From: Candidatus Peribacteria bacterium
GTDB lineage: Bacteria > Patescibacteriota > Gracilibacteria > Peribacterales > Peribacteraceae
Length of the DNA stretch: 64,000 bases
Direction of reading: 5' to 3'
NCBI GenBank assembly: GCA_023245935.1
Contig: JAHFJM010000001.1
Span: 496,001-560,000, forward strand
Positions within the stretch are counted from its first letter, which is position 1; the number at the start of each line of letters is the position of its first letter. The notes below the pieces were generated by a model. It ran no database searches. It was not told the DNA's origin and saw only the letters and a program-made list of their open reading frames with translations. The position numbers and the translations under genes were made by a program. Below are positions 1-64,000 of the stretch, piece after piece.

Positions 1-361
1 AGGAGTAGCCGAAGATGAGATTCGGGACACTCGCAGATGCTTTATCGACGGATGCCATGCTCCGACTTTCGTGGATCATGATTCCGATTCCGATGACGAG
101 AAGAATGACGAGTGCGAGGAGAGTCTGGGACATGACAAGAGACATCGTGAGGAAACCGTAGCCGATCTGTACGGAACTGAGACTCACGAGCAGGAGTCCG
201 AGTGTTTTGAGAATCGTGCAGGAAATCGCCTTCGCGGCTCCTTCGGGCTTTGCTCCGGATGCGTGCAGACTTGCCGTCATCAGGAGAGCGAATGTGAGAA
301 ACACTCCAAGCGGGACGTACACGAGGAGGGAGGATTGAAAGAGGCTCGGAAGAGTGTTCAT
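1..361 (-). CDS. Hypothetical membrane protein, 3' end outside window
   Basis: The minus-strand frame from an ATG at 361 stays open to the left edge, so at least 120 residues are visible and the C-terminus is missing. Three hydrophobic segments can be read: around residues 10-32 (starting near LLVYVPLGVFLTF), 55-75 (ILKTLGLLLVSLS) and 80-105 (LVMSQTLLALVILLVIGIGI), the last followed by a charged stretch. I do not recognise the family. It lies downstream of rplK on the same strand with about 90 nt between them, so co-transcription is possible. No Shine-Dalgarno sequence is visible before the start. The other open frames over this stretch have arginine/serine-rich compositions typical of shadows. 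Confidence 0.6.
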   Translation of the reverse strand, partial: MNTLPSLFQSSLLVYVPLGVFLTFALLMTASLHASGAKPEGAAKAISCTILKTLGLLLVSLSSVQIGYGFLTMSLVMSQTLLALVILLVIGIGIMIHESRSMASVDKASASVPNLIFGYS

Positions 362-452
362 GAAAAAATTGGGGAAGGCAGTGGATGAAATCGTAGCGCA
401 TGCATCGGGAAAAATCTGTTGCTGAAGCGCTAATTCAGTGATGTAGCTTCCC

Positions 453-878
453 TTATGCCGCTATCGTCACGCCCATGTTCTTCGCCGTTCCTGCAATCGA
501 ACGCTTCGCGGACTCGATATCGGTTGTGTTGAGATCGGACATTTTGACCTTTGCGATCTCTTCGATCTGCGCCATCGTGATCGTGCCGATCTTGTCCTTG
601 TTCGGCTTGCCGCTGCCCTTCTCCTTGCCGATTTTCTGGAGAATGAGGAAAGAGGCTGGTGGTTTCTTGAGGATGAAGGTGAAGCTTCGATCGTCGTAGA
701 TCGTGATCTCCGCCGGAATCACCTGCCCCATCTGCCCTTTGGTTTTCTCGTTGAACTTCAGACAGAACTCCTGAATGTTGATGCCCGCTTGTCCGAGCAC
801 GGGACCGAGTGGCGGGGCAGGGTTCGCCTGTCCGCCTTTCGCCTGCACTTTGATGACTTTCATGACTTTCTTTGCCAT
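453..878 (-). CDS. rplK: Ribosomal protein L11
   Basis: This encodes large-subunit ribosomal protein L11, which binds 23S rRNA at the GTPase-associated centre. At 141 residues it has the usual family length. The N-terminal half holds the diagnostic [16 protein letters not shown] stretch and the C-terminal half ends with the rRNA-binding region ([24 protein letters not shown]). The frame is open 15 codons further upstream, but the ATG at 878 gives the canonical MAKKV start, and TACACT lies 9 nt upstream on the coding strand. The usual neighbours nusG and rplA are absent on both sides, so the classical secE-nusG-rplK-rplA order is broken here. Confidence 0.96.
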
Positions 879-919
879 AGCTGCGGCAGTGTAGGGATAG
901 AGAAAGGGTGCGTCAACAC

Positions 920-1636
920 TCACTTACTCAGTTCTCCGATCAACCTACTGATCACTTCCGACCCTTTCTCAGCAATGTGGAATTCGTACAGACGATTCCG
1001 CACGCGGATGAAGAGCACGACTTCAGGGCTGATGGCGGGATCTTTGAAGGAGAGAATATCCACCGGCGGGCCGTTCTGCGGAGTCTGCGTCGTGTCGGTC
1101 AGCCCCGTGAGTTGCGGCGAAAACTGTTCCTGCAACGTCTGTTTGAGCGACGAGAAGATCGTCTTCACGTCGTCACTCTCGATCCATGAAAAAAGCGCGG
1201 CACGATCGTTGTTGAACAGGAGAACCGTCGTTTCGACCTTCGCTCCCTGCGCGTTCAGGGACAGCAGACTCTTCTCGCTCGTCGATGATGTCTGCAGCTG
1301 CAGTGATGCGAGTGTTGTCGGAATATCGATACTGCTCCGTTTCTTCGTCGACACTCCTTTCTTCACGACGCGACGTGATGACGAGGATCCGCTGGTCGCT
1401 TCGATCGGTTGCGGCATCTCCGGGTTTGGCATCTGCTCACTCGAACTTATTGCATCGCTCTCGGAGGATGCAATGTCCGGCATCACTGCACTTGCACTCG
1501 ATGCGCTGTTTTGCTCTTCATTATTTTGATGTATCGCAAGTTCTTGCGGGCGTTCTTTGATGAAATAATCCGCGAGACCGATCGCAGCGACGATCAGGAC
1601 CAGAACCGCACCGATACGGACAGCAGAGTTTGACAC
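920..1636 (-). CDS. Hypothetical single-pass membrane-anchored protein
   Basis: This is a 238-residue protein that starts at a GTG. One N-terminal transmembrane segment or uncleaved signal (about residues 6-25, [18 protein letters not shown]) is followed by a Ser/Glu/Pro-rich linker of about 70 residues. A more globular C-terminal region (about 100-238) contains [20 protein letters not shown] and an [12 protein letters not shown] strand. This arrangement suggests an anchored protein with an extracytoplasmic or tethered C-terminal domain. The family is not recognised. It is upstream of rplK on the same strand. The GTG start is supported by an extended -10 (TGATACACT) ending six bases before it. 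Confidence 0.7.
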
Positions 1637-1642
1637 GAAAGA

Positions 1643-1651
1643 AGTGTATCA
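1643..1651 (-). promoter_or_regulatory. Extended -10 element, leaderless-type promoter
   Basis: On the minus strand TGA-TACACT ends six bases before the GTG at 1636. Transcription would begin at or next to the start codon. No ribosome-binding site separates them. Confidence 0.55.
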
Positions 1652-1656
1652 CTTCT

Positions 1657-3726
1657 CTATTTCAACACCACCTTCGCATCCGCAACGACGATCCTATCTT
1701 TCGAGACGAGCACGGGATTCAGGTCGATTTCACTGATCCTCTGGCAATCGTGCATCATCGTCGAAATGTTCACGATCGCTTTGGCAAGACTCTCGATGTC
1801 GAGTGCGCCTTTTCCGCGCATGCCGGTGAGGAGGCGCCAGGATTTGAGAGAGCTCAGCATGTCGTAGGCTTGGTTCATCGTCACCGGCGCGAGTGCGAAG
1901 CACGTGTCCCGAAACAGTTCCGTGTAGATGCCGCCGAGCCCGACCATCACGAGCGGTCCGAAACTTGCATCGCGAATGCCACCGACGATGAATTCGTTTC
2001 CGATCGGGAGAAACTGCTGGATGAGTACGCCGCGTATACCCGCCGTCGGCAGCGCTTTCTTGCAGTTCTTCAGAATGTCTTCGTACGCTGATGCCACTTC
2101 TCTGTCGCTCTGCAGATTCGTTCGCACACCGCCGATATCCGTCTTATGGAGAATATCCGGCGAGCTGACTTTAGCGATGACGGGGTAGCCGATTTGCTTC
2201 GCAAGTTCTACTGCTTCTTCCGCCGATCTCGCAACCGCCTGGTCCGGTGTTGGGAGATCGTAGAGCTCGAAGAGGTCTTCGGTCAGTTCTTCTTCGAGCA
2301 GTCCGGTTTGCCCTTTGAGGATTCCCGATGCACCGGAAGATCGATCATCATCGCGGTCGTGATTGGTTTTTTCTGGTGTGTGCGTTGTCTTTTCGAGCAT
2401 TGCTGCCATTCCTCGCATCGCGGCTTCTGGAGTAATAAAGCAGGGGAGACCGGCATCGCTGAAGATTTTCTTTGCACTTTCTACGTGCGGACCGCCCATG
2501 AAACAGGGAATGATCGGGACAAGCGGATGAGATTTCTTCATCGTGACAACAGCCTTCGCGATTTCTTCGCACGGCGTCATCACCTGCGGTGTAAGGAGGA
2601 CGACAATGCCATCAACCTCCGGATCCTGCGCGCAGGCATGCAGTGCGGCTTTGTATCGATCCGCTTTTGCATCACCGAGAACATCGACGGGATTACCGAT
2701 GCTTGCAGCCTCGGGCAGTGCGGCTTTCAAAGCCGCTTTCGTTTCCGGATCCAAATCCGTGAGTAGTAGTTTCTCACGCTCAGCTGCATCGGTTGCCAGC
2801 ACTCCCGGTCCGCCGGCATTCGTGATGACGGCAATCGTCGGCGAAAGAAGAGGAGGCTCGCTGGAAAGTACCGAGAGGAGATCCAAAAATTCTTCCGCAC
2901 CGTGCGCGCGGTGGATACCGGCAGCGTCGCAGGCTGCAACGAGTGCCGCATCCGATCCCGCGAGTGCGCCTGTGTGTGACGACACGGCTTTCGCTCCGCG
3001 CGTGGATACTCCTGCCTTGAGGAGCACGATCGGTTTCTTCGCGCTGATCCGTTTCGCGGTTTCGGTGAACCGTGCGCCGTCCTTGATGCTCTCGAGGTAC
3101 AGACCGATCACTCGTGTCTTCTTGTCCTCTTCGCAGATTTCCAAAAAATCAGATTCGTCCATTGCCGCTTTATTGCCGATGCTTGCGACAATCGAGAACG
3201 CCATTCCGGATCCTTCGGCACTGTCGAGCAGCGCGACCGCCATCGCACCGGATTGGCTGATGAGTGCGATCGATCCTGAAGCGCTTGGGGTTGCGGCAAA
3301 TGATGCGTTCAGTCCGATGCTCGGTCTGAGAATGCCGAGGCAATTGGGACCGATGAGAGTCATCTTGTATTTCTTTGCGATGGTCGCGAGTTCTTCTTCA
3401 CGTGTTCTTCCCTCGTTCGTGCCAAGTTCACCGAATCCCGCGGAAATTACGACGAGTGTCTTCACCTTCTTCTTCCCGCACTCCTCTGCAATGGCACAAA
3501 CGGTCGCCGCCGGTGTGACGATCACGGCAAGATCGACAGCCCCCGAGATATCACCGATTGTCGCAAAGCATTTCTTTCCCATCATCTCCGTATGTTTCGG
3601 GTTCACCGGAAACACCTCTCCTTTATAGCTTCCTCCAATAAGATTTTTCAGTATCGAACATCCGAGCTTCGTTTCATCGTCGCTTGCACCGATCAGTGCG
3701 ACGGACTTTGGTTCAAGGACGTACAT
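1657..3726 (-). CDS. ADP-forming acetyl/acyl-CoA synthetase, fused alpha and beta subunits
   Basis: This 689-residue protein has the domain order of an NDP-forming acyl-CoA synthetase. It opens with a CoA-binding Rossmann domain (VALIGASDD near residue 10), followed by two succinyl-CoA-ligase-like domains. The second of these carries the expected phosphohistidine region (SSHTGALAG, about residue 250). It ends with an ATP-grasp domain (about 470-689; ELYDLPTPDQAVARSAEEA and GYPVIAKVSSPDILHKTDIGGV). These enzymes convert acyl-CoA, ADP and phosphate to acid, CoA and ATP, a substrate-level phosphorylation step common in fermenters and archaea. The start is at 3726, with TACACT seven bases upstream. 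The next gene diverges. The acyl substrate cannot be told from the sequence. Confidence 0.9.
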   Translation of the reverse strand: MYVLEPKSVALIGASDDETKLGCSILKNLIGGSYKGEVFPVNPKHTEMMGKKCFATIGDISGAVDLAVIVTPAATVCAIAEECGKKKVKTLVVISAGFGELGTNEGRTREEELATIAKKYKMTLIGPNCLGILRPSIGLNASFAATPSASGSIALISQSGAMAVALLDSAEGSGMAFSIVASIGNKAAMDESDFLEICEEDKKTRVIGLYLESIKDGARFTETAKRISAKKPIVLLKAGVSTRGAKAVSSHTGALAGSDAALVAACDAAGIHRAHGAEEFLDLLSVLSSEPPLLSPTIAVITNAGGPGVLATDAAEREKLLLTDLDPETKAALKAALPEAASIGNPVDVLGDAKADRYKAALHACAQDPEVDGIVVLLTPQVMTPCEEIAKAVVTMKKSHPLVPIIPCFMGGPHVESAKKIFSDAGLPCFITPEAAMRGMAAMLEKTTHTPEKTNHDRDDDRSSGASGILKGQTGLLEEELTEDLFELYDLPTPDQAVARSAEEAVELAKQIGYPVIAKVSSPDILHKTDIGGVRTNLQSDREVASAYEDILKNCKKALPTAGIRGVLIQQFLPIGNEFIVGGIRDASFGPLVMVGLGGIYTELFRDTCFALAPVTMNQAYDMLSSLKSWRLLTGMRGKGALDIESLAKAIVNISTMMHDCQRISEIDLNPVLVSKDRIVVADAKVVLK

Positions 3727-3733
3727 GGGGGAG

Positions 3734-3739
3734 AGTGTA
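3734..3739 (-). promoter_or_regulatory. -10-like element before acyl-CoA synthetase
   Basis: Minus-strand TACACT lies seven bases before the ATG at 3726. It fits the leaderless pattern seen at many genes in this window. Confidence 0.45.
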
Positions 3740-3793
3740 CATCATGCGCAGTATTGCATCTTCTTAGGATATCTTGTAGCTTCAGTCTATTCT

Positions 3794-4243
3794 ATGTGGT
3801 GGCCCGGTTTGATCATAGCGCAACAAATACTTTACTTCGGTGTTGTACTTATTCCTGTTGCAATTATTGTTGAAGCTTTTGCCCTATATCAGCAGCGAAT
3901 ATTCCCCATAAAACGTGCAATTATTGCAGCAGCAATTGGTAATATGTGGTCATTTGTCGTTGGGACAGTGGTCATGGCATTGGCGATGCTTCCGTGGCAC
4001 TTCCTCGTCGATGAACTGCTAGGAGGGACATTCCATCCGTTCAACAAAATTGTGACTATTTTGCTGATGTTTGGAGGAAGCATAGTCCTTGAATCCTTTG
4101 TTGTTGCGAAAGCATTCGGCAAATCATCGAAGAGACTTTTTCTTCCCCTGTCGATCGGAAACTTGCTCGCATACATATTCCTCGCCTTCACATTGAGTGG
4201 TTTCACTATCCAGTTTGGGGAAATGCCCTCGGCAATACTGTGA
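3794..4243 (+). CDS. Hypothetical four-helix membrane protein
   Basis: This 149-residue protein is strongly hydrophobic. About four membrane segments can be read: LIIAQQILYFGVVLIPVAII, AAAIGNMWSFVVGTVVMALA, IVTILLMFGGSIVLESFVVA, and LSIGNLLAYIFLAFTLSG. Charged loops (QQRIFPIKR, KAFGKSSKR) would face the cytoplasm. The frame is open back to 3725, but that start would overlap the divergent synthetase gene, and the ATG at 3794 begins directly before the first helix. I do not recognise the family. The local sequence is richer in A+T than its neighbours. It is probably monocistronic or read together with the following lipoprotein. Confidence 0.65.
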   Translation: MWWPGLIIAQQILYFGVVLIPVAIIVEAFALYQQRIFPIKRAIIAAAIGNMWSFVVGTVVMALAMLPWHFLVDELLGGTFHPFNKIVTILLMFGGSIVLESFVVAKAFGKSSKRLFLPLSIGNLLAYIFLAFTLSGFTIQFGEMPSAIL

Positions 4244-4276
4244 TTGGTACGTATGATTGTGCTGTGACTCCCTTTC

Positions 4277-4285
4277 TGCCATGAT
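4277..4285 (+). promoter_or_regulatory. Extended -10 element before lipoprotein
   Basis: TGC-CATGAT ends six bases before the ATG at 4292, the same spacing as other predicted leaderless starts in the window. Confidence 0.4.
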
Positions 4286-4291
4286 CGATGC

Positions 4292-4834
4292 ATGAAATAT
4301 ACTTTTCACTCTTTGCTGCTTTCTTTGTTTCTGCTTGCGGGATGCCAACTGAATCCGTCACCTCAGAAAAACGTAGGGACTTCCGACAGTTCTGCGATGA
4401 GTGAGCAGGCTTCATCAGAGCAGTATGTGCATTGGAAGACGTATCAAGATGCAAAAACCGGCATCCGCATCGATTATCCTTCCGATGAGTACTTTGTGAC
4501 ACTCAATCAGTCGGATGACAACATCCAATTTGGCGGCAAGAAAATCGCCATTGAAGGAGTTGCTTCAGGAGACAATATGCCTGAGGGACAGCATGTCGAA
4601 TTCTACCGAACGAAGGATGCGCGGATCCTCGATTATCTGCATAAGGAAAATGATTTTACAACAACGAAAATGGTCAATGCCGTTCCATGGCAACAGTACG
4701 GATGCAAAGGAGGGTGCTTGGGTGACGTGTATGGCTACCTGACACAGAAAAACGGATACTATTATGTTTTTGAATCCATGTGGGGACCGGAGAATCCCGT
4801 CTCGGAAAGAATGCTGCAGTCACTGAGTTTTTGA
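4292..4834 (+). CDS. Hypothetical lipoprotein
   Basis: This 180-residue secreted lipoprotein has a signal peptide (MKYTFHSLLLSLFLLAGC) that ends in a clear lipobox, LLAGC, so Cys18 should be lipidated. A Ser-rich linker of about 25 residues follows. The remaining globular domain begins WKTYQDAKTGIRIDYPSDE. The phrase 'Y.D..TGI.I.YP..' resembles the opening of PsbP-like or 'photosystem II reaction centre' type small lipoprotein domains, common in bacteria, but that is only a hint. Two further Cys residues (YGCKGGCLG, about residue 130) could form a disulfide. No catalytic signature is visible. Confidence 0.75.
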   Translation: MKYTFHSLLLSLFLLAGCQLNPSPQKNVGTSDSSAMSEQASSEQYVHWKTYQDAKTGIRIDYPSDEYFVTLNQSDDNIQFGGKKIAIEGVASGDNMPEGQHVEFYRTKDARILDYLHKENDFTTTKMVNAVPWQQYGCKGGCLGDVYGYLTQKNGYYYVFESMWGPENPVSERMLQSLSF

Positions 4835-4869
4835 GTCGTTCGCAGCTTTCGCTTGCCAAGGGATGACCG

Positions 4870-4878
4870 TGCTACACT
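4870..4878 (+). promoter_or_regulatory. Extended -10 promoter of ruvB
   Basis: TGC-TACACT ends six bases before the ruvB ATG at 4885. The same TGCTACACT-N6-start arrangement recurs at rbfA and trxB. Confidence 0.6.
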
Positions 4879-4884
4879 TTCCGT

Positions 4885-5925
4885 ATGGTTCTCAAACGCA
4901 CTCAGCGCAAAGACGAGACCCTCGAGAAGGTTCTCGTTCCTGAGGAAGCAGCCGAGGCGGAAGCGTCGCTCCGTCCGATGACGCTGGATGAGTACATCGG
5001 ACAGACGGATTTGAAGCAACATTTGCTTGTGTACTTGGAGGCGGCAAAAAAGCGTACCGAGCCGCTCGGACACACGATTCTGCACGGTCCTCCGGGACTT
5101 GGGAAAACCACGCTCGCCTATATTCTTGCCAAAGAAATGAATGCGCAGATACGCGTGACGTCGGGACCCGCGATCGAGAAGCCGGGAGATCTCGCATCGC
5201 TGCTCACGAACTTGCAGGCGGGCGACATTCTCTTCATCGATGAGATCCATCGCCTGCGACCCGCAATCGAAGAGGTGCTCTACTCCGCAATGGAGGACTA
5301 CGCGCTCGATCTTGTGATCGGCAAGGGACCGTCCGCGCGTTCGATGCGCATCGATCTGCAGCCGTTCACGCTGATCGGCGCGACGACGAAAGCGGGTGCT
5401 GTGAGCATGCCGCTTCGGGATCGTTTTATTCACAACTTCAAACTCGCGTTCTATCAGGTCGAGGAATTGAAGAAGATCATTGCGCGGACTGCGGGGATTC
5501 TCTCGGTTGCGATGGACGCCGATGCCGGGGATCTCCTCGCGCGCGCGAGCCGCAGCACACCGCGTATTGCGAATCGCCTCGTCCGATCTGTTCGTGACTT
5601 TGCGCAAGTGAACAACGAAGAAACGGTGACACATGCACGTGTGAAGGCGACACTCACGTCACTCGGGATCGACAGTCATGGGCTCGACACGACCGATCGC
5701 TTGATTCTGCTCTCGATCATCGAAAAATTCTCCGGCGGTCCCGTCGGACTTTCGGCACTTGCCGCGATGCTCAGCGACGAGCAGGAGACGCTGGAGGATG
5801 TGTACGAACCGTATCTGCTTCAGTGTGGCTACTTGCAGCGCACGCCAAAAGGACGCATTGCGACGAAGATGGCATATGAACTGCTGGGGATACAGATGCC
5901 GGAAGGGGAGCGGAGATTGTTCTGA
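4885..5925 (+). CDS. ruvB: Holliday junction branch migration helicase RuvB
   Basis: RuvB is the AAA+ hexameric motor that drives branch migration of Holliday junctions with RuvA. The 346-residue length is typical. Visible motifs are Walker A GPPGLGKTTLA (about residue 69), Walker B FIDEIHRL (about 116), sensor 1 GATTKAG (about 167) and the arginine-finger region RSTPRIANRL (about 225). The C-terminal winged-helix domain ends PYLLQCGYLQRTPKGRIAT. Neither ruvA nor ruvC lies in the window. The gene stands alone between a lipoprotein and a convergent gene that ends 7 nt away. A leaderless-type promoter lies directly before the ATG. Confidence 0.97.
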   Translation: MVLKRTQRKDETLEKVLVPEEAAEAEASLRPMTLDEYIGQTDLKQHLLVYLEAAKKRTEPLGHTILHGPPGLGKTTLAYILAKEMNAQIRVTSGPAIEKPGDLASLLTNLQAGDILFIDEIHRLRPAIEEVLYSAMEDYALDLVIGKGPSARSMRIDLQPFTLIGATTKAGAVSMPLRDRFIHNFKLAFYQVEELKKIIARTAGILSVAMDADAGDLLARASRSTPRIANRLVRSVRDFAQVNNEETVTHARVKATLTSLGIDSHGLDTTDRLILLSIIEKFSGGPVGLSALAAMLSDEQETLEDVYEPYLLQCGYLQRTPKGRIATKMAYELLGIQMPEGERRLF

Positions 5926-5932
5926 AGCTCTG

Positions 5933-6506
5933 TTATTTCTTCTCTTTTTTCAGAGTCAGGACCCCGGGGAATCTTCCGATGTCTATGATGATTTCAATCT
6001 TGGCATCTTTTCCACTGAGAATTTGTGCACACGCGGCGGCTAGTGTCTTCTCAGTGAAGACGGATTTTCCGCTGAAGCTGGCGATAGCACCGGTGACCGT
6101 GAGTATACTCTCCGCATCTTTACTCGGGGTTGTCTTCTCGGATGAGAGTACTTGGATCTCTGATCCAAAAACCTCTTCCTTAATGACGACCGGCAGTCCA
6201 TCGACAAGGAGCACCTTTCCGTCCTCCGAGTGTTTGACGATAATTTTTTTCTTCATCTTCTTCTCCCCTTCGCCGATCTCTACCTCGATTTCCCTTTCCT
6301 CTCCGAGCGGAATCGGTCCGTCTTTCGCTTTCCAGAGATCCTTCACTTCCTTTTTTTTTCTCCGCATCTTCGCCCTTTCCAAGAGCGCTGCTCATGGCGG
6401 CTATCACGGATGCACTCATCAGCGTTTCTTTCAGAAAGTCTCGGCGTGTGGAGTTGCTTTCAGAAGTGGTCGTGAACGTCTCTTTTGCCTCGTTTGCGTT
6501 GCGCAT
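5933..6506 (-). pseudogene. Tat-signal protein split by a one-base shift in an A9 run
   Basis: The ATG at 6506 begins a frame with a twin-arginine signal: TRRDFLK at about residues 21-27, then a hydrophobic stretch LMSASVIAAMSSALG. At nine consecutive T on the plus strand (6351-6359; A9 in the coding sense) this frame turns into Arg/Glu-rich junk that runs to 6180. The adjacent frame continues with an ordinary domain (KEVKDLWKAKDGPIPLG to VLTLKKEKK, ending 5933). Removing one A restores a single protein of about 190 residues. It may be a real mutation, a phase-variable or slippage-corrected gene, or an assembly error in a homopolymer. A promoter and an operator-like palindrome upstream look intact. 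The exported domain is not recognised. Confidence 0.7.
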
Positions 6507-6512
6507 GCTACC

Positions 6513-6536
6513 AGTATAGTCGTACGAATGTCGTAC
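6513..6536 (-). promoter_or_regulatory. -10 element overlapped upstream by a 15-bp palindrome
   Basis: On the minus strand TATACT (6518-6513) ends six bases before the ATG at 6506. Just upstream, positions 6522-6536 form a perfect palindrome, GTACGA-N3-TCGTAC, in the spacer/-35 region. That is where a repressor dimer would sit. The palindrome also lies within 20 bp of the end of the neighbouring glycosyltransferase gene. Confidence 0.5.
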
Positions 6537-6540
6537 ACAA

Positions 6541-7662
6541 CTATAATACCCTCCCCCCCATCACTTCGGTGATTTTTTGAGAGAGCTCCTGCTTGAACTT
6601 TTCCTGCGAAAACTTCCTCGCCTGTTCTCTGCATGCATCGCGCGAATATTTTGTACTGTCAAATTTCACCAGAACTTCTTGCAGTGCCTCCACTGTCGGA
6701 TCACCAAAAAATTCTCCCGTCTTTCCTTCAACAATCGTCTCGAGTGCTCCGCCCGACCGATAGGCAATCACCGGTGTGCCGCATGCCATGGATTCAAGCG
6801 GAACCAAGCCGAAATCTTCGTCGCCGGGGAAGATCGTCCCGATCGCCGATGCATACAGATCCGCGAGTTCGTCTCCCTGTCTCCATCCGTAGAATTCGAT
6901 CGTCGGACCGGAAAGTTTCTTGAGCCTCTGCATATCAGATCCTTCGCCGACGACTTTTAGATATTTTCCGAGTTTGTTGCAGGCTTCGATTGCGAGGTCG
7001 ATCCGCTTGTAACGGACGAGAGAAGAGACGATGAGAAAGTAGTCGGGGCGTTGCATGTGTTCGTTGATCGGTTTTCGTTCTTGCAACCAGAAGTCATCGA
7101 TCGGCGGGGTGACAACATCGCTTGTTCTTCGCCAGTACAACTCGATTCTTCGCTGCACCGTTTTCGACGCCGCAAGCAATGTGTCCGGTCGATCCGCCGC
7201 TTCGCAGTCCCAGATACGGAGTGTGTGGAAGATGCGCTGCAGATATCGTTTCTTCAAAAATCCCAACGGTCCATGTGATGCTTCCCGGATCACATCGTGC
7301 GTTCTGTCCCACAGGTAGCGCGCAGGGGAGTTGATGATGGAGAGATGCTTGGGCTTCCCGTTCGTAATGATCCCGTGTGCGAATGCGGAAGAAGTCGAAA
7401 TCACAAGATCGAATTCAGAAAAATCCCAGGCTTCGACCGCGCGGGGGAACGATCTGAGGTAGAGATGATGATTGTAGGAGCCGAAAAGAGGATGAATCGT
7501 ACTCGTGCGTACGCGTTCTCTTGGGAACCAGTCACCGAGCTTCTTCTCGTCATACAGAAGCGCAAAGATCGGTGCATCAGGAAACATTGCCGCGAGTATC
7601 CGGAGAACGCGTTCCGCGCCACCGCGCATAGTCAGGAGTTCATGGACGAGAGCGATTTTCAT
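6541..7662 (-). CDS. Family 4 glycosyltransferase
   Basis: This 373-residue GT-B fold glycosyltransferase has an N-terminal domain with the glycine-rich acceptor loop (MRGGAERVLR, about residues 12-21). Its C-terminal domain carries the GT4 donor site: GEGSDMQRLKK, then PGDEDFGLVPLESMACGTPVIAYRSGG, which holds the conserved E-x7-E. Such enzymes transfer a sugar from a nucleotide donor to a lipid or glycan at the inner membrane. The frame starts at 7674, but ATG 7662 (MKIALVHEL) matches the family and has TATGCT seven bases upstream. The acceptor is unknown. It is separate from the other glycosyltransferase cluster at 18.9-22 kb. Confidence 0.88.
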   Translation of the reverse strand: MKIALVHELLTMRGGAERVLRILAAMFPDAPIFALLYDEKKLGDWFPRERVRTSTIHPLFGSYNHHLYLRSFPRAVEAWDFSEFDLVISTSSAFAHGIITNGKPKHLSIINSPARYLWDRTHDVIREASHGPLGFLKKRYLQRIFHTLRIWDCEAADRPDTLLAASKTVQRRIELYWRRTSDVVTPPIDDFWLQERKPINEHMQRPDYFLIVSSLVRYKRIDLAIEACNKLGKYLKVVGEGSDMQRLKKLSGPTIEFYGWRQGDELADLYASAIGTIFPGDEDFGLVPLESMACGTPVIAYRSGGALETIVEGKTGEFFGDPTVEALQEVLVKFDSTKYSRDACREQARKFSQEKFKQELSQKITEVMGGRVL

Positions 7663-7669
7663 CACAATC

Positions 7670-7675
7670 AGCATA
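7670..7675 (-). promoter_or_regulatory. -10-like element of glycosyltransferase
   Basis: Minus-strand TATGCT lies seven bases before the ATG at 7662. It overlaps the alternative start at 7674 and so favours the later one. Confidence 0.4.
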
Positions 7676-7728
7676 CCTTGTTTCCCTTCCCTTGACTTCG
7701 TCTGAAAAATGACGAGAATGCCGACCTC

Positions 7729-7941
7729 ATGAATCTCACTCCATCCAAGTCGGCAGACATTCTCGCTGCAGTTGAATCAACGCCCACGAGTGATGTTATT
7801 CCTCTCACCGAGAGTGAGATACTGCTTGCGGAACAAGAAGAGCGCTATGCTGCATTGGTGTATACGTGCATGGAAGCAAAACAAGATGCGGAAGCCGGGA
7901 TTCGCAGGAATAATTACAACACGCAGCGCTACGAAGCATAA
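7729..7941 (+). CDS. Small hypothetical acidic protein
   Basis: This 70-residue protein is soluble by composition. It has an acidic, probably helical middle (TESEILLAEQEERYAALVY) and a basic tail (GIRRNNYNTQRYEA). There is no signal peptide, membrane segment or known motif. A possible promoter, TTGACT (7692-7697), 16 nt, GAGAAT (7714-7719), lies before the ATG. The reading frame is short, but its composition looks protein-like and nothing else occupies this stretch. Confidence 0.45.
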   Translation: MNLTPSKSADILAAVESTPTSDVIPLTESEILLAEQEERYAALVYTCMEAKQDAEAGIRRNNYNTQRYEA

Positions 7942-8076
7942 TTCTGAGCGAACTTCTGACTTCGTCACCATCGTTTTTTTGTTATTTTCTTGAGAAAAAA
8001 TCGGTGCCGGGTGACTTCGTACATGCTTTCTCTGTTCACCGCATTGTGAACCGTGAATACTGCGCCATTCCTTTCT

Positions 8077-8466
8077 ATGCCTCTTTCTGAATCATCATCG
8101 GGACATGCGCACTTTCCAAGGGCTATGGAAGTTCAGCTCCGCTCTGCGTGGGATGGCGGTGAATTCTTTGATGAGCTGAATGATTGGGATGAGGACTCGG
8201 TTTCAGACGTATCTGAAGCAGAGGTCGTGAGTCTGGAATCGAGGGAATCACTTCTTCGGCTTTTGGGGAATTCCAAGAGCGCAAAGAAGACCGTGCAAGC
8301 ACAAGAACCTGCCGACCATCTTCCGGGCTGGGTTCATGAATTTGAATCGCATCCTGCGCCATCACAACCGTTGTCCGATAAAATTCGGAGGAAACAGGAG
8401 ATGGGTTTGCTTGGCAATGTTGAGCAGAAGCAAAATGCCACAGGGGGGATGTCGAACCACACATGA
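8077..8466 (+). CDS. Hypothetical acidic soluble protein
   Basis: This protein is about 129 residues from the ATG at 8077, or 137 from a GTG at 8053. It is rich in Glu, Asp and Ser (FFDELNDWDEDSVSDVSEAEVVSLESRE) with a more basic C-terminal half (SDKIRRKQEMGLLGNVEQKQ), and is probably largely disordered. No signal peptide or motif is recognised. AATACT lies 15 nt before the ATG. It is followed by the candidate small RNA and bidirectional terminator at 8.5-8.6 kb. The coding call rests on length and composition only. Confidence 0.45.
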   Translation: MPLSESSSGHAHFPRAMEVQLRSAWDGGEFFDELNDWDEDSVSDVSEAEVVSLESRESLLRLLGNSKSAKKTVQAQEPADHLPGWVHEFESHPAPSQPLSDKIRRKQEMGLLGNVEQKQNATGGMSNHT

Positions 8467-8492
8467 ATGCTCTTCCATTCCGTTGTAAAGTT

Positions 8493-8600
8493 TGCTATAC
8501 TAATGTTGTCATCGGGTGAATAGAGTTCATCCTTTATTTCCTCCGGTGATCAAAAACAAACACCGCCCTCCCTGTAGCAATACTCGAGGCGGTTTTGTTT
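8493..8600 (+). ncRNA. Candidate small RNA with extended -10 promoter and terminator
   Basis: A textbook extended -10 (TGC-TATACT, 8493-8501) is followed by about 93 nt with no plausible gene. The predicted transcript begins near 8508. It would fold a 5' hairpin (GGGTGAA 8514-8520 with TTCATCC 8526-8532) and end at a terminator hairpin plus T-tract at 8600. Two hairpins flank a single-stranded U/C-rich middle (TTTATTTCCTCCGG). The function is unknown. It could instead be a leader or an untranslated promoter fragment. Confidence 0.4.
8553..8600. terminator. Bidirectional rho-independent terminator
   Basis: The arms CCGCC (8563-8567) and GGCGG (8588-8592) enclose a loop of about 20 nt. TTTTGTTT follows on the plus strand and TGTTTGTTTTT on the minus strand. 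It can stop the candidate small RNA on the plus strand and tRNA-Lys on the minus strand. Confidence 0.6.
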
Positions 8601-8616
8601 ATGGGGTGGAAAATTT

Positions 8617-8692
8617 TGGTGGGTCGGGAGGGACTTGAACCCTCGGCCAATGCCTTAAAAGGGCACTGCTCTACCAACTGAGCTACCGACCC
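8617..8692 (-). tRNA. tRNA-Lys (UUU)
   Basis: On the minus strand the acceptor arms GGGTCGG and CCGACCC pair. The D-arm GCTCAGTTGGTAGAGC is followed by an anticodon stem-loop GTGCC-CTTTTAA-GGCAT with anticodon TTT. The T-loop is GGTTCAAGTCC. CCA is encoded (8617-8619). Confidence 0.96.
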
Positions 8693-8752
8693 ACAGTTGC
8701 TGTGTTGATTATGTCTCAGTTGCGTTGAATTTAGAAGAGGTAGGATAGGAGT

Positions 8753-9031
8753 ATGCCTCACTTCGTCTACCTCGCCCGCTGCAGCGACGATTCGCTCTAT
8801 GCAGGAACATGTATCGATCTGAAAGCGCGTGAGGAGAAGCACAACGCAGGGGAAGGTGCGAAGTACACGCGGGCACGACTACCCGTACGTTTCGTGTATC
8901 ACGAAGAGCACGGAACGCTCGGGGAAGCACGCAGTCGCGAAGCGGTGATTAAGAAGATGTCGAGAGAGGAGAAGTTGAAGTTACTGCTGTCTCCCGCTAT
9001 GCTCCGTTCCTATGGTAGGAAGAAAGGATAA
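8753..9031 (+). CDS. GIY-YIG nuclease family protein (UPF0213-like)
   Basis: This 92-residue single-domain protein has the GIY-YIG fold. The first motif appears as FVYLARCSDDSLYAGTCIDL (residues 4-23), with YAG in place of YIG. Lys/Arg-rich helices follow (REEKHNAGEGAKYTRARLPVRFVYHEEH). The catalytic-type Arg and Glu are present in the later helices (EARSREAVIKKMSREEK). These small proteins are widespread, and their cellular role is not settled; a DNA-cleaving or DNA-repair role is inferred from the fold. TAGGAT ends six bases before the ATG. The next gene overlaps its last 20 nt. Confidence 0.88.
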   Translation: MPHFVYLARCSDDSLYAGTCIDLKAREEKHNAGEGAKYTRARLPVRFVYHEEHGTLGEARSREAVIKKMSREEKLKLLLSPAMLRSYGRKKG

Positions 9032-9329
9032 CCAATCGAAAGGCGATGCAAAAGACATCACTCTCCGTGATGTTGTTGTGCATATGGAGCATATGGAACA
9101 GCGACTGACTTCCAAAATTGACGAAGTGGATCAGAGGCTTTCATCGAAGATTGAAGGTGTTGATCAACGATTATCATCGAAGCTCGACGGTGTTGGACAC
9201 CGTATCGATACGTTGGAACTCAATCTTACCGCTCGTATCGACGCGCTCGAAGAAGATCTTACGGCGACAATGAAGGATACTTACAGCATCCGAAAGCATG
9301 TCGGCATGGTCGCTGCTGATGACGAATAG
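9012..9329 (+). CDS. Small coiled-coil protein
   Basis: This 105-residue protein is dominated by one long coiled coil (about residues 20-85). It is built from an 11-residue hendecad-like unit: QRLTSKIDEVD, QRLSSKIEGVD, QRLSSKLDGVG, with the DNA repeated accordingly at 9103-9200. The N-terminus is basic (GRKDNQSKGDAKD). It starts inside the GIY-YIG gene in another frame, so translation is probably coupled. Similar small repeats of this pattern are common in CPR genomes, but their function is unknown. There is no membrane segment. Confidence 0.7.
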   Translation: MVGRKDNQSKGDAKDITLRDVVVHMEHMEQRLTSKIDEVDQRLSSKIEGVDQRLSSKLDGVGHRIDTLELNLTARIDALEEDLTATMKDTYSIRKHVGMVAADDE

Positions 9330-9356
9330 CCTTAAACAGTGGATACTGCCGAGGTT

Positions 9357-10121
9357 ATGATTGATTCGCATTGCCACCTCGTCGCGTCGGAATTTTCTTC
9401 GGATATTGATGCCGTGATTTCACGTGCGCGTGAGGCGGGAGTGGAGCGTATGATCACGATTTCCGATGAGGTGAAGGATATTCTTCCGTCTCAAAAATTA
9501 GCGGAGAAGTATGAGTACATTTTTTATACGGCAGGCGTGCATCCGCACCATGCATCGACGTTCGATTCGGTGAATGATCTTGCGACGATCCGCGCCTCGG
9601 CGGCTCATCCGAAGTGCAGAGCCATCGGCGAGATCGGGCTCGATTATCATTACATGAACAGCCCGAAAGACAGTCAGCAGCGTGTATTCGAAATACAGTT
9701 GGCACTCGCAAAAGAACTGGATCTTCCTGCGGTTGTGCATTGTCGAGATGCCGTTGATGATATCTGGACGATCGTGAATCACATCAAGCCGAAGAAGCTT
9801 GTCATTCATTGTTGTACGGAGAAGTGGGCGGATATCGAAAAATTTGTGAAGGCGGGTTTCATGCTCTCGTTCACGGGCATTGCGACGTATCCCAAATCGG
9901 TAGAGGTCAGAGAGACAATTCAGAAGTGTCCGATTGCTCAACTGATGGTCGAAACCGATTCGCCGTTCCTCGCTCCCGTTCCGCATCGCGGAAAGCGTTG
10001 CGAGCCGGCGTATGTAGTCGAAGTCGCGAAGATCGTTGCGGAGGTGAAGGGGATGACGTTCGAGGAGGTCGATCGCATCACGACAAAGAATGCAGTAGAG
10101 TTCTTTGGTCTGCGCTTGTAG
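9357..10121 (+). CDS. tatD: TatD family metal-dependent DNase/hydrolase
   Basis: This 254-residue TIM-barrel metal hydrolase has the family's metal-binding residues: MIDSHCHL at the N-terminus (DxHxH), GEIGLDYHY (Glu ligand, about residue 92), PAVVHCRDA (His, about 128), KLVIHCC (His, about 153) and MVETDSPF (Asp, about 204). TatD proteins are 3'-5' DNases implicated in DNA repair and degradation. The ATG at 9357 is preferred over the GTG at 9339. The stop codon lies inside the following tRNA-Arg gene: the last two sense codons and the TAG form part of its acceptor stem. Confidence 0.93.
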   Translation: MIDSHCHLVASEFSSDIDAVISRAREAGVERMITISDEVKDILPSQKLAEKYEYIFYTAGVHPHHASTFDSVNDLATIRASAAHPKCRAIGEIGLDYHYMNSPKDSQQRVFEIQLALAKELDLPAVVHCRDAVDDIWTIVNHIKPKKLVIHCCTEKWADIEKFVKAGFMLSFTGIATYPKSVEVRETIQKCPIAQLMVETDSPFLAPVPHRGKRCEPAYVVEVAKIVAEVKGMTFEEVDRITTKNAVEFFGLRL

Positions 10122-10188
10122 CTCAATTGGATAGAGCGCTGCCCTCCGAAGGCAGAGGTTGTGGGTTCAAGTCCCGCCAAGCGCACCA
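10112..10188 (+). tRNA. tRNA-Arg (CCG)
   Basis: The acceptor arms GCGCTTG and CAAGCGC pair. The D-arm is GCTCAATTGGATAGAGC, the anticodon stem-loop CTGCC-CTCCGAA-GGCAG carries CCG, the T-loop is GGGTTCAAGTCCC, and CCA is encoded. The first ten bases overlap the end of tatD. Confidence 0.96.
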
Positions 10189-10194
10189 TGTTGA

Positions 10195-11547
10195 TTATGG
10201 CATAGCCAATTCCGGTGGCGGCGGCGTAACGATGTCTACTGTACTGACGTATCTATCAAGCAAGTCATCGAATGAGACGTATACATCATCTTCTGGGTGC
10301 CTTATTTTTGCTCTCTTTGCCTTTGGAATATCTCTGTAGTCTTTTAAGACGTAAAATCCCGGACTGTTGTTCCATGCTTCTAGATCCAGAGACATGATGT
10401 CTTTATATTTTTTCAGGATCGCGAGCAGTGCCTCTTTTGGGGTGTTGAATCCCGTAAAAAATTCTTCGGGAGCTTTGCCGTATCCGAAGCCGACAGTTAC
10501 ACCGTTCTGATTCACGCCCCATGCGCTTCCGTTGCGTTCCACTCCGTGCACGCCGAAATCGAATACGTCAAATTTTCCATGGCTATTTTTTTCGATACAT
10601 ACACAGGTGGCGTGCGATCTTGGATAGCCCGGAATATACAGAATGAATGGTTTTTTCCTCTGCTGCACAAGGATCTCTTTGACGAGAACGGCTGTATCTT
10701 CGCAATCTCCGAGATATTTTCCATTGTCGACACGACAGAGTGTGTCATCAGGAAATTGCAAGAAATCTTTCGCGGTTTCTTCCGTACCTTTTAGAAGAGG
10801 ATCCTTTTCAGGATCCGGAGAGTCATGTGTGTATTCAATGAAGTACCTGATAAAAAGCGCGAGACGCTCCGGTGTGTCCAGAAGTTGTGCCAATTTTCCG
10901 ATGTACGTTTCGCTCGTCAGAGAGGGATATTTTTTCTGTTCTTCGCGATACAATTCGACCCTTCCCCATACATCTGTCATCAGTGCAATTTTATGGAGTT
11001 CTTCGAGTTCACGACGCCGACTCAGAGTGTCTGCGTATTGTTCGTGGAATGCAGTGTCGCTCTTCGTATGATCTTCCTCCTCTCCCAGTGTTTCTTCAGC
11101 TTTCTGCAGGACGCCTTCGATGCGCTTGAGGAGTGCGTAGTACACGTCCATCGATGTCACCACCATGCCGTTTCTTTTCGCAAATTGATCGGTGACTGCA
11201 TTCCATCGTTTCAAGAACACGTTCAGTGCAACTTTTTTGTTGGACAACACTGCTTGCAATCGTCGGCATCGTGCATTCACCTCTTTTTGTCTTATCTGGA
11301 GTTTTTCGTGTTGCTCTCTCCAGACGGGTTTGAGCCTTTCGGTAATCTCATCAAAGCTCAGGCTTTCGAGTGATTCGGTTTTGGCTGCACTCTGTTCGGC
11401 TGGAGAGGATCCTTCCCCTGAATCAGCCGAGAGAGTTTTGTGCGCACACGCTGCCAGAAGAGAGGCAATGCTTCCCCAAATCATCTGTCTTCGATTCATT
11501 GTCATGCCGCTGTTCTTTTTTTCAAGCGGCTTACGCTCAGCATCCAT
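10195..11547 (-). CDS. Tat/lipobox exported protein with transglutaminase-like domain
   Basis: This exported protein is about 450 residues long. The N-terminus has a twin-arginine-like signal (MNRRQMIWGSIASLLAAC) that also ends in a lipobox, so the mature protein is probably a lipoprotein. A helical, charged middle (residues 50-200) precedes a papain/transglutaminase-like core. The core has the Cys in YLGDCEDTAVLV (about 285), the His in SHATCVC (about 318) and the Asp in DVFDFG (about 333), spaced as expected for a catalytic triad. The target could be peptidoglycan or a surface protein. Start choice is uncertain: 11547, 11505 or 11499, and a TTG at 11565. It lies antisense to the ABC-F upstream region and ends next to tRNA-Arg. 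Confidence 0.75.
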   Translation of the reverse strand: MDAERKPLEKKNSGMTMNRRQMIWGSIASLLAACAHKTLSADSGEGSSPAEQSAAKTESLESLSFDEITERLKPVWREQHEKLQIRQKEVNARCRRLQAVLSNKKVALNVFLKRWNAVTDQFAKRNGMVVTSMDVYYALLKRIEGVLQKAEETLGEEEDHTKSDTAFHEQYADTLSRRRELEELHKIALMTDVWGRVELYREEQKKYPSLTSETYIGKLAQLLDTPERLALFIRYFIEYTHDSPDPEKDPLLKGTEETAKDFLQFPDDTLCRVDNGKYLGDCEDTAVLVKEILVQQRKKPFILYIPGYPRSHATCVCIEKNSHGKFDVFDFGVHGVERNGSAWGVNQNGVTVGFGYGKAPEEFFTGFNTPKEALLAILKKYKDIMSLDLEAWNNSPGFYVLKDYRDIPKAKRAKIRHPEDDVYVSFDDLLDRYVSTVDIVTPPPPELAMP

Positions 11548-11694
11548 CTGCCTTTCAGCAATCAATGCTTCGTTCAGAGGAAATCATCGTATCCATGTGT
11601 CCATCACCGATTCAAGAATCTTCCCGGCGGGTTTGCATCTATCCGCTCCCAGATTGATGCTTTTGTCTCTTTCCTCTACACTTGCGCAACTTTT

Positions 11695-13146
11695 ATGGAT
11701 CACGGCGATACCATTCTTCGGCTTGATGAGGTGACGTTCTACTACGATCACCGGAAACCGATTCTCGAGAAGACGAGTTTCTCGGTTCGGGAGAACGCCA
11801 AGCTTACGATCATGGGGCAGAACGGTGCGGGGAAGAGCACGATCTTTAAGCTGATCACGAAGGATTTGAAGCCGAAGTCGGGCGAGATTCACATCAAGAA
11901 AGGCATCACGATCGGCATCGCGAAGCAGGTGATTCCGCACGATGATCTGAAGAAAACGGTTCGAGAGTTTTTTCAGAGCGCGTTCTCCGAAAAGAAGCAC
12001 GATATCGATCGACACATCGCCAAAGTTCTTGATGTCGTGCACTTGGTTGCCCCTCTCGATAAATTACTCAGTGCGTTCTCCGGCGGGCAGAAAGCGAGAC
12101 TGCTCCTCGCGTTCGCTCTCATTCAGGAACCCGATATTTTGCTTCTCGACGAGCCGACGAACAATCTGGATCAGCAGGGGATTGATCATCTCACGGCATT
12201 CCTCGTGATGTACGAAAAAACCTGCATCGTCATCTCTCACGATGCGGCGTTCCTGAACAGTTTCACGCACGGCGTGCTGCACCTCGACAATTTCACTCAC
12301 AAAGTGACGCAGTACATCGGCGACTACTTCGATGTTGTGACGCAGATCAGCGAGCAGATCGAGCGTGAGCAGCGGCAGAACGCGCGGATGGAGAAGCAGA
12401 TGCAGGAGCAGAAGGACAAGATCAACTTCTTCTCCCACAAGGGCGGAAAGATGCGCAAACTTGCGAGCAAAATGCGCACCGCCGTGGAAGAAGCGGAAGA
12501 AAATATCGTCGACGTGCGTCAGGATGACAAAACCATTCCGCCGTTTTCGATCGTTGCTGAACCCTTCGCCTTGCCGCTCGTGAAGATTACCTCTGTCACG
12601 ATCATGAAAGATCACAAGCCGACGAAGAAACGGGTCGATGTCACGGTGCGCAGGCGGCACAGAGTGCTCATCACCGGACCGAACGGCATCGGCAAGAGTT
12701 CGCTTCTGGAGGCGATCGCAAACGGGACGGAGAAAGGAGCAGTGATGACCGACGGTGTGCGCGTCGGATACTACCGTCAGGACTTCTCGGGGCTACCGAT
12801 GGACAAGACGCTGTATCAGATTTTGGAAGAGGCAATGGAAAAGCCGATGCATCAGGAAATTTATGCAACCGCGGCAAGATTTCTCCTGCCCGGTGACAAG
12901 TTGCAGGCGAAAGCCATCGAGCTCTCCGAAGGACAGAAAGGATTACTCTGCTTCGCACGTTTCATGCTCCAAAAACCGACATTGCTCATTCTCGACGAAC
13001 CGACCAACCACATCAACTTCCGTCACATTCCCGTGATCGCCGAAGCGCTCAATCGGTACGAAGGCGGAATGATCCTCGTCAGTCACGATATGGATTTCGT
13101 GAATCAGGTGACGGTAAACGAAACACTAAATTTAGGCGATCTTTAG
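11695..13146 (+). CDS. ABC-F family ATPase
   Basis: This 483-residue soluble protein has two ABC domains and no membrane segments, the ABC-F pattern. Domain 1 has Walker A GQNGAGKST (about residue 40), signature FSGGQKARLLLA (about 127) and Walker B LLLDEPTNNLD (about 149). A charged linker (residues 200-260, EREQRQNARMEKQMQEQKDK) follows. Domain 2 has GPNGIGKSS (about 327), LSEGQKGLL (about 410) and LLILDEPTNHIN. ABC-F proteins act on ribosomes, for example in translational rescue or regulation; the exact subtype cannot be assigned. The ATG at 11695 gives the correct N-terminus (DTILRLDEVTFYYDH). The longer frame upstream is antisense to the preceding gene. Confidence 0.92.
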   Translation: MDHGDTILRLDEVTFYYDHRKPILEKTSFSVRENAKLTIMGQNGAGKSTIFKLITKDLKPKSGEIHIKKGITIGIAKQVIPHDDLKKTVREFFQSAFSEKKHDIDRHIAKVLDVVHLVAPLDKLLSAFSGGQKARLLLAFALIQEPDILLLDEPTNNLDQQGIDHLTAFLVMYEKTCIVISHDAAFLNSFTHGVLHLDNFTHKVTQYIGDYFDVVTQISEQIEREQRQNARMEKQMQEQKDKINFFSHKGGKMRKLASKMRTAVEEAEENIVDVRQDDKTIPPFSIVAEPFALPLVKITSVTIMKDHKPTKKRVDVTVRRRHRVLITGPNGIGKSSLLEAIANGTEKGAVMTDGVRVGYYRQDFSGLPMDKTLYQILEEAMEKPMHQEIYATAARFLLPGDKLQAKAIELSEGQKGLLCFARFMLQKPTLLILDEPTNHINFRHIPVIAEALNRYEGGMILVSHDMDFVNQVTVNETLNLGDL

Positions 13147-13176
13147 CGCGGTCCTCACTCCGGCGCTGATGCGCCA

Positions 13177-13268
13177 CCTCTCTCCGCTGCGGCGAAGAGA
13201 GGAAGATTCGTATTGAGAGAAACATGAGTCACCCCTCTCCTGCTGAAGGAGAGGGGTTGGGGGTGAGG
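13177..13268. repeat. Two GC-rich hairpin repeats between convergent genes
   Basis: Hairpin 1 has arms CCTCTCT (13177-13183) and AGAGAGG (13196-13202). Hairpin 2 has arms CCCCTCTCCT (13232-13241) and AGGAGAGGGG (13247-13256) and continues GTTGGGGGTGAGGAT. The second matches the elements at 40861-40985. It sits between the ends of the ABC-F and methyltransferase genes, so it may also act as a transcriptional stop. Confidence 0.75.
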
Positions 13269-13272
13269 ATCG

Positions 13273-14133
13273 TCAACGAAATGAGCATCTGGCAACCGTA
13301 CCCGTCGACAAGGTTCTTCCATCTACGGATTTCAGTTCCAGATCTCCCGCGTGAATATCGAACTTCAATTCCGGTCTCTGCTTCTTGATTACGCCGGTCA
13401 AAAGTCTCCTGAAACTGTCGGGGGTATCGCCATGCGCATAACCATTGAGCAGCAGGAATGACGGATGCTCCGAGAGGATGGCGCAGCACTGCTCTAAAAG
13501 CGGCGCAAGATCTCGTTCCACTCGCCACGTTTTTCCGGAAGGGGAGTGACCGAATGCGGGAGGATCGAGAAGAATCGCATCGTAGGTCTTCCCGCGCTTC
13601 CGTTCGCGTGCGACGAAGGTCGGTGCATCGTCAAAGATCCAGCGAATGCCTGTTTCCGGGATCGCATTCAACAGTGCATTCTCTTTCGCCCAGGTGATCG
13701 CCGGTTTCGACGCATCGACGTGCGTGACGAAGTGCCCGTCCTTCGCGAATGCGATGCTCGCGCCACCCGTGTAAGCAAACAAATTGAGCATCGTGAGCGG
13801 TCGACCGGATTTTTTTGTGATCATTCTCATCCATCGCCAGTTCTCTTCCTGCTCTGGGAAAACACCCGTGTGCTTGTACGGTGCAAGACGTACCGTGAGC
13901 TTGAGATCGTTGAAGTCGATCGTCCAGAATTCCGGAAGCGTTTTGTTCATTTTCCAGTTTCCTTTCCCTTTCTCACCCTCATAGACAGCATCTGCACTGT
14001 CCCAGAGTTCCGGATTTGACGCAGCGCCGACTGCGGACGGATCCGGTCGAATCAACTTGTATGTTCCCCACTGCTCAAGCCTTCTGCCTTGTCCAAAGTC
14101 GAGGAGGGAGTAGATGTTTTGCATCTGTTCCAT
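13273..14133 (-). CDS. RlmI-like class I SAM methyltransferase
   Basis: This 286-residue Rossmann methyltransferase resembles the catalytic part of RlmI/RlmK-type 23S rRNA methyltransferases but lacks the N-terminal PUA domain. Motif I is LNLFAYTGGASIAFA (about residue 118), the acidic residue is in VTHVDASKPAI (about 138), and motif IV is ILLDPPAFGHSPSGKTW (about 188). The FPEQEENWRWM region is also typical. The substrate is probably rRNA or another RNA. The frame starts at 14133; an ATG at 14124 is also possible because TAGAAT lies seven bases before it. It converges with ABC-F across a hairpin repeat. Confidence 0.88.
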   Translation of the reverse strand: MEQMQNIYSLLDFGQGRRLEQWGTYKLIRPDPSAVGAASNPELWDSADAVYEGEKGKGNWKMNKTLPEFWTIDFNDLKLTVRLAPYKHTGVFPEQEENWRWMRMITKKSGRPLTMLNLFAYTGGASIAFAKDGHFVTHVDASKPAITWAKENALLNAIPETGIRWIFDDAPTFVARERKRGKTYDAILLDPPAFGHSPSGKTWRVERDLAPLLEQCCAILSEHPSFLLLNGYAHGDTPDSFRRLLTGVIKKQRPELKFDIHAGDLELKSVDGRTLSTGTVARCSFR

Positions 14134-14172
14134 TCTAGAGCATTTGATCGTTCAAGAGTGTTAGGCAGTATC

Positions 14173-14201
14173 TTGTCAAAAGACCAAAGAGCCATTAGGC
14201 T
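14173..14201 (+). promoter_or_regulatory. Predicted promoter of helicase-like operon
   Basis: TTGTCA (14173-14178), a 17-nt spacer, then TAGGCT (14196-14201), nine bases before the ATG at 14211. It gives the two-gene unit its own promoter. Confidence 0.45.
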
Positions 14202-14210
14202 GCTCTACTT

Positions 14211-16604
14211 ATGGAATCTCCTGATTCAAAACTTCCAGAGAGGCTTTACGAGCCTTTGAGTCCTCCGACGGAGGCTCCTGAAATCGGGAAAGCTGCGGGA
14301 CGAAAAACGCAGAGGTCTCCCGCCGAGAGAATCTACGGAGAATTGCGCGGGAAAATCGCCGATGTTTTTCCGGACAATGACGAAGTTGCATGGTCGTACA
14401 GGGATGAGACATTTGCAGTACAGACCATCGAGCGTCCCCTCGATGCGTATGACGATTGGTTCGAGAAGAAGTTTCAGGGGTCTGATGATTTCAGCAAGCT
14501 GTTCACCAGACGACTGTTTCTCGTATGGGAAGAACTGAAGGAGGAGCAATACGTCGTGAATGGGGATCAACTTTGGGAGCACCAGAAGGCGCTGTTTGCA
14601 TGGGCTGCACTGAATATTTGCACCGGCATGCGTGAGGAGATGGCGAATTTGTTGCTCCGTTCTCCGTATGGCAGCGGCAAGAGCAAGGTGACCGGACTCA
14701 TGATACGAGCGTTCCGCGATGCGCAGCTCGATTTGATGTTGTTACAGGGCAAAGATCATAAAGAAATTCCGACGGGTGCGCTCATCGGCAAGCGCAAGGA
14801 ACACCTGATTCAGAATGCGGTGGGAGAGCAGTATGCCGTGTTGGATTCCGAGCACCTCGAGCGGGCGGAGATGAACCGGCACTGGAAGGATCTTGCGGCA
14901 ATGTACGGTTCGCTCTTCACGGATCTTTTCCCGCAGCCGAAGAAGGCGAGTGATCCGTTCTATGCAATTTTCGAGTCTGAATTTGAAGATGGGTCGAGTG
15001 CCGGGTCGATCGATGCTCGTCTCTCGGCATACCTGAAGGCAACGGGCAGAACGATCGGGAAGCGAACCAAACCCGTCTCTGACATGCTGTCGGCGTTCAA
15101 GCAATTGATTGACGGTGAGATCGTTCTCATCCTCAATGAAGAAAATATTCCGGTTCCGGTTCCCGCGCAATTGCGTGACGATTGCACGGAGAGCGACGTG
15201 CGAACGGGTCTCACGGGAGATTCCGCATTCGCGCTTCGTGAAGGCGAGCATTACCGCATCAAGGCATCGGACAGACATCTGTCACCCGACCGATCGACGC
15301 ATACGACAAAGGTGAATGCGGACGATCCCGCTCAGTTTGCGATCGTCCACGGAACCGCACTGACCAGAAATCCGGAGACGATCCGTCGCGATATCCGCGG
15401 GGAAATCGCCGAGAGATGCAAAGGCTTGTTCCTCGATGAGGCGGGGCTTCTGAACCCGGCAGTGATCGGAGATTCCGTCACGCAACTCGTATCTCACGAG
15501 CCCATCGTGATCGGCGTGACCGGTCAGGATAAAGGCGTTGCCGGTTGGCAGCGTTCACCGTCGATTTCCGAAGCGAAGATGATCGAACTCGGGCTCATGA
15601 AACCGGTTTCCTATGCAGGCATCGGTGATCCGGAGAATCCGCCCTCAGCAGGATCTGAGGAAGCATGGCAAGCGTATGAAGAAGCAATGTTCGAGGATTA
15701 CCAAACGGCGGAGATTCTCGGCATCAGCCAGCCGCATGAAGTCGATACCGTCGTGGTGCTGAAAGCGGCGCGCGTGCACGAGTACGCAAAGCGCATTCGT
15801 CTTGCGCATGAGGCGAGGAACGTGCCGGTGAACGTCTTCATCTATTCGACCGGTGCCGGCAACAGGAAGACTGAAGTCCTGAAAGCGTTCAAAGCGCCGA
15901 AGAAGAAGAATGAACCGCGCCGCATTCTCGTTGCCGAAGACAAACTGATTGCCGAGTCGCTCACGATCCCGAATGCACAGTGTTACGACATCCTCGATGT
16001 CGTCAGTGATTTCGATATGGATCAGATTCGCGGACGGCTGGGACACGTTCGCAATACTGATATCGAACAGGAACAGGCGGTTGCTCGCACGGTGATCCGT
16101 CAGCAATTTTTGCATAAAGGCAGAGACCCCTACGTCCGCACCGCTGCTCGCAAACAGGGATACGCACTGCCGGATGAAGATGCGGCGTGGAGACCGCTCC
16201 ACTCGATGATCGACCGAAAGTCACACGACATCGATGCCGCACGGAAGGAACTGAAAAAGGTGAAGGCTTTATCCATCCCGGATGCTCCCGTTGCGCGCAG
16301 ACGCAAGATGAGTGCCAAGGGTTCGATTCCGGCATTCGTCGGAACCGAACTGGGATACAGAAACCCCCATGCGAAAATGTTGGATGACCGTAAGAAAGAA
16401 AAAGAGAGGAAAAAGAGAGAGAGTTTGCTGAAAGCGAGACAGCAGCAGGAGCGGCTGGAAGAGAAAGAGTTGGAGGCATTGCTGCAAGTTCCCGCCTCCC
16501 GACCGAAATTTTCTGAGCATGCATCCGGTTCCAAACCCCCCGTCGAGTTTTCGTCGCTTGGCGACATTCCGTGGTTCAGGAAGCACAAGTCAATTTATGA
16601 ATAA
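14211..16604 (+). CDS. Divergent SF2 helicase-like ATPase
   Basis: This 797-residue protein has superfamily 2 helicase features. A Q-motif-like LWEHQKALF precedes motif I, RSPYGSGKSKVTGL (GKS near residue 155). Motif II is GLFLDEAGLL (DEAG, about 407), and a motif III-like IVIGVTGQD follows. In the second RecA-like half, NVFIYSTGAG, ILVAEDKLIAESLTIPNA (motif V, about 575-590) and DQIRGRLGHV (motif VI, about 604) are visible. About 250 residues lie between motifs I and II, far more than usual. Motif VI lacks the standard final arginine (GRLGHV instead of GRxGR). A Lys/Arg-rich coil (about 723-760) precedes the C-terminus. The stop overlaps the next start (ATGAATAA), so the two genes are translationally coupled. 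Not recognised as a named family. Confidence 0.75.
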   Translation: MESPDSKLPERLYEPLSPPTEAPEIGKAAGRKTQRSPAERIYGELRGKIADVFPDNDEVAWSYRDETFAVQTIERPLDAYDDWFEKKFQGSDDFSKLFTRRLFLVWEELKEEQYVVNGDQLWEHQKALFAWAALNICTGMREEMANLLLRSPYGSGKSKVTGLMIRAFRDAQLDLMLLQGKDHKEIPTGALIGKRKEHLIQNAVGEQYAVLDSEHLERAEMNRHWKDLAAMYGSLFTDLFPQPKKASDPFYAIFESEFEDGSSAGSIDARLSAYLKATGRTIGKRTKPVSDMLSAFKQLIDGEIVLILNEENIPVPVPAQLRDDCTESDVRTGLTGDSAFALREGEHYRIKASDRHLSPDRSTHTTKVNADDPAQFAIVHGTALTRNPETIRRDIRGEIAERCKGLFLDEAGLLNPAVIGDSVTQLVSHEPIVIGVTGQDKGVAGWQRSPSISEAKMIELGLMKPVSYAGIGDPENPPSAGSEEAWQAYEEAMFEDYQTAEILGISQPHEVDTVVVLKAARVHEYAKRIRLAHEARNVPVNVFIYSTGAGNRKTEVLKAFKAPKKKNEPRRILVAEDKLIAESLTIPNAQCYDILDVVSDFDMDQIRGRLGHVRNTDIEQEQAVARTVIRQQFLHKGRDPYVRTAARKQGYALPDEDAAWRPLHSMIDRKSHDIDAARKELKKVKALSIPDAPVARRRKMSAKGSIPAFVGTELGYRNPHAKMLDDRKKEKERKKRESLLKARQQQERLEEKELEALLQVPASRPKFSEHASGSKPPVEFSSLGDIPWFRKHKSIYE

Positions 16605-18894
16605 TGCGGAGAGTTTCCCGCCGGCGTGGGATGAACGGTTGACGCTCGATCTTAGGGATATCGATCTTCCGGATCCCGAAAAATTTCAAAGTTACGAAAA
16701 AATGGCCATGAAGCGCGGCAATACGGCTTTTCTGGAGTTGTTTGCAAGGACACAGTCACGCTTGCCGAAGTTGATCGCCACCGTTCGTTGGTCCATGTTT
16801 CACAGTCCCGGCAAAGATTTTGCCGACGAGATCGGACTCAGCGGTCATGGATACTTTTCAACGGAGAAAGATCTGGAAGGGAGGCAGCCGCAGTTTCATA
16901 CGTATCATTTGCTGTTGAAGCATTGGGAAACAATCGGAATTTCGCGAGGCATTCGCGATCAGTTGCTCGATCTCCTCACGTTTCCTGCTCTCTTCGAGCA
17001 GGAGAATCCGAAAAAGAATCGTACGTACGATCCGCAGCCGACGCTTCTCCAGAAGATCGACGAAGTGCGTTCGGGGGCTCTCGGGATTCTGAACGATTCG
17101 CACGTCACTGCGTTCTACCACCGCATCGGATTCGAGAACGGTCATCCGAATGTGGCAAAGCACTTCCCGAAGTTCTGGAACAAGCTCTGGCAACGGGAGA
17201 AAACAGGTACGGTTCCGATTGCATTGGAATTGCTCGATGTCATTCAGGCGATGTACGCCGGAGAAGATGATGCATCAGCTCAGCTGCGTGTGCTCCGAAT
17301 GGCTGAAGGTAAAGCGCTCTGGATCGAAGCGAAGAAGAATCAGTACCGCGGTCGAGGCATCGAGGAACCACTCTGTGAACTTCTCGCGAAGATGGAGATG
17401 GATCTTGCGGAGAACTTCGAGTGGCACATCGACGACGGAAAAAAGAAGAAGAGTGAAGGCATGACACTGACTGCCGAAGCGCTTCGGGAAGCGTACGACA
17501 TTCCGAATGTTTCCGTACAGAGCTTGATCCAGTGCGAGCTCGTCGACTGGAAGGATATCGAAACCGTTGCCGCCCGCGTCATCGATCCGAAGGCGCTTCA
17601 GACCTTCGAAGTTTCCTGGTATGCCGCGCATTCCGCGGAGAAACAGAGAGTCAGTTTCGGGAATTCTGCCGAACAGGCGATGAAAGAACGCGGTTTCAAT
17701 TACAGAATGCTCTACGATCTACTGATGACGGATGATGAAAAACAATCCACGATGACGAACGTTTCCGATGAGGGTGAGACACGCAACAGACCTGAGAATG
17801 TCATTCGGCACATCATCCATGACAACGCTCAGAGCAGCCAAATCTCCATCGAATCACTCATCAGGATTCTGACTCGTGACGATGCGGCGTATCAGGAACT
17901 TCGGAATCTCTATGTCTCTGAGCGCGAGAGATACTACCGGAGAATCGGCAACAGACTCGAAGGAAACGGCTTGCAGATGCGCATTCAACGTGAGCTTGCC
18001 AATATGTCCATGGGAGAACTTGCGATGCATTTTCTCTCGGCTTCGGAGAAGAAAGACAAGATGACAGTGCGTGCGAAAGATCTTGAGCTGCAGCGACTGG
18101 AACGGAATGAGTTGAAGGATCACCCGATTTCGTTTCGAAGAGTATTCAAAATTTTGGCTGAAGCGATCGCGGAAAGAAAAGAGGAAGCGACAGTCTCTCT
18201 CCGGTCGCTCAACGAATTTCCGGAAGCACTGAAGATCTGGACGACGGTGCAGGAGCTTGCCGAACATTGCGTGAAGGGGATGAAAGGCGCTGCGTACGTT
18301 ACCGAAGCGATGGAAAACTATGCATCGGCGGATTCTCCTGATTGCTTGCGATCGGATCTGATTCTCGATGTCGCATCCGGCACGTTTGTTCCGCCGCTGC
18401 GTTGCTTGCGCGTGATGGCGCAAGGGGTTGCCGAAAAGACACTCTCCCCCGATGTTGTGTTGGATTGGTATGAGCGCTTTCCGCAGCAATTGACGGAAGG
18501 ATGTCAGGTCTTCAGCCCCACATCATTTCAGAAGCCCCTGGCTCGCTTGCTCTGCACGATGATCGGAAGTCTTGATTCCAATATGATCGATTTCTTCAGA
18601 CGGCGGGTGGAGGGACTGAGGGATACGCACGGGACGCAGCTGATTCGCGCCATTGATGAAGGGCACTATGACGCATCAGACTGGGTGAACGTGCGGAAGA
18701 TTCTTCTCGGTGCCGGTTTGAAGTCGGGCAGCATCAAGTGGCAGTTTGCGGAGATGCTTTTCAAGAATGGTCAGAATGTCGATGCGGCTCTCGAGGAACT
18801 TGTGCCGCGGCTGGAGCAACAGGGGCTGGAAATTCATTCCGAAAATTTACCCGGTGTGACACGCGAGGAACTTTTGAAGCACAGAAAAAAGTAG
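16597..18894 (+). CDS. Large helical protein of unknown function, partner of helicase-like gene
   Basis: This 765-residue soluble protein is predicted mostly helical from its composition. It is rich in Glu, Arg and Leu, with no signal peptide or membrane segment. Recognisable sub-regions are only descriptive: an N-terminal DLRDIDLPDPEKFQSYEKMA, a central basic stretch (ERERYYRRIGNRLEGNGLQ, about residue 445), and a C-terminal region with short helical hairpins (about 640-765) that could be an alpha-solenoid. No nuclease, protease or nucleotide-binding motif is evident. The ATG at 16597 lies inside the end of the helicase-like gene, eight bases before that gene ends, which argues for stoichiometric co-expression. 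The frame extends upstream to 16519 only as a shadow of the helicase gene. Confidence 0.7.
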   Translation: MNNAESFPPAWDERLTLDLRDIDLPDPEKFQSYEKMAMKRGNTAFLELFARTQSRLPKLIATVRWSMFHSPGKDFADEIGLSGHGYFSTEKDLEGRQPQFHTYHLLLKHWETIGISRGIRDQLLDLLTFPALFEQENPKKNRTYDPQPTLLQKIDEVRSGALGILNDSHVTAFYHRIGFENGHPNVAKHFPKFWNKLWQREKTGTVPIALELLDVIQAMYAGEDDASAQLRVLRMAEGKALWIEAKKNQYRGRGIEEPLCELLAKMEMDLAENFEWHIDDGKKKKSEGMTLTAEALREAYDIPNVSVQSLIQCELVDWKDIETVAARVIDPKALQTFEVSWYAAHSAEKQRVSFGNSAEQAMKERGFNYRMLYDLLMTDDEKQSTMTNVSDEGETRNRPENVIRHIIHDNAQSSQISIESLIRILTRDDAAYQELRNLYVSERERYYRRIGNRLEGNGLQMRIQRELANMSMGELAMHFLSASEKKDKMTVRAKDLELQRLERNELKDHPISFRRVFKILAEAIAERKEEATVSLRSLNEFPEALKIWTTVQELAEHCVKGMKGAAYVTEAMENYASADSPDCLRSDLILDVASGTFVPPLRCLRVMAQGVAEKTLSPDVVLDWYERFPQQLTEGCQVFSPTSFQKPLARLLCTMIGSLDSNMIDFFRRRVEGLRDTHGTQLIRAIDEGHYDASDWVNVRKILLGAGLKSGSIKWQFAEMLFKNGQNVDAALEELVPRLEQQGLEIHSENLPGVTREELLKHRKK

Positions 18895-18900
18895 AGAGAT

Positions 18901-20043
18901 CTATGCTTCTTTCCGAAGCATTGCTTCGTAGATTTTCTCCATGCGTTCGGTCACTCTGTAAGGGGCACAGCGCTCGGCAAACGCACGACCGTTCCTGCCG
19001 AATGCTTCCCGCTTCGCCGGATCTGCGAAGAGTTCAGTGAGACGCGCTGCGAAGGCACGAGTGTCTCCGCCCTCGACGATGAAGCCGTTCTCACCGTTTC
19101 GGATCTGCTCGGGAAGTCCCCCGTGATTCACACCGATGACGGGAAGTCCGCACGCAATCGCCTGCATGGTCGTCATCGACTGATTCTCCGAGCGACTCGT
19201 GATTGCGTAGACATCGGTGGCATTGATTGCCTCGATGAGCTCCTTGCCGCGCAGCATGCCGAGAAAACGAGTGTCACTCTCGATACCGAGCGTCTGCACG
19301 CACGCACGAAGTGTGCGCTCCTCTGGACCCGAGCCGATGATCACGAGTTCCGCATCCACAGTCTTCCGCAGGAGTGCGAATGCTTCGAGTAGCTCTCCGA
19401 TATTCTTCTCTCGTGCGAGTCTGCCGAAACACAGCACGGCGAATTTTATGATGCCGAATTTCTGCTTGAGATGTTTTTTTTCGGGCAGAGAACGGAAGTG
19501 ATCCGTCTCGACGGGATTCGAAACGACATCAATGTTCTTCGTGACGCCGTACCTACGGAGCTCATCTGCAACTATGTGCGACGGTGCCGTGACGGAATCG
19601 CATTTCTGGTAGTACTTCGCGGCGAATGTCTTCAATCGTTCCCTTGTCCAATGGTAATCGAGATGGAAATAGTGTGCGTACTCGGCAGGAAGCGTGTGCT
19701 GTGTTCCGAGGAGCGGCACACGGAATCTTCTCGCCGATCGCACCGCTTTGGCTCCGACCGTTCCGAACGTGTGTGTATGGAGGAGATCGGGCCGAAACCT
19801 GTCAAGTTCCTGTTTGATAGAACATGGCAGTACGAAACGGAACGTCGGCGCCCACGGCACTCCGATACTCGGAAGAGAAACATGCCTGCACGGTTCTCCG
19901 TTCCTCGTTCCGGAGCCTTCGGATGGAGCGAAGAGACACGTGGCGTGCCCTTGGCTCTCCAGTTTTTGCATCAGTGTTCTGATCACATCACTGATGCCGT
20001 TCACTTGTGCCGGAGAGAAATCGGAGAAGAATGCAATACGCAT
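18901..20043 (-). CDS. Family 4 glycosyltransferase
   Basis: This 380-residue GT-B enzyme is most like diacylglycerol or phosphatidylinositol glycosyltransferases. The N-terminus is MRIAFFSDFSPAQVNGISD, followed by LLHTHTFGTVG and LGTQHTLPAEYAHYF, which resemble the acceptor region of lipid glucosyltransferases/mannosyltransferases. The donor domain has FGRLAREKNIGELLEAFALL, GSGPEERTLR and SRSENQSMTTMQAIACGLPVI, with the E-x7-E pair altered to E/A at the second position. A glycolipid product is inferred. The ATG at 20043 is used because the longer frame overlaps the DedA-like gene. It is last in the four-gene unit 18901-22054, two bases after DedA. Confidence 0.88.
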   Translation of the reverse strand: MRIAFFSDFSPAQVNGISDVIRTLMQKLESQGHATCLFAPSEGSGTRNGEPCRHVSLPSIGVPWAPTFRFVLPCSIKQELDRFRPDLLHTHTFGTVGAKAVRSARRFRVPLLGTQHTLPAEYAHYFHLDYHWTRERLKTFAAKYYQKCDSVTAPSHIVADELRRYGVTKNIDVVSNPVETDHFRSLPEKKHLKQKFGIIKFAVLCFGRLAREKNIGELLEAFALLRKTVDAELVIIGSGPEERTLRACVQTLGIESDTRFLGMLRGKELIEAINATDVYAITSRSENQSMTTMQAIACGLPVIGVNHGGLPEQIRNGENGFIVEGGDTRAFAARLTELFADPAKREAFGRNGRAFAERCAPYRVTERMEKIYEAMLRKEA

Positions 20044-20045
20044 GG

Positions 20046-20642
20046 TTATTGGCTCTCCCGCAGGAGTGCTCGCTTGGCATGTTGCGAGACGAAGAAATAG
20101 GCAGTGAGAAAAATGATCACGATGAGAGCGACAAGCCACCCCGCATCCTGAATGTACGCACCGATCATGATGTATGAGGTGCCGAACTCGTAGCCGATCA
20201 TCAGCAGGATTGCGTACTGCGTCAGAACAACGGGGATGACGAAGCGCAGGAATTTCCCGATGGGGATCTTCGCAAGACCGGCGGTCATGAGCAGCGGAGT
20301 ACTGAGGCCATACGCCCATTTGGAGAGGAGCACGGATTTGAGAGTGTGTTGCTGCCACAGACGTTCGATGCTCAGAAGCCGCTTCTCGGAAAATCCGAAA
20401 CGGTGGAGGTAGCGCGAGAGAAAATTTGCAGAACGACCGAGGATTCCGATGCCGAAGTACAGCGTATCCGGAACGATATCACCAAGGCAGAGGAGGATGT
20501 ACGTCGGGAGGAGACTCAGTGTTCCTTTCGCCACGAACAGTCCCGCAATCAACGAAACGATAGGCCCCTCGATGAATGCAAGCGGAAACAGAATCCAGTA
20601 GCGGTACGCGAGGAGAAGGGGGATGACTGCATCGATGTTCAT
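20046..20642 (-). CDS. DedA/VTT-domain membrane protein
   Basis: This 198-residue multi-pass membrane protein has the SNARE-associated VTT architecture. A re-entrant-type segment FIEGPIVSLIAGLFVAKGTLS (about residues 22-42) carries the conserved acidic Glu and a proline. SKWAYGLSTPLLMTAGLAKI (about 108-127) corresponds to the family's F-x-R-x-x-P-x-x-R-x-x-x-x-x-x-AG region, with Lys for Arg. A C-terminal helix follows. DedA proteins are linked to lipid-carrier and phospholipid scrambling or flipping. Between two glycosyltransferases here, a role in moving a lipid-linked substrate is a reasonable inference. The start is at 20642, 12 nt after the GT2 gene. Confidence 0.85.
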   Translation of the reverse strand: MNIDAVIPLLLAYRYWILFPLAFIEGPIVSLIAGLFVAKGTLSLLPTYILLCLGDIVPDTLYFGIGILGRSANFLSRYLHRFGFSEKRLLSIERLWQQHTLKSVLLSKWAYGLSTPLLMTAGLAKIPIGKFLRFVIPVVLTQYAILLMIGYEFGTSYIMIGAYIQDAGWLVALIVIIFLTAYFFVSQHAKRALLRESQ

Positions 20643-20654
20643 GGAAGAGAGGGA

Positions 20655-21368
20655 CTAGCGAATATCGGTATAGGTTCCGGTGACGGGCTTTTTCAGGATG
20701 ACTTCCGACAGGTAGTTCAGGACGTATGTCCATGCCGTTTTCAAAAGTCCTTCTTTCACGATCCTGCGACCGGATGTGAAGATGAGGAATTTCCGGTCGA
20801 AACGGATTTTTCCGATGGCATGCAAACGACGGGCGATATTCGTGTCTTCGCCGTAGAACGCGATGGTCGTGTCGAAACCGCCGATCTCCCGAAGGGAGTC
20901 TTTCCGTGCGATGAAATTACCGCCGACGAGGACGTACCCCGTGATCCACGAAGCTGGCATCGCGAGAAACTGCCAGTATGCAAGCACGAGTGTTCGTTGC
21001 CATACGGGAAGATCGTCGTAGTCGTACGGACCGCTGAGAGCGACAAGGTTCGGATTCGCTGCAAAGTTTTTTCGCACGGTACGGAGCCACGACGGAGAGA
21101 GACGCGTATCGGCATCCAGATAGGCGATGTGTGTTCCCTGTGCTTCGAGAAGACCCCGCTGCCTTGCCTGCGTGAGTCCTTTTTTGGGTTCCGGTACCAC
21201 TCTGACACCGGGGAATTGCTTTGCAACGCGAGCCGTTCCGTCAGTACTCGCGTTATCGACGACGATGATTTCGAGGAATGCGTTCGGAGCATTCTCAAGC
21301 AGGCTCTGCAGGCACGCTCCGATGTACTTCTCCTCATTGTACGCCGGAACCACGACACTGATGGTCAT
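20655..21368 (-). CDS. Family 2 glycosyltransferase
   Basis: This 237-residue GT-A enzyme starts with ISVVVPAYNEEKYIGACLQSLL and has the donor-binding VVDNASTDGTA. The metal-binding DXD appears as AYLDADTRLSP (about residue 94), and the catalytic-region GGFDTTIAFYGEDTNIARRL (about 165-184) contains the ED pair. A C-terminal hydrophobic helix (KTAWTYVLNYLSEVIL) may associate with the membrane. It resembles polyprenyl-phosphate or lipid-acceptor glycosyltransferases; the exact sugar is unknown. It overlaps the upstream PAP2-like gene by four bases (ATGA), so translation is coupled. Confidence 0.9.
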   Translation of the reverse strand: MTISVVVPAYNEEKYIGACLQSLLENAPNAFLEIIVVDNASTDGTARVAKQFPGVRVVPEPKKGLTQARQRGLLEAQGTHIAYLDADTRLSPSWLRTVRKNFAANPNLVALSGPYDYDDLPVWQRTLVLAYWQFLAMPASWITGYVLVGGNFIARKDSLREIGGFDTTIAFYGEDTNIARRLHAIGKIRFDRKFLIFTSGRRIVKEGLLKTAWTYVLNYLSEVILKKPVTGTYTDIR

Positions 21369-22054
21369 TGGAAGAGGGAAGTGATCGTATTTTTCTTTCT
21401 GCCGCCGCCGTGATCGTTGATGAAGCGAAGATCCCGCTTGAAGAGAGTGCGGCAGAGCAGAAAGATCGTGGGGATCATGAGCGGCACCGCAAAGACGTCA
21501 ATGGAGTAGTGCGTGTGTGCGAGGAGCACGGCAATAGCGAAGACGAGAGAGGAGAGGAGTAATACGGAACGAATGAAGGGCTTGTGCCAAAAAATAAGCG
21601 CGAGCATCAACGGAAACGCAGTGTGACCCGAGAAGAAGAATTCGTTTGTTCCGTACGCAATGTTGTAGAAAAATTCTTCCGTCGGAGCTTTCACCTCATC
21701 GGGTCTGGCTCCGAGCGGCGTGAGAATGATGAAAAATGAACGAATGCTGTACAGAAGCCCGATGGTTTTCAGGGAGAACGGCAGGTACTCCGGATACAGG
21801 AAAGCAATCACCGCGAGAAATCCGAAGAGAAGTTCCATCCCCCAGACGAGGAGATACTCCAGTTCCATCACCGGCAGGCGATCGAGGAAGAGATCATGTT
21901 CCCACGTTCCCTGGAGCGTCTGTTGCAGGTGATGTCTGGATGCTTCCGACAACTCCAGACCGACCATCAGGAAGAGAAGCCCAAGCAAGAGTGAGAACAG
22001 GAAGTGCCGATCGTTCCAGAGCGTTCGGTATTTTCTCCAGTTCACATGCTTCAT
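21365..22054 (-). CDS. PAP2-like (PAP2_C) membrane phosphatase/transferase
   Basis: This 229-residue protein has about six membrane segments. The PAP2 catalytic signatures are FFFSGHTAFPLMLALIFW (SGHT, about residue 140) and AHTHYSIDVFAVPL (H-Y-S-I-D, about 185). This H...H-x-x-x-D set matches the PAP2_C branch, which includes sphingomyelin and inositol-phosphoceramide synthases, better than the classical C55-PP phosphatases. The reaction would be cleavage or transfer of a phosphoryl head group on a lipid. It is first in the operon PAP2_C-GT2-DedA-GT4. TACAAT lies nine bases before the ATG. Confidence 0.85.
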   Translation of the reverse strand: MKHVNWRKYRTLWNDRHFLFSLLLGLLFLMVGLELSEASRHHLQQTLQGTWEHDLFLDRLPVMELEYLLVWGMELLFGFLAVIAFLYPEYLPFSLKTIGLLYSIRSFFIILTPLGARPDEVKAPTEEFFYNIAYGTNEFFFSGHTAFPLMLALIFWHKPFIRSVLLLSSLVFAIAVLLAHTHYSIDVFAVPLMIPTIFLLCRTLFKRDLRFINDHGGGRKKNTITSLFQ

Positions 22055-22074
22055 GGTGCGTCAATTGTAGCCTA

Positions 22075-23067
22075 TCACTGCTTCAAGCGATCGATGTTGT
22101 CATAGACAATCCCGGATATATCCTGAATGGCCGAGGATGCGGTTTGAAGGTCTGCACCGGCTGTGAGAATGCACAGAATGTACGGGGAGGACGGGTGGTA
22201 GACAATCCCGCAGTCGTGCAATTCGTTCTCTGCAGGAGTCGACCCAACACGCAAACCGTACTTATGAGCGACGCGAATATTCTTCGGCACTCCGGCGACA
22301 ATCCCCCGGTCGAAATTCGTTTGCACCAAAAGTTGCAACGCAAATTGCGAGTAATTCTGGGAAAGATAATTGGCGTTGTAGAGCGCCACGAAAATATTCA
22401 CGAGCGAGATGAGGCGCGTATTATCGAGCTGACCGCTCAGCACGAGTTGCATGGTGCCAAGATCCGAAAATGTATTTGAATTCTCAAGCAATCCGAGTTC
22501 ATTGATCTTATTTTGCAGCAGAGTGGTGGAACTGTTATCGGAGTACCGGATCATCTTCTGCAGCAGCTCCCGTACGGTATAGGAGGAATGCAGTTTGAGA
22601 GTATTATCCAGCGGTCCGGTAATGAAACGGTAACTGTCTTCCTTTTCATAGGGGATGCTTTCATCGAGCAGCTCAGGATGACGATCCGCTTCATGCAGAA
22701 TCGTCATCATGATCGGAAGCTTAATCAGGCTTGCCGGCTCAAAAATTTCATTTTCCCGAATGCTCAGGCGCGCACTGTGCTTGAGGTCGCGAAAGTAGAG
22801 AGCGATATGAGGGACGGTGCCGCCGGTTGCAGTGTAGTGTGCGATTCTCTTGATGAGTTCTTGCCGCAGCGGTTCGTAATCCCATTCGGACAATGCCGCT
22901 TCTGTGCTCGCACACGTTTTGGCGGGACTGAGCAGGTCAAACTCCGGGACACATGCGTGCGCTGCGTTCCACAGTTTCTGCAGAGCGGCAAACGACACGA
23001 TGCCAAGCACAAATACCACGAGGTACACGCCAAACGTTTTCCAGCATTGCGAATTTCCAGTGTGCAT
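22075..23067 (-). CDS. Class A beta-lactamase-fold serine hydrolase
   Basis: This 330-residue exported or membrane-anchored enzyme has an N-terminal hydrophobic segment (FGVYLVVFVLGIVSFAAL, about 12-29). The serine-hydrolase signatures are in order: SxxK as PASLIKLP (about residue 111), SDN as YSDNSSTTL (about 175), and a KTG-box counterpart HKYGLRVG (about 268), where Tyr replaces Thr. No Glu166-type omega loop is clear, so a D,D-peptidase or non-lactamase peptidoglycan hydrolase role is as likely as antibiotic hydrolysis. It is transcribed in the same direction as the glycolipid cluster, with a 20-nt gap. Confidence 0.85.
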   Translation of the reverse strand: MHTGNSQCWKTFGVYLVVFVLGIVSFAALQKLWNAAHACVPEFDLLSPAKTCASTEAALSEWDYEPLRQELIKRIAHYTATGGTVPHIALYFRDLKHSARLSIRENEIFEPASLIKLPIMMTILHEADRHPELLDESIPYEKEDSYRFITGPLDNTLKLHSSYTVRELLQKMIRYSDNSSTTLLQNKINELGLLENSNTFSDLGTMQLVLSGQLDNTRLISLVNIFVALYNANYLSQNYSQFALQLLVQTNFDRGIVAGVPKNIRVAHKYGLRVGSTPAENELHDCGIVYHPSSPYILCILTAGADLQTASSAIQDISGIVYDNIDRLKQ

Positions 23068-23184
23068 GACGGCAGTTTCAACCCATGCCTTCTTTCTTGC
23101 AAGTGACGATCTGATTTTGGAGCTCTGTACTGGATGTTAGTACAACCATGATGAGTACTATCTTCGAAAATCTTTATTCGGAAT

Positions 23185-23952
23185 CTATCCACAATTCAAG
23201 CAATCATCTTTTAATATGTCAGATGCGTAGGGCATCAATCTTAATAAATCCTGTACTTTGACCGTTGCCCAAAGTTGCCAATCTTTACAGATGCTTCCTT
23301 TACATTGGTAGCCAATAGACTCCAATACTGATCGCAATTGGGGGTTTGGGGCAACTTGCAATGTAATGGATGAACCTAGTTTGTAATCTGCATTTTCGCC
23401 GCCAGCAACCTGTTTTAGGCGATCAGTTCCGCATCTTGCAGCAGTAAACAATGACCCCATAAATCGGAGGTGTCTATATTCAGAAAATGATGGATAGACG
23501 GAGTCTCCATTCTCGCGTGGAGTTGGCAAATCAGTGCATACAGTAATTCTATTATTGTTTGAAGAAAGACATTCTCCAGAATTTACATCGATGTAATATG
23601 GCTTACCTATACCGTCGATTGTGCTGAGCAATGTACACGCAAGGGGATTTTTTGTCGCTTTTGCAACATCACGTAAGCATACATCTCTTCGATCACACCA
23701 GCCTAATTCCCCACACTGTTCCGATTCAATTTGTAAACAAAGAGCAGGATCACTTTTTTCAATTGCAGTTCGCGTAATTTTTTCTCTTTGGTGTGGATCC
23801 ACGGGGAAAAATATTGCATTTAGAAAATAGTCCTTTCTCACGAAGTTATATACGGATTTATGAAAAAAATATGTAATTACCGAAAAACCTATTACGACGC
23901 CTAGAACCAGTACTGCAATATATCTTGTACGAGGAGATTTTGCGGTTATCAT
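23185..23952 (-). CDS. Hypothetical Cys-rich exported membrane-anchored protein
   Basis: This 255-residue protein has an N-terminal transmembrane helix (YIAVLVLGVVIGFSVITYFF) and a large outer domain with about 12 Cys residues (CLQIESEQCGELGWCDRRDVC; CLSSNNNRITVC; CKGSICKD; CLNC at the end), consistent with disulfides. The N-terminal Cys pattern 'DPALCLQI...CR.DVCLRDVAKAT' resembles small repeats seen in many CPR exported proteins. The DNA here is clearly more A+T-rich than the flanks. The ATG lies only 8 nt after the CCA end of tRNA-Gly(GCC) on the same strand, so the mRNA is probably released by tRNA 3' processing. Confidence 0.7.
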   Translation of the reverse strand: MITAKSPRTRYIAVLVLGVVIGFSVITYFFHKSVYNFVRKDYFLNAIFFPVDPHQREKITRTAIEKSDPALCLQIESEQCGELGWCDRRDVCLRDVAKATKNPLACTLLSTIDGIGKPYYIDVNSGECLSSNNNRITVCTDLPTPRENGDSVYPSFSEYRHLRFMGSLFTAARCGTDRLKQVAGGENADYKLGSSITLQVAPNPQLRSVLESIGYQCKGSICKDWQLWATVKVQDLLRLMPYASDILKDDCLNCG

Positions 23953-23960
23953 AATTAAGT

Positions 23961-24034
23961 TGGAGCGGGTAACGGGAATCGAACCCGTCTATCTGCCTTG
24001 GCAAGGCAGCGTACTACCAATGTACTATACCCGC
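23961..24034 (-). tRNA. tRNA-Gly (GCC)
   Basis: On the minus strand the acceptor GCGGGTA pairs with TACCCGC, the anticodon stem-loop CTGCC-TTGCCAA-GGCAG carries GCC, the T-loop is GGGTTCGATTCCC, and CCA is encoded. The next gene on this strand begins 8 nt downstream. Confidence 0.96.
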
Positions 24035-24123
24035 GGAGATTGGAAAGAGCGTGAGTATCCTACGAAAGGAGGCACCTTCGCGCAAGGGTAAGATGGTTCG
24101 GTGTTTGCTATGCTCTTCCGCGC

Positions 24124-24197
24124 GCGGGATTCGTACAGTGGTAGTACGCAAGCTTCCCAAGCTTGAGACGCGAGTTCGATTCTCGTATCCCGCTCCA
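24124..24197 (+). tRNA. tRNA-Gly (CCC)
   Basis: The acceptor GCGGGAT pairs with ATCCCGC, the anticodon stem-loop CAAGC-TTCCCAA-GCTTG carries CCC, the T-loop is GAGTTCGATTCTC, and CCA is encoded. An extended -10 (TGC-TATGCT, 24106-24114) lies nine bases upstream. Confidence 0.95.
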
Positions 24198-24255
24198 TCC
24201 GCCTTCACTTTTCCTGTTCCCGGGCGTATACCATCCCTGACCCTCCGCCGTTTTT

Positions 24256-25587
24256 ATGAAGGAGAAGCTTATAGAACAGGCAGATCTCTTGCTTGAGAAG
24301 AAGCACGACAAGGAATTGCGTGCTCTTCTGTCGCAACAGGATTTTCACATCACGGCGCAGGTGATCGACGGGTTGAGCAACGGCAAGCGGAAGACGTTTG
24401 CGATTCTGCCACCCGAGAAGCAGGCCGAGGTGGCTCTCGTGCTGAATGAAGACAGCAAGAAACGCATCTTTCCGCGCCTCCCCGACGATGTGATCTCGCG
24501 CTTCCTGCACTTCAACGATGAAGACGATGCGACCGATATCCTGCAGTACCTTTCGCCGATCCGTCGCTTCGTGATCCTGCAACACATGAAGGAAGAGAAG
24601 CGCAGGAAAATCGAGAAGCTGTTGAAATTCGGTTCCGAGACCGCAGGAGGTCTCATGGATCTCAACTTCATTCTCGTGAAACCGACCTTCACGTTTCGGG
24701 ATGTGCTCGATAAGGTGCGGCACCACATCGAAGGAAAGCGCGATATGCCGACCGTGATGGTCGTCGATGAGAAGGCGGCACACCTCGTGGGGTACATTCC
24801 GGAACGCAGTCTCCTGTTCCCTCCCTCCCATGCGACGGTTGAGCAGCAAACCCAACCGCTTCCGATGGTGTCTCACAAGGTGGATCGTGAAAAAGTGATG
24901 CAGATGATGTCCCGTATGCGTTCGGAATTGATCTGCGTGTCGGATGAGAAAGATCAGGTGCTTGGCATCATTCACCTTCGCGATCTGATGAAAGTGGCTC
25001 AAGCCGAAGCGACCGAAGACATCTACCGCTTCGCCGGTGTCGACGTCGAGGAACACGCGCTGGACTCCGCGTTTTCCAAAGTGAAGCGTCGCTACAACTG
25101 GCTCCTCGTGAACTTGCTCACGGCTTTCCTCGCCGCTTTCGTGGTGTCGCTCTTCGAGAGCACGATTGCGAAGTTCGCCATCCTCGCCGTCTACATGCCG
25201 ATCGTTGCCGGGCAAGGCGGCAATGCCGCAACGCAGGCACTCGCCGTCGTCGTCCGCGGACTTGCGCTCGGTGAAATCAACTGGTCGAAGGCGTGGTCCG
25301 TCATTCGACGCGAAGCGATTGCCGGTGCCTTAAATGGCATCATTACCGGTGTTGCCGCCGCCGCGATGATGGCGGCGTTCGGCGTGCCTCCGATACTTGG
25401 GTTCATCCTCGCTATCGCGATGATCGTGAATTTGTTCGTCGCCGGTTTCTTTGGCGCACTCATTCCGTTCGTCCTCAAGCGCTTGAAGATCGATCCCGCG
25501 ACGGCAAGTACGGTCTTCGTGACGACCACCACGGACGTGTGCGGGTTCTTCGTGTTTCTGGGATTGGCGAAGCTGCTGATGTCGTAG
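24256..25587 (+). CDS. mgtE: Magnesium transporter MgtE
   Basis: This 443-residue protein has the full MgtE layout: an N-terminal superhelical domain (about residues 1-125), two CBS domains (about 130-245; MPTVMVVDEKAAHLVGYI, VLGIIHLRDLMKVAQAEA), a connecting helix, then five membrane helices. The pore signature is AVYMPIVAGQGGNAATQALAVVVRG (about 310-335), and the family's Asp is in TTTTDVCGFF near the end. MgtE is a Mg2+-gated channel; the N and CBS domains sense cytoplasmic Mg2+. It follows tRNA-Gly(CCC) by 58 nt. No Mg2+ riboswitch is visible in that gap. Confidence 0.95.
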   Translation: MKEKLIEQADLLLEKKHDKELRALLSQQDFHITAQVIDGLSNGKRKTFAILPPEKQAEVALVLNEDSKKRIFPRLPDDVISRFLHFNDEDDATDILQYLSPIRRFVILQHMKEEKRRKIEKLLKFGSETAGGLMDLNFILVKPTFTFRDVLDKVRHHIEGKRDMPTVMVVDEKAAHLVGYIPERSLLFPPSHATVEQQTQPLPMVSHKVDREKVMQMMSRMRSELICVSDEKDQVLGIIHLRDLMKVAQAEATEDIYRFAGVDVEEHALDSAFSKVKRRYNWLLVNLLTAFLAAFVVSLFESTIAKFAILAVYMPIVAGQGGNAATQALAVVVRGLALGEINWSKAWSVIRREAIAGALNGIITGVAAAAMMAAFGVPPILGFILAIAMIVNLFVAGFFGALIPFVLKRLKIDPATASTVFVTTTTDVCGFFVFLGLAKLLMS

Positions 25588-25588
25588 C

Positions 25589-25617
25589 GCGGGAGAAGGG
25601 GTTAGGGGATGAGGCGG
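25589..25617. repeat. Solo arm of G-rich dispersed repeat
   Basis: GGGAGAAGGGGTTAGGGGATGAGG lies just after mgtE. It is near-identical to one arm plus tail of the 40944-40985 element, without the pairing arm. Confidence 0.6.
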
Positions 25618-25645
25618 AGGGCTGGTCTTTTGCCCTTCTTTCCGC

Positions 25646-25651
25646 TATAAT
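25646..25651 (+). promoter_or_regulatory. -10 element of pilin operon
   Basis: Consensus TATAAT ends ten bases before the ATG at 25662. The -35 region is weak. Confidence 0.4.
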
Positions 25652-25661
25652 AATGGGATTT

Positions 25662-26156
25662 ATGCGAACACTTTTTTCCGCCATTCGTGCACTTATTCTT
25701 GGCATTGTTATTGCAGGTTCATTCCTTGCATCCGGTGCGGTGGAGGCTGCGACCTGCCCGGGTCCCGACTATCCACAACAGTGCCCGGGAGCATTATTGT
25801 ATCCGTCTGCCCCTGGTTGCATTGCAGCGAATGACCTTTGCATTCTTGAGCCATTACCGGTTCCTGGAGGTACTGCACTCAATGCTATCCCAGCCGATAA
25901 AATTAATAATCTCGGTGCATTCACAACATACATCAACGGCGGTCTCTGGAAGTGGGTGTTCGGCATCGGTGTCGCCGTCGCCGTGCTCAATGGCGTGGAA
26001 GCGGGAGCCATGATCGTTCTCAGCAACGGAGACTCCGGCAAGATCGAAGGGGGAAAAACGCGGTTTTTCTGGTCGATCGTCGGACTCATCCTCCTCCTGC
26101 TCTCCGGCGTACTTCTCAACGCCATCAATCCGTTCGGTTTCGTCAATATCACATGA
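25662..26156 (+). CDS. T4SS pilin-like (VirB2/TrbC-type) protein
   Basis: This 164-residue exported protein has a signal peptide (AIRALILGIVIAGSFLASGAVEA), a short Cys-containing region (CPGPDYPQQCPGA), then two hydrophobic helices (WKWVFGIGVAVAVLNGVEAGAMIVL and FFWSIVGLILLLLSGVLL) joined by a charged loop (SNGDSGKIEGGKTR). This two-helix hairpin with a basic loop is the pattern of VirB2-like pilins of the CPR T4SS_pilin family. An ATG at 25653 is the alternative start. The next gene begins within its stop codon (ATGA). Confidence 0.7.
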   Translation: MRTLFSAIRALILGIVIAGSFLASGAVEAATCPGPDYPQQCPGALLYPSAPGCIAANDLCILEPLPVPGGTALNAIPADKINNLGAFTTYINGGLWKWVFGIGVAVAVLNGVEAGAMIVLSNGDSGKIEGGKTRFFWSIVGLILLLLSGVLLNAINPFGFVNIT

Positions 26157-26755
26157 AGAAAACTCTCTCCCTCTCTGCGGCGTTGTTTTCCTTCCTCTCC
26201 GCGACTCTCGTATTCGCAGATCAAGTGACCATTTACTGCGGCAATCTCCCCGGATGTACCGGAACCATGGCAAATCCGACACCGGTCACTGAATACCTGA
26301 CGTCAGCCCTGAATCTTCTCATCATGAGACTTCCAGACTACGTGGAAGGATTCGGCGTGCTCTTCATCATGATCGGCGGTGCGTACATTCTCCTCAGCGC
26401 CGGTAACAGTGAGTACGTGACGAAGGGGAAGAATACGATCACATGGGCGGTGATCGCCATCTTCATCGCACAATTTGCAAAGCAGTTCGTGGGGTTTGTG
26501 CAGAGCGAAGTTCTCACGAGAACTTCCGGTGCTGATTTGGTTGATTCCATTGTCCAAACACTCGCGGGATCCATCTTCAATCTCTTGCAGGTCGCACTCA
26601 TCGGCATTGCAATCTTCAGCGGCATGCGCATGGTGCTTGCGTTCGGTCAGGAAGCCGAATTCAAGAAGGGAGAGGACGGACTCTTCTATGCGGCGCTCGG
26701 TGCGATCATCATCAATCTTTCATACAAAATCTATCTTGCTGTTTCTACTCTGTAG
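26153..26755 (+). CDS. T4SS pilin-like membrane protein, duplicated helix pair
   Basis: This 200-residue protein has a cleavable signal (MKKTLSLSAALFSFLSATLVFA). It then has two copies of the pilin-type helix pair: FGVLFIMIGGAYILLSAGNSEYVTKGKNTITWAVIAIFI and IFNLLQVALIGIAIFSGMRMVLAFGQEAEFKKGEDGLFYAALGAIII (fragments given; residues about 65-120 and 140-195). The loop 'SAGNSEYVTKGKNTI' is characteristic of CPR type IV secretion pilins. The duplication suggests a channel or pilus subunit in which two units are fused. It overlaps the preceding gene by four bases and lies 5 nt before the next. Confidence 0.7.
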   Translation: MKKTLSLSAALFSFLSATLVFADQVTIYCGNLPGCTGTMANPTPVTEYLTSALNLLIMRLPDYVEGFGVLFIMIGGAYILLSAGNSEYVTKGKNTITWAVIAIFIAQFAKQFVGFVQSEVLTRTSGADLVDSIVQTLAGSIFNLLQVALIGIAIFSGMRMVLAFGQEAEFKKGEDGLFYAALGAIIINLSYKIYLAVSTL

Positions 26756-26760
26756 CATTC

Positions 26761-27153
26761 ATGAAACGCTTTCTTCTCATTGCCATCGGCTGCCTTCTCC
26801 CCGTCACCGCTCTTGCCGGGGTCAATATCGATAACTACGGTTTCGATTGCACGGGGTTTGTGTACTGTCATTCCCCACTCAATGCCGTGACCGGTATCGC
26901 AACCAAGCTCATCGCATGGATCGGGGCTTTCATTGTCGCTCTCGCCGTCGTTTCGTTTTTCTACGGTGCTCTCCGCATGGCGGTTTCGAGGGGTGAAGAA
27001 GGGAAAGAGATTGGCAAGAAAGCAATGATCTATGCATCTCTGGGGCTGGCGGCTGCGCTTCTGACCAGAATGATCCTTCAGTTCATTTGCGGCTATCTCT
27101 ATTATGTTGGCGGAACTCCTGCAGGCTGCCCGACATCGTTCTTCTTTTTCTGA
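26761..27153 (+). CDS. T4SS pilin-like small membrane protein
   Basis: This 130-residue protein has a signal peptide (MKRFLLIAIGCLLPVTALA), a Cys-bearing outer segment (DCTGFVYCHSP), then the helix pair KLIAWIGAFIVALAVVSFFYGALRMAV / IYASLGLAAALLTRMILQFI separated by the charged loop SRGEEGKEIGKK. The arrangement matches the two preceding genes. Three consecutive pilin-like paralogues imply a multi-subunit surface or DNA-transfer structure. The C-terminus holds one more Cys (AGCPTSFFFF). Confidence 0.7.
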   Translation: MKRFLLIAIGCLLPVTALAGVNIDNYGFDCTGFVYCHSPLNAVTGIATKLIAWIGAFIVALAVVSFFYGALRMAVSRGEEGKEIGKKAMIYASLGLAAALLTRMILQFICGYLYYVGGTPAGCPTSFFFF

Positions 27154-27210
27154 AAAGCTTGCGGCACGAATGGCTGTAAGTTTTCGGCATTCCGCTTTAA
27201 GCTGGTGGTC

Positions 27211-28740
27211 ATGAAGAAGCGTCAGTACGTCACGACCGCCATCGATTACCCGAATGCCGCTCCGCACATGGGGCATGTGTTGGAGAAGGTGCTTGCGGAC
27301 GTTCTTGTGCGGTGGTTTCGGCTACGCGGCGATGAAGTCAGGTTTCAAATCGGAACGGATGAGCATGGCATCAAGATTCAGCAGACTGCTGAGAAAGAGA
27401 GGATGACGCCGAAAGCCTTGGTCGATCGGAATGTGCCCCTGTTTCAGGATCTGTATCGCACACTCGGGATTTCAGCGGATCTCTTCATCCGGACGTCTGA
27501 CAAAAAAGTGCACTGGCCAACGGTGGAAGCACTCTGGAAGAAGCTTCAGGATGCGGGAGTCCTCGAGAAACGAACGTACACGGGGCTGTATTGCAGCGGC
27601 TGCGAGCGGTTCGTGACGAAGAAAGACTTGGTCGACGGTCTGTGTCCTGACCACCAAATTGCACCGCAGGAAGTGAAGGAGGAGAACTGGTTCTTTGCGC
27701 TGAGTACCGAAACGACGTGGTTGAAGGGTTTGCTGAAGAAAGAGTACAAAATCACCCCGTCGTTCCGTAAGAACGAAACATTTGCGCTTCTCGAGCAGGG
27801 GCTCGAAGACGTGTCGTTCTCGAGACCGAAGAGCAGTCTGTCGTGGGGGATTCCCGTCCCTGGCGATGAAGAGCAGACGATGTACGTGTGGTGTGATGCG
27901 CTGACGAATTATATTTCAGGGCTCGGATATTTCACGGATCATGAAGAGAAGAAGTGGTGGGACGATGCGACGATCACGCACGTGATTGGCAAAGACATCG
28001 CACGGTTTCATGCACTGATCTGGCCCGCGATGCTGAAGGCAGCCGGTGTACGCATTCCCGATCAGCTCCTGATTCACGGCTTCCTCACGAGTGAAGGCCA
28101 AAAGATGAGCAAGTCCCTCGGGAATGTCGTGAAGCCGGAGGAGGTTCTCGCACATTTCAACGGCAATCCCGATCCGCTGCGGTTCTATCTGAGTGCCGAA
28201 GTGCCGGTCGGCAACGACGGTGATTTCAGCTGGAAACGGATCGATGAGCTGTACGACAGCAAACTCCGGAATCAGCTCGGGAATATGCTGAACAGAGTGC
28301 TCGTGATGATGAAGAAAGACGGTTTTGGTCTTCAGATCAACAGTTCCAGAGCATTCGACGATCAGGTCGTTTTGGAGTGGAAGCAGTACGATGAAGCGTT
28401 CGAGAATTTTGAATTGCACAAGGCAATTCAGCAGGTAACGGTCTGGATCGATCGCATGAATGCAGCGTTCAATTCGTCGGCACCGTGGAAGCTGGAAGGT
28501 GCTGCGAGAGCGAATGTTCTTTCCGAATTTGCCGAAATGCTCCGCCATGCATCGCTCATGCTCCTGCCGTTCATTCCGGAGTCAGCTCAGAACATGAGCA
28601 CGCAGCTCGGTCTTCCGTACGCGAAGAAGATGCTTGAGAAAGATTTTGTGATCACAAAAGAAATGAGAACGTGGGGGGCAGTGAAGGACTGGAAGAGGGT
28701 GGGGGAGCCGTCGATACTGTTCCCACCGCTTCTTCCGTAA
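27211..28740 (+). CDS. metG: Methionyl-tRNA synthetase
   Basis: This 509-residue class I synthetase has the HIGH motif as AAPHMGHVLEK (about residue 18), a zinc knuckle with a single CxxC plus C..H (YCSGCERF...GLCPDH, about 128-148) and the KMSKS signature QKMSKSLGNVVKPEE (about 300). An anticodon-binding helical domain follows. It lacks the C-terminal EMAP/tRNA-binding extension, so it is the short form. It charges both initiator and elongator tRNA-Met. The ATG at 27211 is preferred over a GTG at 27205. Confidence 0.96.
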   Translation: MKKRQYVTTAIDYPNAAPHMGHVLEKVLADVLVRWFRLRGDEVRFQIGTDEHGIKIQQTAEKERMTPKALVDRNVPLFQDLYRTLGISADLFIRTSDKKVHWPTVEALWKKLQDAGVLEKRTYTGLYCSGCERFVTKKDLVDGLCPDHQIAPQEVKEENWFFALSTETTWLKGLLKKEYKITPSFRKNETFALLEQGLEDVSFSRPKSSLSWGIPVPGDEEQTMYVWCDALTNYISGLGYFTDHEEKKWWDDATITHVIGKDIARFHALIWPAMLKAAGVRIPDQLLIHGFLTSEGQKMSKSLGNVVKPEEVLAHFNGNPDPLRFYLSAEVPVGNDGDFSWKRIDELYDSKLRNQLGNMLNRVLVMMKKDGFGLQINSSRAFDDQVVLEWKQYDEAFENFELHKAIQQVTVWIDRMNAAFNSSAPWKLEGAARANVLSEFAEMLRHASLMLLPFIPESAQNMSTQLGLPYAKKMLEKDFVITKEMRTWGAVKDWKRVGEPSILFPPLLP

Positions 28741-28759
28741 CTGAGACGCTGCGTCTCAG
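28741..28759. repeat. Perfect 19-nt palindrome after metG
   Basis: CTGAGACGC-T-GCGTCTCAG starts at the first base after the metG stop. No T-tract follows, so it is not a standard terminator. It shares GAGACGC/GCGTCTC with the element at 29269-29352. Confidence 0.7.
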
Positions 28760-28922
28760 CTGTGGGGCATCTTTGGTGTGTTCCGATGGCATTGGCAACG
28801 TATTCGATGTACACTGTATCCAGCTCCCGAGTATTCATGCATGACAGCATCGAGAATGTCTGAAATGGGTGGAGAGGGGAGCGCACTTACTTCTTTTCTT
28901 TCTCTTTTGTATGTTCGATCCT

Positions 28923-29237
28923 ATGGGAGACCTCACAAATCCCGGCAGCGATGATCCGCTCGCACCGACTTCCAATTTTGCAGAAGCTCCGGCAGCCCGT
29001 CCGCCGCGCGCCCCAATGGGAGGCGGTTCCAGCAGCCGCTACGGCGAAGAGTTGCACTCCGTCACCATCCGCGCACGTCAGCGCACGTTCTACATCGATC
29101 TGAAGCAGTCCGGCAGCGGAAAATTTCTGAAGATCTCCGAGAAGTCCCGCGGAGGACAGAAGACGACGATTATCTTCGATATTGAAGATCTGCCCGCATT
29201 CATTGCGGCACTACAGGAAATGCAGACGAAGCTCTAA
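28923..29237 (+). CDS. PUR-domain (DUF3276-like) nucleic-acid-binding protein
   Basis: This protein is about 104 residues long. A Pro/Ala/Ser-rich flexible N-terminus precedes a PUR-alpha-like domain: HSVTIRARQRTFYIDLKQSG, GKFLKISEKSRGGQKTTIIFD, and DLPAFIAALQEM. Bacterial PUR proteins bind single-stranded or GGC-rich nucleic acids. Start choice: ATG 28923 has TATGTT seven bases upstream and removes a hydrophobic leader that looks like a shadow; ATG 28911 and the frame start 28869 are alternatives. A rho-independent terminator follows directly. Confidence 0.8.
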   Translation: MGDLTNPGSDDPLAPTSNFAEAPAARPPRAPMGGGSSSRYGEELHSVTIRARQRTFYIDLKQSGSGKFLKISEKSRGGQKTTIIFDIEDLPAFIAALQEMQTKL

Positions 29238-29257
29238 AAATCGCATACTGATTCATC

Positions 29258-29308
29258 ACTGTCATGGTTCGAGACGCTCTGTGGAGCTCCTCACCATGAC
29301 AGTTTTTG
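29258..29308 (+). terminator. Rho-independent terminator of PUR-like gene
   Basis: The arms CTGTCATGGT (29259-29268) and ACCATGACAG (29293-29302) are followed by TTTTT. The loop contains GAGACGC, part of a dispersed repeat. Confidence 0.7.
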
Positions 29309-29358
29309 CGTTGTCATGCTGAGGAGCACGGTGCCTCAGCAATGTGCGTCTCGAAGCA
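29309..29358. repeat. Dispersed hairpin repeat
   Basis: Here TGTCATGCTGAGGAGCACGG is followed by TGCCTCAGCAATGTGCGTCTCGAA. CTGAGG pairs with CCTCAG, and GCGTCTCGAA is the complement of TTCGAGACGC at 29268-29277, giving a long outer inverted repeat. Elements of this wording (a TCATGCTGAG... TCTCGAAGCATC type) are dispersed in many bacterial genomes. Confidence 0.55.
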
Positions 29359-30645
29359 TCACTCCCTCTCCGGCAACACATACCCGTTCACCAGCGGATT
29401 CTGCCGCATCGCACTGACGATGATCTTCGCAGCCTCCGCGCGTGTGATCGGCTGGTCCGGATGAAATGTCCCATCGGGGTATCCCCGGACTATTTCATGA
29501 TCCGCAGCCGTTGCCACGTACGCCGCAAACCAGTCGGTCGATTTCACGTCCGAGAAGGAGAGCGTCGTCCCGCTCGAAGCAGCCGGAACAAACTGTGCCG
29601 CGAGGATCAGCATTTTCACGGCTTCTGCACGATTGACGTTTGCATTCGGCTTGAAGGAGCCATCACCGTATCCGGATGTCACACCGAAATGCGCCGCACT
29701 GTAGATCACTTGCCTTCGGAATTTCATGTCTTCGTTTTCACCGATGAATGGAACATTCATGATGTCTTTGAAGCGTTTCTCCCTGTCGGTTGCGGTGATG
29801 AAGTGCGTGCAGGTCGAAAGTAAGATCATCTTCAGAAATTCGAAGCGCGTGATCGGCTGATCGGGAGAGAATTGTGCCGAGATTCCACTGCCTGTCCGTA
29901 CGTCATATCCGCGGACAAGAGGCATTTTTTGCGGAAGAATTCTCGTGCTCTTGAGAATCGATACCTCGTTCGATGCCCAGTGGTTCTTCATATCGCCGAA
30001 CGGTCGGTCTTCTCTCGCGTACAGGAAGCACGCATTCTCCCGTGCATTCGTGCCATCGTTCAATTCCGTTTTATCGTCCACACCGTCGCGGTCGCTGTCT
30101 GCTTCGACCGGATTCGTTCCCTTCGCGAGTTCCTCGGCATTCGTCAGACCATCGCCGTCCGGGTCGTCCACTTTGCTCTGTGGGATGGGTTGCTGACTCA
30201 GCTGCGTGCTCTGTTCCCAGTCATCCGGCAAGCCGTTGTGATCCGCGTCGGTTGAGTACTTTGCATCGAGAGGAAACGGATCTTCCGGATCATTCACTCC
30301 ATCACCGTCCGTATCAGCTTTCTTCGGGTCCGTGTTATGGATCAGCTCGATTCCGTTCACCCAGCCGTCACCGTCGGTGTCGGTTGTCAGATCGTCGGTG
30401 CGGTCAAGCGGATTGCGACCGGCACGGATTTCCGAACCATCAGCTTCTCCCCCTCCGTCAGAGTCGGTGTTGTACGGATCCGTTTCACCGGCATCCAGCG
30501 TTCCGTTGCCGTTGGCATCTTCCGAGACATCGGGAATACCGTCACCATCCGTGTCCTGATCGGATGATAGCGCATGCACTACTTCATGCGTTGTCGCTAC
30601 GAAGAGCAGTGCGATCACGATGATCGAAAAAATTCGCTGTTTCAT
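29359..30645 (-). CDS. SLH-domain surface protein with calcium-type repeats
   Basis: This 428-residue secreted protein has a signal peptide (IFSIIVIALLFVATTHEVVHA) and about six thrombospondin-3/dockerin-like DxDxDG repeats (DTDGDGIPD, DTDGDGWVN, DTDGDGVND, DPDGDGLTN, DSDRDGVDD; residues 30-205). Three S-layer homology modules follow (SPDQPITRFEFLKMI; GYGDGSFKPNANVNRAEAVKML; GYPDGTFHPDQPITRAEAAKII). SLH modules bind pyruvylated cell-wall glycan, and the repeats probably bind Ca2+. The first codon overlaps the fmt stop by four bases (ATGA), an unusual pairing of a surface protein with a translation gene. Confidence 0.92.
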   Translation of the reverse strand: MKQRIFSIIVIALLFVATTHEVVHALSSDQDTDGDGIPDVSEDANGNGTLDAGETDPYNTDSDGGGEADGSEIRAGRNPLDRTDDLTTDTDGDGWVNGIELIHNTDPKKADTDGDGVNDPEDPFPLDAKYSTDADHNGLPDDWEQSTQLSQQPIPQSKVDDPDGDGLTNAEELAKGTNPVEADSDRDGVDDKTELNDGTNARENACFLYAREDRPFGDMKNHWASNEVSILKSTRILPQKMPLVRGYDVRTGSGISAQFSPDQPITRFEFLKMILLSTCTHFITATDREKRFKDIMNVPFIGENEDMKFRRQVIYSAAHFGVTSGYGDGSFKPNANVNRAEAVKMLILAAQFVPAASSGTTLSFSDVKSTDWFAAYVATAADHEIVRGYPDGTFHPDQPITRAEAAKIIVSAMRQNPLVNGYVLPERE

Positions 30646-31517
30646 GCTATGGGAGGAGGGATGTCATGTCCTTGCATGTACTCTCTTCCGCTCATGGGCT
30701 TACCGCCGTTCGGTTGGATTCTTGAGACGAAGAGCAGGGATTTTCCTTTGCAGGGAAGAGGAAAACTCTCAGGATCGGAAGCGAGAGACGCCTCGAGAAT
30801 TTTTGCTTCGTTCCATCGTACACCCGGTTCCATGCCGAGTGCACGAACCATCCGATCGATCTTCTCTGCGGTCATCGCTTCCGGATCGGCAATTCCATCG
30901 GCTGTTTGTAACTTTTTGCAGAATGTTGCTTGTGAATGATCCTGTTCTCGTTCTCTGAAGGGTGATGTTAGTGTCTTGATGAGGAGATCTGCGCCGAGCA
31001 GCGCAAGTTTTTCGTGAAGACTCTCGAATGTTTCTCTCTCGTCCAGCGGAATCGACTGTTGACGTAGAATCGGTCCCGCATCCAGCTCTTTTGCCATACG
31101 CTGGATCGTGACACCGGTCTCAGGCATTCCCTGCAGGATCGCATGTTGAATCGGCGATGCACCGCGAAGTTCCGGCAGAAGCGAAGCATGGATGTTGATT
31201 GCTGCGACCTTCGGCCACTTGAGAACTTTTTCCGAGAGAATTTGTCCGTAACTGACAACGATGAGATAGTCCGGACGGGGAAATTGAGAATTGAGAATTG
31301 AGAATTGAGAATTGATTTTCTCAGGTTGCCCTATCTTCAAATCAAGTTCCAGCGCGGCGATTTTGACGGATGACGGCGTGAGAATTTGCTTGCGACCGAC
31401 CGGACGATCGGGCTGTGTGATGACGAGTTGCACGTCGAAACGGTTATCCGAGGCAAGCAATCGTAGACTCGGAACTGCGAACGCGGATGTGCCGAGGAAA
31501 ACGACGGAGGAAGGCAT
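30642..31517 (-). CDS. fmt: Methionyl-tRNA formyltransferase
   Basis: This 291-residue enzyme formylates initiator Met-tRNA using 10-formyl-THF. The N-terminal Rossmann domain begins VVFLGTSAFAVPSLRLL. The active-site signature INIHASLLPELRGASPIQ (about residue 110) includes His and Asn-type residues, with the conserved Asp in MAKELDAGPIL. The C-terminal OB-like domain is shorter than in E. coli. Residues about 68-79 (NSQFSILNSQF) are a low-complexity insert encoded by a heptanucleotide tandem repeat. A Shine-Dalgarno AGGAG lies 4 nt before the ATG, rare in this window. Confidence 0.94.
   Translation of the reverse strand: MPSSVVFLGTSAFAVPSLRLLASDNRFDVQLVITQPDRPVGRKQILTPSSVKIAALELDLKIGQPEKINSQFSILNSQFPRPDYLIVVSYGQILSEKVLKWPKVAAINIHASLLPELRGASPIQHAILQGMPETGVTIQRMAKELDAGPILRQQSIPLDERETFESLHEKLALLGADLLIKTLTSPFREREQDHSQATFCKKLQTADGIADPEAMTAEKIDRMVRALGMEPGVRWNEAKILEASLASDPESFPLPCKGKSLLFVSRIQPNGGKPMSGREYMQGHDIPPPIA
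31281..31315. repeat. In-gene heptanucleotide tandem repeat
   Basis: ATTGAGA is repeated almost five times on the plus strand inside fmt. A 7-nt unit changes frame with each copy, so gain or loss of one copy would break the gene. Confidence 0.85.
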
Positions 31518-31547
31518 CTTTCTCCTATCTTACATCTTCTTTCCGAA

Positions 31548-31556
31548 TGCTACACT
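31548..31556 (+). promoter_or_regulatory. Extended -10 promoter of rbfA
   Basis: TGC-TACACT ends six bases before the GTG at 31563, identical in form to the ruvB and trxB promoters. Confidence 0.6.
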
Positions 31557-31562
31557 CCGTCT

Positions 31563-31886
31563 GTGTCTCACCGCGCTCCTCAGATTGCCGGCATCATCCG
31601 TTCGCTCGTCGCGACGATCGCACTCGATATTCCTCCGACAGTCGCAGGGCTCACGAGCATTGCGGATGTGAGAGTCAGCACAGACCTGAGTTATGCGGAT
31701 ATTTTTGTCAGTTCCGTCGATCGAACCGAGGCTGCCGTGAAGTTTCTTGCATCCAAGAAGAGCCGAATGCGGCGTGAGCTTGCGGAGAAATTAAAGACGC
31801 ACCGGGTGCCTGTTCTCCGTTTTCATGTTGATGTCGAGGGGCAGAGAGGAGAGAGGATCGATCGGTTGTTGAGTTCGCTCTCCTAA
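31563..31886 (+). CDS. rbfA: Ribosome-binding factor A
   Basis: This 107-residue KH-like protein is needed for late 30S maturation. Family features are IAGIIRSLVATIALDI, the strand VRVSTDLSYADIFVS with the expected VxVSxDL pattern, and the C-terminal HRVPVLRFHVDVEGQRGERIDRLL. The length is standard. The GTG start is supported by the TGCTACACT element six bases upstream. nrnA follows 83 nt later, an rbfA-nrnA order known from other bacteria. Confidence 0.93.
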   Translation: MSHRAPQIAGIIRSLVATIALDIPPTVAGLTSIADVRVSTDLSYADIFVSSVDRTEAAVKFLASKKSRMRRELAEKLKTHRVPVLRFHVDVEGQRGERIDRLLSSLS

Positions 31887-31969
31887 GTACTACCGCGTCA
31901 CAAACTTCGTGGAGTTGGAAGCTGAACATGATTGAGCGTCTTCACTCACGGACGTACACTCGCTCCCTT

Positions 31970-32938
31970 ATGCTTGAGAGAGCAACGATCGACCGGGCAC
32001 AGTCACTGATCAAGGATGCGAAACGACTCTGTTGCATCTGCCACCGCAATCCCGACGGGGATGCGATCGGATCGATCACCGGCATCGCGGAGCTTCTTCC
32101 ACTGATTGCACCGGAAACGCCCATCAAGCTTTACTGCGTCGATCCGTCGCCGCCGCCTTTTTCCTATCTCTCTTCCGCTGCAAGGATCGAGAGCGAGATG
32201 CAGCCGACCGAGGGAGACGTGTTCATCTTCGTCGACTGCGCCGATCCGAAGCTGACCGAGTATCACGAACGGTTTCCGCAGATCTTCGGGGGAACGTGGC
32301 CGTCGATCTGTTTCGATCATCATCCAACGAACATGGGATTCGGAACCGTGAACTTCGTCGTCCCCGATGCCGCATCGACCTGTGAGATCATCGTTGAATT
32401 TGCGGAGCTTGCAGGACTTTCCCTCTCCCCGGAGACGGCGACGTGCCTGCTTACCGGCGTGTATACCGACACGGGCGGACTTCTTCACAGCAATACGACG
32501 CCGCACGTGTACCGGACGGTTGCGCGTCTCTTACGCGCCGGAGCCAGGCACCAAACGATGACGCAGTCCGTGTTCCGCACGGCGAAGCTCTCGACACTCA
32601 AGCTCTGGGGTCGCGTGCTTGAAAAAATCAATGTGACGGATGAAGGCGGCGCGATTTCCGCACTCACCGAGAGCGATTTCCGTGCGACGGGTGCGGATTA
32701 CTCTGAGCTCACCGGTGCGATCGACTACGTCAACGCCGTTCCGGGGATGCGTTTCTCTCTCATTCTGACCGAGCGTGCCGGCAAAGTGAAAGGATCCCTT
32801 CGAACGCTGCGTGACGACATCGATGTCGCGAAGATGGCTGCGACGTTCCAAGGCGGCGGACACAGAAAAGCAGCCGGTTTTGCTGTCGAAGGCAAGCTGG
32901 TGCCCGAGACGAGGTGGAAGGTACAGACAAGTGGTTAG
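31970..32938 (+). CDS. DHH-family phosphoesterase (NrnA-like)
   Basis: This 322-residue protein is probably a nanoRNase/pAp phosphatase. The DHH domain shows CHRNPDGDAIGSITG (metal-binding D-x-D, about residue 26), VFIFVDCADP (about 86), SICFDHHPTN (DHH, about 115) and LTGVYTDTGGLLHS (about 165). The DHHA1 domain ends with FQGGGHRKAAGF. Such enzymes degrade 2-5 nt RNAs and dephosphorylate pAp. The ATG at 31970 matches the family; the frame extends to 31928. TACACT lies nine bases upstream. It ends in a 4-bp convergent overlap with the virB4-like gene. Confidence 0.92.
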   Translation: MLERATIDRAQSLIKDAKRLCCICHRNPDGDAIGSITGIAELLPLIAPETPIKLYCVDPSPPPFSYLSSAARIESEMQPTEGDVFIFVDCADPKLTEYHERFPQIFGGTWPSICFDHHPTNMGFGTVNFVVPDAASTCEIIVEFAELAGLSLSPETATCLLTGVYTDTGGLLHSNTTPHVYRTVARLLRAGARHQTMTQSVFRTAKLSTLKLWGRVLEKINVTDEGGAISALTESDFRATGADYSELTGAIDYVNAVPGMRFSLILTERAGKVKGSLRTLRDDIDVAKMAATFQGGGHRKAAGFAVEGKLVPETRWKVQTSG

Positions 32939-34881
32939 TCATTCGCCTTTCCGCTTGCTCCCGCTTCGTTCGCTTTCTCATCTTTCTCCGTCTGCTTCCG
33001 CTGCATCACTTCCTCCGGTTTCGTGGTGATGATGGCATGTTCGCTCGCGCTCGCCACCACTTGGATGGCAACGTGCGTGTTGCCGGCGAAGAGCAAACCC
33101 TGTCCGACACCGGAGTTGAGGAGCAGGTATTTTTCTCCCTCCGTCAGGAAGAAGAGTTTTGCAAGGTTGTCGACGCTGGATGCCGACTGTTTGAGGAGCA
33201 TCTGCAGCGACGTGTTGCTGATGATGGGTTTTCCGTACGGGGAGTTCAAGAAGTCGTCGATGTCCTGCGTGATGGTGGTGACGCCGAGGTAGTACTTGCG
33301 TGCGCGTTTGATCAGCCCGTAGAGGAACTGCGCCGAATCTTCATATTGCATCAAGTTCCACGCTTCATCGACCACGAGCAGCCGCTTGCGCATGTCCGAT
33401 CGGATCCGGTTCCAGAGGAAGTTGAGAACGACGTAGATGGCGATCGGGCGAAGAACGTCCTCGAGGTCGCGAATCTGGAACACGACCATTTCCTTCTCGA
33501 GCTCGATATTCGTACGTCTATCGAAGAGCCCCGAGAAACTGCCGGTCGTATACTTCTGGAGCGTCTGTGCCATCGTTTCGCCTCCGGCGGTCGTCATGAG
33601 CACGTCGATGAGGTCGTTCATCGTCGGCACTTCCATCTTCGTCGGATCGAGGGTGCTTAAGGTAATGCCCTTGAGCGCGTAGGTATCGAGGAGAGCCTTG
33701 TCGAGCACGCCTTCTTCCGCCGGCGTCGTGTTGCCGAGCATCAGTTTGAAGAGACCGTGCAGATTGATGACGGCTCCGCGGAGCACTTCTCCGGTCTCCG
33801 CTTCATCGCCGCGGATCGCACTCGGGAGATCGAACGGGTTGATGCGGAAACTGCTCTCAAGCGAGATCGGAATCATCGCGCCGCCGACGGTTTTGCAGAG
33901 ATCGACGTACTCGTTCTCAGGGTCGATGACGTACGCTTGCACGCCTTGGATCAGCGAGCGGAGGATCTCGAGTTTCACGACGTAGGATTTTCCGGCGCCG
34001 GATGTCGCGAAGACGTTGCTGTTGGCGTTCGGGAGATCGAACCGATCGAAGATGATGAGCGAATCATTGTGACGGTTGATGCCGTAGAGGATGCCGTGGT
34101 CGTCCGTCAGGTCGGAGGAACTGAACGGGAAGCTCGTGGCGAGTGCCTGCGTATTCATGTTGCGATTGAAGTCGAGCTCATCGAGGCAGTACGGCAGACA
34201 GCTGTTCCAACCGTGTTCCATCTGGAACGATGCCGGTTTCGTGAGAATCAGTTTTCCTCCGAGAATGGCTTCGACGTCGGTCTGAATTTTCTTCAGTCGC
34301 GTTTCGTTCTCCGCGTAGATCGTGAAGTAGAAGCCGAGTTGGAACAGCTTCTCCGATCCGCGGGCGAGGAGGTCTCTGAGTTCCTCGGCGTCTTGGAGAG
34401 CGGCTTCGATTGCCGGATCGCGGACGATCCCGCGTTGCTGGAGAATGCGGATGCTGCTTCTCATTTCGGCGACTTTCTTCCGGAGCATCTTCATGATGAC
34501 CTTGTTCGATGCCGGGTAGATGAACATGGAGATGTCGATCTGAATGTCGAAGTTGATGAGCTGACTGAGCCAGTTCGGGTAGATCTGACTCGGCCAGTTG
34601 TACGTGTAGAAACTGCGCGCGACGAGTTGCTCATTCAATTCGATCATCTTGCGATCGAACTTCAGTCCGGACGGCGCAATGACATCGATCAGTTTCTGCA
34701 TGCCTTCCTCGTACCTCTTGATGGTGTCTTTCTCTTCCGTCGTGAACGCACTGTTGTCTTCGGCGACGATGATGTCTTCGACGTGTCTGTGGAGCCCAAG
34801 CATCTCATCCAAGGTTTCGAGGAGCTTGTTCGGTCCCTTCGCTGCAGCCGTTTTTGGTTTGTTTGAAGCGCTTTGAGCCAT
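32935..34881 (-). CDS. virB4: VirB4/TraC-like conjugation-type ATPase
   Basis: This 648-residue ATPase energises type IV secretion systems. The C-terminal RecA-like domain has Walker A ATSGAGKSYVVKLEILRS (about residue 287), the following YVIDPENEYVDLC typical of VirB4/TraC, Walker B RKRLLVVDEAWNLM (about 515), and TITQDIDDFLNSPYGKPIISNTS (about 548). The N-terminal half contains DIQIDISMFIYPAS. The start at 34881 is fixed by an extended -10, TGC-TATACT, six bases upstream. The three pilin-like genes at 25.7-27.2 kb are likely partners. No relaxase or VirD4 is present, so DNA uptake or protein export is as likely as conjugation. Confidence 0.92.
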   Translation of the reverse strand: MAQSASNKPKTAAAKGPNKLLETLDEMLGLHRHVEDIIVAEDNSAFTTEEKDTIKRYEEGMQKLIDVIAPSGLKFDRKMIELNEQLVARSFYTYNWPSQIYPNWLSQLINFDIQIDISMFIYPASNKVIMKMLRKKVAEMRSSIRILQQRGIVRDPAIEAALQDAEELRDLLARGSEKLFQLGFYFTIYAENETRLKKIQTDVEAILGGKLILTKPASFQMEHGWNSCLPYCLDELDFNRNMNTQALATSFPFSSSDLTDDHGILYGINRHNDSLIIFDRFDLPNANSNVFATSGAGKSYVVKLEILRSLIQGVQAYVIDPENEYVDLCKTVGGAMIPISLESSFRINPFDLPSAIRGDEAETGEVLRGAVINLHGLFKLMLGNTTPAEEGVLDKALLDTYALKGITLSTLDPTKMEVPTMNDLIDVLMTTAGGETMAQTLQKYTTGSFSGLFDRRTNIELEKEMVVFQIRDLEDVLRPIAIYVVLNFLWNRIRSDMRKRLLVVDEAWNLMQYEDSAQFLYGLIKRARKYYLGVTTITQDIDDFLNSPYGKPIISNTSLQMLLKQSASSVDNLAKLFFLTEGEKYLLLNSGVGQGLLFAGNTHVAIQVVASASEHAIITTKPEEVMQRKQTEKDEKANEAGASGKAND

Positions 34882-34887
34882 CGGATC

Positions 34888-34896
34888 AGTATAGCA
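34888..34896 (-). promoter_or_regulatory. Extended -10 promoter of virB4-like gene
   Basis: Minus-strand TGC-TATACT ends six bases before the ATG at 34881; one of the best matches in the window. Confidence 0.65.
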
Positions 34897-34935
34897 GAAA
34901 ACGCCGTACATTCCAAGTGCCCGGGGAAGGGATTT

Positions 34936-35805
34936 CTATAGCAGTCCCGTTCCCTGAAACAGGCTGTTGAACTCGTTTCCCGTCTTGCGCGTACTGTTGC
35001 TCTTCGCCTTCTTCCGTTCGATGATGTTCAGCTCTTCGATCCCCGGCACATCGATGAGATGGTTCCCCGCGATGAGGATTTCACGGTTTTGCTCAATCGC
35101 AAGAATTTTCTCTTTATAGAGTGTCAGAAGAGAGTTCAGAGTCGAGACGACATCCTCCGCCTGCTTTCGGGTCAGATCCGTTTCCGCGTAGTTTTTCTGC
35201 TTCTCCAGAACAGTTTTCTGCAGTTCGCTAGCCTGCGAGAAGTCCTTTTTCTTGATGGCATCCTTGAGTGCGCGTTCCGCATCGCCTCGCTCTTTGGTCT
35301 GCGTTCGCAGAAGAGTCTTCAGTTGTTCCACCGTTCCCGCCAGTTCCTGATACCTCTCATTGCTGCGGGTAGCGACATTCGTGAGCGACGTTTGGTACGC
35401 AGTCAGCGCAGCTTCACGATCCGTGCTTCGATTGAGGAGATCCGAGACATTCACTTGCAATGCATCGGAGAACGCCTGCAGGAGCTCAAAATCCGGATCG
35501 GTGACATGGTTTTCCTGCGCATGAACATGTGAGTCGATAGCGATGCCGGAGAGCGCTCCTTGCGCAGCAACTGCTGTCTGTGCGAAGGAAATGTACTCCG
35601 TGACGAAGACACCGAGAAGAGCTGCACGCCGTATTCTTTGCAGTTTCGATGAGTCTGAGATCAACTTGTCGATTGTGAAGATTGCACTGCGGCTGCCGTT
35701 GGTCTTCAGCTTGTCTGTCGTTGAGTTACTTCCCAAACTGCATCCACTCAGGATGAGTAGGAGTGTGAGAGAAGTAGCGAGAGCAATGTTGCGTTTCATG
35801 TTCAT
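34936..35805 (-). CDS. Coiled-coil lipoprotein
   Basis: This 289-residue lipoprotein has a signal ending in a lipobox (LLLILSGC; Cys about 22). Residues 120-250 form long charged helices (LAGTVEQLKTLLRTQTKERGDAERALKDAIKKK; fragments) likely to be coiled coil. His-rich SHVHAQENHV lies near residue 95. Upstream of the virB4-like gene on the same strand, 54 nt away, it could be a T4SS-associated lipoprotein, in the way VirB7 or VirB5 are encoded near VirB4. That is inference from position. TATAAT lies five bases before the first codon, so the mRNA is probably leaderless. Confidence 0.7.
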   Translation of the reverse strand: MNMKRNIALATSLTLLLILSGCSLGSNSTTDKLKTNGSRSAIFTIDKLISDSSKLQRIRRAALLGVFVTEYISFAQTAVAAQGALSGIAIDSHVHAQENHVTDPDFELLQAFSDALQVNVSDLLNRSTDREAALTAYQTSLTNVATRSNERYQELAGTVEQLKTLLRTQTKERGDAERALKDAIKKKDFSQASELQKTVLEKQKNYAETDLTRKQAEDVVSTLNSLLTLYKEKILAIEQNREILIAGNHLIDVPGIEELNIIERKKAKSNSTRKTGNEFNSLFQGTGLL

Positions 35806-35810
35806 TTGAT

Positions 35811-35839
35811 ATTATATACTATTTTTAATATTAAGTGAA
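35811..35839 (-). promoter_or_regulatory. Promoter of coiled-coil lipoprotein
   Basis: On the minus strand TTCACT, 17 nt, TATAAT, then five bases to the ATG at 35805. The 14-nt sequence AAATAGTATATAAT is shared exactly with the promoter at 44631-44644. Confidence 0.6.
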
Positions 35840-36149
35840 TATCATTTTAGGATTTATTCTTGGGGGACCAGGGAACCTTGTTCGGTTCCCTAGGTCCCCC
35901 AAACCCCCATTACCCTCCTAACTGTATTTGGCTTTTCAGATACAAAATCTTGTACACAAATAATCCACAGAGTTCTCCACATTATTGATCATATTTTGTA
36001 TCCAAATCAGGTGTACGATCGTGCATACATTTTTTGTTCAAAACAGTGTTAAACAATGAAGAAAAAGAGTGATCAAGAACAAATTATTGATTCGACTAGG
36101 AATTCATGATTTTCGGTATAGAGTTGCGACGTTTTCCTGATCACTTCCT
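35840..36149. other. A+T-rich intergenic region with long hairpin and DnaA-box-like sites
   Basis: This non-coding gap between divergent genes holds a strong two-part hairpin: GGGGGACC-A-GGGAACC (35862-35877), loop TTGTTC, GGTTCCC-TA-GGTCCCCC (35884-35900). It is followed by about 240 nt of A+T-rich DNA. Sequences close to the DnaA box TTATCCACA occur at 35964-35983 (TAATCCACA, TTCTCCACA), with TTGTACACA just before them, and several GATC sites follow. It could be an origin-like or regulatory region; no function is proven. Confidence 0.4.
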
Positions 36150-37844
36150 TTGTACGAACTCCGAGATACATTACAGGGTGCGGCTGAGGCAATTCTAAAG
36201 AAAAAATTTGGCAGTTCGACAACTGTCCACTTTCAGGTTACTTTTGAAGATGGTCATGGTGATCTGACGACATCCGTTGCTCTTCAGCTTGCCAAAAAAG
36301 TCGGATCATCCCCTCGTGATATTGCAGAGCTTCTGAGAGAAGGTTTGAAGTCGGTGAAGGGCATCGAGAAGGTCGAAGTTGCCGGAGCGGGATTCGTGAA
36401 TGTGACGCTTGGGACCGATGCGATCATCGCAGGGTTGAAGACGGCAAGGAAAGCGTGCGTGCCGATGAAGAAGCGAGGTTCGAAGCCGATTGTCGTCGAT
36501 TATTCGGCGCCGAATATTGCGAAACCACTCGGCATTCACCACATTTTGAGCACCGTGATCGGGCAGTCGATTGTGAATCTCTACTCGCATCAGGGATACG
36601 AGACCGTCTCGATCAATCACATCGGCGATTGGGGGACTCAGTTCGGGAAATTGGCTGTGGCATACGAAAAATGGGGTACGAAGCCGATTGCCGAATACTC
36701 CATTGATGAACTGCTCGTGCTGTACGTTCGTTTTCATGATGAACTTGAGAAGGACGAATCTCTGGAATCTCTCGGGAGAAGTGCGTTCTCGAAACTCGAG
36801 AAAGGAGATGCGACGCTTCGGTTGTTCTGGAAATCGGTCGTCGATATCACCATGCGATCGATGGATGACTTGTATCGTCGTCTCTCCGTTCGGTTCGATC
36901 GAACGATGGGAGAGAGCTTCTACGAGAAGTTGATGGATCCGATCATTGAGGAGGGAAAGAAGAAAGGTGTGTTTGTTGCGGGCAACGAAGGCGCTCTCAT
37001 CGTGAATTTCGAGGAAGCGCTGAAGATGTCTCCTGCGATTGCCGTGAAAGGGGATGGCTCGACCATCTACCTCACACGCGATCTTGCCACGATGCGGTAT
37101 CGCATCGACGAGTGGCATCCGGAAGCCATTCTCTACGTCGTAGACATCGCCCAGCAGTTGTACTTCCGTCAGCTTTTTGAAACCGTGAGGTTGCTTGGTT
37201 GGGATCTTCCGCATCTGGAACACGTCATCTTCGGTCGCATGCGTTTTGCAGACAAGAGCATGAGCACGCGCAAAGGAAATATCCTCAAGCTCGAGGAAGT
37301 GCTCGATGAAGCCGTGAAACGTGCGGATGCGATCATCAAAGAGCGTGGAGAGAGGATCCAGACGGATGACCCCAAGGATCTTGCCGAGATGATGGGCGTG
37401 GGTGCCGTTGTCTACGGCGTGCTGAGCCAGAATCGGAAGATGGATATGGTGTTCGATTGGGACAAGATGCTGAGCTTCGAAGGGAACAGCGCTCCCTATC
37501 TTCAGTACACGCATGCGCGTGCGAGGTCGGTGCTTCGGAAAGCGGGAAGTGAAGGTGCGGATGCCCAAGTGAAGGATCTCACAGCGAAAGAGAGACATCT
37601 TCTCAAGTTGGTGTTTCTCTTCGGCGAGACCGTCGAAGCGGCACGAAGGGAGCATTTACCGCATACCCTTGCGAATTATCTGTATGAGCTCTGTCAGGCA
37701 TTCAATTCGTTCTACGCGTCGGATGAGATTCTGAGCGCCACCGGCGCCATACGCGATTTCCGATTGCATCTCACCGCTTGCACCGCCGACATCCTCAAAA
37801 CCGGCGCCTCCATCCTCACTCTCCGCGTTCCCGAACGCATGTAA
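36150..37844 (+). CDS. argS: Arginyl-tRNA synthetase
   Basis: This 564-residue class I synthetase has the N-terminal Add-1 domain (residues 1-100). The HIGH-type motif appears as SAPNIAKPLGIHHILSTVIGQS (about 122-145), then HIGDWGTQFGKLA. MSTRKGNILKLEEVLDEA (about 372) replaces the KMSK region in the usual ArgS fashion. The C-terminal anticodon-binding domain ends YELCQAFNSFYASDEIL. It begins with TTG (36150); no ATG occurs in a suitable place and no clear ribosome site or -10 is adjacent, so the start is the least certain part. The preceding intergenic region is described separately. Confidence 0.95.
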   Translation: MYELRDTLQGAAEAILKKKFGSSTTVHFQVTFEDGHGDLTTSVALQLAKKVGSSPRDIAELLREGLKSVKGIEKVEVAGAGFVNVTLGTDAIIAGLKTARKACVPMKKRGSKPIVVDYSAPNIAKPLGIHHILSTVIGQSIVNLYSHQGYETVSINHIGDWGTQFGKLAVAYEKWGTKPIAEYSIDELLVLYVRFHDELEKDESLESLGRSAFSKLEKGDATLRLFWKSVVDITMRSMDDLYRRLSVRFDRTMGESFYEKLMDPIIEEGKKKGVFVAGNEGALIVNFEEALKMSPAIAVKGDGSTIYLTRDLATMRYRIDEWHPEAILYVVDIAQQLYFRQLFETVRLLGWDLPHLEHVIFGRMRFADKSMSTRKGNILKLEEVLDEAVKRADAIIKERGERIQTDDPKDLAEMMGVGAVVYGVLSQNRKMDMVFDWDKMLSFEGNSAPYLQYTHARARSVLRKAGSEGADAQVKDLTAKERHLLKLVFLFGETVEAARREHLPHTLANYLYELCQAFNSFYASDEILSATGAIRDFRLHLTACTADILKTGASILTLRVPERM

Positions 37845-37864
37845 CCGTTTTCCCTTTTTTCCCC

Positions 37865-39271
37865 ATGCCCCGTTCCATCACATTCTTTCTCCTCATTGTT
37901 TCCTTCGGGATTCTCTTCGCCGGGTGCGCTCAGCCGGAACCGGATAAAAGCCTCAATGATTTTACGTTCACGGAACAGGATCTCCAGCAAGTTGCAAAAC
38001 TCGGGAGCACGGGATCTATCGATCTGACCGCGCAATTTACAGGAAGTGCGTCTTCGGATGGTTCTGCGGATGTTCTCAGTGTCGGAAGCTCAGGATCCGT
38101 TCTCAGCGAGACCGTTGCTGTTACCGCGAACAAAGAGAAGCAGTCGCTCTACGATGGGCTTCGGATGGCGGTGCAGGATCAAGGCGAGAATCTCTACAAG
38201 GTCAATAATCCGTTCCTGAATGTCCGCGAGTCGATGAACGTGAGTTCTCCTCTCGTTTCGCGTCTTGGTCAGGGAGACATGCTCATCGTCGTCGATACCC
38301 CGAATGCCGAGTGGGCGAAAGTGAAACTGCTGGATAAGAAGGAGGGGTATGTGGCATTCCGGTACATTGCGAAACTGGTGACTGAGGCGAAACTTCCCGA
38401 GGAGAAGAAGAAGTTCGAAGGGCAGTACTTCGTCGATTTCCAGTTCCTGAACATTCGCAAGGATCCTTCGACGCAGGCGGAGAAAGTCGGGGAGCTTCCC
38501 GGTCAGACGATCCTGAAGCCGCTCTCGATGAGCGGCGAGTGGGCGAGGGTTTCTTACAACGGAAAAGAAGGATACGTGTCTTCGCAGTACTTAAAGCCGT
38601 TCCTGCCTGCATTCCTTGTGCGGCAGGACGATGAGGCCGTTCCGATTCTCCAGTACCAAGCCGATGACAGCGCGAGCATCGCTGCTCTGAGTAAGCACAT
38701 TGCAGCACTCAAGGCTGCCGGGAAGAAAGTCGTCACACTGAAGACGCTCTACGACACGGTGATTGCCCAGGAAACACGTGATGCGCGCATCAGTCCCGAT
38801 ACGGTCATTCTCACGGTCGTCGGAGTGACAGCGAAGAACGTTCGTTCTGTCAGCGATACGCTGCAGGGAGCAGGAGTGGGAGCCACGCTCTTCATCCGTA
38901 CCAAGGACATCGGTTTGTCCGGGATCACCGAGAAGATGATTCTGAACTTACTCGCAAACGGCAACGATCTGCAGTCTGCCGGTCACACGGGCGACGATCT
39001 CCGCTCGATGACCGATTCGCAGGTGATGCTGGAGCTTGGGCAGAGCAAGAAGCTGATTGAAGACCTAAGCAAGAAAGAGGTGTACGCCGTCGCGTATCCA
39101 AACAGCGGCGTCAACGATCGCATTCTGAAACAGGCAAGCGAGCTCGGGTATCTGTTCGGGCTCACGCAGACACCGGACAAGAAGTTCACGAGGAGCCAGT
39201 TCCTGCGTCTTCCGAGCTTATCCGTGACGTCGGGCATGACCGCGGATGACATCGTGAAATTGGCGAAATGA
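37865..39271 (+). CDS. Lipoprotein with two SH3b domains and a deacetylase-like domain
   Basis: This 468-residue lipoprotein has a signal peptide ending in FAGC. A Ser/Thr-rich linker is followed by two bacterial SH3 domains (about residues 118-178: NPFLNVRESMNVSSPLVSRL; and about 190-245: FLNIRKDPSTQAEKVGELP), which typically bind peptidoglycan. The C-terminal domain (about 275-468) resembles a NodB polysaccharide deacetylase: AGHTGDDLRSMTDSQVMLELGQSKKLIEDL and VYAVAYPNSGVNDRILKQASELGY. The first metal-binding DD motif is not clear (ILTVVGVTAKN), so catalysis is doubtful. It is 20 nt downstream of argS. Confidence 0.85.
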   Translation: MPRSITFFLLIVSFGILFAGCAQPEPDKSLNDFTFTEQDLQQVAKLGSTGSIDLTAQFTGSASSDGSADVLSVGSSGSVLSETVAVTANKEKQSLYDGLRMAVQDQGENLYKVNNPFLNVRESMNVSSPLVSRLGQGDMLIVVDTPNAEWAKVKLLDKKEGYVAFRYIAKLVTEAKLPEEKKKFEGQYFVDFQFLNIRKDPSTQAEKVGELPGQTILKPLSMSGEWARVSYNGKEGYVSSQYLKPFLPAFLVRQDDEAVPILQYQADDSASIAALSKHIAALKAAGKKVVTLKTLYDTVIAQETRDARISPDTVILTVVGVTAKNVRSVSDTLQGAGVGATLFIRTKDIGLSGITEKMILNLLANGNDLQSAGHTGDDLRSMTDSQVMLELGQSKKLIEDLSKKEVYAVAYPNSGVNDRILKQASELGYLFGLTQTPDKKFTRSQFLRLPSLSVTSGMTADDIVKLAK

Positions 39272-39356
39272 ACGAGTCTTCATCATCGCAACCGACCAAG
39301 TGCAGGAGATGGGGGTCTTCTGCACTTTTGCAGAGTCACGAAAGGGAATTCTTCGA

Positions 39357-39671
39357 TTACTTCTTCGGCGTCGAGTACTGTTTCATGAACTGTTCAAGCA
39401 TCCCCGAGCTCTGATTCTTCGAGTACTCCGCTGCAACCGATGCCGAAATCGTCGCCATCTTCTTCATGATTTCCTGCCAGTTCTGTGCGAAGTACCATCC
39501 GCTGCCGAGGAGCAGGATCAGCGGAATAATCGTGATGCAGAATTTGAAGAAGCCGCCTACGGTTCGCCATTTGTCGCGCTTATCCATCTTCTCGAGGTGC
39601 AGGATGATTTGATCCAGTTTGGATTCGAGACTTTGCTGAGTCGTCGGAGGAGTGGGTTTGGCGGCGGGCAT
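39357..39671 (-). CDS. Small single-pass membrane protein
   Basis: This 104-residue protein has a Pro/Thr-rich start, a short coiled stretch (ESKLDQIILHLEKMDKRDKW), one transmembrane helix (FFKFCITIIPLILLLGSGWYFA, about residues 45-66) and an amphipathic C-terminus (MKKMATISASVAAEYSKN). The family is not recognised. CATAAT lies six bases before the ATG. The downstream convergent lipoprotein gene ends 85 nt away. Confidence 0.65.
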   Translation of the reverse strand: MPAAKPTPPTTQQSLESKLDQIILHLEKMDKRDKWRTVGGFFKFCITIIPLILLLGSGWYFAQNWQEIMKKMATISASVAAEYSKNQSSGMLEQFMKQYSTPKK

Positions 39672-39677
39672 GGGAAC

Positions 39678-39683
39678 ATTATG
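39678..39683 (-). promoter_or_regulatory. -10 element of small membrane protein gene
   Basis: Minus-strand CATAAT ends six bases before the ATG at 39671. Confidence 0.45.
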
Positions 39684-39703
39684 AAGTGGTTAGTGATTAG
39701 TGG

Positions 39704-39745
39704 CTAGTGGTTAGTACGATAAATGAAACAACAGTACTAGCCACT
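39704..39745. repeat. TAGTGG/CCACTA inverted repeat cluster
   Basis: TAGTGGTTAGTAC (39704-39716) pairs with GTACTAGCCACTA (39733-39745), with one G-T. Further copies of TTAGTG/CTAGTGG lie on the left and TAGCCACT/CACCACT on the right, up to 39767. It fills the gap before the FemAB-like gene end and may act as its terminator. Confidence 0.6.
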
Positions 39746-39768
39746 AATTTCTAGCCACTCACCACTCA

Positions 39769-40827
39769 TCAGAACCCCCTCCGCCACTTTCTGATTCTCT
39801 CGAATGCATACGTCAGCCAATACGCTTTCGTCACGGGAGTGTCTTTGCAGTGCACAAGGTTGAGGATTTGTCCGCCGAAGCCGGTTTTGAAGAGGGTGAC
39901 GCCGGAGAAGGGATGAGGGACAGGGTTAGGGACGGGGGTGAGAGGCGCTATGCCCCAGAAGTTATAGATGCTGTCGCCGCGCTTCAGTGCATCGCAGATC
40001 GCCGTCCACTGGAGCAGATAGCTCGCGGGGATTTTACTGTGCGTACTGTCGCTCGCGCCGTGGTGATAGCTCGTCTCACCGAAGCAGTGCATGTGAATGG
40101 ACGCAGAGATGACTTTTCCTTGGTATTCTGCCAAGTAGAGAGTGCATTCATTGCGCTTGCTGAAGCGGTTTACTTGGGAGGTAAAGAAGCTGTCGGAGTA
40201 CGGCGTGAAGCCATGCCGCTTCCTCGTCTCTTCGTGCAATGCAAGAAAGTATTTCAGTTCTTCATTCGGATTCTTCGATGCTCTCACAGTCACGCCATCG
40301 CGTTCCGCACGCCGGATCAAATTGCGCGTGGTTTTACGCATCTCCATCAGAATTTCTTCTTCGTTTTTCAGTTTTCCTGCCGCATCTCTCAGTGGCAGAT
40401 ACCACACGTGCTCCGCAAGCAGGTGCAGAGGTGACTGCACACTGCCCAGTGCTTCTTCTGCTGCAGCATGCCTTCCCTGCATCCAGAAAGGGCTGATGCG
40501 AAGGAAGGAGCAACCGAGCTTCTTCGCTTCTTTCACGAGTGCATCGATGAAGCCTTTTGTCATGAGCGTCGCATCATGCTCATTCACTGCGTCGTCGATC
40601 ACAGGACCGTAGGGAACCGAGAGATGTTTCCCTCTGCGCGCAGAGACGAGATGCGCGAAGCAGATGCCGTGGATCTTCCCGTGCAATTCGGCAACCAGTC
40701 TGATCGGTTTCTGACCGATATCTTGGTACACCTCACCCATCGTGAAGCTTTGGAGAAACGGGCTCCAGGGCTGCGATGCAAGAAAATCGTCCCAAGCATG
40801 GAGGTCGGTGGCGTGGGTGATGTGCAT
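39769..40827 (-). CDS. FemAB/GNAT-fold peptidoglycan-bridge-type acyltransferase
   Basis: This 352-residue protein has two GNAT-like halves. The N-terminal half has WDDFLASQPWSPFLQSFTMGEVYQDIG, KHLSVPYGPVID and LRISPFW. The second half has MRKTTRNLIRRAERDGV, FLALHEETRKRHGF, ASIHMHCFGETSYHHGASDS, and PASYLLQWTAICDALKRGDSIYNFWGI. This is the FemX/FemAB pattern, in which an aminoacyl-tRNA donates to the peptidoglycan side chain. The GI-x-P loop carries an insert (TPVPNPVPHPFS) coded by a dispersed repeat. The start at 40827 is supported by TGC-TACACT seven bases upstream; 40851 and 40869 are less likely. Confidence 0.88.
   Translation of the reverse strand: MHITHATDLHAWDDFLASQPWSPFLQSFTMGEVYQDIGQKPIRLVAELHGKIHGICFAHLVSARRGKHLSVPYGPVIDDAVNEHDATLMTKGFIDALVKEAKKLGCSFLRISPFWMQGRHAAAEEALGSVQSPLHLLAEHVWYLPLRDAAGKLKNEEEILMEMRKTTRNLIRRAERDGVTVRASKNPNEELKYFLALHEETRKRHGFTPYSDSFFTSQVNRFSKRNECTLYLAEYQGKVISASIHMHCFGETSYHHGASDSTHSKIPASYLLQWTAICDALKRGDSIYNFWGIAPLTPVPNPVPHPFSGVTLFKTGFGGQILNLVHCKDTPVTKAYWLTYAFERIRKWRRGF
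39905..39945. repeat. In-gene G-rich repeat in FemAB-like gene
   Basis: GGGATGAGGGACAGGGTTAGGGACGGGGGTGAG resembles the intergenic elements at 25589, 13247 and 40961. It is read in frame as a Pro/Asn/Val-rich loop. Confidence 0.65.
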
Positions 40828-40834
40828 TGGAGAG

Positions 40835-40843
40835 AGTGTAGCA
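40835..40843 (-). promoter_or_regulatory. Extended -10 promoter of FemAB-like gene
   Basis: Minus-strand TGC-TACACT lies seven bases before the ATG at 40827. Confidence 0.55.
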
Positions 40844-40858
40844 GTCTGCATCTCGGTT

Positions 40859-40985
40859 CTCACCCCCAACCCCTCTCCTTCTGCAGGAGAGGGGAGCTCT
40901 GCTTTTCAGAACATAAAGTTTGTATCGAGAAAAGACAGGGCTCCCCCTTCTCCAGCCGATGGAGAAGGGGTCAGGGGATGAGGAC
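40859..40985. repeat. Pair of GC-rich hairpin repeats
   Basis: Hairpin A has CCCCTCTCCT (40870-40879) with AGGAGAGGGG (40885-40894). Hairpin B has CCCCTTCTCC (40944-40953) with GGAGAAGGGG (40961-40970). They carry outward tails CTCACCCCCAAC on the left and TCAGGGGATGAGGAC on the right, so the whole 127 bp is an imperfect inverted repeat enclosing about 50 bp. It resembles a mobile miniature element, but no transposase is nearby. Confidence 0.75.
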
Positions 40986-40999
40986 CGTGTGGGGATCGA

Positions 41000-42238
41000 T
41001 CAACCCAGCAGCATACCAATCCTCTCCACCAATACCTTTGCCTGTTTCATCGTCATCGTCAGATGAGTCGGAAGCGACAGGATCGCTCTGCAGACTTTTT
41101 CGGCATTCGGATCCAAACCTGATGCATATCCCGCTTCATCAAGATCGACCGTATCCGGACAAACGACGCAGCCGGTCCAACCGTCGTCGAGATGAATGTT
41201 GTCTTTCCTGAGCAGCGCACGTTTTTCTTTCGCATTCGAGACGAAGAGCGGAAATTTTTGCAGGGGAAGATCGCTACGAATAGCTAAAAGTAATGGCCAT
41301 CCCCGTTTCTTGCCTTCCTCAAGGTAGAAGGCAGTGAGCATTCTGCGATGATCGTTGATCTCTTTCAATCTCGAGAGCGAATGAAGCGCAAGAGCGGCGC
41401 ACGCGTTCGGAAGTTTTCGGAGAAGGGGAGACATGTGCCCTTCTCTCTCATCCTCCGTGAGGATGGGGGAGAAGAGACCGATGGCATTCAGCAGTGCGAG
41501 AATCGGTTTCTGCAACCCGCACCAGATGAGTGGTCTGACGATCCAACGCATGCGCGGAGCGTACGTGAGGAGAGTGGTAACTTCATGCCAGGAGAGATCG
41601 ATCGCGCTTGATTCGAGTGATCGTATCGCTGCGCCGAGATCAGGTTTCCTCGTGATTACTGCTCCGCCTGTAATGCCGGAAATGGCTTTGTCACGACCAA
41701 AGCTCAGGATGATCGCATCGCCGAGTGTTCCGATTTCTTTCGGTCCAGAGTCATCCGGAATGACGTGCGCACAGTCTTCGATCAGAAGAATGTTGTGGAG
41801 GTCGCAGAGTACCCGAAGCCCTTTCGTATCGGCGACCATTCCGAACGTGTGTTGGCAAATCACGGCGCGTGTGCGCGGTGTGATGCACACAGCGACACTT
41901 TCCGGCGTGAGATTCAGTGTTGCTTCGTCTATATCCGCGTAGATCGGCACTCCGCCTGCTGCGTGGATTGCATTCGGCACGACGACGCAGGTGTATCCCT
42001 GCACGATGATCTCTTCTCCCGACCGGAGATTCATCGCTTTTAGAAGTGCGAGAAGCGACTCCCGCCCCGATGCGAAGAGCGAAGCGTCCCCTCCAATTTT
42101 TTTTGAGAGTGCAACACGAAGTTCTTCCGTGCTTTTCCCTTGCACGTATCGATTTGGCGCGAACGACACCGCAAGAATCTTGCGCATCGCTTCGCGATCG
42201 ACATGCGGACCGAAGGTGTGGTGGATGGGGGAGAGCAT
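41000..42238 (-). CDS. DegT/DnrJ/EryC1/StrS-type aminotransferase
   Basis: This 412-residue PLP-dependent protein is of the sugar-aminotransferase type. SLFASGRESLLALLKAMNL marks the N-terminal cofactor region, and IVQGYTCVVVPNAIHAAG and YADIDEATLNL match the family. LLIEDCAHVI (about residue 152) holds the Asp that contacts the PLP nitrogen, and SFGRDKAISGITGG (about 178) holds the Schiff-base lysine. These enzymes place an amino group on nucleotide-linked sugars for cell-surface glycans. It is 11 nt after the MurF-like gene on the same strand and shares its operon. Confidence 0.9.
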   Translation of the reverse strand: MLSPIHHTFGPHVDREAMRKILAVSFAPNRYVQGKSTEELRVALSKKIGGDASLFASGRESLLALLKAMNLRSGEEIIVQGYTCVVVPNAIHAAGGVPIYADIDEATLNLTPESVAVCITPRTRAVICQHTFGMVADTKGLRVLCDLHNILLIEDCAHVIPDDSGPKEIGTLGDAIILSFGRDKAISGITGGAVITRKPDLGAAIRSLESSAIDLSWHEVTTLLTYAPRMRWIVRPLIWCGLQKPILALLNAIGLFSPILTEDEREGHMSPLLRKLPNACAALALHSLSRLKEINDHRRMLTAFYLEEGKKRGWPLLLAIRSDLPLQKFPLFVSNAKEKRALLRKDNIHLDDGWTGCVVCPDTVDLDEAGYASGLDPNAEKVCRAILSLPTHLTMTMKQAKVLVERIGMLLG

Positions 42239-42249
42239 GATTGAACGGT

Positions 42250-43824
42250 TTATTTCCGTAGCGGAAGATCCATATCTTCCGTGGATACCGGAAGAAGTTC
42301 ATCGATCGCCGTGCGTGGCACACGACCCACGCAGACGAGCAGATCGCCTGTCTTGAGTGGCTGCGGTCTCGATGAGAGGAGTACGGCACGATCTCCAAAG
42401 CCATTGTCTCTGAAGTACTTCAGGAAGCGGGCATTGCCGATGCAGACTCTCCCGAATACTTTTGCGGCTTCTTTCGACAGTTCCGCATGCACGGATGCTT
42501 CGGATGATCCGAGCTCGATGATGCCATCAACGAGAAGCACTTTCTCCAGATGCGGTTGTTCTTTCGCCCATGCAATTGCCGCACGGAAGCTATCGGGGCT
42601 TGAGTTATACGTGTCATCCAGAACCGTCACTCCGCGGATCGTCTTCACTTGGAACGAACGCGCAAGCGACACAAATGTCTTGAGCTCTTTCGCGATTTCT
42701 GGAAGGGTCATGCCGAGTTTCAGCGAAGCGGCAATCGCAAACAGCACACTGGTTACGAGATGTGTTCCGGCGAGCGGTACGAGGAATCGTTGGTTTTCGA
42801 CTGTGAATCGGATACCGTTCCCCGTTTCTTCAATATCGAGAGCACAGAGGTCGGCGCGTCCGTCCGTACCGACCGTTGTGACGGGGCAGCGACACAGATC
42901 CCTGAGTTTCTCACTCATGGCATTATCATGGTTCATGAATGCGGCGCCATCATCGGGCAGTGCGGCGAAGAGTTCTCCTTTCGCATCACGAATGGCTTCC
43001 AGACTGCCGAAGAGGGCAAGGTGCTGCTCTCCGATAAACGTGATGATGCCAAATTTCGGTCGTGCAATCTCACTCAGGAGTTTGATTTCGCCTTTCGTAT
43101 ACGCGCCCATTTCCACGATCAGGATTCCCGGCCAATCCGTGGGCTTGTCTTTGAGGATTTTGATGAACCATGCGGCAACACCCATTTCCGTATTCACGTG
43201 AACCGGAGTTGCAAGAGCGCCCTGTTTTTTCAGAATGTGTGCAAGCAGCTCTTTCGTTGTCGTCTTCCCGACACTTCCGGTGATGCCGATGACGGTGATA
43301 TTCGGATGAGCGAGACGCAGGTTTGTCGCTGTGCTCAGCGTTCGCTTCTTCAAGAACTGATCGATGGGTTTTGTGAGGAGCCAGCTGAGAAGAATCCAGA
43401 GAGGGCAGAGGAAAGGAATGATGACGAGCAGTGGCAGAGATGACAGAGAAATCAAAAAGAGCATGGGGATCACAATGCTCAGTGCCAACATCAGAAGTGC
43501 TTTCGCTGTGAAGACGGGCAGCGGCTGTTTCCGGAGCAGTATTTGCACGCAGGAGAGGACGGCAAGGACGATGAGCAATCCGAGTGTCACTTCCGTTCCG
43601 ATGAAGACAGGATCCGTGAAGATGAATCCGACAATGGCAATCAGCATCGATGCGCCGAGAATTCTCGGGCGAAGGGTTCCGTAGAGTTGCGAAGCGATGC
43701 CTTCGCGCTTCAGATGTTCCATCAACCGATCAAGTCGCCACTCTTTCACCTGCCAGAGTGAGAGCAGTGTCAGAGTGGGGGAGAGACACGCCAGAAATGT
43801 GAGGACGAGGATGATGAGTATCAT
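42250..43824 (-). CDS. murF: MurF-type ligase with N-terminal membrane domain
   Basis: This 524-residue protein joins an N-terminal membrane region of about five helices (residues 1-150; LIILVLTFLACLSPTLTLLSL, VTLGLLIVLAVLSCVQILL and others) to a Mur ligase. The ligase has ATP-binding GITGSVGKTTTKELLAHIL (about 178), GILIVEMGAYTKGEI, and the C-terminal domain SFQVKTIRGVTVLDDTYNSSPDS. The last signature is typical of MurF, which adds D-Ala-D-Ala to the UDP-MurNAc tripeptide. Cytoplasmic MurF normally lacks membrane helices, so this form is tethered. It overlaps the hydrolase gene by four bases (ATGA). Confidence 0.87.
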   Translation of the reverse strand: MILIILVLTFLACLSPTLTLLSLWQVKEWRLDRLMEHLKREGIASQLYGTLRPRILGASMLIAIVGFIFTDPVFIGTEVTLGLLIVLAVLSCVQILLRKQPLPVFTAKALLMLALSIVIPMLFLISLSSLPLLVIIPFLCPLWILLSWLLTKPIDQFLKKRTLSTATNLRLAHPNITVIGITGSVGKTTTKELLAHILKKQGALATPVHVNTEMGVAAWFIKILKDKPTDWPGILIVEMGAYTKGEIKLLSEIARPKFGIITFIGEQHLALFGSLEAIRDAKGELFAALPDDGAAFMNHDNAMSEKLRDLCRCPVTTVGTDGRADLCALDIEETGNGIRFTVENQRFLVPLAGTHLVTSVLFAIAASLKLGMTLPEIAKELKTFVSLARSFQVKTIRGVTVLDDTYNSSPDSFRAAIAWAKEQPHLEKVLLVDGIIELGSSEASVHAELSKEAAKVFGRVCIGNARFLKYFRDNGFGDRAVLLSSRPQPLKTGDLLVCVGRVPRTAIDELLPVSTEDMDLPLRK

Positions 43825-44588
43825 GAGGGGTTCATTCTAGCGCGAATCACGGCTGCAATCTCGGTGGCTCTGTCTCTGTGCACGCCGTGCCGAACGCCTT
43901 CGTACGCATGCAGTATGCTTCCATGGATTTCTTTCTTCAGAACCAATGCATCGGAAAACGGCGTCATACGATCTTCTTTGCCCCAGAAGATATCGGTTGC
44001 GATGCGGATTTCTTTGAGGATCGGTCGCAGGTCTTCCGAGCTGACGTTGATGAGTGTCTGCCGCATCAGGGGGCTCGCCGTTTCGTAGTCATGCACGCGT
44101 ACGAGCTTGTAGAGGAGTTTTTTTCCGAGCGGAGCGAGAAGCGTGAGTCCCGGAATCGAGAGAAAAAACTTCCCGGTCTTGCTGAGCGTCAGTCCGAGAA
44201 TGCGTTTGAAGTGTCTCGGATGACGTATGCCGGCTGCGGCACAGAGGTAGAGGTGGGTGATTGGGGTTTGGGATCGAGGGTTTGGGATAGGGAAAGACTG
44301 ACGATGTGCCAATGTGAGAGCAATGCGACCACCGTGTGAATGTCCGAGAAGATGAATGCCACTTTCCACGTTTACTTTTCCAGCTTTCACCTGTTTCATG
44401 ATCCACTCCTCCACCCAATCCGCATAGTCATCGGTCTTCCATGGTTTCTTCGGTTCCGGCTCGGATCCGAAGCCCGGAAGATCCGGTGTGAGGATGTCGA
44501 TTTGTTCGCCTTTCAGTGTTGCTCGAAGCTCCGTGAAGGATTCTTTCGAGCCTCCCCAACCGTGCAGACAGACAAGTACGTGCTTCAT
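43821..44588 (-). CDS. Alpha/beta hydrolase
   Basis: This 255-residue protein has the alpha/beta-hydrolase order: oxyanion region VCLHGWGGSKESF (residues 6-18), LTPDLPGFG, nucleophile elbow LLGHSHGGRIAL (Ser about 84), acid IFWGKEDRMTP (Asp about 208) and His in GVRHGVHRD (about 236). The substrate is unknown; the link to MurF suggests a cell-wall or ester-cleaving role. An insert after ALAHRQ (FPIPNPRSQTPITH, about residue 100) is coded by a C/T-rich repeat. TATACT lies six bases before the ATG. Confidence 0.88.
   Translation of the reverse strand: MKHVLVCLHGWGGSKESFTELRATLKGEQIDILTPDLPGFGSEPEPKKPWKTDDYADWVEEWIMKQVKAGKVNVESGIHLLGHSHGGRIALTLAHRQSFPIPNPRSQTPITHLYLCAAAGIRHPRHFKRILGLTLSKTGKFFLSIPGLTLLAPLGKKLLYKLVRVHDYETASPLMRQTLINVSSEDLRPILKEIRIATDIFWGKEDRMTPFSDALVLKKEIHGSILHAYEGVRHGVHRDRATEIAAVIRARMNPS
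44251..44292. repeat. In-gene G/T-rich repeat in hydrolase
   Basis: Plus-strand sequence contains GGGTGATTGGGGTTTGGGAT and GAGGGTTTGGGATAGGG, that is, tandem GGGTTTGGGAT units. It is read in frame as a Pro/Asn/Gln/Ser-rich segment. Confidence 0.65.
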
Positions 44589-44594
44589 TCATGA

Positions 44595-44600
44595 AGTATA
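44595..44600 (-). promoter_or_regulatory. -10 element of hydrolase-murF operon
   Basis: Minus-strand TATACT ends six bases before the ATG at 44588. Confidence 0.55.
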
Positions 44601-44615
44601 GCTCTTTCCGGGAAC

Positions 44616-44644
44616 TTGCTAAATATTATAAAATAGTATATAAT
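44616..44644 (+). promoter_or_regulatory. Promoter of Cys-repeat surface protein
   Basis: TTGCTA (44616-44621), 17 nt, TATAAT (44639-44644). A leader of about 27 nt without a Shine-Dalgarno sequence precedes the ATG at 44678. It shares AAATAGTATATAAT with the 35.8-kb promoter. Confidence 0.65.
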
Positions 44645-44677
44645 AGTTATGTTATTTATTCTTACACACATATCAAT

Positions 44678-45364
44678 ATGGAAACGAATACCGTAGAGAA
44701 AAAGAAACATACTGTTGTTGTCTGCTTATTCTTAGCGTTCATTCTTCTTGCGACCGTCTTCGTCTTTCTCAAGGAATCGCATGCGGATGGGGTGATGATG
44801 CCACCCATGATGCCACCTCCTCCGATCAGCAGCTCTTCGAGTTCTTTGTTCTTGATGCCTGCAATGCCACCTCCTCCGATCAGCAGCTCAAGCTCCTCCT
44901 TTTTGATGCCTGCAATGCCGCCTCCTCCGATGAGCAGCTCTTCGAGCATTGCTCCCTCTATGCCGGCCATGTCTGCTCCGGCAGCAGCAACTCTTGCTCC
45001 GCCTGCATCCACTTGCGGCAATGCGATCTGCGAAGCAAGCGAGGGTCCTGCAATCTGCCCTGCGGACTGTATGCCTGCCACATTTTGCGGAGACGCTCTA
45101 TGCAACGGAACCGAGACGCCCGCCACCTGTTCCATGGACTGCATGCCTGTCTCCACTTGCGGCAATGCGATCTGCGAAGCAAGCGAGGGTCCGGCAACCT
45201 GTCCGATCGACTGTATGCCTTCTACATTCTGCGGAGATGCCCTGTGTAACGGAACCGAGACGCCCGCCACCTGCTCCATGGACTGCATGCCTGTCTCCAC
45301 TTGCGGCAATGCGATCTGCGAAGTAGGTGAGGGCCCGGCAACCTGTCCCATAGACTGCATGTAA
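44678..45364 (+). CDS. Repeat-built Pro/Ser- and Cys-rich surface protein
   Basis: This 228-residue protein has an N-terminal membrane anchor or signal (VVVCLFLAFILLATVFVFL, residues 11-29). A stalk of three near-identical Pro-Met/Ser blocks (MPPPPISSSSSS type, about 17-18 residues each) follows. Then come five 24-residue Cys modules of two alternating types: CGNAICEASEGPATCPIDCMP and FCGDALCNGTETPATCSMDC. Each module has four Cys, so each probably folds as a small disulfide or metal knot. The frame opens at 44591, but the ATG at 44678 follows a good promoter. It is monocistronic, with a strong terminator 21 nt after the stop. The function is unknown; an exposed adhesin or binding protein is inferred. 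Confidence 0.8.
   Translation: METNTVEKKKHTVVVCLFLAFILLATVFVFLKESHADGVMMPPMMPPPPISSSSSSLFLMPAMPPPPISSSSSSFLMPAMPPPPMSSSSSIAPSMPAMSAPAAATLAPPASTCGNAICEASEGPAICPADCMPATFCGDALCNGTETPATCSMDCMPVSTCGNAICEASEGPATCPIDCMPSTFCGDALCNGTETPATCSMDCMPVSTCGNAICEVGEGPATCPIDCM
45011..45364 (+). repeat. 144-bp tandem repeat coding Cys modules
   Basis: The sequence ACTTGCGGCAATGCGATCTG occurs at 45011, 45155 and 45299, exactly 144 bp apart. Two full units and a partial third differ at only a few bases, so the duplication is recent or homogenised. Confidence 0.9.
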
Positions 45365-45385
45365 TATCTATCGATCGTTTTCTTG

Positions 45386-45413
45386 AAAGTGAGCCTCCGG
45401 GCTCACTTTTTTT
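45386..45413 (+). terminator. Rho-independent terminator
   Basis: AAAGTGAGCC-TCCG-GGCTCACTTT is a perfect 10-bp stem with a 4-nt loop, followed by TTTTG. It ends the Cys-repeat surface protein gene. Confidence 0.92.
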
Positions 45414-45447
45414 GTATTGCAATGAAGCGTAAAAGAATGAGAAGTAA

Positions 45448-45475
45448 TTGACAATATCGAGAAAAAATGTAGATT
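45448..45475 (+). promoter_or_regulatory. Promoter of Ser/Thr kinase
   Basis: TTGACA (45448-45453), 16 nt, TAGATT (45470-45475), then eight bases to the ATG at 45484. The TTG of the -35 box is the apparent start of a longer frame and should not be taken as a start codon. Confidence 0.6.
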
Positions 45476-45483
45476 ACAACTTA

Positions 45484-47841
45484 ATGTTGGATCACGATTC
45501 ATCACATCAAGACCGTTGGCATCCCGGCGCAGTTGCGCTCTCAGATCCTCCCGGTTCAGCAGCTCCTTCTCAGGTGATCGCTTCGATGGATACTCCGGTT
45601 TCTTCGAAAGCCCCCGGCGACGAAGATTCGGCGGAGACTTTGTTGAGTAAATTTGAATATCTGTACGGTCTTACGAAGGGAGATCCGAGAAGCGAACGTA
45701 TCAGGGAAAGGATCAGCAAGTTTTCATCGGCAGACTTAAGTGCTCACCGCTATCAGGTTATCGCAGCTCTGTCGGGTGAAATTTACGAAGATCCTGCCGC
45801 TCCTCAAGCTGTCGCTCTCCGCTTTCATGAAGCTTCTCCTGCCACCTCCATCATCGAGGCTACCGATGGTCGGAAATTTCCCATTATCGATCCGGAGCTT
45901 GGGAAAGGGGGGCAAGGATTTGTTTTGCTTGTCGAAGATTCCACATTTCCGATCGAAGACGGCAGACATGATCAGGTTGTGAAGGAATGCCCGATCGATG
46001 TGATGGAGAAATCGAGAGGGAAAAAGTGGATTGCCGCCGAACCTGATCCGCAGTCTCAAATTGCGCGTCTTTCACGGGAAGCGAGTATTGCCGAAGAGCT
46101 TTCACGAAAAGACCTGAAGTACATCGCTCCGAAATTTCTGGGGAGAGGAACCCGCAGGACGGTAACGGAAACAGGTGAGGAAAAATTTCATGCGTTCATT
46201 CAGTATGAATTCGCTCGCAGCATGTCGGCACAGCATCTTCGGGACGGCATGGGTGAGGAAACAATGCCTCTACGCGCTTTTTATGATCTGGCACTGCAGA
46301 TGCTCATCAGTACGTATGGTTTCCATCGGGCTACATTCATTCATCGAGATATCAAGCCCGGAAATTTTGTCATCCGGTCTGACGGCAAGGGAACGATGAT
46401 CATCGATTATGGATTTGCGAAGAGGAAGCATGATGATGAAGGCGATGAAGACATGACTGTGCTGACGCAAGCCGGCGTCCTGATGGGAACTCCGCCGTAC
46501 ATGTCTCCGGAACAATTTGATTCTCCCGCATCCGTCGATGAAAAGTCGGATGTCTATTCTCTGGCCGTTACCTTGAATCAATTATTGACCGGTCGTTTGG
46601 TTTTCAAGTGCGCAAATGCGACGGAGTATCGTTTGGCACACTTGAACAAATCTCCAACGGACACCATCGATCATTTGAGGACCCTCGGTCTTCCGGAAGA
46701 AATGGTGACTGCGCTTGCAAACGCTCTTGCGAAAAACCCCGAGCAGCGACCGAGCGTTGAAGATTTGATGACTGTGTTCCTGCAGCATTCAAGTTTTGAT
46801 CGGACATTGAAGCCAAAAGACATGCTTGAAAAAGCGAAGAAGGGTCTGATGAAGCTTCAACTGCCGGAGGAGCTTCTTCAAAAAGTAACAAGGGCGGATG
46901 CCCCGCTTCCTTCAGGATTTCCTTCCAGTCCGAATGATCGGGACGATAAGGGTGCAGAGAGCATGTACTCTGCTCTCAAAGATGCGTATCCGGAACAGGT
47001 GGTCGCTTCCACTCGAAAAGGTGTCGGTCGCGTTCTCCGGTCTGTCGTTGCACTCGGAGTCGCAGCCGTTGCGGCAGGAGGCGGTTATGCCTTCTCGCAT
47101 CGAAATGACGGAAAGGAGAAGGATGACACTATCCCTCCTGTCGTCAGACCTCTTGAACCGGACGTTCCTTCCGAGCCCGTGGCTCAGAAGGTATCTCACG
47201 AGTCAGTACCCGATCAACTTGCAACACCAACGCTATCTGCAGAGCTGCCTGTGAGCGATACAAAGTCCCCAGAGCAACTTGCCGCAGAAAAAATCTTCCC
47301 GTCATCCGATCTTTTTAAGGGAACGGTCAAGGATGGCAAGCTGACCAAGCTTATTCTGTTCTCAGGCAAGTCTTGTGAGATGGCTCCCGAAGCTTTCACG
47401 ACGTATATGAGTGGAGGAGCTGTTCGTATCGTTCAGTTTTCGATGACTATTCCTCAGCTTGCGAAATATTTCGGAATGTCGGAGGAAGCATTGCCTTTGG
47501 ATGCAGTGGCGAAGACGCAAAAATCCGTTACCGCCACTCTTATCGTCAATCCCGGCAATGAATTTATCTTTGCTCCCGAGCGAATGGGATGGGCAGTCGG
47601 TTCGGACAAGGGTGTTTCTGTGTTTTCCAATGCTGAGAAGAATACGTTCAAACCTTGTTTCGGCGAGAATGCTTCCGCGTCACCGATAGCCGGTTTCAGC
47701 GGTAATGAAACGATGTTGAAAGTGCTTCAGGAATTGCCTCTTCCTGAAGAATTTGACGCTTTGGATGAAACTCAAAAAGGATGCTTGAAAGTTATCGGGC
47801 ACTGGAAGAAAGTCTGTGAGACAGTACAGAAGAAGCAGTAA
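45484..47841 (+). CDS. Membrane-bound Ser/Thr protein kinase (PknB-like)
   Basis: This 785-residue protein has a Hanks-type kinase domain (about residues 135-430) after an acidic, disordered start. Seen are the glycine loop LGKGGQGFVLL, the ATP lysine VVKECP (about 166), catalytic loop FIHRDIKPGNFVI (about 285), metal motif as DYG rather than DFG (IIDYGFAKRK, about 306) and activation segment GTPPYMSPEQF (about 340). One transmembrane helix (SVVALGVAAVAAGGGYAF, about 520-537) leads to an outer domain of about 245 residues that is not PASTA-like. The kinase is cytoplasmic and the outer domain probably senses the surface. The convergent DEAD gene ends 5 nt away. Confidence 0.93.
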   Translation: MLDHDSSHQDRWHPGAVALSDPPGSAAPSQVIASMDTPVSSKAPGDEDSAETLLSKFEYLYGLTKGDPRSERIRERISKFSSADLSAHRYQVIAALSGEIYEDPAAPQAVALRFHEASPATSIIEATDGRKFPIIDPELGKGGQGFVLLVEDSTFPIEDGRHDQVVKECPIDVMEKSRGKKWIAAEPDPQSQIARLSREASIAEELSRKDLKYIAPKFLGRGTRRTVTETGEEKFHAFIQYEFARSMSAQHLRDGMGEETMPLRAFYDLALQMLISTYGFHRATFIHRDIKPGNFVIRSDGKGTMIIDYGFAKRKHDDEGDEDMTVLTQAGVLMGTPPYMSPEQFDSPASVDEKSDVYSLAVTLNQLLTGRLVFKCANATEYRLAHLNKSPTDTIDHLRTLGLPEEMVTALANALAKNPEQRPSVEDLMTVFLQHSSFDRTLKPKDMLEKAKKGLMKLQLPEELLQKVTRADAPLPSGFPSSPNDRDDKGAESMYSALKDAYPEQVVASTRKGVGRVLRSVVALGVAAVAAGGGYAFSHRNDGKEKDDTIPPVVRPLEPDVPSEPVAQKVSHESVPDQLATPTLSAELPVSDTKSPEQLAAEKIFPSSDLFKGTVKDGKLTKLILFSGKSCEMAPEAFTTYMSGGAVRIVQFSMTIPQLAKYFGMSEEALPLDAVAKTQKSVTATLIVNPGNEFIFAPERMGWAVGSDKGVSVFSNAEKNTFKPCFGENASASPIAGFSGNETMLKVLQELPLPEEFDALDETQKGCLKVIGHWKKVCETVQKKQ

Positions 47842-47846
47842 CGTCT

Positions 47847-49082
47847 CTAGCGACGACGATATCCCCCATGCGCTCTTCCTTGTGTGCGACGTTGACCGAA
47901 AGCCGGCCTCGGTCTATATGCAGGTCTGGGTGCGGAGGCAACATGTTTCATGCCTTGGACTGATGGCATCTCGGTGACGGCGATCGTCGTGCGGATCAGT
48001 CGTTCGATCGTGCGGACTTCTCCGCGCTGATCGTGATTGACGAATGAAATCGCTTGTCCTGCTTTGCCGGCTCTTCCCGTTCTGCCGATCCTGTGCACAT
48101 AGTCTTCCGGATTGTCCGGAAGGTCGAAGTTCACGACGAGTTCCAGGTCCACCACATCGATGCCGCGTGCGGCGATGTCGGTGGCAACGAGGACGCGGTA
48201 CCTTCCCGTCTTGAATCCTGCGAGTGCTTCCCTGCGCTGCGGGAGCGAGCGATTGCTGTGAATCTCCGCTGTCTTATGACCGAGCGCAATGAGCGCGCTC
48301 GCAAGTTTCTTGGCACCGTGCTTGGTGCGGACGAAGACTAAGACCGTTCCCGTCGAATCTTTCAGGAGTTTGTCGAGGAGTCCGACTTTCTCCTCTTTCT
48401 TCAGAATGATCATGTGCTGCTCCACGCGTTCCGCAGCCGTTCCCGCAGGAGCGACTTCGATACGGATCGGGAGACGCATGTGCTTTGCGGCGATTTGTGC
48501 GATCGCAAGCGGCATGGTGGCGGAGAAGAGGAGTGTCTGACGCTCGGGTGGAACCACTTTCAGAATTTTCTGAATCTGCGGCGCAAAGCCCATATCGAGC
48601 ATGCGGTCGGCTTCGTCCAGCACAAGCACTGTCACTTCACGCAGTGTGATTGTGCGCTGCTCGAGGTGGTCAATCAGGCGACCGGGAGTGGCAACCAGAA
48701 TGCGCGGGTTCCTTTTGATCATCTGGCGCTGCAACGACATCGATGCCCCGCCGATGAAGACGGCAATGCCGATGCCCAGTTTGAAGGCGATCTTCCGGAG
48801 CGATTCTTCGACTTGCTGCGCGAGTTCTCTCGTTGGCACGATGATGAGTGCGCGTCCTTTTCCCTGATGCAACCGTTGGAGGAGGGGAATGCCGAAGGCG
48901 AGCGTCTTGCCCGTTCCGGTCTGTGCGATGCCGATCATGTCTTTTCCTTCGAGACCCGATGGGATCGCTTTATGTTGAATGGGAGTCGGAACCAAAATTT
49001 TCATTTCCGTCAGAACGCCGAGAATGTTCGGCGCAATCCCGAGTGAAGAGAATGTTGCTGCCGGTTCGTTGTCTATCGTCAT
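47847..49082 (-). CDS. DEAD-box RNA helicase (RhlE-like)
   Basis: This 411-residue protein has all DEAD-box motifs: Q motif PTPIQHKAIP (about residue 33), I AQTGTGKT (about 53), Ia PTRELAQQ, Ib TPGRLIDH, II VLDEADRMLDMGF (about 152), III SATMP, IV VLVFVRTKHGAKKLA, V VLVATDIAARGIDV (about 300), VI YVHRIGRTGRAGK (about 330). The Arg/Pro-rich C-terminal tail (YRPRPAFGQRRTQGR) is typical of RNA-binding extensions. It unwinds structured RNA in ribosome assembly or decay. TAATACT lies eight bases upstream. Confidence 0.94.
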   Translation of the reverse strand: MTIDNEPAATFSSLGIAPNILGVLTEMKILVPTPIQHKAIPSGLEGKDMIGIAQTGTGKTLAFGIPLLQRLHQGKGRALIIVPTRELAQQVEESLRKIAFKLGIGIAVFIGGASMSLQRQMIKRNPRILVATPGRLIDHLEQRTITLREVTVLVLDEADRMLDMGFAPQIQKILKVVPPERQTLLFSATMPLAIAQIAAKHMRLPIRIEVAPAGTAAERVEQHMIILKKEEKVGLLDKLLKDSTGTVLVFVRTKHGAKKLASALIALGHKTAEIHSNRSLPQRREALAGFKTGRYRVLVATDIAARGIDVVDLELVVNFDLPDNPEDYVHRIGRTGRAGKAGQAISFVNHDQRGEVRTIERLIRTTIAVTEMPSVQGMKHVASAPRPAYRPRPAFGQRRTQGRAHGGYRRR

Positions 49083-49104
49083 GTTCCGCTAGTATTACAC
49101 ATTC

Positions 49105-49113
49105 TGCTACTCT
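49105..49113 (+). promoter_or_regulatory. Extended -10 promoter of DMT transporter
   Basis: TGC-TACTCT ends six bases before the ATG at 49120. Confidence 0.5.
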
Positions 49114-49119
49114 CTGTCC

Positions 49120-50004
49120 ATGCTCTCGCAACACAGAAAAGGCGAATATTCGGCGTACGGTACGGCGATTCTCTGGAGTCTTTTTCCGGTCGTAACCGTG
49201 CTCACGGTTTCGAGGTTGTCGCCGCTCTTCACGGCTGCCGTTGCAACGGGATGCTCGGCACTCTTCTTCGCGTGCATCCTCTTTCTCCGGAAGCACTGGT
49301 CGGAACTTCTCATGCGTGCAGCGTGGAGCGATATGCTTCTGGCAACGCTCTTCATCGGCATTCTCTTCTACGGCTTTGTCTTCGTCGGATACCGATTCAC
49401 GAGTGCCGGCAACGGCGCGGTTGTCAGTCTGATGGAAGTCTTCTTCACATTTCTGATCGTCAATGTGTTTCTCAGGCATGAACGGCTCGATCCATTGCAC
49501 GGGCTTGGCGCACTCCTGATGGTGATCGGCGCGCTGTTCGTGCTCCTCCCGCATCGAACGGAATCATGGAACATCGGTGATCTGCTCATTCTTCTCTCGA
49601 CGCTCTTTCCGCCACTCGGCAACATGTTTGCCAAACGCGCGAGGAAGCTTGTGAGCGCGGAGACGGTGATGTTTGTAAGGAGTGTTATTGCGACGCCGTT
49701 TCTTCTGAGTATCGCTCTGGTGCTCGAGCCGGTTCCTTCTGCTTCGGTTCTTCACTCTTCGCTTCCATACTTACTCTTCAGCGGTATTTTTCTTCTCGGA
49801 CTTTCAAAAATTCTCTGGATTGAGGCGATCCATCGTTTGCCGATCACGAAGACGGTTGCACTCACGGAAATCGAAGTGCTCCTCACACTCTTCTTCGCGT
49901 ACCTGCTTCTAGGTCAGCCCGTGACGCTCAAGCAGATTGTCGGCGTGCTGCCGATGATGGTCGGGCTCTTTCTGCTGACGAGAACGTCGAACGATTTCCT
50001 CTGA
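49120..50004 (+). CDS. EamA/DMT-superfamily transporter
   Basis: This 294-residue protein has ten hydrophobic segments arranged as two EamA halves. The first half begins SAYGTAILWSLFPVVTVLTV and includes GNGAVVSLMEVFFTFLIV. The second half has NIGDLLILLSTLFPPLGNMFAKRA and ITKTVALTEIEVLLTLFFAYLLLGQ, which matches the usual 'P....l....l...l.ge' end of EamA repeats. Such proteins export or import small metabolites; the substrate is not predictable. A related transporter lies at 63099-63992. Confidence 0.9.
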   Translation: MLSQHRKGEYSAYGTAILWSLFPVVTVLTVSRLSPLFTAAVATGCSALFFACILFLRKHWSELLMRAAWSDMLLATLFIGILFYGFVFVGYRFTSAGNGAVVSLMEVFFTFLIVNVFLRHERLDPLHGLGALLMVIGALFVLLPHRTESWNIGDLLILLSTLFPPLGNMFAKRARKLVSAETVMFVRSVIATPFLLSIALVLEPVPSASVLHSSLPYLLFSGIFLLGLSKILWIEAIHRLPITKTVALTEIEVLLTLFFAYLLLGQPVTLKQIVGVLPMMVGLFLLTRTSNDFL

Positions 50005-50020
50005 ACAAGGGGAAGAGATA

Positions 50021-50049
50021 TTGTCAATATTCCGAAGATATTCTACAGT
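50021..50049 (+). promoter_or_regulatory. Promoter of cfa
   Basis: TTGTCA (50021-50026), 17 nt, TACAGT (50044-50049), eight bases before the ATG at 50058, so the mRNA is nearly leaderless. Confidence 0.5.
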
Positions 50050-50057
50050 CCCCAATC

Positions 50058-51191
50058 ATGTCGGTTCCTCCACCGTCAGCATCGGAGCTGTTTGTGAAGA
50101 AACTGCTCAAGGTGGCAGACGTATCCGTCGACGGCACGCGTCCTCAGGATATTCGCGTGTATAACGATGCGTTTTATGCACGCGTGATTGCAGACGGCTC
50201 TCTCGGGCTTGGAGAGTCGTACATGGATAAGCTCTGGGATGCGAATCATCTGGATGCGTTCTTCGAGAAGGTGATTCGTGCAAACCTTGAACGGCATGTG
50301 AAACTGAATCGGCACACGCTGCTTGCGCTGATTCGTGCAAACCTCACCAATATGCAGACGCGTGCGAGAGCCAAGCACGTCGCAAGGAAACACTACGACG
50401 AGTCGGGCGTGCTCCCGGATGCGATTCTCGATCCCTACAACCAGTACACTTGCGCTTATTTTCGGGATGGCACCGAGAATTTGAATCAGGCACAGGAGAA
50501 GAAACTGGATCTGATCTGTCGGAAACTGCAGCTCAAGAAAGAGGACAGGGTTCTCGATATCGGCTGCGGTTGGGGAGGGTTCGCAAAGTACGCGTCGAAA
50601 CATATCGGTTGCTCGGTGACCGGCATCAGCATCTCGGAGGAGCAGATCAAGTATGCGCGAAATTTCTGCAAGGGGCTTCCGGTGGAGATACGGCACTGCG
50701 ATTACCGAGATCTTGAAGGTATGTACGATAAGGTTCTGACCTGCGGGATGGTCGAACATGTCGGGAAGAAAAATTATCGAACTCTTTTCAAGATTATCCA
50801 CGATCATCTGAGTGATAACGGTCTGTATCTTCTCCATACCATTGGAAGCAACACGTCGACCTCGATTGTCGATCCTTTCATGGACAAGTACATCTTCCCG
50901 AACGGGATGCTTCCCTCGCAGGAGCAGATCAGCCACGCTGCGAACGGACTCTTCATACTCCAGGATGCGCAGAATCTCGGGAAGCACTACGATCCGACGC
51001 TGATGGCGTGGAATGAGAATTTCCGGAAGAACTGGTCATCGATTGCAGACCGGTACGATGAGCGATTCAGGCGCATGTTCGAGTATTATCTCCTGTCGTG
51101 CGCCGGTGCGTTTCGCGCGGGTGCCATGCAGCTGTGGCAGATGGTCTTCAGTAAGAATCGAAACGTGATGGATTATCGGGGACCGAGGTAA
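50058..51191 (+). CDS. cfa: Cyclopropane-fatty-acyl-phospholipid synthase
   Basis: This 377-residue SAM-dependent enzyme methylenates the double bond of unsaturated acyl chains in membrane phospholipids. The N-terminal lipid-binding domain has FYARVIADGSLGLGESYMDKLWD. The catalytic domain has YNQYTCAYFRDG, motif I VLDIGCGWGGFAKYAS (about residue 165), VTGISISEEQIKYA, MVEHVGKKNY (about 233) and the C-terminal AFRAGAMQLWQMVFSK. The active-site Cys-containing CAYF and the Glu-His are present. If the cell lacks fatty-acid synthesis, as most CPR do, it would act on host-derived lipids; that is inference. Confidence 0.95.
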   Translation: MSVPPPSASELFVKKLLKVADVSVDGTRPQDIRVYNDAFYARVIADGSLGLGESYMDKLWDANHLDAFFEKVIRANLERHVKLNRHTLLALIRANLTNMQTRARAKHVARKHYDESGVLPDAILDPYNQYTCAYFRDGTENLNQAQEKKLDLICRKLQLKKEDRVLDIGCGWGGFAKYASKHIGCSVTGISISEEQIKYARNFCKGLPVEIRHCDYRDLEGMYDKVLTCGMVEHVGKKNYRTLFKIIHDHLSDNGLYLLHTIGSNTSTSIVDPFMDKYIFPNGMLPSQEQISHAANGLFILQDAQNLGKHYDPTLMAWNENFRKNWSSIADRYDERFRRMFEYYLLSCAGAFRAGAMQLWQMVFSKNRNVMDYRGPR

Positions 51192-51201
51192 GAAAAAAAG
51201 T

Positions 51202-51252
51202 CGGTAAGAAGATGCATGTCGGTTCGTCTTCTGAGCCGGTTCGATTTTTTTT
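51202..51252 (+). terminator. Probable terminator of cfa
   Basis: CGG-TA-AGAAGA (51202-51212) pairs with TCTTCT-GAG-CCG (51227-51238), and a run of eight T (51245-51252) follows. Confidence 0.55.
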
Positions 51253-51272
51253 ATTTCTTACCCCATCTTTCT

Positions 51273-51803
51273 ATGAATAAATTCATTGCAGCAAGCGCTG
51301 CCCTTCTCATGAGCACCGCTCTTGCGGCTCCCGCATTTGCGGATACGAACACGACGGTCACGACGGATACGCAGGTGACGTCCAGTGCGGATCTCACCTG
51401 TATGGGTACTGCTGTCGACGCGCGTGAAGGTGCCGTCCTCACCGCACGTACCGATTTCAATGCGAAGATCCTTGCCGCTCTCACGACCCGTCGCGCTTCT
51501 CTGAAAGTCGCTTTCACCATTGGCAATAATGCCGACAGGAAAGTGGCGATCAAGGCGGCTTTCGATGTCTACGTGAAAGCAATCGCCGATGCTCGCGCAC
51601 AATATCGGGCAAGCGTGAAAGCAGCATGGACAACCTTCGTCGCTGCAAGCAAGCAGTGCCATGTCGATGCCGATGTCAGAGTGAAGACTGAGGCAGAGAA
51701 TGATCACGATAACGGTCGTCACTTGGGGCAGCTCAAGAAGCAGCTCAAGAACGGCTTCAACGTGAATGGACACGGTAATGCAAACTTGGATCTCTCGTTG
51801 TAG
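51273..51803 (+). CDS. Secreted Ala-rich helical protein
   Basis: This 176-residue protein has a clear Sec signal peptide (KFIAASAALLMSTALAAPAFA, cleaved near residue 23). The mature part is Ala/Lys/Arg-rich and helical, with MGTAVDAREGAVLTARTDFNAKILAALTTRR and AFDVYVKAIADARAQYRASVKAAWTTFVAASKQC (fragments). One Cys near the start and one near residue 133 could pair. The C-terminus is Asn/His/Gly-rich. No known family. Ala/Lys-rich periplasmic helices of this type occur in CPR genomes with unknown roles. It is bracketed by terminators, so it is monocistronic. Confidence 0.75.
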   Translation: MNKFIAASAALLMSTALAAPAFADTNTTVTTDTQVTSSADLTCMGTAVDAREGAVLTARTDFNAKILAALTTRRASLKVAFTIGNNADRKVAIKAAFDVYVKAIADARAQYRASVKAAWTTFVAASKQCHVDADVRVKTEAENDHDNGRHLGQLKKQLKNGFNVNGHGNANLDLSL

Positions 51804-51830
51804 TACGAAACGAGAGCGGAGCTGTTGGCG

Positions 51831-51864
51831 GAAACGCGGTCGCAATAGTCGACCGCGTTTCTTT
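51831..51864 (+). terminator. Rho-independent terminator
   Basis: GAAACGCGGTCG (51831-51842), loop CAATAGT, CGACCGCGTTTC (51850-51861), then TTTG. It is a perfect 12-bp stem following the secreted helical protein gene; the T-tract is short. Confidence 0.75.
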
Positions 51865-51919
51865 GTGCGTGCCTTCCGCTCTTTATTGTTTTCCTGCATA
51901 ATCCCCGCTGCCAACACGT

Positions 51920-51995
51920 GTCACGGTAGCTCAGTTGGTAGAGCACGGGACTCATAAGCCCGGGGTCGTCGGTTCAATCCCGACCCGTGACACCA
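51920..51995 (+). tRNA. tRNA-Met (CAU), elongator type
   Basis: The acceptor GTCACGG pairs with CCGTGAC, so G1-C72 is paired and it is not an initiator. The anticodon loop is CTCATAA, the T-loop TTCAATC, and CCA is encoded. The pair closing the anticodon loop is an A-G mismatch. A CAU anticodon could also be tRNA-Ile2 after lysidine modification, but the loop looks like Met. CATAAT lies 18 nt upstream. Confidence 0.9.
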
Positions 51996-51998
51996 ACC

Positions 51999-52316
51999 TC
52001 AAATATCCTCCGCTGTTGCCAAAAGGACATCCGCGATGTCGCTCTGCATTTTTTCAACAACATCAGGATCGACATCGGAAGGCATGATATTCACAGCCTG
52101 CTGTAGGAGCGCTGCAACTTCGGATCGAAACTCAGCATCGATATTTTCTTCGAGGGTGAGAGCAGTTGCAAAATCCATACTGAGAGAATCCGCATTCAAT
52201 CGAATATCGTTCCATCTGCTATTTGGGTTCGATGCATTGTGCGTCGCGAGAGAAAATGCTTCCAGGTTTTCCCTGAGTTGCTCCATCGAGTCGCTGCAGT
52301 GTTCACGCGCTTCCAT
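51999..52316 (-). CDS. Small hypothetical acidic protein
   Basis: This 105-residue soluble protein is predicted helical and acidic (SDSMEQLRENLEAFSLATHNASN; LTLEENIDAEFRSEVAALLQQAVNIM). There is no motif or signal. TACAAT lies nine bases before the ATG. It diverges from the helical protein at 52418, with about 100 nt between starts, and ends 4 nt after tRNA-Met on the other strand. Its size and acidity would suit a small partner or antitoxin-like protein, but there is no supporting motif. Confidence 0.5.
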   Translation of the reverse strand: MEAREHCSDSMEQLRENLEAFSLATHNASNPNSRWNDIRLNADSLSMDFATALTLEENIDAEFRSEVAALLQQAVNIMPSDVDPDVVEKMQSDIADVLLATAEDI

Positions 52317-52382
52317 GCAAATGCGATTGTAGCGGTTTTATGGCTCAAGGAAGATCGTTTATCGATGCCTATGCCTCATTTT

Positions 52383-52411
52383 TTGACAGAAACAATCGTG
52401 CAGTGGACAAT
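52383..52411 (+). promoter_or_regulatory. Consensus promoter that fixes the next start
   Basis: TTGACA (52383-52388), 17 nt, GACAAT (52406-52411), then six bases to the ATG at 52418. This is the most complete -35/-10/leaderless arrangement in the window and shows that the longer frame from 52340 is not the real gene start. Confidence 0.65.
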
Positions 52412-52417
52412 TTCGGC

Positions 52418-52747
52418 ATGTCTGACCATCAGCCGCTGAAAGATCGTCTATCGAGACAAGTGGATGCACTGTGCAGGGTTGCTGCCGAGCAGGGCGTACC
52501 GCTCGAGACTCTTGTGGCGTCTTTTCCGGCTGTTCAGCAATTAACAGATGACGTTACCACCGCGATGCATCTTGTTTTCAATGGGATGGACATTCAAGAA
52601 ACTTCTCTCGAGGAAGTACTATCGGCTCTGCCTGCGCATTATGAAAAGGCGAGTGCCGATTTTGCGAATCGCTGTGATATGGCGAACGAAGTGAACAGGA
52701 TGAACATGGAGATGTGTCTCTCTGCTCGGAAAGCGCCATCACACTAA
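52418..52747 (+). CDS. Small hypothetical helical protein
   Basis: This 109-residue soluble protein is mostly helical by composition (QPLKDRLSRQVDALCRVAAEQGV; TSLEEVLSALPAHYEKASADF), with a Met/Asn-rich end. No known motif. The start is chosen from the promoter at 52383-52411; the frame is open to an ATG at 52340. Its last 9 nt overlap the convergent DoxX gene. It is divergent from the acidic protein at 51999-52316, so the two may share regulation. Confidence 0.55.
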   Translation: MSDHQPLKDRLSRQVDALCRVAAEQGVPLETLVASFPAVQQLTDDVTTAMHLVFNGMDIQETSLEEVLSALPAHYEKASADFANRCDMANEVNRMNMEMCLSARKAPSH

Positions 52748-53089
52748 AAACCACACCGACATCGACATGAACAGGAGTCCGATGTCGCGGACGGCGATGT
52801 CGTTCCAACCGACTTGTGAGAGGATTGCGAGAAGGTGCAGCGATGCTGCGATGCTTGCGACTTGCTGAAGGATTCGAACAGGGATCAGCAGTGCAATGGC
52901 GATCATGATCTCGGTGACGGCGACGATCTGCATCCAGAGGTCGTTCTTCATTCCAAGCAAGCCGTCCATCCAGTCGGGCATCCAGCCGATCCATGTTTTC
53001 GGATGCACGAACTTGTCGATGCCGAAGTAGAGGAAGACGAATGCGATGCCGAGAATAAGGATCCAGCGGGCGACAGTGATACGTGACAT
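52739..53089 (-). CDS. DoxX-like membrane protein
   Basis: This 116-residue protein has four membrane helices. The first contains LGIAFVFLYFGIDKFVHPKTW, the DoxX/MauE-type F..FG..K motif, followed by MPDWMDGLLG. MQIVAVTEIMIAIALLIPVRI and HLLAILSQVGW complete the core. DoxX-family proteins are small membrane subunits linked to quinone, thiosulfate or redox partners. A divergent lipoprotein gene starts 38 nt away. TAGTAT lies six bases before the ATG. Confidence 0.8.
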   Translation of the reverse strand: MSRITVARWILILGIAFVFLYFGIDKFVHPKTWIGWMPDWMDGLLGMKNDLWMQIVAVTEIMIAIALLIPVRILQQVASIAASLHLLAILSQVGWNDIAVRDIGLLFMSMSVWFLV

Positions 53090-53126
53090 GCTGGTATACT
53101 ACCACTGTTCATTTTCCCCTCAACTC

Positions 53127-53765
53127 ATGAGAATCAATACTGTTCTGCTGGCGACTGCTTTCGTCTCTTCCGTACTCGTCGCGTGCGGGCATACTCCTGC
53201 AAAGAATCCTGATCCGAATCACACCCATGCGGATTTCGCAGTGTGGATGGATGGGAAGCAGATGGATTTCTCGGGTGAGAAATTCATGGAGAAAGAACTT
53301 ACTCCGGCGCAGGAAGAAGTCCTCAAGCACGAGACGGGTGCGGTGACGGATCTTTCCGCTGTAAATTTACAGAAGTATCTGCATCTGCATGACGGCAACG
53401 GTCACGTGATCCATCGCCACAAGTCGGGACTCACGCTCGCAGACTTCTTCACGTCGATCCGCATCGGGTTCTCCGGAAAGTGCTTTACCTCCGGTGTACC
53501 CATGCAGGACGGAGAAACGTGTTCGGAAAATCTGTTCCGGTTATTCGTGAATGGTACCGAGCAGTCGTTCGATGATCTGAACTACGTCTTTGAAGACGGA
53601 GACAAGATTCTGATCACGACTGCGGTCGATCAGACAGAGCTCACGAAGGAACTTGGGCTGATGACCGACGATGCCTGTCTGTACTCGAAAACGTGTCCGT
53701 GGAGAGGAGATGCACCGACGGAGAACTGCATCGCGGATCCGAATGTACCGTGCACGCAGAATTAA
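53127..53765 (+). CDS. Lipoprotein with His-rich motif, near metal exporter
   Basis: This 212-residue lipoprotein has a signal ending in VLVAC. The mature part begins with NHTHADFAVWMDGKQMDFS, an HxHxDF motif seen in a recurrent CPR/archaeal exported family. It then has KYLHLHDGNGHVIHRHKSGLTLADF, which contains five His, and ends in a Cys-rich tail (DACLYSKTCPWRGDAPTENCIADPNVPC). The His and Cys clusters suggest metal binding, probably copper. It is convergent with and overlaps by four bases a TauE-like exporter bearing a cupredoxin-like tail. The metal is inferred. Confidence 0.8.
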   Translation: MRINTVLLATAFVSSVLVACGHTPAKNPDPNHTHADFAVWMDGKQMDFSGEKFMEKELTPAQEEVLKHETGAVTDLSAVNLQKYLHLHDGNGHVIHRHKSGLTLADFFTSIRIGFSGKCFTSGVPMQDGETCSENLFRLFVNGTEQSFDDLNYVFEDGDKILITTAVDQTELTKELGLMTDDACLYSKTCPWRGDAPTENCIADPNVPCTQN

Positions 53766-54928
53766 CTGCGCACGTGTACATCCGCCCGGAACATTCCCAT
53801 CGAGCACATGAAAGCGAAATCCTTCTTGGGCTTGATCGGTCCCACCCAGTTCTCGCCTTTGTGGAGAGGTGTTGAGACGTTGAAATCGGGGATTGCCATG
53901 CTCGATAAGCAGCCGCTCAGTTGCTCGGGAGCCGTTGCGTAGATCCATGTCGATTTGTTCGGATCGATCGTGAATGCGTTCGAACTGTATCCACTATTAT
54001 TCACATTCACGCTGATCACTTGCTGACCGTTCTTATCGATCGTCACATTCGGATCATCGGTTCTCTGGCTCTGGTTCATCGCAAAAGCAGGCAATTGCAC
54101 GCCTGTCAGCGCGAGCCCGCTCTGGACATTCAGAAGTCCCAGGAAGACCGAGAGCGTTCCTGCAAACGTGAAGAAGAGCTTGCCGGTTTTTCCTTCCGCG
54201 AAGGTGCTTGCCGCACTGATGCCAAGCAACGCCGGGAGCGTTCCGAGAGCGAAGACCGTCATGATTGCCGCACCAGACAGAAAACTTCCGGAACCGAGTG
54301 CGAGGAGCTGCATCGATTGCGTGAAGCCGCATGGCACGAAGTAGGTGACCGCTCCGAGCAAGGCAGGAGCGAACGGATGATCGGATGTTTGCAATCGCTG
54401 GATTCTCTGCCACAGCGCTTTCGGCAGAGGAATCTTGCATGCATTCTTCGGGATCAGTTTCAGAATGCTTAAGCCCAGCACGATCATCACGAGTGCCAGA
54501 AGCACTTTCACAATGCCTGTGGTTTTCACGGACAGCACGAGTGACTGACCGAGAAATCCCGTGAGCCCTCCGAAGAGAAAGTAGCCGGCAACGCGTCCGA
54601 TATTGAACTGCAGGAGAGGAGCAAATTTCCTCATACGGCTTTCTGCGGGATGCATCTCACTCCACTGCGCCGAGACCGAGAGCAAGAGCCCTCCGACCAT
54701 TGCAAGACAACTGGAAAACGATGCGGTGAGACCGATCAGGAAGACCGTCCCGAGTCCGACAGCAGTGTCTGTTGCCACGGACGATGAGAAGAGATCGAAT
54801 CTCGAGAGTAGTTCGTAGCCTGCAACGACAAGGATGAGCATGCCGCCGATTTGAGTCACGCTGCTGCGTGAGGTATCAGTGCATGTGCCTGCGGCACATT
54901 CGCAAGATGTTTTCCTGTGTTCCTTCAT
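53762..54928 (-). CDS. TauE/SafE-like (UreH-type) transporter with cupredoxin-like C-terminus
   Basis: This 388-residue fusion begins with a Cys-rich N-terminus (TSCECAAGTC, residues 8-17), has about seven membrane helices (residues 30-270), and ends in a C-terminal beta domain (about 290-388). The membrane part matches the sulfite-exporter/UreH2 type: GLTASFSSCLAMVGGLLLS, FNIGRVAGYFLFGGLTGFLG, TYFVPCGFTQSMQLLAL, including two Cys within helices. The C-terminal domain contains SGCLSSMAIPDFNVST and FAFMCSMGMFRADVHV, the His/Cys/Met pattern of cupredoxins. The arrangement fits copper movement across the membrane. The ATG at 54928 has a perfect TGC-TATAAT six bases before it. Confidence 0.85.
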   Translation of the reverse strand: MKEHRKTSCECAAGTCTDTSRSSVTQIGGMLILVVAGYELLSRFDLFSSSVATDTAVGLGTVFLIGLTASFSSCLAMVGGLLLSVSAQWSEMHPAESRMRKFAPLLQFNIGRVAGYFLFGGLTGFLGQSLVLSVKTTGIVKVLLALVMIVLGLSILKLIPKNACKIPLPKALWQRIQRLQTSDHPFAPALLGAVTYFVPCGFTQSMQLLALGSGSFLSGAAIMTVFALGTLPALLGISAASTFAEGKTGKLFFTFAGTLSVFLGLLNVQSGLALTGVQLPAFAMNQSQRTDDPNVTIDKNGQQVISVNVNNSGYSSNAFTIDPNKSTWIYATAPEQLSGCLSSMAIPDFNVSTPLHKGENWVGPIKPKKDFAFMCSMGMFRADVHVRS

Positions 54929-54934
54929 GTTGAG

Positions 54935-54943
54935 ATTATAGCA
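54935..54943 (-). promoter_or_regulatory. Extended -10 promoter of TauE-like gene
   Basis: Minus-strand TGC-TATAAT, full consensus, ends six bases before the ATG at 54928. Confidence 0.7.
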
Positions 54944-54990
54944 CTTTTTCGTCTGCTTCTCCATTCCTCTCCGTATGGTATCGTGGTGTC

Positions 54991-56523
54991 GTGCGAAACA
55001 TTCCCGTCACCATGGCGACACAGCATCCGGATAATGCGTGTGCACCGTGGTGGCAGGAGAATGCGTTCATCGCGACACAGGATGAGATCGAAGAAGTCAT
55101 GATCCTCTTCAAGGATCTTCCGATCGATGAGTACATGTGGGACTGGGAAGGCAAGTACGTGGATGAAGCGGTGGGGGAGAAGCTCTTTTCGAGGGGGCAG
55201 AAACTTTTTTCGAAGCATCCGCTCGGGACGGATCTTCACCTGACGTACCGCATTCCCGCGTTCGACGGCGAGAAGATGCATCGGATGGCACGGGCGTTCA
55301 TGAATATTCTCGCGCTTGCGGATCTCAGCAAAGACATCGGAGTGAAACGTCCTCCTGTTACCGAAATGTTCCTGCCACTGACGACGAGCGCAATGCAACC
55401 GATCAAAGTGCGTGAAGCGTTCAAAGAAATTGCGGGATATCACCGGTCGGTGTTTCACCGCGGCAAGCATGCCGCTTCCGACTTACTGAAGATGTTCGAT
55501 GTCACACCGCTCATCGAAGATGTGCCGTCGCTCCTCTCGATCGATCGCATCGTCTTGCCGTACTGGAGGAAGCTTCTGAAAGAATGTCCGGAAGCGAGAC
55601 AGAGGGGGCAGAGACTTTTTTTGGCTCGTTCCGATCCCGCAATGAACGCCGGTCTTGTCCCCGCAGTACTTGCAGTGAAAGTGGCGCTGAGTCTCGCAAA
55701 GAGTGCCGCCGATGACTGTGATATGGACGTGTATCCGATCCTCGGTACCGGATCGCTCCCGTTTCGTGGCAGTGTGAATCCGACGTATCTCGATACGTTT
55801 CTACATCAGTACAGCGGGGTGCGAACGTACTCGATCCAGTCTGCGTTTCGGTATGACTATCCGAAAGACGAAGTCAGAAGTGCGCTCAAGCGGATGCAGA
55901 AAGAAGTGCCGAAGCATCGCATCGTTCGAGTGCCGGATACGGACAGGAAGAGCATCGGAAAGCTCTGCAAAATTTTTACCGCGATCTGGCAACCGACCAT
56001 CGAATCGATCGCACCGCTCATCAATGAAGTGGCAGCGTACCTTCCGCAGCGCCGCGAACGACTGCAGCACATCGGACTCTTCGGCTACAGCCGTGGCATC
56101 GGGAAAGTTCGTCTGCCGCGCGCAATAGGATTTACCGGAGCGCTCTACTCGCTCGGCATTCCACCGGAGTTAATCGCAACGGGTCGAGGTTTGATTCGTG
56201 CTGGGGAGATGGGGCTTCTCGATGTCATCGAAGATCACTATCCGGCGCTTCGTGAGGATTTGAAACATGCAGGAAAGTATTTGAACCGTGAGAATCTTTC
56301 GTTGCTCGCGAAGAAGAAAAACGTCTTCAAGGAGATTGAATGCGACATCGATGCGATCGAAAAGATTTTGGAGATAGAGTTGGGTGCGGAGAAACCGAGA
56401 CATGTCATTCATCGCAATCTGACGTCGTCGATTTATCAGAGGCTGACTTCCGGAGATTCATCGAAAGAGGCAATACAGAGAGATTTGATTGAGGCGGCGG
56501 TGATTCGGAGAAGTTTGGGCTGA
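54991..56523 (+). CDS. ppcA: Archaeal-type phosphoenolpyruvate carboxylase
   Basis: This 510-residue enzyme is of the short archaeal PEPC class, not the 900-residue bacterial class. It starts with IPVTMATQHPDNA, a hallmark of the family. It contains EVMILFKDLPIDEYMWDWEGKYVD, HLTYRIPAFDGEKMHR, RGSVNPTYLDTFLHQYSGVRTYSIQSAFRYDY (fragments) and near the end GLIRAGEMGLLDVI. It carboxylates PEP to oxaloacetate. A GTG start at 54991, with TATCGT six bases upstream, is used; ATG 55012 is the alternative. The gene is spread patchily among bacteria, so lateral origin is likely. Confidence 0.94.
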   Translation: MRNIPVTMATQHPDNACAPWWQENAFIATQDEIEEVMILFKDLPIDEYMWDWEGKYVDEAVGEKLFSRGQKLFSKHPLGTDLHLTYRIPAFDGEKMHRMARAFMNILALADLSKDIGVKRPPVTEMFLPLTTSAMQPIKVREAFKEIAGYHRSVFHRGKHAASDLLKMFDVTPLIEDVPSLLSIDRIVLPYWRKLLKECPEARQRGQRLFLARSDPAMNAGLVPAVLAVKVALSLAKSAADDCDMDVYPILGTGSLPFRGSVNPTYLDTFLHQYSGVRTYSIQSAFRYDYPKDEVRSALKRMQKEVPKHRIVRVPDTDRKSIGKLCKIFTAIWQPTIESIAPLINEVAAYLPQRRERLQHIGLFGYSRGIGKVRLPRAIGFTGALYSLGIPPELIATGRGLIRAGEMGLLDVIEDHYPALREDLKHAGKYLNRENLSLLAKKKNVFKEIECDIDAIEKILEIELGAEKPRHVIHRNLTSSIYQRLTSGDSSKEAIQRDLIEAAVIRRSLG

Positions 56524-56530
56524 ACATGTA

Positions 56531-56539
56531 TGGTATGAT
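56531..56539 (+). promoter_or_regulatory. Extended -10 promoter of grpE
   Basis: TGG-TATGAT ends six bases before the ATG at 56546. No heat-shock CIRCE element is seen. Confidence 0.55.
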
Positions 56540-56545
56540 TTTCTC

Positions 56546-57088
56546 ATGACCAAACCCGATCCCGCACAGGATGACGACCTCGCTGCAAAAGTCGCTGCAG
56601 CGGCAGCAAATGCGGCGAAGAAAGATTCTAACGCAGTCGGTGTCGAGAAGAAAATTGCAGAACTGACGGAGCAAGTGAAGAAGGCGCAGGAGGTTGCATC
56701 GCGCGCGCAGGCGGAGTTGCAGAATGTGAAGGCGAGAGTGGAGCGAGAAGCAGGCGAACTGCGAAAGTTTGCATCGGAAGCGGTACTCATGAGGCTTCTG
56801 CCGACGATCGATAATCTTCAGCGAGCACTCAAGCATCTGCCGAAGGATTTAGAGGCGAACGAATGGGTGAGAGGCATCGTTGCCGTTGAGCAGGAATTCT
56901 TGAAGCAAGTAGGCGATATGGGGCTGAAGCGATTTGAGTCTGTCGGACAGCCGATTGATGCAGAACGTCACGAAGTACTGATGCAGGTTGCGGGAGAAGA
57001 AGGGAAGGTGATTGAGGTGATTGAAGACGGATACGAATTACACGGCAAAGTAGTGCGCCCCGCGAAGGTGAAGGCGGGAGGAGGATAA
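56546..57088 (+). CDS. grpE: Nucleotide exchange factor GrpE
   Basis: This 180-residue cochaperone of DnaK has an Ala/Lys-rich coiled coil (about residues 30-85: IAELTEQVKKAQEVASRAQAELQNVKARVERE), then the four-helix and beta-wing region LMRLLPTIDNLQRALKHLP, VEQEFLKQVGDMGLKRF, and the family-conserved beta-wing RHEVLMQVAGEEGKVIEVIEDGYELHGKVVRPAKVKA (fragments). dnaK and dnaJ are not in the window. A hairpin with CTTCCC/GGGAAG follows the stop. Confidence 0.94.
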   Translation: MTKPDPAQDDDLAAKVAAAAANAAKKDSNAVGVEKKIAELTEQVKKAQEVASRAQAELQNVKARVEREAGELRKFASEAVLMRLLPTIDNLQRALKHLPKDLEANEWVRGIVAVEQEFLKQVGDMGLKRFESVGQPIDAERHEVLMQVAGEEGKVIEVIEDGYELHGKVVRPAKVKAGGG

Positions 57089-57089
57089 A

Positions 57090-57106
57090 GCTTCCCTTAG
57101 GGGAAG
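57090..57106 (+). terminator. Hairpin after grpE
   Basis: CTTCCC-TTAG-GGGAAG. There is no T-tract beyond TT, so termination is uncertain; it abuts the -35 of the next promoter. Confidence 0.4.
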
Positions 57107-57135
57107 TTGACACATATTTAATTTCTTATCATAAT
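57107..57135 (+). promoter_or_regulatory. Sigma-70-type promoter
   Basis: TTGACA (57107-57112), 17 nt, CATAAT (57130-57135). A leader of about 26 nt with no Shine-Dalgarno leads to the ATG at 57168. Confidence 0.7.
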
Positions 57136-57167
57136 GTTTTCCTTTACTTTCATCACAATCATCTTCT

Positions 57168-57419
57168 ATGAGTTCTCATAATGCGAATAATCAGGAGCAG
57201 TGTGATGAGCTTGCAGCAATGCTTGTAGATTCCATTCTTGATCTTGCCGCGACTGAGAAAGAAAATGGAGGGAGCACTCTTTCCCATCTTCGAATCATGG
57301 CAGCGCAAGGAATCAATGCTGATGCTGTCAGGATTGCTCTTGAGGCACAGTGTGCAAACACAGATACAAGTCAGCGTGCCATGCTGAAGAGAGAGCTTGC
57401 TCAAAGTTTACTTTCATAA
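57168..57419 (+). CDS. Small hypothetical protein
   Basis: This 83-residue soluble, helical protein (CDELAAMLVDSILDLAATEKE; INADAVRIALEAQCANTDTSQRAMLKRELAQSLL) has no signal or known motif. Its near-consensus promoter argues for real expression. The convergent murD gene ends 9 nt away. Confidence 0.6.
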   Translation: MSSHNANNQEQCDELAAMLVDSILDLAATEKENGGSTLSHLRIMAAQGINADAVRIALEAQCANTDTSQRAMLKRELAQSLLS

Positions 57420-57427
57420 GATTGTTT

Positions 57428-58735
57428 CTATTGATTGACGTATTTCTGAAATTGCTCTCCCCGATCTTCGAAATTTTTGAAGTGACCGTAACTGGGGGCG
57501 GCAGGGGAGAGGAGGACAATGGGGGATTGAGGGTGAGGGTTTAGGGTTAGGATTTTTTCTGTGTTTTTCTTAGCAATTGCCACTACTTCTTCCATTGTCT
57601 CTGCATCGATCAAGACAAGTTTTACCTTCGCTTCTTCCAGTTTCTTTCGAATCGTCCCCCCGCTATCCGGCATCAGGATCACCGTTTTCACGGATGATGT
57701 TTTCAAGCGTTCGATGAGAGGAGCGAAGTCGTAGCCGCGATCCTGACCGCCGAGGATGATCGTGCTGACCTGGTCGCCGAGTGCATCGAGTGCTGCGATT
57801 GCCGACTGAGGTGTTGTCGAAATCGAATCGTTCACCCATTCGATGTCGTTATGAATCCCAAGGGATTCGAGCCGGTGCGGCAAGCCTTTGAAGGACTTGA
57901 TTGCTGCGATTGCTGCAGCACGATCGATACCAAGATGCAGAGCGACCTTGAACGCCGCCGCGATGTTGCCGAGGTTGTGTGCACCTTTGAGTTGAATGTC
58001 TTCGAGTGTCACCTGTGCATCGTTTCTGCTGAACGGAATTTTCGTGCCTTTACTCTCTTCTGCAATTTTTTGTGCACCGTCAGAATCTTCATTGAAAAAA
58101 ACAACATCATTCTTGGTTTGAAATCGTGTGATGTGTTTCTTTGCTTCAAGATAGTTCTCCAAACTTGTATGGTAGTCCAGATGTTCCGGGAAGAAGCTTG
58201 TCACCACTGCAATCTGAGGGCTTGAAGTCAAATCCATCAATTGATAACTGCTCATCTCCTGAACAAAAATTGTATTCGAACTTGCATCCGCGATATGAGA
58301 AATCGCAGGCTCACCGATGTTGCCGACGAGAAAGGATTTCTTCCCGGCTGATTGCAGAATGTGATGAATGAGGGACGCTGTCGTGCTCTTTCCCTTCGAT
58401 CCGGTGACTCCGACAACGGTCGCACCTGAATTTTTGATTGAGTCGAGGAAGATTTCGGTCGCGGAAGTTACATGTTGAAAGTTACACGTTGAAAGTTCAT
58501 GTGGAGGTATGCCGGGTGATTTGACAACCACATCGAATTTTTCGAGATTCTTCAGCCAACCTGTTCCTACCTGCAGCCAATGTTTCGGATTCTCCGATCG
58601 TACCGTTTCATCTTTGTCCGCAATGGTAATTTCGCATCCTGAGGCATACTTCTTTAATGCCAGAGCCATTGCCTGTCCTTCCCTTCCATAGCCGAGGATG
58701 CAGATGTTCTTGCCTGCAAGAGAGCGGATGTCCAT
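57428..58735 (-). CDS. murD: MurD-type ligase (UDP-MurNAc-L-alanine:glutamate ligase)
   Basis: This 435-residue Mur ligase starts with the Rossmann-like NICILGYGREGQAMALAL. The central domain has GVTGSKGKSTTASLIHHIL (Walker A-like, about residue 110) and SYQLMDLTSSPQIAVVTSFFPEHLDYH. The C-terminal domain has GLPHRLESLGIHNDIEWVNDSISTTPQS and LSPAAPSYGHFKNFEDRGEQF. MurD adds glutamate to UDP-MurNAc-L-Ala. Immediately upstream on the same strand (16 nt) lies a MurL-like epimerase gene, so this MurD may use L-glutamate (MurD2 type). A repeat-coded insert (LNPHPQSPIV) lies near the C-terminus. The ATG at 58735 fits the family; the longer frame does not. Confidence 0.92.
   Translation of the reverse strand: MDIRSLAGKNICILGYGREGQAMALALKKYASGCEITIADKDETVRSENPKHWLQVGTGWLKNLEKFDVVVKSPGIPPHELSTCNFQHVTSATEIFLDSIKNSGATVVGVTGSKGKSTTASLIHHILQSAGKKSFLVGNIGEPAISHIADASSNTIFVQEMSSYQLMDLTSSPQIAVVTSFFPEHLDYHTSLENYLEAKKHITRFQTKNDVVFFNEDSDGAQKIAEESKGTKIPFSRNDAQVTLEDIQLKGAHNLGNIAAAFKVALHLGIDRAAAIAAIKSFKGLPHRLESLGIHNDIEWVNDSISTTPQSAIAALDALGDQVSTIILGGQDRGYDFAPLIERLKTSSVKTVILMPDSGGTIRKKLEEAKVKLVLIDAETMEEVVAIAKKNTEKILTLNPHPQSPIVLLSPAAPSYGHFKNFEDRGEQFQKYVNQ
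57515..57553. repeat. In-gene telomere-like G-rich repeat in murD
   Basis: GGGGGATTGAGGGTGAGGGTTTAGGGTTAGGATTTT on the plus strand includes GGGTTTAGGGTTAGG. It is read in frame as a Leu-Asn-Pro-His-Pro-Gln type insert. A second short direct repeat, GTTACAYGTTGAAA twice, lies at 58467-58494 in the same gene. Confidence 0.65.
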
Positions 58736-58751
58736 GCGAAGCGGGGAGCGA

Positions 58752-60155
58752 TTAGCGAGGTGCGACAAGTGGAAGGAAGAGTGGCGGAATGCAGTGTTGA
58801 TCACTCGATTGCATCACTGCTGCGATCAGCGCTTCTGGATCTTTGATTGTCGGCAGCACTTCCTTGATGAACATCTTCATCACCGGAGTCTCATTCAACT
58901 CATTTCTCTTCATCGCGAGGAGAAACGCAGCTTTCGTTTCATCCGGTGTGCCGACACACTCAAACGGTTTGAAGTTGGCAGTGCCAAGGAGTTCCCGGTA
59001 GAGGGGCATGAGCCAGTCGTGCTCGAACAGGATCGCACCGAACATCTTCTCAAGCTCCGTTTTCGGCAAGAATGCAGCCATGCAGCAGAAGACGAAGGCG
59101 CACTTGGGGCATTTATTACACCATTTACTTGAACTCTGCTGCTCTTCTTTTTTGAGGGGAGGGTTTGGGGTTTGGGTTAGGGTTGGGGATTTGGCGAGAA
59201 TTTTCCAGTTGGTATTACAGCTCGTCATGCGACCGTAGTATTGTGGGAATCCCGTAAAGAGTTCTGTGATTTTCAGTTCCGAGAGGGGACGGAGCAGGCT
59301 GAAGTACTCGATGCTTGTGCCAACGGATTCCGACAGATAACGCCGAAGGGCGCGCTCGAATGTGATCGATTTGCTCCACTGGTGATTGATATCCATCCCC
59401 TTAAATTTTATGTTGCCTTCATTCGCACTCCGCTCATTGCTCATCATGACGGCATCGAATTCATACAGCAGCGCGATGAGGACGGAGAGGATCGACAGGT
59501 ACGCCGTAATCGGCACGTGACCGTTCAGCGCTCCCTGCGCGTTGAGGTCGAAGAGGTTGCCGGAGATCGAACGTTTCACCGTCAGCATCGGGAGCCCCGT
59601 CGCATGCGCGAGCTCGTCGATGATCGGGTGCGAGCCCATGCGCAGCAGAGTCACCTGCACGCCGGACTTCTTCAGGAGTTCCGCGGTGACGATGGAATCT
59701 TTCCCGCCGCCGATCGGCACGAGGACGCGTTTCATCGGGTTCGGCTCGAGCCTCGTGCGCATCCCGGGGGATTCATCGGGCTTTGTTTCCGTCGCAGGGA
59801 AGTTGAGGAGACTCCGGAAATCGATATTGTTTTTGAAGAAGAATTCTCCGAGACCGTTCTCATACACCGTGTTCCAGAATTTCGCTTCCGCTTTGTTCAG
59901 TGTTCCCGTTCCAATCTCGATCTTCTTCGGCAGGCACGTTTTGTAGTAGCTGATGCCGCCGATCAGGTGCAGAGCAAGCAGCGCTTTCTGGATTTGCGGC
60001 GCTCGCTGCTGCATCTTGTTCGTGAAGGGCTCGTTCGGCAGGAGGAGCGTTTCCTCGAAGGCGATGCTCTCATCCAATGAGTAGCGAAGCACGATTTTCC
60101 GTGCATGGTGATTCCAGCCGATCTTCTCGAAGATGAACGAAGAGTAGGATTTCAT
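58752..60155 (-). CDS. murL: MurL-like UDP-MurNAc-L-Ala-L-Glu epimerase
   Basis: This 467-residue protein has a PP-loop-like ATP motif LVPIGGGKDSIVTAELL (about residue 144) and the stretches ISGNLFDLNAQGALNGHVPITAYL and AVMMSNERSANEGN (about 237). A Cys cluster WCNKCPKCAFVFCC (about 343) follows. These match what I recall of the MurL family, described in Xanthomonas. There MurD2 adds L-Glu to UDP-MurNAc-L-Ala, and MurL inverts it to D-Glu using ATP. The adjacent murD, 16 nt downstream, supports this strongly. The call rests on motif memory, not alignment. A repeat-coded insert (TLTQTPNPPLKKEEQQ) precedes the Cys cluster. The start at 60155 is preferred to 60164 or 60227. Confidence 0.75.
   Translation of the reverse strand: MKSYSSFIFEKIGWNHHARKIVLRYSLDESIAFEETLLLPNEPFTNKMQQRAPQIQKALLALHLIGGISYYKTCLPKKIEIGTGTLNKAEAKFWNTVYENGLGEFFFKNNIDFRSLLNFPATETKPDESPGMRTRLEPNPMKRVLVPIGGGKDSIVTAELLKKSGVQVTLLRMGSHPIIDELAHATGLPMLTVKRSISGNLFDLNAQGALNGHVPITAYLSILSVLIALLYEFDAVMMSNERSANEGNIKFKGMDINHQWSKSITFERALRRYLSESVGTSIEYFSLLRPLSELKITELFTGFPQYYGRMTSCNTNWKILAKSPTLTQTPNPPLKKEEQQSSSKWCNKCPKCAFVFCCMAAFLPKTELEKMFGAILFEHDWLMPLYRELLGTANFKPFECVGTPDETKAAFLLAMKRNELNETPVMKMFIKEVLPTIKDPEALIAAVMQSSDQHCIPPLFLPLVAPR
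59151..59195. repeat. In-gene telomere-like G-rich repeat in murL
   Basis: Plus-strand GGGGAGGGTTTGGGGTTTGG and GTTAGGGTTGGGGATTTGG lie between two conserved blocks of the MurL-like protein and are read in frame as a Thr/Pro/Asn-rich segment. Confidence 0.65.
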
Positions 60156-60192
60156 GGGAAGCATCAGTGTACAGGAAAGACGGATGGATGGT

Positions 60193-60834
60193 TCACGTTT
60201 GTGGTAGCAGCCACGCGCAATTTCCATCGAGGTGTATCAGCTTGAATTTCTTCGATTCAACGGAGGCTTTAGGATCGATGGTCTTATCACGCAGTGTGAC
60301 GATCAGCAATCCGTCTGCGGCAAGCAGCGAATGCATATCGTTCATGATGCTCTCACAAAGATCGGCATTGTGCTCGAACAGGCTGTTTGGTGCATTGAAT
60401 AGGTTAAGACACGTGATGATGTCGTACGGAGGGTCGAGCGTCGTCATCCAGCGTGGTTTCGTGAGATCGAGGACGCGATGATCGTACCGAGCCGTCGGAT
60501 TTTCTCGGATATCGATGCCCGTGACATTCGCGCCGAGTTTTGTGAGCATTTCGGCGAAGAACGGAGGATAGAGATCGCGAAAACTGTCCGTGAGCACATA
60601 CGGCTTCATCGATCCGCAACCGATATCGAGTACGCGTTTTCCCTTCACGTCTCCGAGTGCGGCGACGGCGTGCACTTCGCGCATGTCTGCAATGTCAAAA
60701 TCAACGGTTCCATGAAGATCAGCGATGACCGAGAAGAAGAGTGTCTGTGCCTGCAGAAACTTTGGTTCCTTGAGAATCGACGCAGGGCTCTCGCGCTTCC
60801 CGATGCGCCTGAGGTAGTCGAGGTCGATGTGCAT
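60193..60834 (-). CDS. Class I SAM-dependent methyltransferase
   Basis: This 213-residue protein has motif I KRVLDIGCGSMKPYVL (about residue 67), the acidic loop GANVTGIDIREN (about 101), DPPYDIITCLNLFNAPN (motif IV region, about 133) and LAADGLLIVTLRD. The fold is a class I methyltransferase; the FDIADMREVHAVAALGD opening is not family-specific. The substrate is unknown. The gene lies upstream of murL on the same strand with 37 nt between, so a link to envelope metabolism is possible. TAGCAT lies six bases before the ATG. Confidence 0.82.
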   Translation of the reverse strand: MHIDLDYLRRIGKRESPASILKEPKFLQAQTLFFSVIADLHGTVDFDIADMREVHAVAALGDVKGKRVLDIGCGSMKPYVLTDSFRDLYPPFFAEMLTKLGANVTGIDIRENPTARYDHRVLDLTKPRWMTTLDPPYDIITCLNLFNAPNSLFEHNADLCESIMNDMHSLLAADGLLIVTLRDKTIDPKASVESKKFKLIHLDGNCAWLLPQT

Positions 60835-60901
60835 TCCGGTATGCTACCGCATCTATCATGGAACCTCAGCAGGAAACGTTGTACGCTGAGCGCGCACCTG
60901 A

Positions 60902-60987
60902 GCCATGGTGGCGGAATGGTATACGCGCGCGACTCAAAATCGCGTTCCCGCAAGGGATTGAGGGTTCAAGTCCCTCCCATGGCACCA
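60902..60987 (+). tRNA. tRNA-Leu (CAA)
   Basis: This is a class II tRNA with acceptor GCCATGG pairing with CCATGGC. The anticodon stem-loop CGCGA-CTCAAAA-TCGCG carries CAA, followed by a variable arm (GTTCCCGCAAGGGAT), T-loop GGGTTCAAGTCCC and encoded CCA. The following gene starts 8 nt after the CCA. Confidence 0.95.
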
Positions 60988-60995
60988 CACACTCT

Positions 60996-61244
60996 ATGAA
61001 AACTCTCTGGTTCCGCGCGAAGCGATACGGCTACGGTTGGACGCCAGCATCGTGGCAAGGATGGCTTGCTCTTCTTCTGTACGTCATCGCAGTCGTTGCA
61101 ACATTTCGGAGCATCGATGTTCACTCGCATTCGGTGAGCGACACGCTCATCGGATTTGTCCCGCTTTGGATTCTGTATTCCTTCCTTCTGGTTCTTCTTT
61201 GTTCTCTGACCGGGGAGAAGGCGACGTGGAGGCGGGGGAAGTGA
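60996..61244 (+). CDS. Small two-helix membrane protein
   Basis: This 82-residue protein has a basic aromatic start (KTLWFRAKRYGYGWTPASWQG), helix 1 WLALLLYVIAVVATF, a polar His-rich loop (SIDVHSHSVSD) and helix 2 LIGFVPLWILYSFLLVLLC. The family resembles small conserved membrane proteins of unknown role. Its ATG is 8 nt downstream of the tRNA-Leu CCA, with no other promoter visible, so the mRNA is probably cut out of a tRNA transcript. The longer frame starting at 60858 runs through the tRNA and is not real. Confidence 0.75.
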   Translation: MKTLWFRAKRYGYGWTPASWQGWLALLLYVIAVVATFRSIDVHSHSVSDTLIGFVPLWILYSFLLVLLCSLTGEKATWRRGK

Positions 61245-61311
61245 TCGGTTGCCGCGGCAAGCATGCCACTCCTTTTATGAATAATGATCTTCAAAGGGAG
61301 CGTGATGCCTG

Positions 61312-61341
61312 CCCTCCGAAGCTCGAAAGCGAAGGAGGGCT
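61312..61341. repeat. CCCTCC/GGAGGG hairpin repeat
   Basis: GCCCTCC (61312-61318) pairs with GGAGGGC (61335-61341); the loop CGAAGCTCGAAAGCGA also has self-complementary GAAGC/GCGAA. It lies between the small membrane gene and the btuF-like gene. Confidence 0.65.
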
Positions 61342-61357
61342 TCGCGCGTGTTTGGTC

Positions 61358-61363
61358 TACAAT
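61358..61363 (+). promoter_or_regulatory. -10 element of btuF-like gene
   Basis: TACAAT ends six bases before the ATG at 61370. Confidence 0.5.
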
Positions 61364-61369
61364 TACTCC

Positions 61370-62161
61370 ATGAAAATCGCCTCACTCTCGCCTGCTGTCA
61401 CCGAAATACTGTTTGCATTGGAACAGCAGAAGTTTGTCGTCTGCACGGACCAGTTCAGTGATTTTCCCGAGGCAGCGAAGGCGATTCCGCATCTGAAGGA
61501 TCATCAGAAGATTGATGTCGATGCGCTCAGAGTGTTCAATCCTGAGGTTGTATTTACGTCGACACTTGTGCAGGAAAAACTGGCGAAGAAACTGAAGGAA
61601 GAGGGATTCGGAGTGATTTTCCAAGATCCGCGTTCGGTTCCCGAGATCTACGAATCCATTCGTGAGATAGGGACGATCCTCGGATGCGAGCCAAGAGCTC
61701 ATGCGTTGATCGAGACGATGCAGCAGGGCTTCAACGATACGAAACGCAAGGCGGGGCTCCTGCATCGCAAAGCGAAAGTATACGTCGAGGAATGGCATCA
61801 CCCGCCGATGGTGAGCGGGAATTGGGTGCCGGAGGTGGTGAAGATTGCGGGTGGTATTTCGTTTCCAATTTCCAGTGCGGGCATTCCTGCCCGCGATCCG
61901 GGCAAAAATCCTCCGAGCAGAGAAGTAAGTCTTGCTGAGATTCAAACTTTTGATCCGGATTTGATCGTTCTCAGTATCTGCGGAGCGGGATCGGTGGCAA
62001 GCAAAGAACTGCTGACCGCTCGTGCGGGATGGAACGAACTTCGTGCGGTTTCTGAGAATCATCTGTTCGTGATCGATGACTCACTGCTCAATCGACCCGG
62101 ACCGAGACTGACTGAAGGTGCGAAGAGACTGTTTGGATGGATGTTTCAGGTGCTACACTGA
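61370..62161 (+). CDS. BtuF-like substrate-binding-fold protein without signal peptide
   Basis: This 263-residue protein has the class III periplasmic-binding fold used for cobalamin or siderophores. It starts KIASLSPAVTEILFALEQQKFVVCTDQ and has VFNPEVVFTSTLVQEKLAKKL, GTILGCEPRAHALIETM, EWHHPPMVSGNWVPEVVKIAGG and FVIDDSLLNRPGPRLTEGAKRL. No signal peptide or lipobox is present, and no permease or ATPase genes are nearby, so it is probably a cytoplasmic stand-alone member rather than part of an importer. An insert (SSAGIPARDPGKNPPS, about residue 168) is coded by a hairpin repeat. Confidence 0.87.
   Translation: MKIASLSPAVTEILFALEQQKFVVCTDQFSDFPEAAKAIPHLKDHQKIDVDALRVFNPEVVFTSTLVQEKLAKKLKEEGFGVIFQDPRSVPEIYESIREIGTILGCEPRAHALIETMQQGFNDTKRKAGLLHRKAKVYVEEWHHPPMVSGNWVPEVVKIAGGISFPISSAGIPARDPGKNPPSREVSLAEIQTFDPDLIVLSICGAGSVASKELLTARAGWNELRAVSENHLFVIDDSLLNRPGPRLTEGAKRLFGWMFQVLH
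61877..61894. repeat. In-gene palindrome in btuF-like gene
   Basis: GCGGGCA-TTCC-TGCCCGC: a 7-bp perfect stem with a 4-nt loop, read in frame inside a variable loop of the protein. Confidence 0.7.
62151..62159 (+). promoter_or_regulatory. Extended -10 promoter of trxB within upstream gene
   Basis: TGC-TACACT ends six bases before the ATG at 62166 and lies inside the last codons of the btuF-like gene. Confidence 0.55.
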
Positions 62162-62165
62162 CGTC

Positions 62166-63089
62166 ATGTACGACATCGTCATCGTCGGGCTTGGAATCGC
62201 AGGGTATACCGCAGCCATCTACTGCGCGCGCTACAAACTGAAGGTGCTCCTCGTCGGTGCGGAAGCCGGCGGTATGGGCAATACGGCTGCGGAAGTCGGG
62301 AACTGGCCGGGAGAGATAGAGATCAGAGGTCCGGATCTCATGGAGAAGTTCAAGAACCATGCGGTGAGTTTCGGAGATCTCGTGACATTCAAAATTTCCA
62401 CGGTGAAAGATGCGAAGAAGACAGAGACCGGATTCGAGCTGATGCTTGAGGGCGATGAAAAAGTGACGGGAAAGACGATCATCTTTGCTACAGGCTCGAA
62501 TAAGAGACACCTCGGTGTCAAAGGCGAAACGGAGTTCTCCGGCAAAGGGGTGACGTACTGTGCCACCTGTGATGCGTTCTTCTATAAGAACAAGACCGTC
62601 GCGGTGATCGGAGGAGGGGACAGCGCGGTCGAAGGAGCTGCGATTGCGGCGCAGGTTGCCGCGAAAGTCTACCTCGTCCATCGCAAGAAAGACTTCCGTG
62701 CCGAGCCGTACTGGGTCGACAAAGTGAAGGAGAAGAAGAATGTGGAGTTCGTTCTTGAACGTAATCTCGTTGAAGTCATTGGTGATAAGAAAGTAACGGG
62801 CATGAAGCTCGATCAGCCGTGGAACGGTCAGGAGATCATCCCGGTCGACGGCGTGTTCATCGAGATCGGTTCGAATCCTGCGGTGGAACTTCCGAAGAAA
62901 CTCGGATGCAGTTTGGATGACATTGGTTTTCTGAAGGTCGACGAGGCGCAGCGGACGAACATCGCAGGGGTATTCGGTGCCGGCGATCTCACGAGTGCGA
63001 GCAACCATTTCGCGCAGTTCACGACGGCGGCGGGCGAGGCGACGGTCGCGGCGAACAGCGCGTTTAACTATTTGCAGAGCGGGAGGTAA
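62166..63089 (+). CDS. trxB: Thioredoxin reductase
   Basis: This 307-residue FAD/NAD(P)H enzyme reduces thioredoxin-like proteins. It has FAD-binding IVGLGIAGYTAAIYCARY (residues 5-22), redox-active CATCDAFFYKN (CxxC, about 134), NADPH-binding VAVIGGGDSAVEGA (about 148) and the C-terminal FAD motif GVFGAGDLTSASNHFAQFTTAAGEA (about 270). No thioredoxin gene is in the window. It is followed 9 nt later by a DMT transporter. A TGC-TACACT element supplies its own promoter inside the preceding gene. Confidence 0.95.
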   Translation: MYDIVIVGLGIAGYTAAIYCARYKLKVLLVGAEAGGMGNTAAEVGNWPGEIEIRGPDLMEKFKNHAVSFGDLVTFKISTVKDAKKTETGFELMLEGDEKVTGKTIIFATGSNKRHLGVKGETEFSGKGVTYCATCDAFFYKNKTVAVIGGGDSAVEGAAIAAQVAAKVYLVHRKKDFRAEPYWVDKVKEKKNVEFVLERNLVEVIGDKKVTGMKLDQPWNGQEIIPVDGVFIEIGSNPAVELPKKLGCSLDDIGFLKVDEAQRTNIAGVFGAGDLTSASNHFAQFTTAAGEATVAANSAFNYLQSGR

Positions 63090-63098
63090 GCTCTTTCC

Positions 63099-63992
63099 AT
63101 GTGGTTCCCTCTCACGCTTCTCACCGCGTTCCTGTGGGCTTTGATCAATGTGATCAATTCCGGAATCACGAAGAGGTATACGAAAGATCCGTCCGTCATC
63201 CTGTGGGTACAGGTCTGCTTCAGCATGATCTTTCTGACGATGATCGGGTTCCTGACACATCCCGATCCGCGGATGTCTCTCGTTTTCCTGCCGGTAGGTG
63301 TGATCACATACCTCGCCGATCTCTTATTTTTTTGGATCTGCAGTCGTCTCGATATCTCGGTCATGAACGCTGCTTGGTGTCTCCAATCCGTGATTCTGAG
63401 CGCGGCTGGGATTTTTTTGTTCCATGAACTATGGACGCCGGTGACCTTTCTTGGAGCGGTACTCGTCATTCTTGGCGTACTCCTGCTCTCACTGCGGGCA
63501 AGCACGCATTCTTTCGGCAAGACGGCTCTCTTCATCATTCCTCTTGCTCTCCTCTACATCCCCAACGCGCTTGCGAGGAAAGTAGCGCTGACTGCTGGCA
63601 TGCCGATTCTTCCGATATTCTTCTGGCTTCTCCTCTGTCGCGATGGGCTCGCATTCACTGTCCCGTGGTTTTTGCCTTCGGAACGAAGGAAGATCATGCG
63701 TACGTTGCCGACACTGCCACTCAGTTTTTTCGTGACGTGCGCGATACCGATCACGCTCTTCTTCACCGTCGAATACGTGACGCTTCGCGCACTTGCCATC
63801 GGTCCTCTCTCGATCGTTTCGGTTGTCGGGAATGTGCAGCCGTTCTTCGTTCTTGGGCTTGCGTGGCTCCTGCATCGGCATGGTCATCATCTTGCTCCCA
63901 ATGAAATCGTGACGAAGGAGAGCATCCGGATCAAAGCCCTGTCCTTCTTCATCGCATTCATTGGTCTTGCGCTCCTTGCCCTCTCCCAGTAA
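63099..63992 (+). CDS. EamA/DMT-superfamily transporter
   Basis: This 297-residue protein has ten hydrophobic segments in two EamA halves. The first begins WFPLTLLTAFLWALINVINSGITKRY and includes DISVMNAAWCLQSVILSAAGIFLFHE. The second includes TLRALAIGPLSIVSVVGNVQPFFVLGLAWLLHRH. The small-metabolite substrate is unknown. The last loop has a His cluster (HRHGHHLAPNE). It sits 9 nt downstream of trxB on the same strand, so it is probably co-transcribed. Confidence 0.88.
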   Translation: MWFPLTLLTAFLWALINVINSGITKRYTKDPSVILWVQVCFSMIFLTMIGFLTHPDPRMSLVFLPVGVITYLADLLFFWICSRLDISVMNAAWCLQSVILSAAGIFLFHELWTPVTFLGAVLVILGVLLLSLRASTHSFGKTALFIIPLALLYIPNALARKVALTAGMPILPIFFWLLLCRDGLAFTVPWFLPSERRKIMRTLPTLPLSFFVTCAIPITLFFTVEYVTLRALAIGPLSIVSVVGNVQPFFVLGLAWLLHRHGHHLAPNEIVTKESIRIKALSFFIAFIGLALLALSQ

Positions 63993-64000
63993 AGTAGCGC

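What the first reader, a model, noticed from the sequence alone, without database searches (positions are those of the whole stretch)
14211..18894. Two coupled large genes: divergent SF2 helicase-like ATPase plus unknown helical partner
Together these genes use 4.7 kb of a compact genome and are fused translationally (ATGAATAA). The first has clear SF2 motifs (GSGKS, DEAG, AESLTIPNA, QIRGRLGHV), but with about 250 residues between motifs I and II and no final arginine in motif VI. The second, 765 residues, has no motif I can name. A large ATPase with a dedicated helical partner is the form of many DNA- or RNA-handling, defence or competence systems. No neighbouring genes point to a pathway, and a glycolipid cluster converges from the other side.
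Basis: partly seen in the sequence, partly recalled or inferred. Interest (0 to 1): 0.75.

Follow-up and report, generated by a model that had tools for sequence, protein, structure and literature searches.

The report
Swappable helicase plus tandem-HTH gene pair
Two adjacent genes in a small-genome, uncultivated bacterium encode an ATP-driven DNA motor with an unusual active-site change and a partner built from a row of DNA-binding modules; related bacteria carry very different versions of the pair at the same chromosomal site, which suggests an undescribed system for targeting DNA or transcription.

Summary
Gene A (14211-16604, 797 aa) is a divergent SF2 ATPase and gene B (16597-18894, 765 aa) overlaps it by ATGAATAA.

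Neither window protein matches a known family, but relatives resolve both. Members of the A family match ResIII and a phage DNA-helicase family; A residues 500-597 model as an SF2 second RecA domain; in all 13 full-length A proteins the last arginine of motif VI is histidine ([GN]R[LQ]xxH). B is a degenerate array of about five to seven XRE-type helix-turn-helix units; one relative is fused to a complete sigma-70 factor.

The pair is found in one Peribacteria family only (of 74 genomes, 16 have A, 14 have B, 12 have both: adjacent in 11, split over contig ends in one). A and B diverge in step (Mantel r 0.94). Within one genus, four different cassettes occupy the same site beside relA/TMTC/ligA, with flanks 76-81% identical and A only 21-29% identical.

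Best reading: a B-targeted SF2 DNA translocase exchanged as an allelic cassette, acting on protein-DNA or transcription complexes, probably in conflict with mobile DNA. The anatomy is shown; biochemistry and target are inferred.

The parts
14211..16604 (+). Gene A: SF2-type ATPase, 797 aa
   Evidence: ORF; family members match ResIII above the curated cut-off and phrog_16 DNA helicase; RecA2 fold match to Mfd/DEAH helicases
14670..14684 (+). Motif I / Walker A, GSGKS (residues 154-158)
   Evidence: G154, G156 and K157 invariant in 13 A proteins
14685..15434 (+). Region between motifs I and II, including a motif Ia-like QN/QQ segment and invariant D337
   Evidence: invariant columns
15435..15446 (+). 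Motif II, DEAG (residues 409-412); D409 and E410 invariant
15708..16001 (+). Second RecA-like domain (residues 500-597), motifs IV-V
   Evidence: Z 7.7, rmsd 2.7 over 88 residues to Mfd; local model pLDDT about 70-75 in most of this part
16023..16055 (+). Motif VI, QIRGRLGHVRN (605-615); histidine 612 at the usual arginine-finger position, invariant in 13 of 13
   Evidence: aligned with RecG QFRGRVGR and Mfd QLRGRVGR
16365..16481 (+). Charged C-terminal helix of A (residues 719-757)
   Evidence: secondary structure
16597..16604 (+). ATGAATAA overlap of B start and A stop
16597..18894 (+). Gene B: tandem degenerate XRE-HTH protein, 765 aa, all-helical
   Evidence: Pfam HTH_31/HTH_3 in relatives
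16792..16941 (+). HTH unit 1 of B (about residues 66-115)
   Evidence: hhalign probability 85 against an XRE profile; 188 shuffled controls reach at most 2.8
17137..17259 (+). HTH unit 2 of B (about residues 181-221)
   Evidence: probability 57
17425..17544 (+). Possible HTH unit (about residues 277-316)
   Evidence: probability 11-13, weak
17662..17739 (+). Possible HTH unit 3 (about residues 356-381)
   Evidence: probability 30-36
17971..18033 (+). HTH unit 4 (about residues 459-479)
   Evidence: probability 27 for the family; i-E 8e-6 in the G024 relative; Pfam HTH_3 E 0.003 there
18304..18447 (+). HTH unit 5 (about residues 570-617)
   Evidence: probability 84; HTH_31 just above its cut-off in a G075 relative in this part of the chain
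18574..18726 (+). Possible HTH unit 6 (about residues 660-710)
   Evidence: probability about 17, weak

Best explanation
A and B form a two-subunit, DNA-directed SF2 translocase. B binds chosen DNA (or DNA-bound transcription proteins) through a row of degenerate XRE-type helix-turn-helix units. A, whose two RecA lobes bind and hydrolyse ATP and whose motif VI finger is histidine instead of arginine, is brought to that site and moves on or remodels the bound protein-DNA complex, most likely transcription initiation or repressor complexes. The pair is exchanged as one allelic cassette between related bacteria, as expected of a system in conflict with mobile DNA. Shown: two-gene unit, intact ATPase motifs, SF2 second lobe, HTH array at profile level, co-divergence, same-site replacement. 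Inferred: physical complex, DNA binding, ATP-driven remodelling, transcription as the target, the conflict role.
For: Unit: of 74 family genomes 12 have both genes, 4 A only, 2 B only (Fisher p 7e-9); adjacent in 11, contig-split in one. A and B distances correlate, r 0.94, p 2e-4. Motor: Walker A, DE and the [GN]R of motif VI kept in 13 of 13; ResIII over cut-off in two members; DNA-helicase PHROG in three of the scanned members; lobe-2 fold match almost only to SF2 enzymes. Targeting: XRE-HTH signal in B. Link to transcription: a full-length B relative fused to complete sigma-70 regions 1.2-4 in a genome that has its own separate RpoD-like factor. A proteins in G001, G002 and G018 are followed by ArsR-type HTH genes instead of B, so the motor is usually next to an HTH gene. 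Exchange: flanks 76-81% identical in nt, cassette not alignable in nt, A only 21% identical where ligA is 84%; AU tests reject genus monophyly of A (p 6e-11, 2e-5, 2e-4).
Against: B is acidic (pI 5.84, net charge about -14), unusual for a DNA-binding protein, so some HTH units may bind protein. The window's own A and B reach no family model; the HTH reading rests on family profiles and several units are weak. Structure models are poor (mean pLDDT 50 and 58) and no complex was modelled. G033 has A with no HTH gene beside it. The sigma fusion is a single case. B also occurs without A (G069, G081). Known defence models do not match.
Confidence: 0.45

Rival explanations
1. An undescribed anti-phage or anti-plasmid defence system: B recognises foreign DNA or a phage regulator and A interferes with it, with no role in normal transcription.
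For: Patchy distribution; very divergent alleles replaced at a fixed site; fast evolution of A (80% aa identity where the adjacent reductase is 98%); the site lies near tRNA-Leu(gag) in several genomes, and in G018 beside a serine recombinase and a Toprim protein; complete Peribacteria genomes lack CRISPR-Cas (PMC4736985).
Against: No significant match to PADLOC models for 24 members other than the sigma domain of one; no nuclease, methyltransferase or other effector domain found in A or B; no known defence genes recognised beside the loci.
Confidence: 0.3
2. Relic or cargo genes of an integrative element (element-encoded helicase plus multi-HTH regulator), kept for the element's own benefit.
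For: Site near tRNA-Leu(gag) in several genomes; recombinase and Toprim gene at the G018 locus; mobile behaviour of the cassette.
Against: No relative in phage or plasmid records or in viral contigs; cassettes hold only A and B, with no recombinase recognised at the other loci; base composition of the window pair equals its surroundings; five of five sampled g32 genomes retain A and/or B at or next to the site.
Confidence: 0.12
3. A lineage-specific housekeeping DNA repair or recombination helicase, as the ligA neighbourhood might suggest.
For: ligA lies a few genes away at the ligA-site loci; SF2 second lobe similar to Mfd and RecG.
Against: 58 of 74 family genomes lack A, and UvrB-, RecG- and Mfd-like genes are all present in the window's genome; no ligA beside the pair in the window; alleles turn over far faster than ligA.
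Confidence: 0.08

Closest known systems
SF2 helicases of the ResIII / Mfd-RecG type
   Same: Walker A, DExx, motif V and motif VI layout; lobe 2 fold
   Different: Histidine replaces the second arginine of motif VI in every member; about 250 residues between motifs I and II; paired with B
UvrB
   Same: A long insertion between motifs Ia and II is known in UvrB (own knowledge); motif V similar by eye
   Different: Profile comparison with the genome's own UvrB-like protein is weak (probability 3)
Type III and type ISP restriction enzymes (LlaGI, LlaBIII)
   Same: SF2 motor guided by a specificity part; weak, non-significant profile hits of A's motif V-VI part to LlaGI and LlaBIII (E 0.15 and 0.62)
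   Different: No methyltransferase, no nuclease, and HTH units instead of a target-recognition domain
XRE / lambda-repressor-like HTH regulators (HTH_3, HTH_31)
   Same: HTH profile match at several places in the B family
   Different: Five to seven degenerate units in one 700-800 aa chain, no single confident unit in the window protein itself
Poxviral early transcription factor VETF (SF2 small subunit plus promoter-binding large subunit)
   Same: Analogous architecture only: SF2 ATPase plus large DNA-binding partner; a single non-significant profile hit of lobe 1 to VETFS (E 0.58)
   Different: No demonstrated homology; different host and polymerase; analogy recalled, not tested

Membership tests
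SF2 helicase/translocase | Walker A GxGK[ST] and DExx motif II | tested here: met
   Invariant in 13 A proteins
SF2 helicase/translocase | Second RecA-like lobe | tested here: met
   Residues 500-597 match Mfd, Prp2, Prp43, Snf2 (Z 6.4-7.7, rmsd 2.2-4.4, 75-99 aligned); model confidence moderate there
SF2 helicase/translocase | Motif VI with two arginines (GRxxR) | tested here: not met
   [GN]R[LQ]xxH in 13 of 13. Described as SF2-like, divergent
Pfam ResIII (PF04851) | Score over the curated cut-off | tested here: inconclusive
   No for the window protein; yes for G033 and G018 relatives (28.8 and 25.4 bits against 22.5)
XRE-type HTH protein | HTH_3/HTH_31 match | tested here: inconclusive
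   Not for window B alone; just over cut-off at one unit in a G075 relative; profile-profile signal at several places above controls
Type III / type ISP restriction-modification | Methyltransferase and nuclease parts | tested here: not met
   No such Pfam domain in A, B or the neighbouring genes that were scanned
ComFA competence helicase | Four-cysteine zinc finger and com gene neighbours | tested here: not met
   A has four scattered cysteines (137, 325, 403, 591) and no CxxC; no com gene in the window neighbourhood by inspection
Known anti-phage systems (PADLOC-DB 2.0.0) | Significant match to a system protein | tested here: not met
   None for the window pair; among 24 members only the sigma domain of the fusion matches MzaA, and it scores better as RpoD
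VETF-like two-subunit initiation factor | Binding to promoters and RNA polymerase | not testable with these tools
   Needs biochemistry

The most novel reading that the evidence does not exclude
A new class of bacterial system in which a long array of HTH modules acts as an exchangeable address label that directs an SF2 translocase with a histidine finger to promoters or invading DNA, with the same array also used as the N-terminal part of an alternative sigma factor; the arrays diversify and are swapped at fixed chromosomal sites like immunity or restriction alleles.
Probability: 0.3. Interest if true: 0.85.

Novelty: new variant of a known kind. Interest (0 to 1): 0.6.

Why it matters
Peribacteria are uncultivated, have small genomes, and the complete ones described lack CRISPR-Cas (PMC4736985), so how they handle mobile DNA is open. 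A 4.7-kb two-gene cassette kept in 1.2-Mb genomes, with very different alleles at one site in close relatives, is a strong sign of a selected conflict or recognition function. If the HTH array sets target specificity, it would be a natural modular DNA-addressing system for a motor protein. The invariant arginine-to-histidine change in motif VI raises a testable question about SF2 chemistry.

Tried and rejected
Single-sequence scans of the window proteins against Pfam, PHROGs and PADLOC gave nothing; only family profiles helped. Scans of viral contigs and tblastn to phages and plasmids found no relatives; the first genome-contig scan with one sequence found none and one with an alignment found five Peribacteria loci. 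Broad alignments were too divergent for pattern scans. Fold search with model B gave no match with E under 0.4 and only short helical hits under Z 7, which mean little at this confidence. Slices of B compared with each other gave only a weak internal-repeat signal (best probability 31; the top rows are overlap artefacts). A first XRE profile used the wrong strand for many of the sequences and was redone. The 797-aa ORF at 45448-47841 has the same length as A but is unrelated. Competence, restriction-modification and housekeeping repair were considered and set aside for the reasons in the membership and rival sections.

Full report
WHAT IS THERE. Gene A (14211-16604) and gene B (16597-18894) are intact and overlap by ATGAATAA. 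A starts 77 nt from the divergent methyltransferase-like gene at 13273-14133, and B ends 6 nt before the convergent glycosyltransferase-like gene at 18901. The window lies in a 1.22-Mb, 99%-complete genome. Named relatives of the pair are all Candidatus Peregrinibacteria/Peribacteria assemblies. In the two sampled congeners the gene order matches the window up to the methyltransferase-like gene and then breaks where A begins, so the pair lies at a rearrangement or insertion point here. Its base composition equals that of its surroundings.

DISTRIBUTION. Single-sequence searches found only one close and three distant relatives. Family profiles found A in 15 and B in 14 of 74 genomes of the same family, with a sixteenth, partial A at a contig end in G062. 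None was found outside this family among 288 genomes sampled from the class. Both genes are in 12 genomes, A alone in 4 (G001, G002, G018, G033), B alone in 2 (G069, G081); Fisher p 7e-9 (the genomes are related, so this is a guide only). In 11 of the 12 the genes are adjacent. In G095 they lie on two contig ends in the order expected of neighbours. Most pairs are A then B with a spacing of -8 to +19 nt. G024 has them divergent, G075 has A-B-B, G061 has B<-A->B->, and G060 has two B genes divergent from A. In G076 B is broken, with its middle part missing, while A is intact.

PROTEIN A. The window protein has no family match, but relatives match ResIII, two of them above the curated cut-off, and three of the scanned members match the DNA-helicase family phrog_16. 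Walker A and DE are invariant. Residues 500-597, the best-modelled helicase part of an otherwise poor model (mean pLDDT 50), match the second lobe of Mfd, DEAH helicases and Snf2 (Z up to 7.7, rmsd 2.7 over 88 residues). Alignment with the genome's own RecG-like and Mfd-like proteins puts A's GRLGH on their GRVGR; the histidine in place of the second arginine is invariant in all 13 full-length A proteins. Whether A still hydrolyses ATP is not shown.

PROTEIN B. The window protein has no family match, and its model is all-helical with mean pLDDT 58. Relatives match HTH_31 and HTH_3 at different places along the chain. A profile built from 27 XRE HTH domains of related genomes, compared with slices of an 18-sequence B alignment, gives probabilities of 85, 57, 36, 27 and 84 at five places and 10-17 at two more; 188 column-shuffled slices reach at most 2.8. 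I read B as an array of about five to seven degenerate XRE-type units; the weaker ones are provisional. B is acidic (pI 5.84), which leaves open that some units bind protein. In G069 a full-length B relative (profile positions 34-709, E 1.5e-71) is the N-terminal part of a 1269-aa protein whose C-terminal part is a complete sigma-70 factor (regions 1.2, 2, 3 and 4). G069 has a separate, higher-scoring sigma-70 gene of standard length, so the fusion is an alternative sigma factor.

TWO A LINEAGES. A tree of 13 A proteins separates the B-associated A proteins from G033, G018, G001 and G002, which lack B (95/96 support, with a long-branch warning). In G001 and G002 A is followed 5-8 nt later by a gene with two ArsR-type HTH domains, and in G018 by an ArsR-like HTH gene (HTH_20 E 0.0012). 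An HTH neighbour for the motor therefore recurs in a different form; G033 is the exception.

ALLELE EXCHANGE. The distance matrices of A and B agree (Mantel r 0.94, p 2e-4), so the two travel and diverge together. They do not follow the species. In genus g32 G033 and G059 have ligA at 84% identity but A at 21%; G059 and G061 have ligA at 76%, A at 29% and B at 25%; in genus g17 ligA is 73% and A 23%. Yet the window A is 50-51% identical to A of two other genera. In genus g32 the cassettes lie between a small basic ORF and relA-TMTC-ligA. In G033 and G059 the flanks are 76-81% identical in nucleotides and the cassette has no nucleotide match; similarity resumes at the end of relA, 7-28 nt after the last cassette stop codon, and ends about 90-110 nt before the A start codon on the other side. 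AU tests reject one clade per genus for g32, g17 and g1 (p 6e-11, 2e-5, 2e-4). Differential loss from an ancestral tandem array (G061, G075 and G060 have extra B copies) is an alternative to transfer, but also implies long maintenance of divergent alleles. Several loci lie near tRNA-Leu(gag), and in G018 a serine recombinase and a Toprim protein are beside it.

MECHANISM. The most economical reading is an SF2 motor (A) directed by an HTH array (B). The sigma fusion and the ArsR-type neighbours point to transcription or its regulators as the place of action, and the allele exchange points to conflict with mobile DNA. Complex formation, DNA binding, ATP hydrolysis and target are inferred, not shown. 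The strongest rival is a defence system with a different mode of action; no effector domain was found, and no known defence model matches.

COMPARISON WITH THE KNOWN. As a motor A works like SF2 translocases, but it fails one defining motif and is described as SF2-like. It lacks the methyltransferase and nuclease of restriction systems and the zinc finger of ComFA. Poxviral VETF is an architectural analogy only. Five literature searches on the features, the lineage and analogous systems returned no description of this pair; absence from that library is not proof.

VERDICT. Real, conserved in one family, undescribed in the libraries searched, with a defined signature and unusual evolution; function open. 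Interest 0.6.

Noticed in passing
L067:6968-10777 (+), genome G069: A 1269-aa alternative sigma-70 factor whose N-terminal ~680 residues are a B-type tandem-HTH array; wecA-like and other neighbours look shared with the second B-like gene of G024 (L134:6097-8535).
   Followed up: partly
window 45448-47841 (+): 797-aa protein with a eukaryote-type Ser/Thr kinase core (HRDIKPGNF, DYG) and a hydrophobic stretch before the C-terminal part; unrelated to gene A despite equal length.
   Followed up: no
L011:6909-14582 (genome G018): Gene A next to an ArsR-like gene, a 352-aa orphan, a serine recombinase overlapping tRNA-Leu(gag) and a Toprim protein: a likely integrated element near ligA.
   Followed up: partly
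L066:6839-11347 (genome G081): Two divergent, mutually distant B genes side by side with no A gene found.
   Followed up: no
L060:9605-11361 / L072:12379-14135 (genome G076): B gene broken into two ORFs with the middle part missing while A is intact: probable decay of B.
   Followed up: no
L010:944-1165, L059:7396-7617, L064:3597-3799: Conserved small basic ORF (MSRIRQREIHARRKRK...) on the minus strand marking the left edge of the cassette site in genus g32.
   Followed up: partly
window 14133-14211 against L135 and L136: Gene order is conserved with two congeners up to the RlmI-like gene and breaks where gene A starts.
   Followed up: yes
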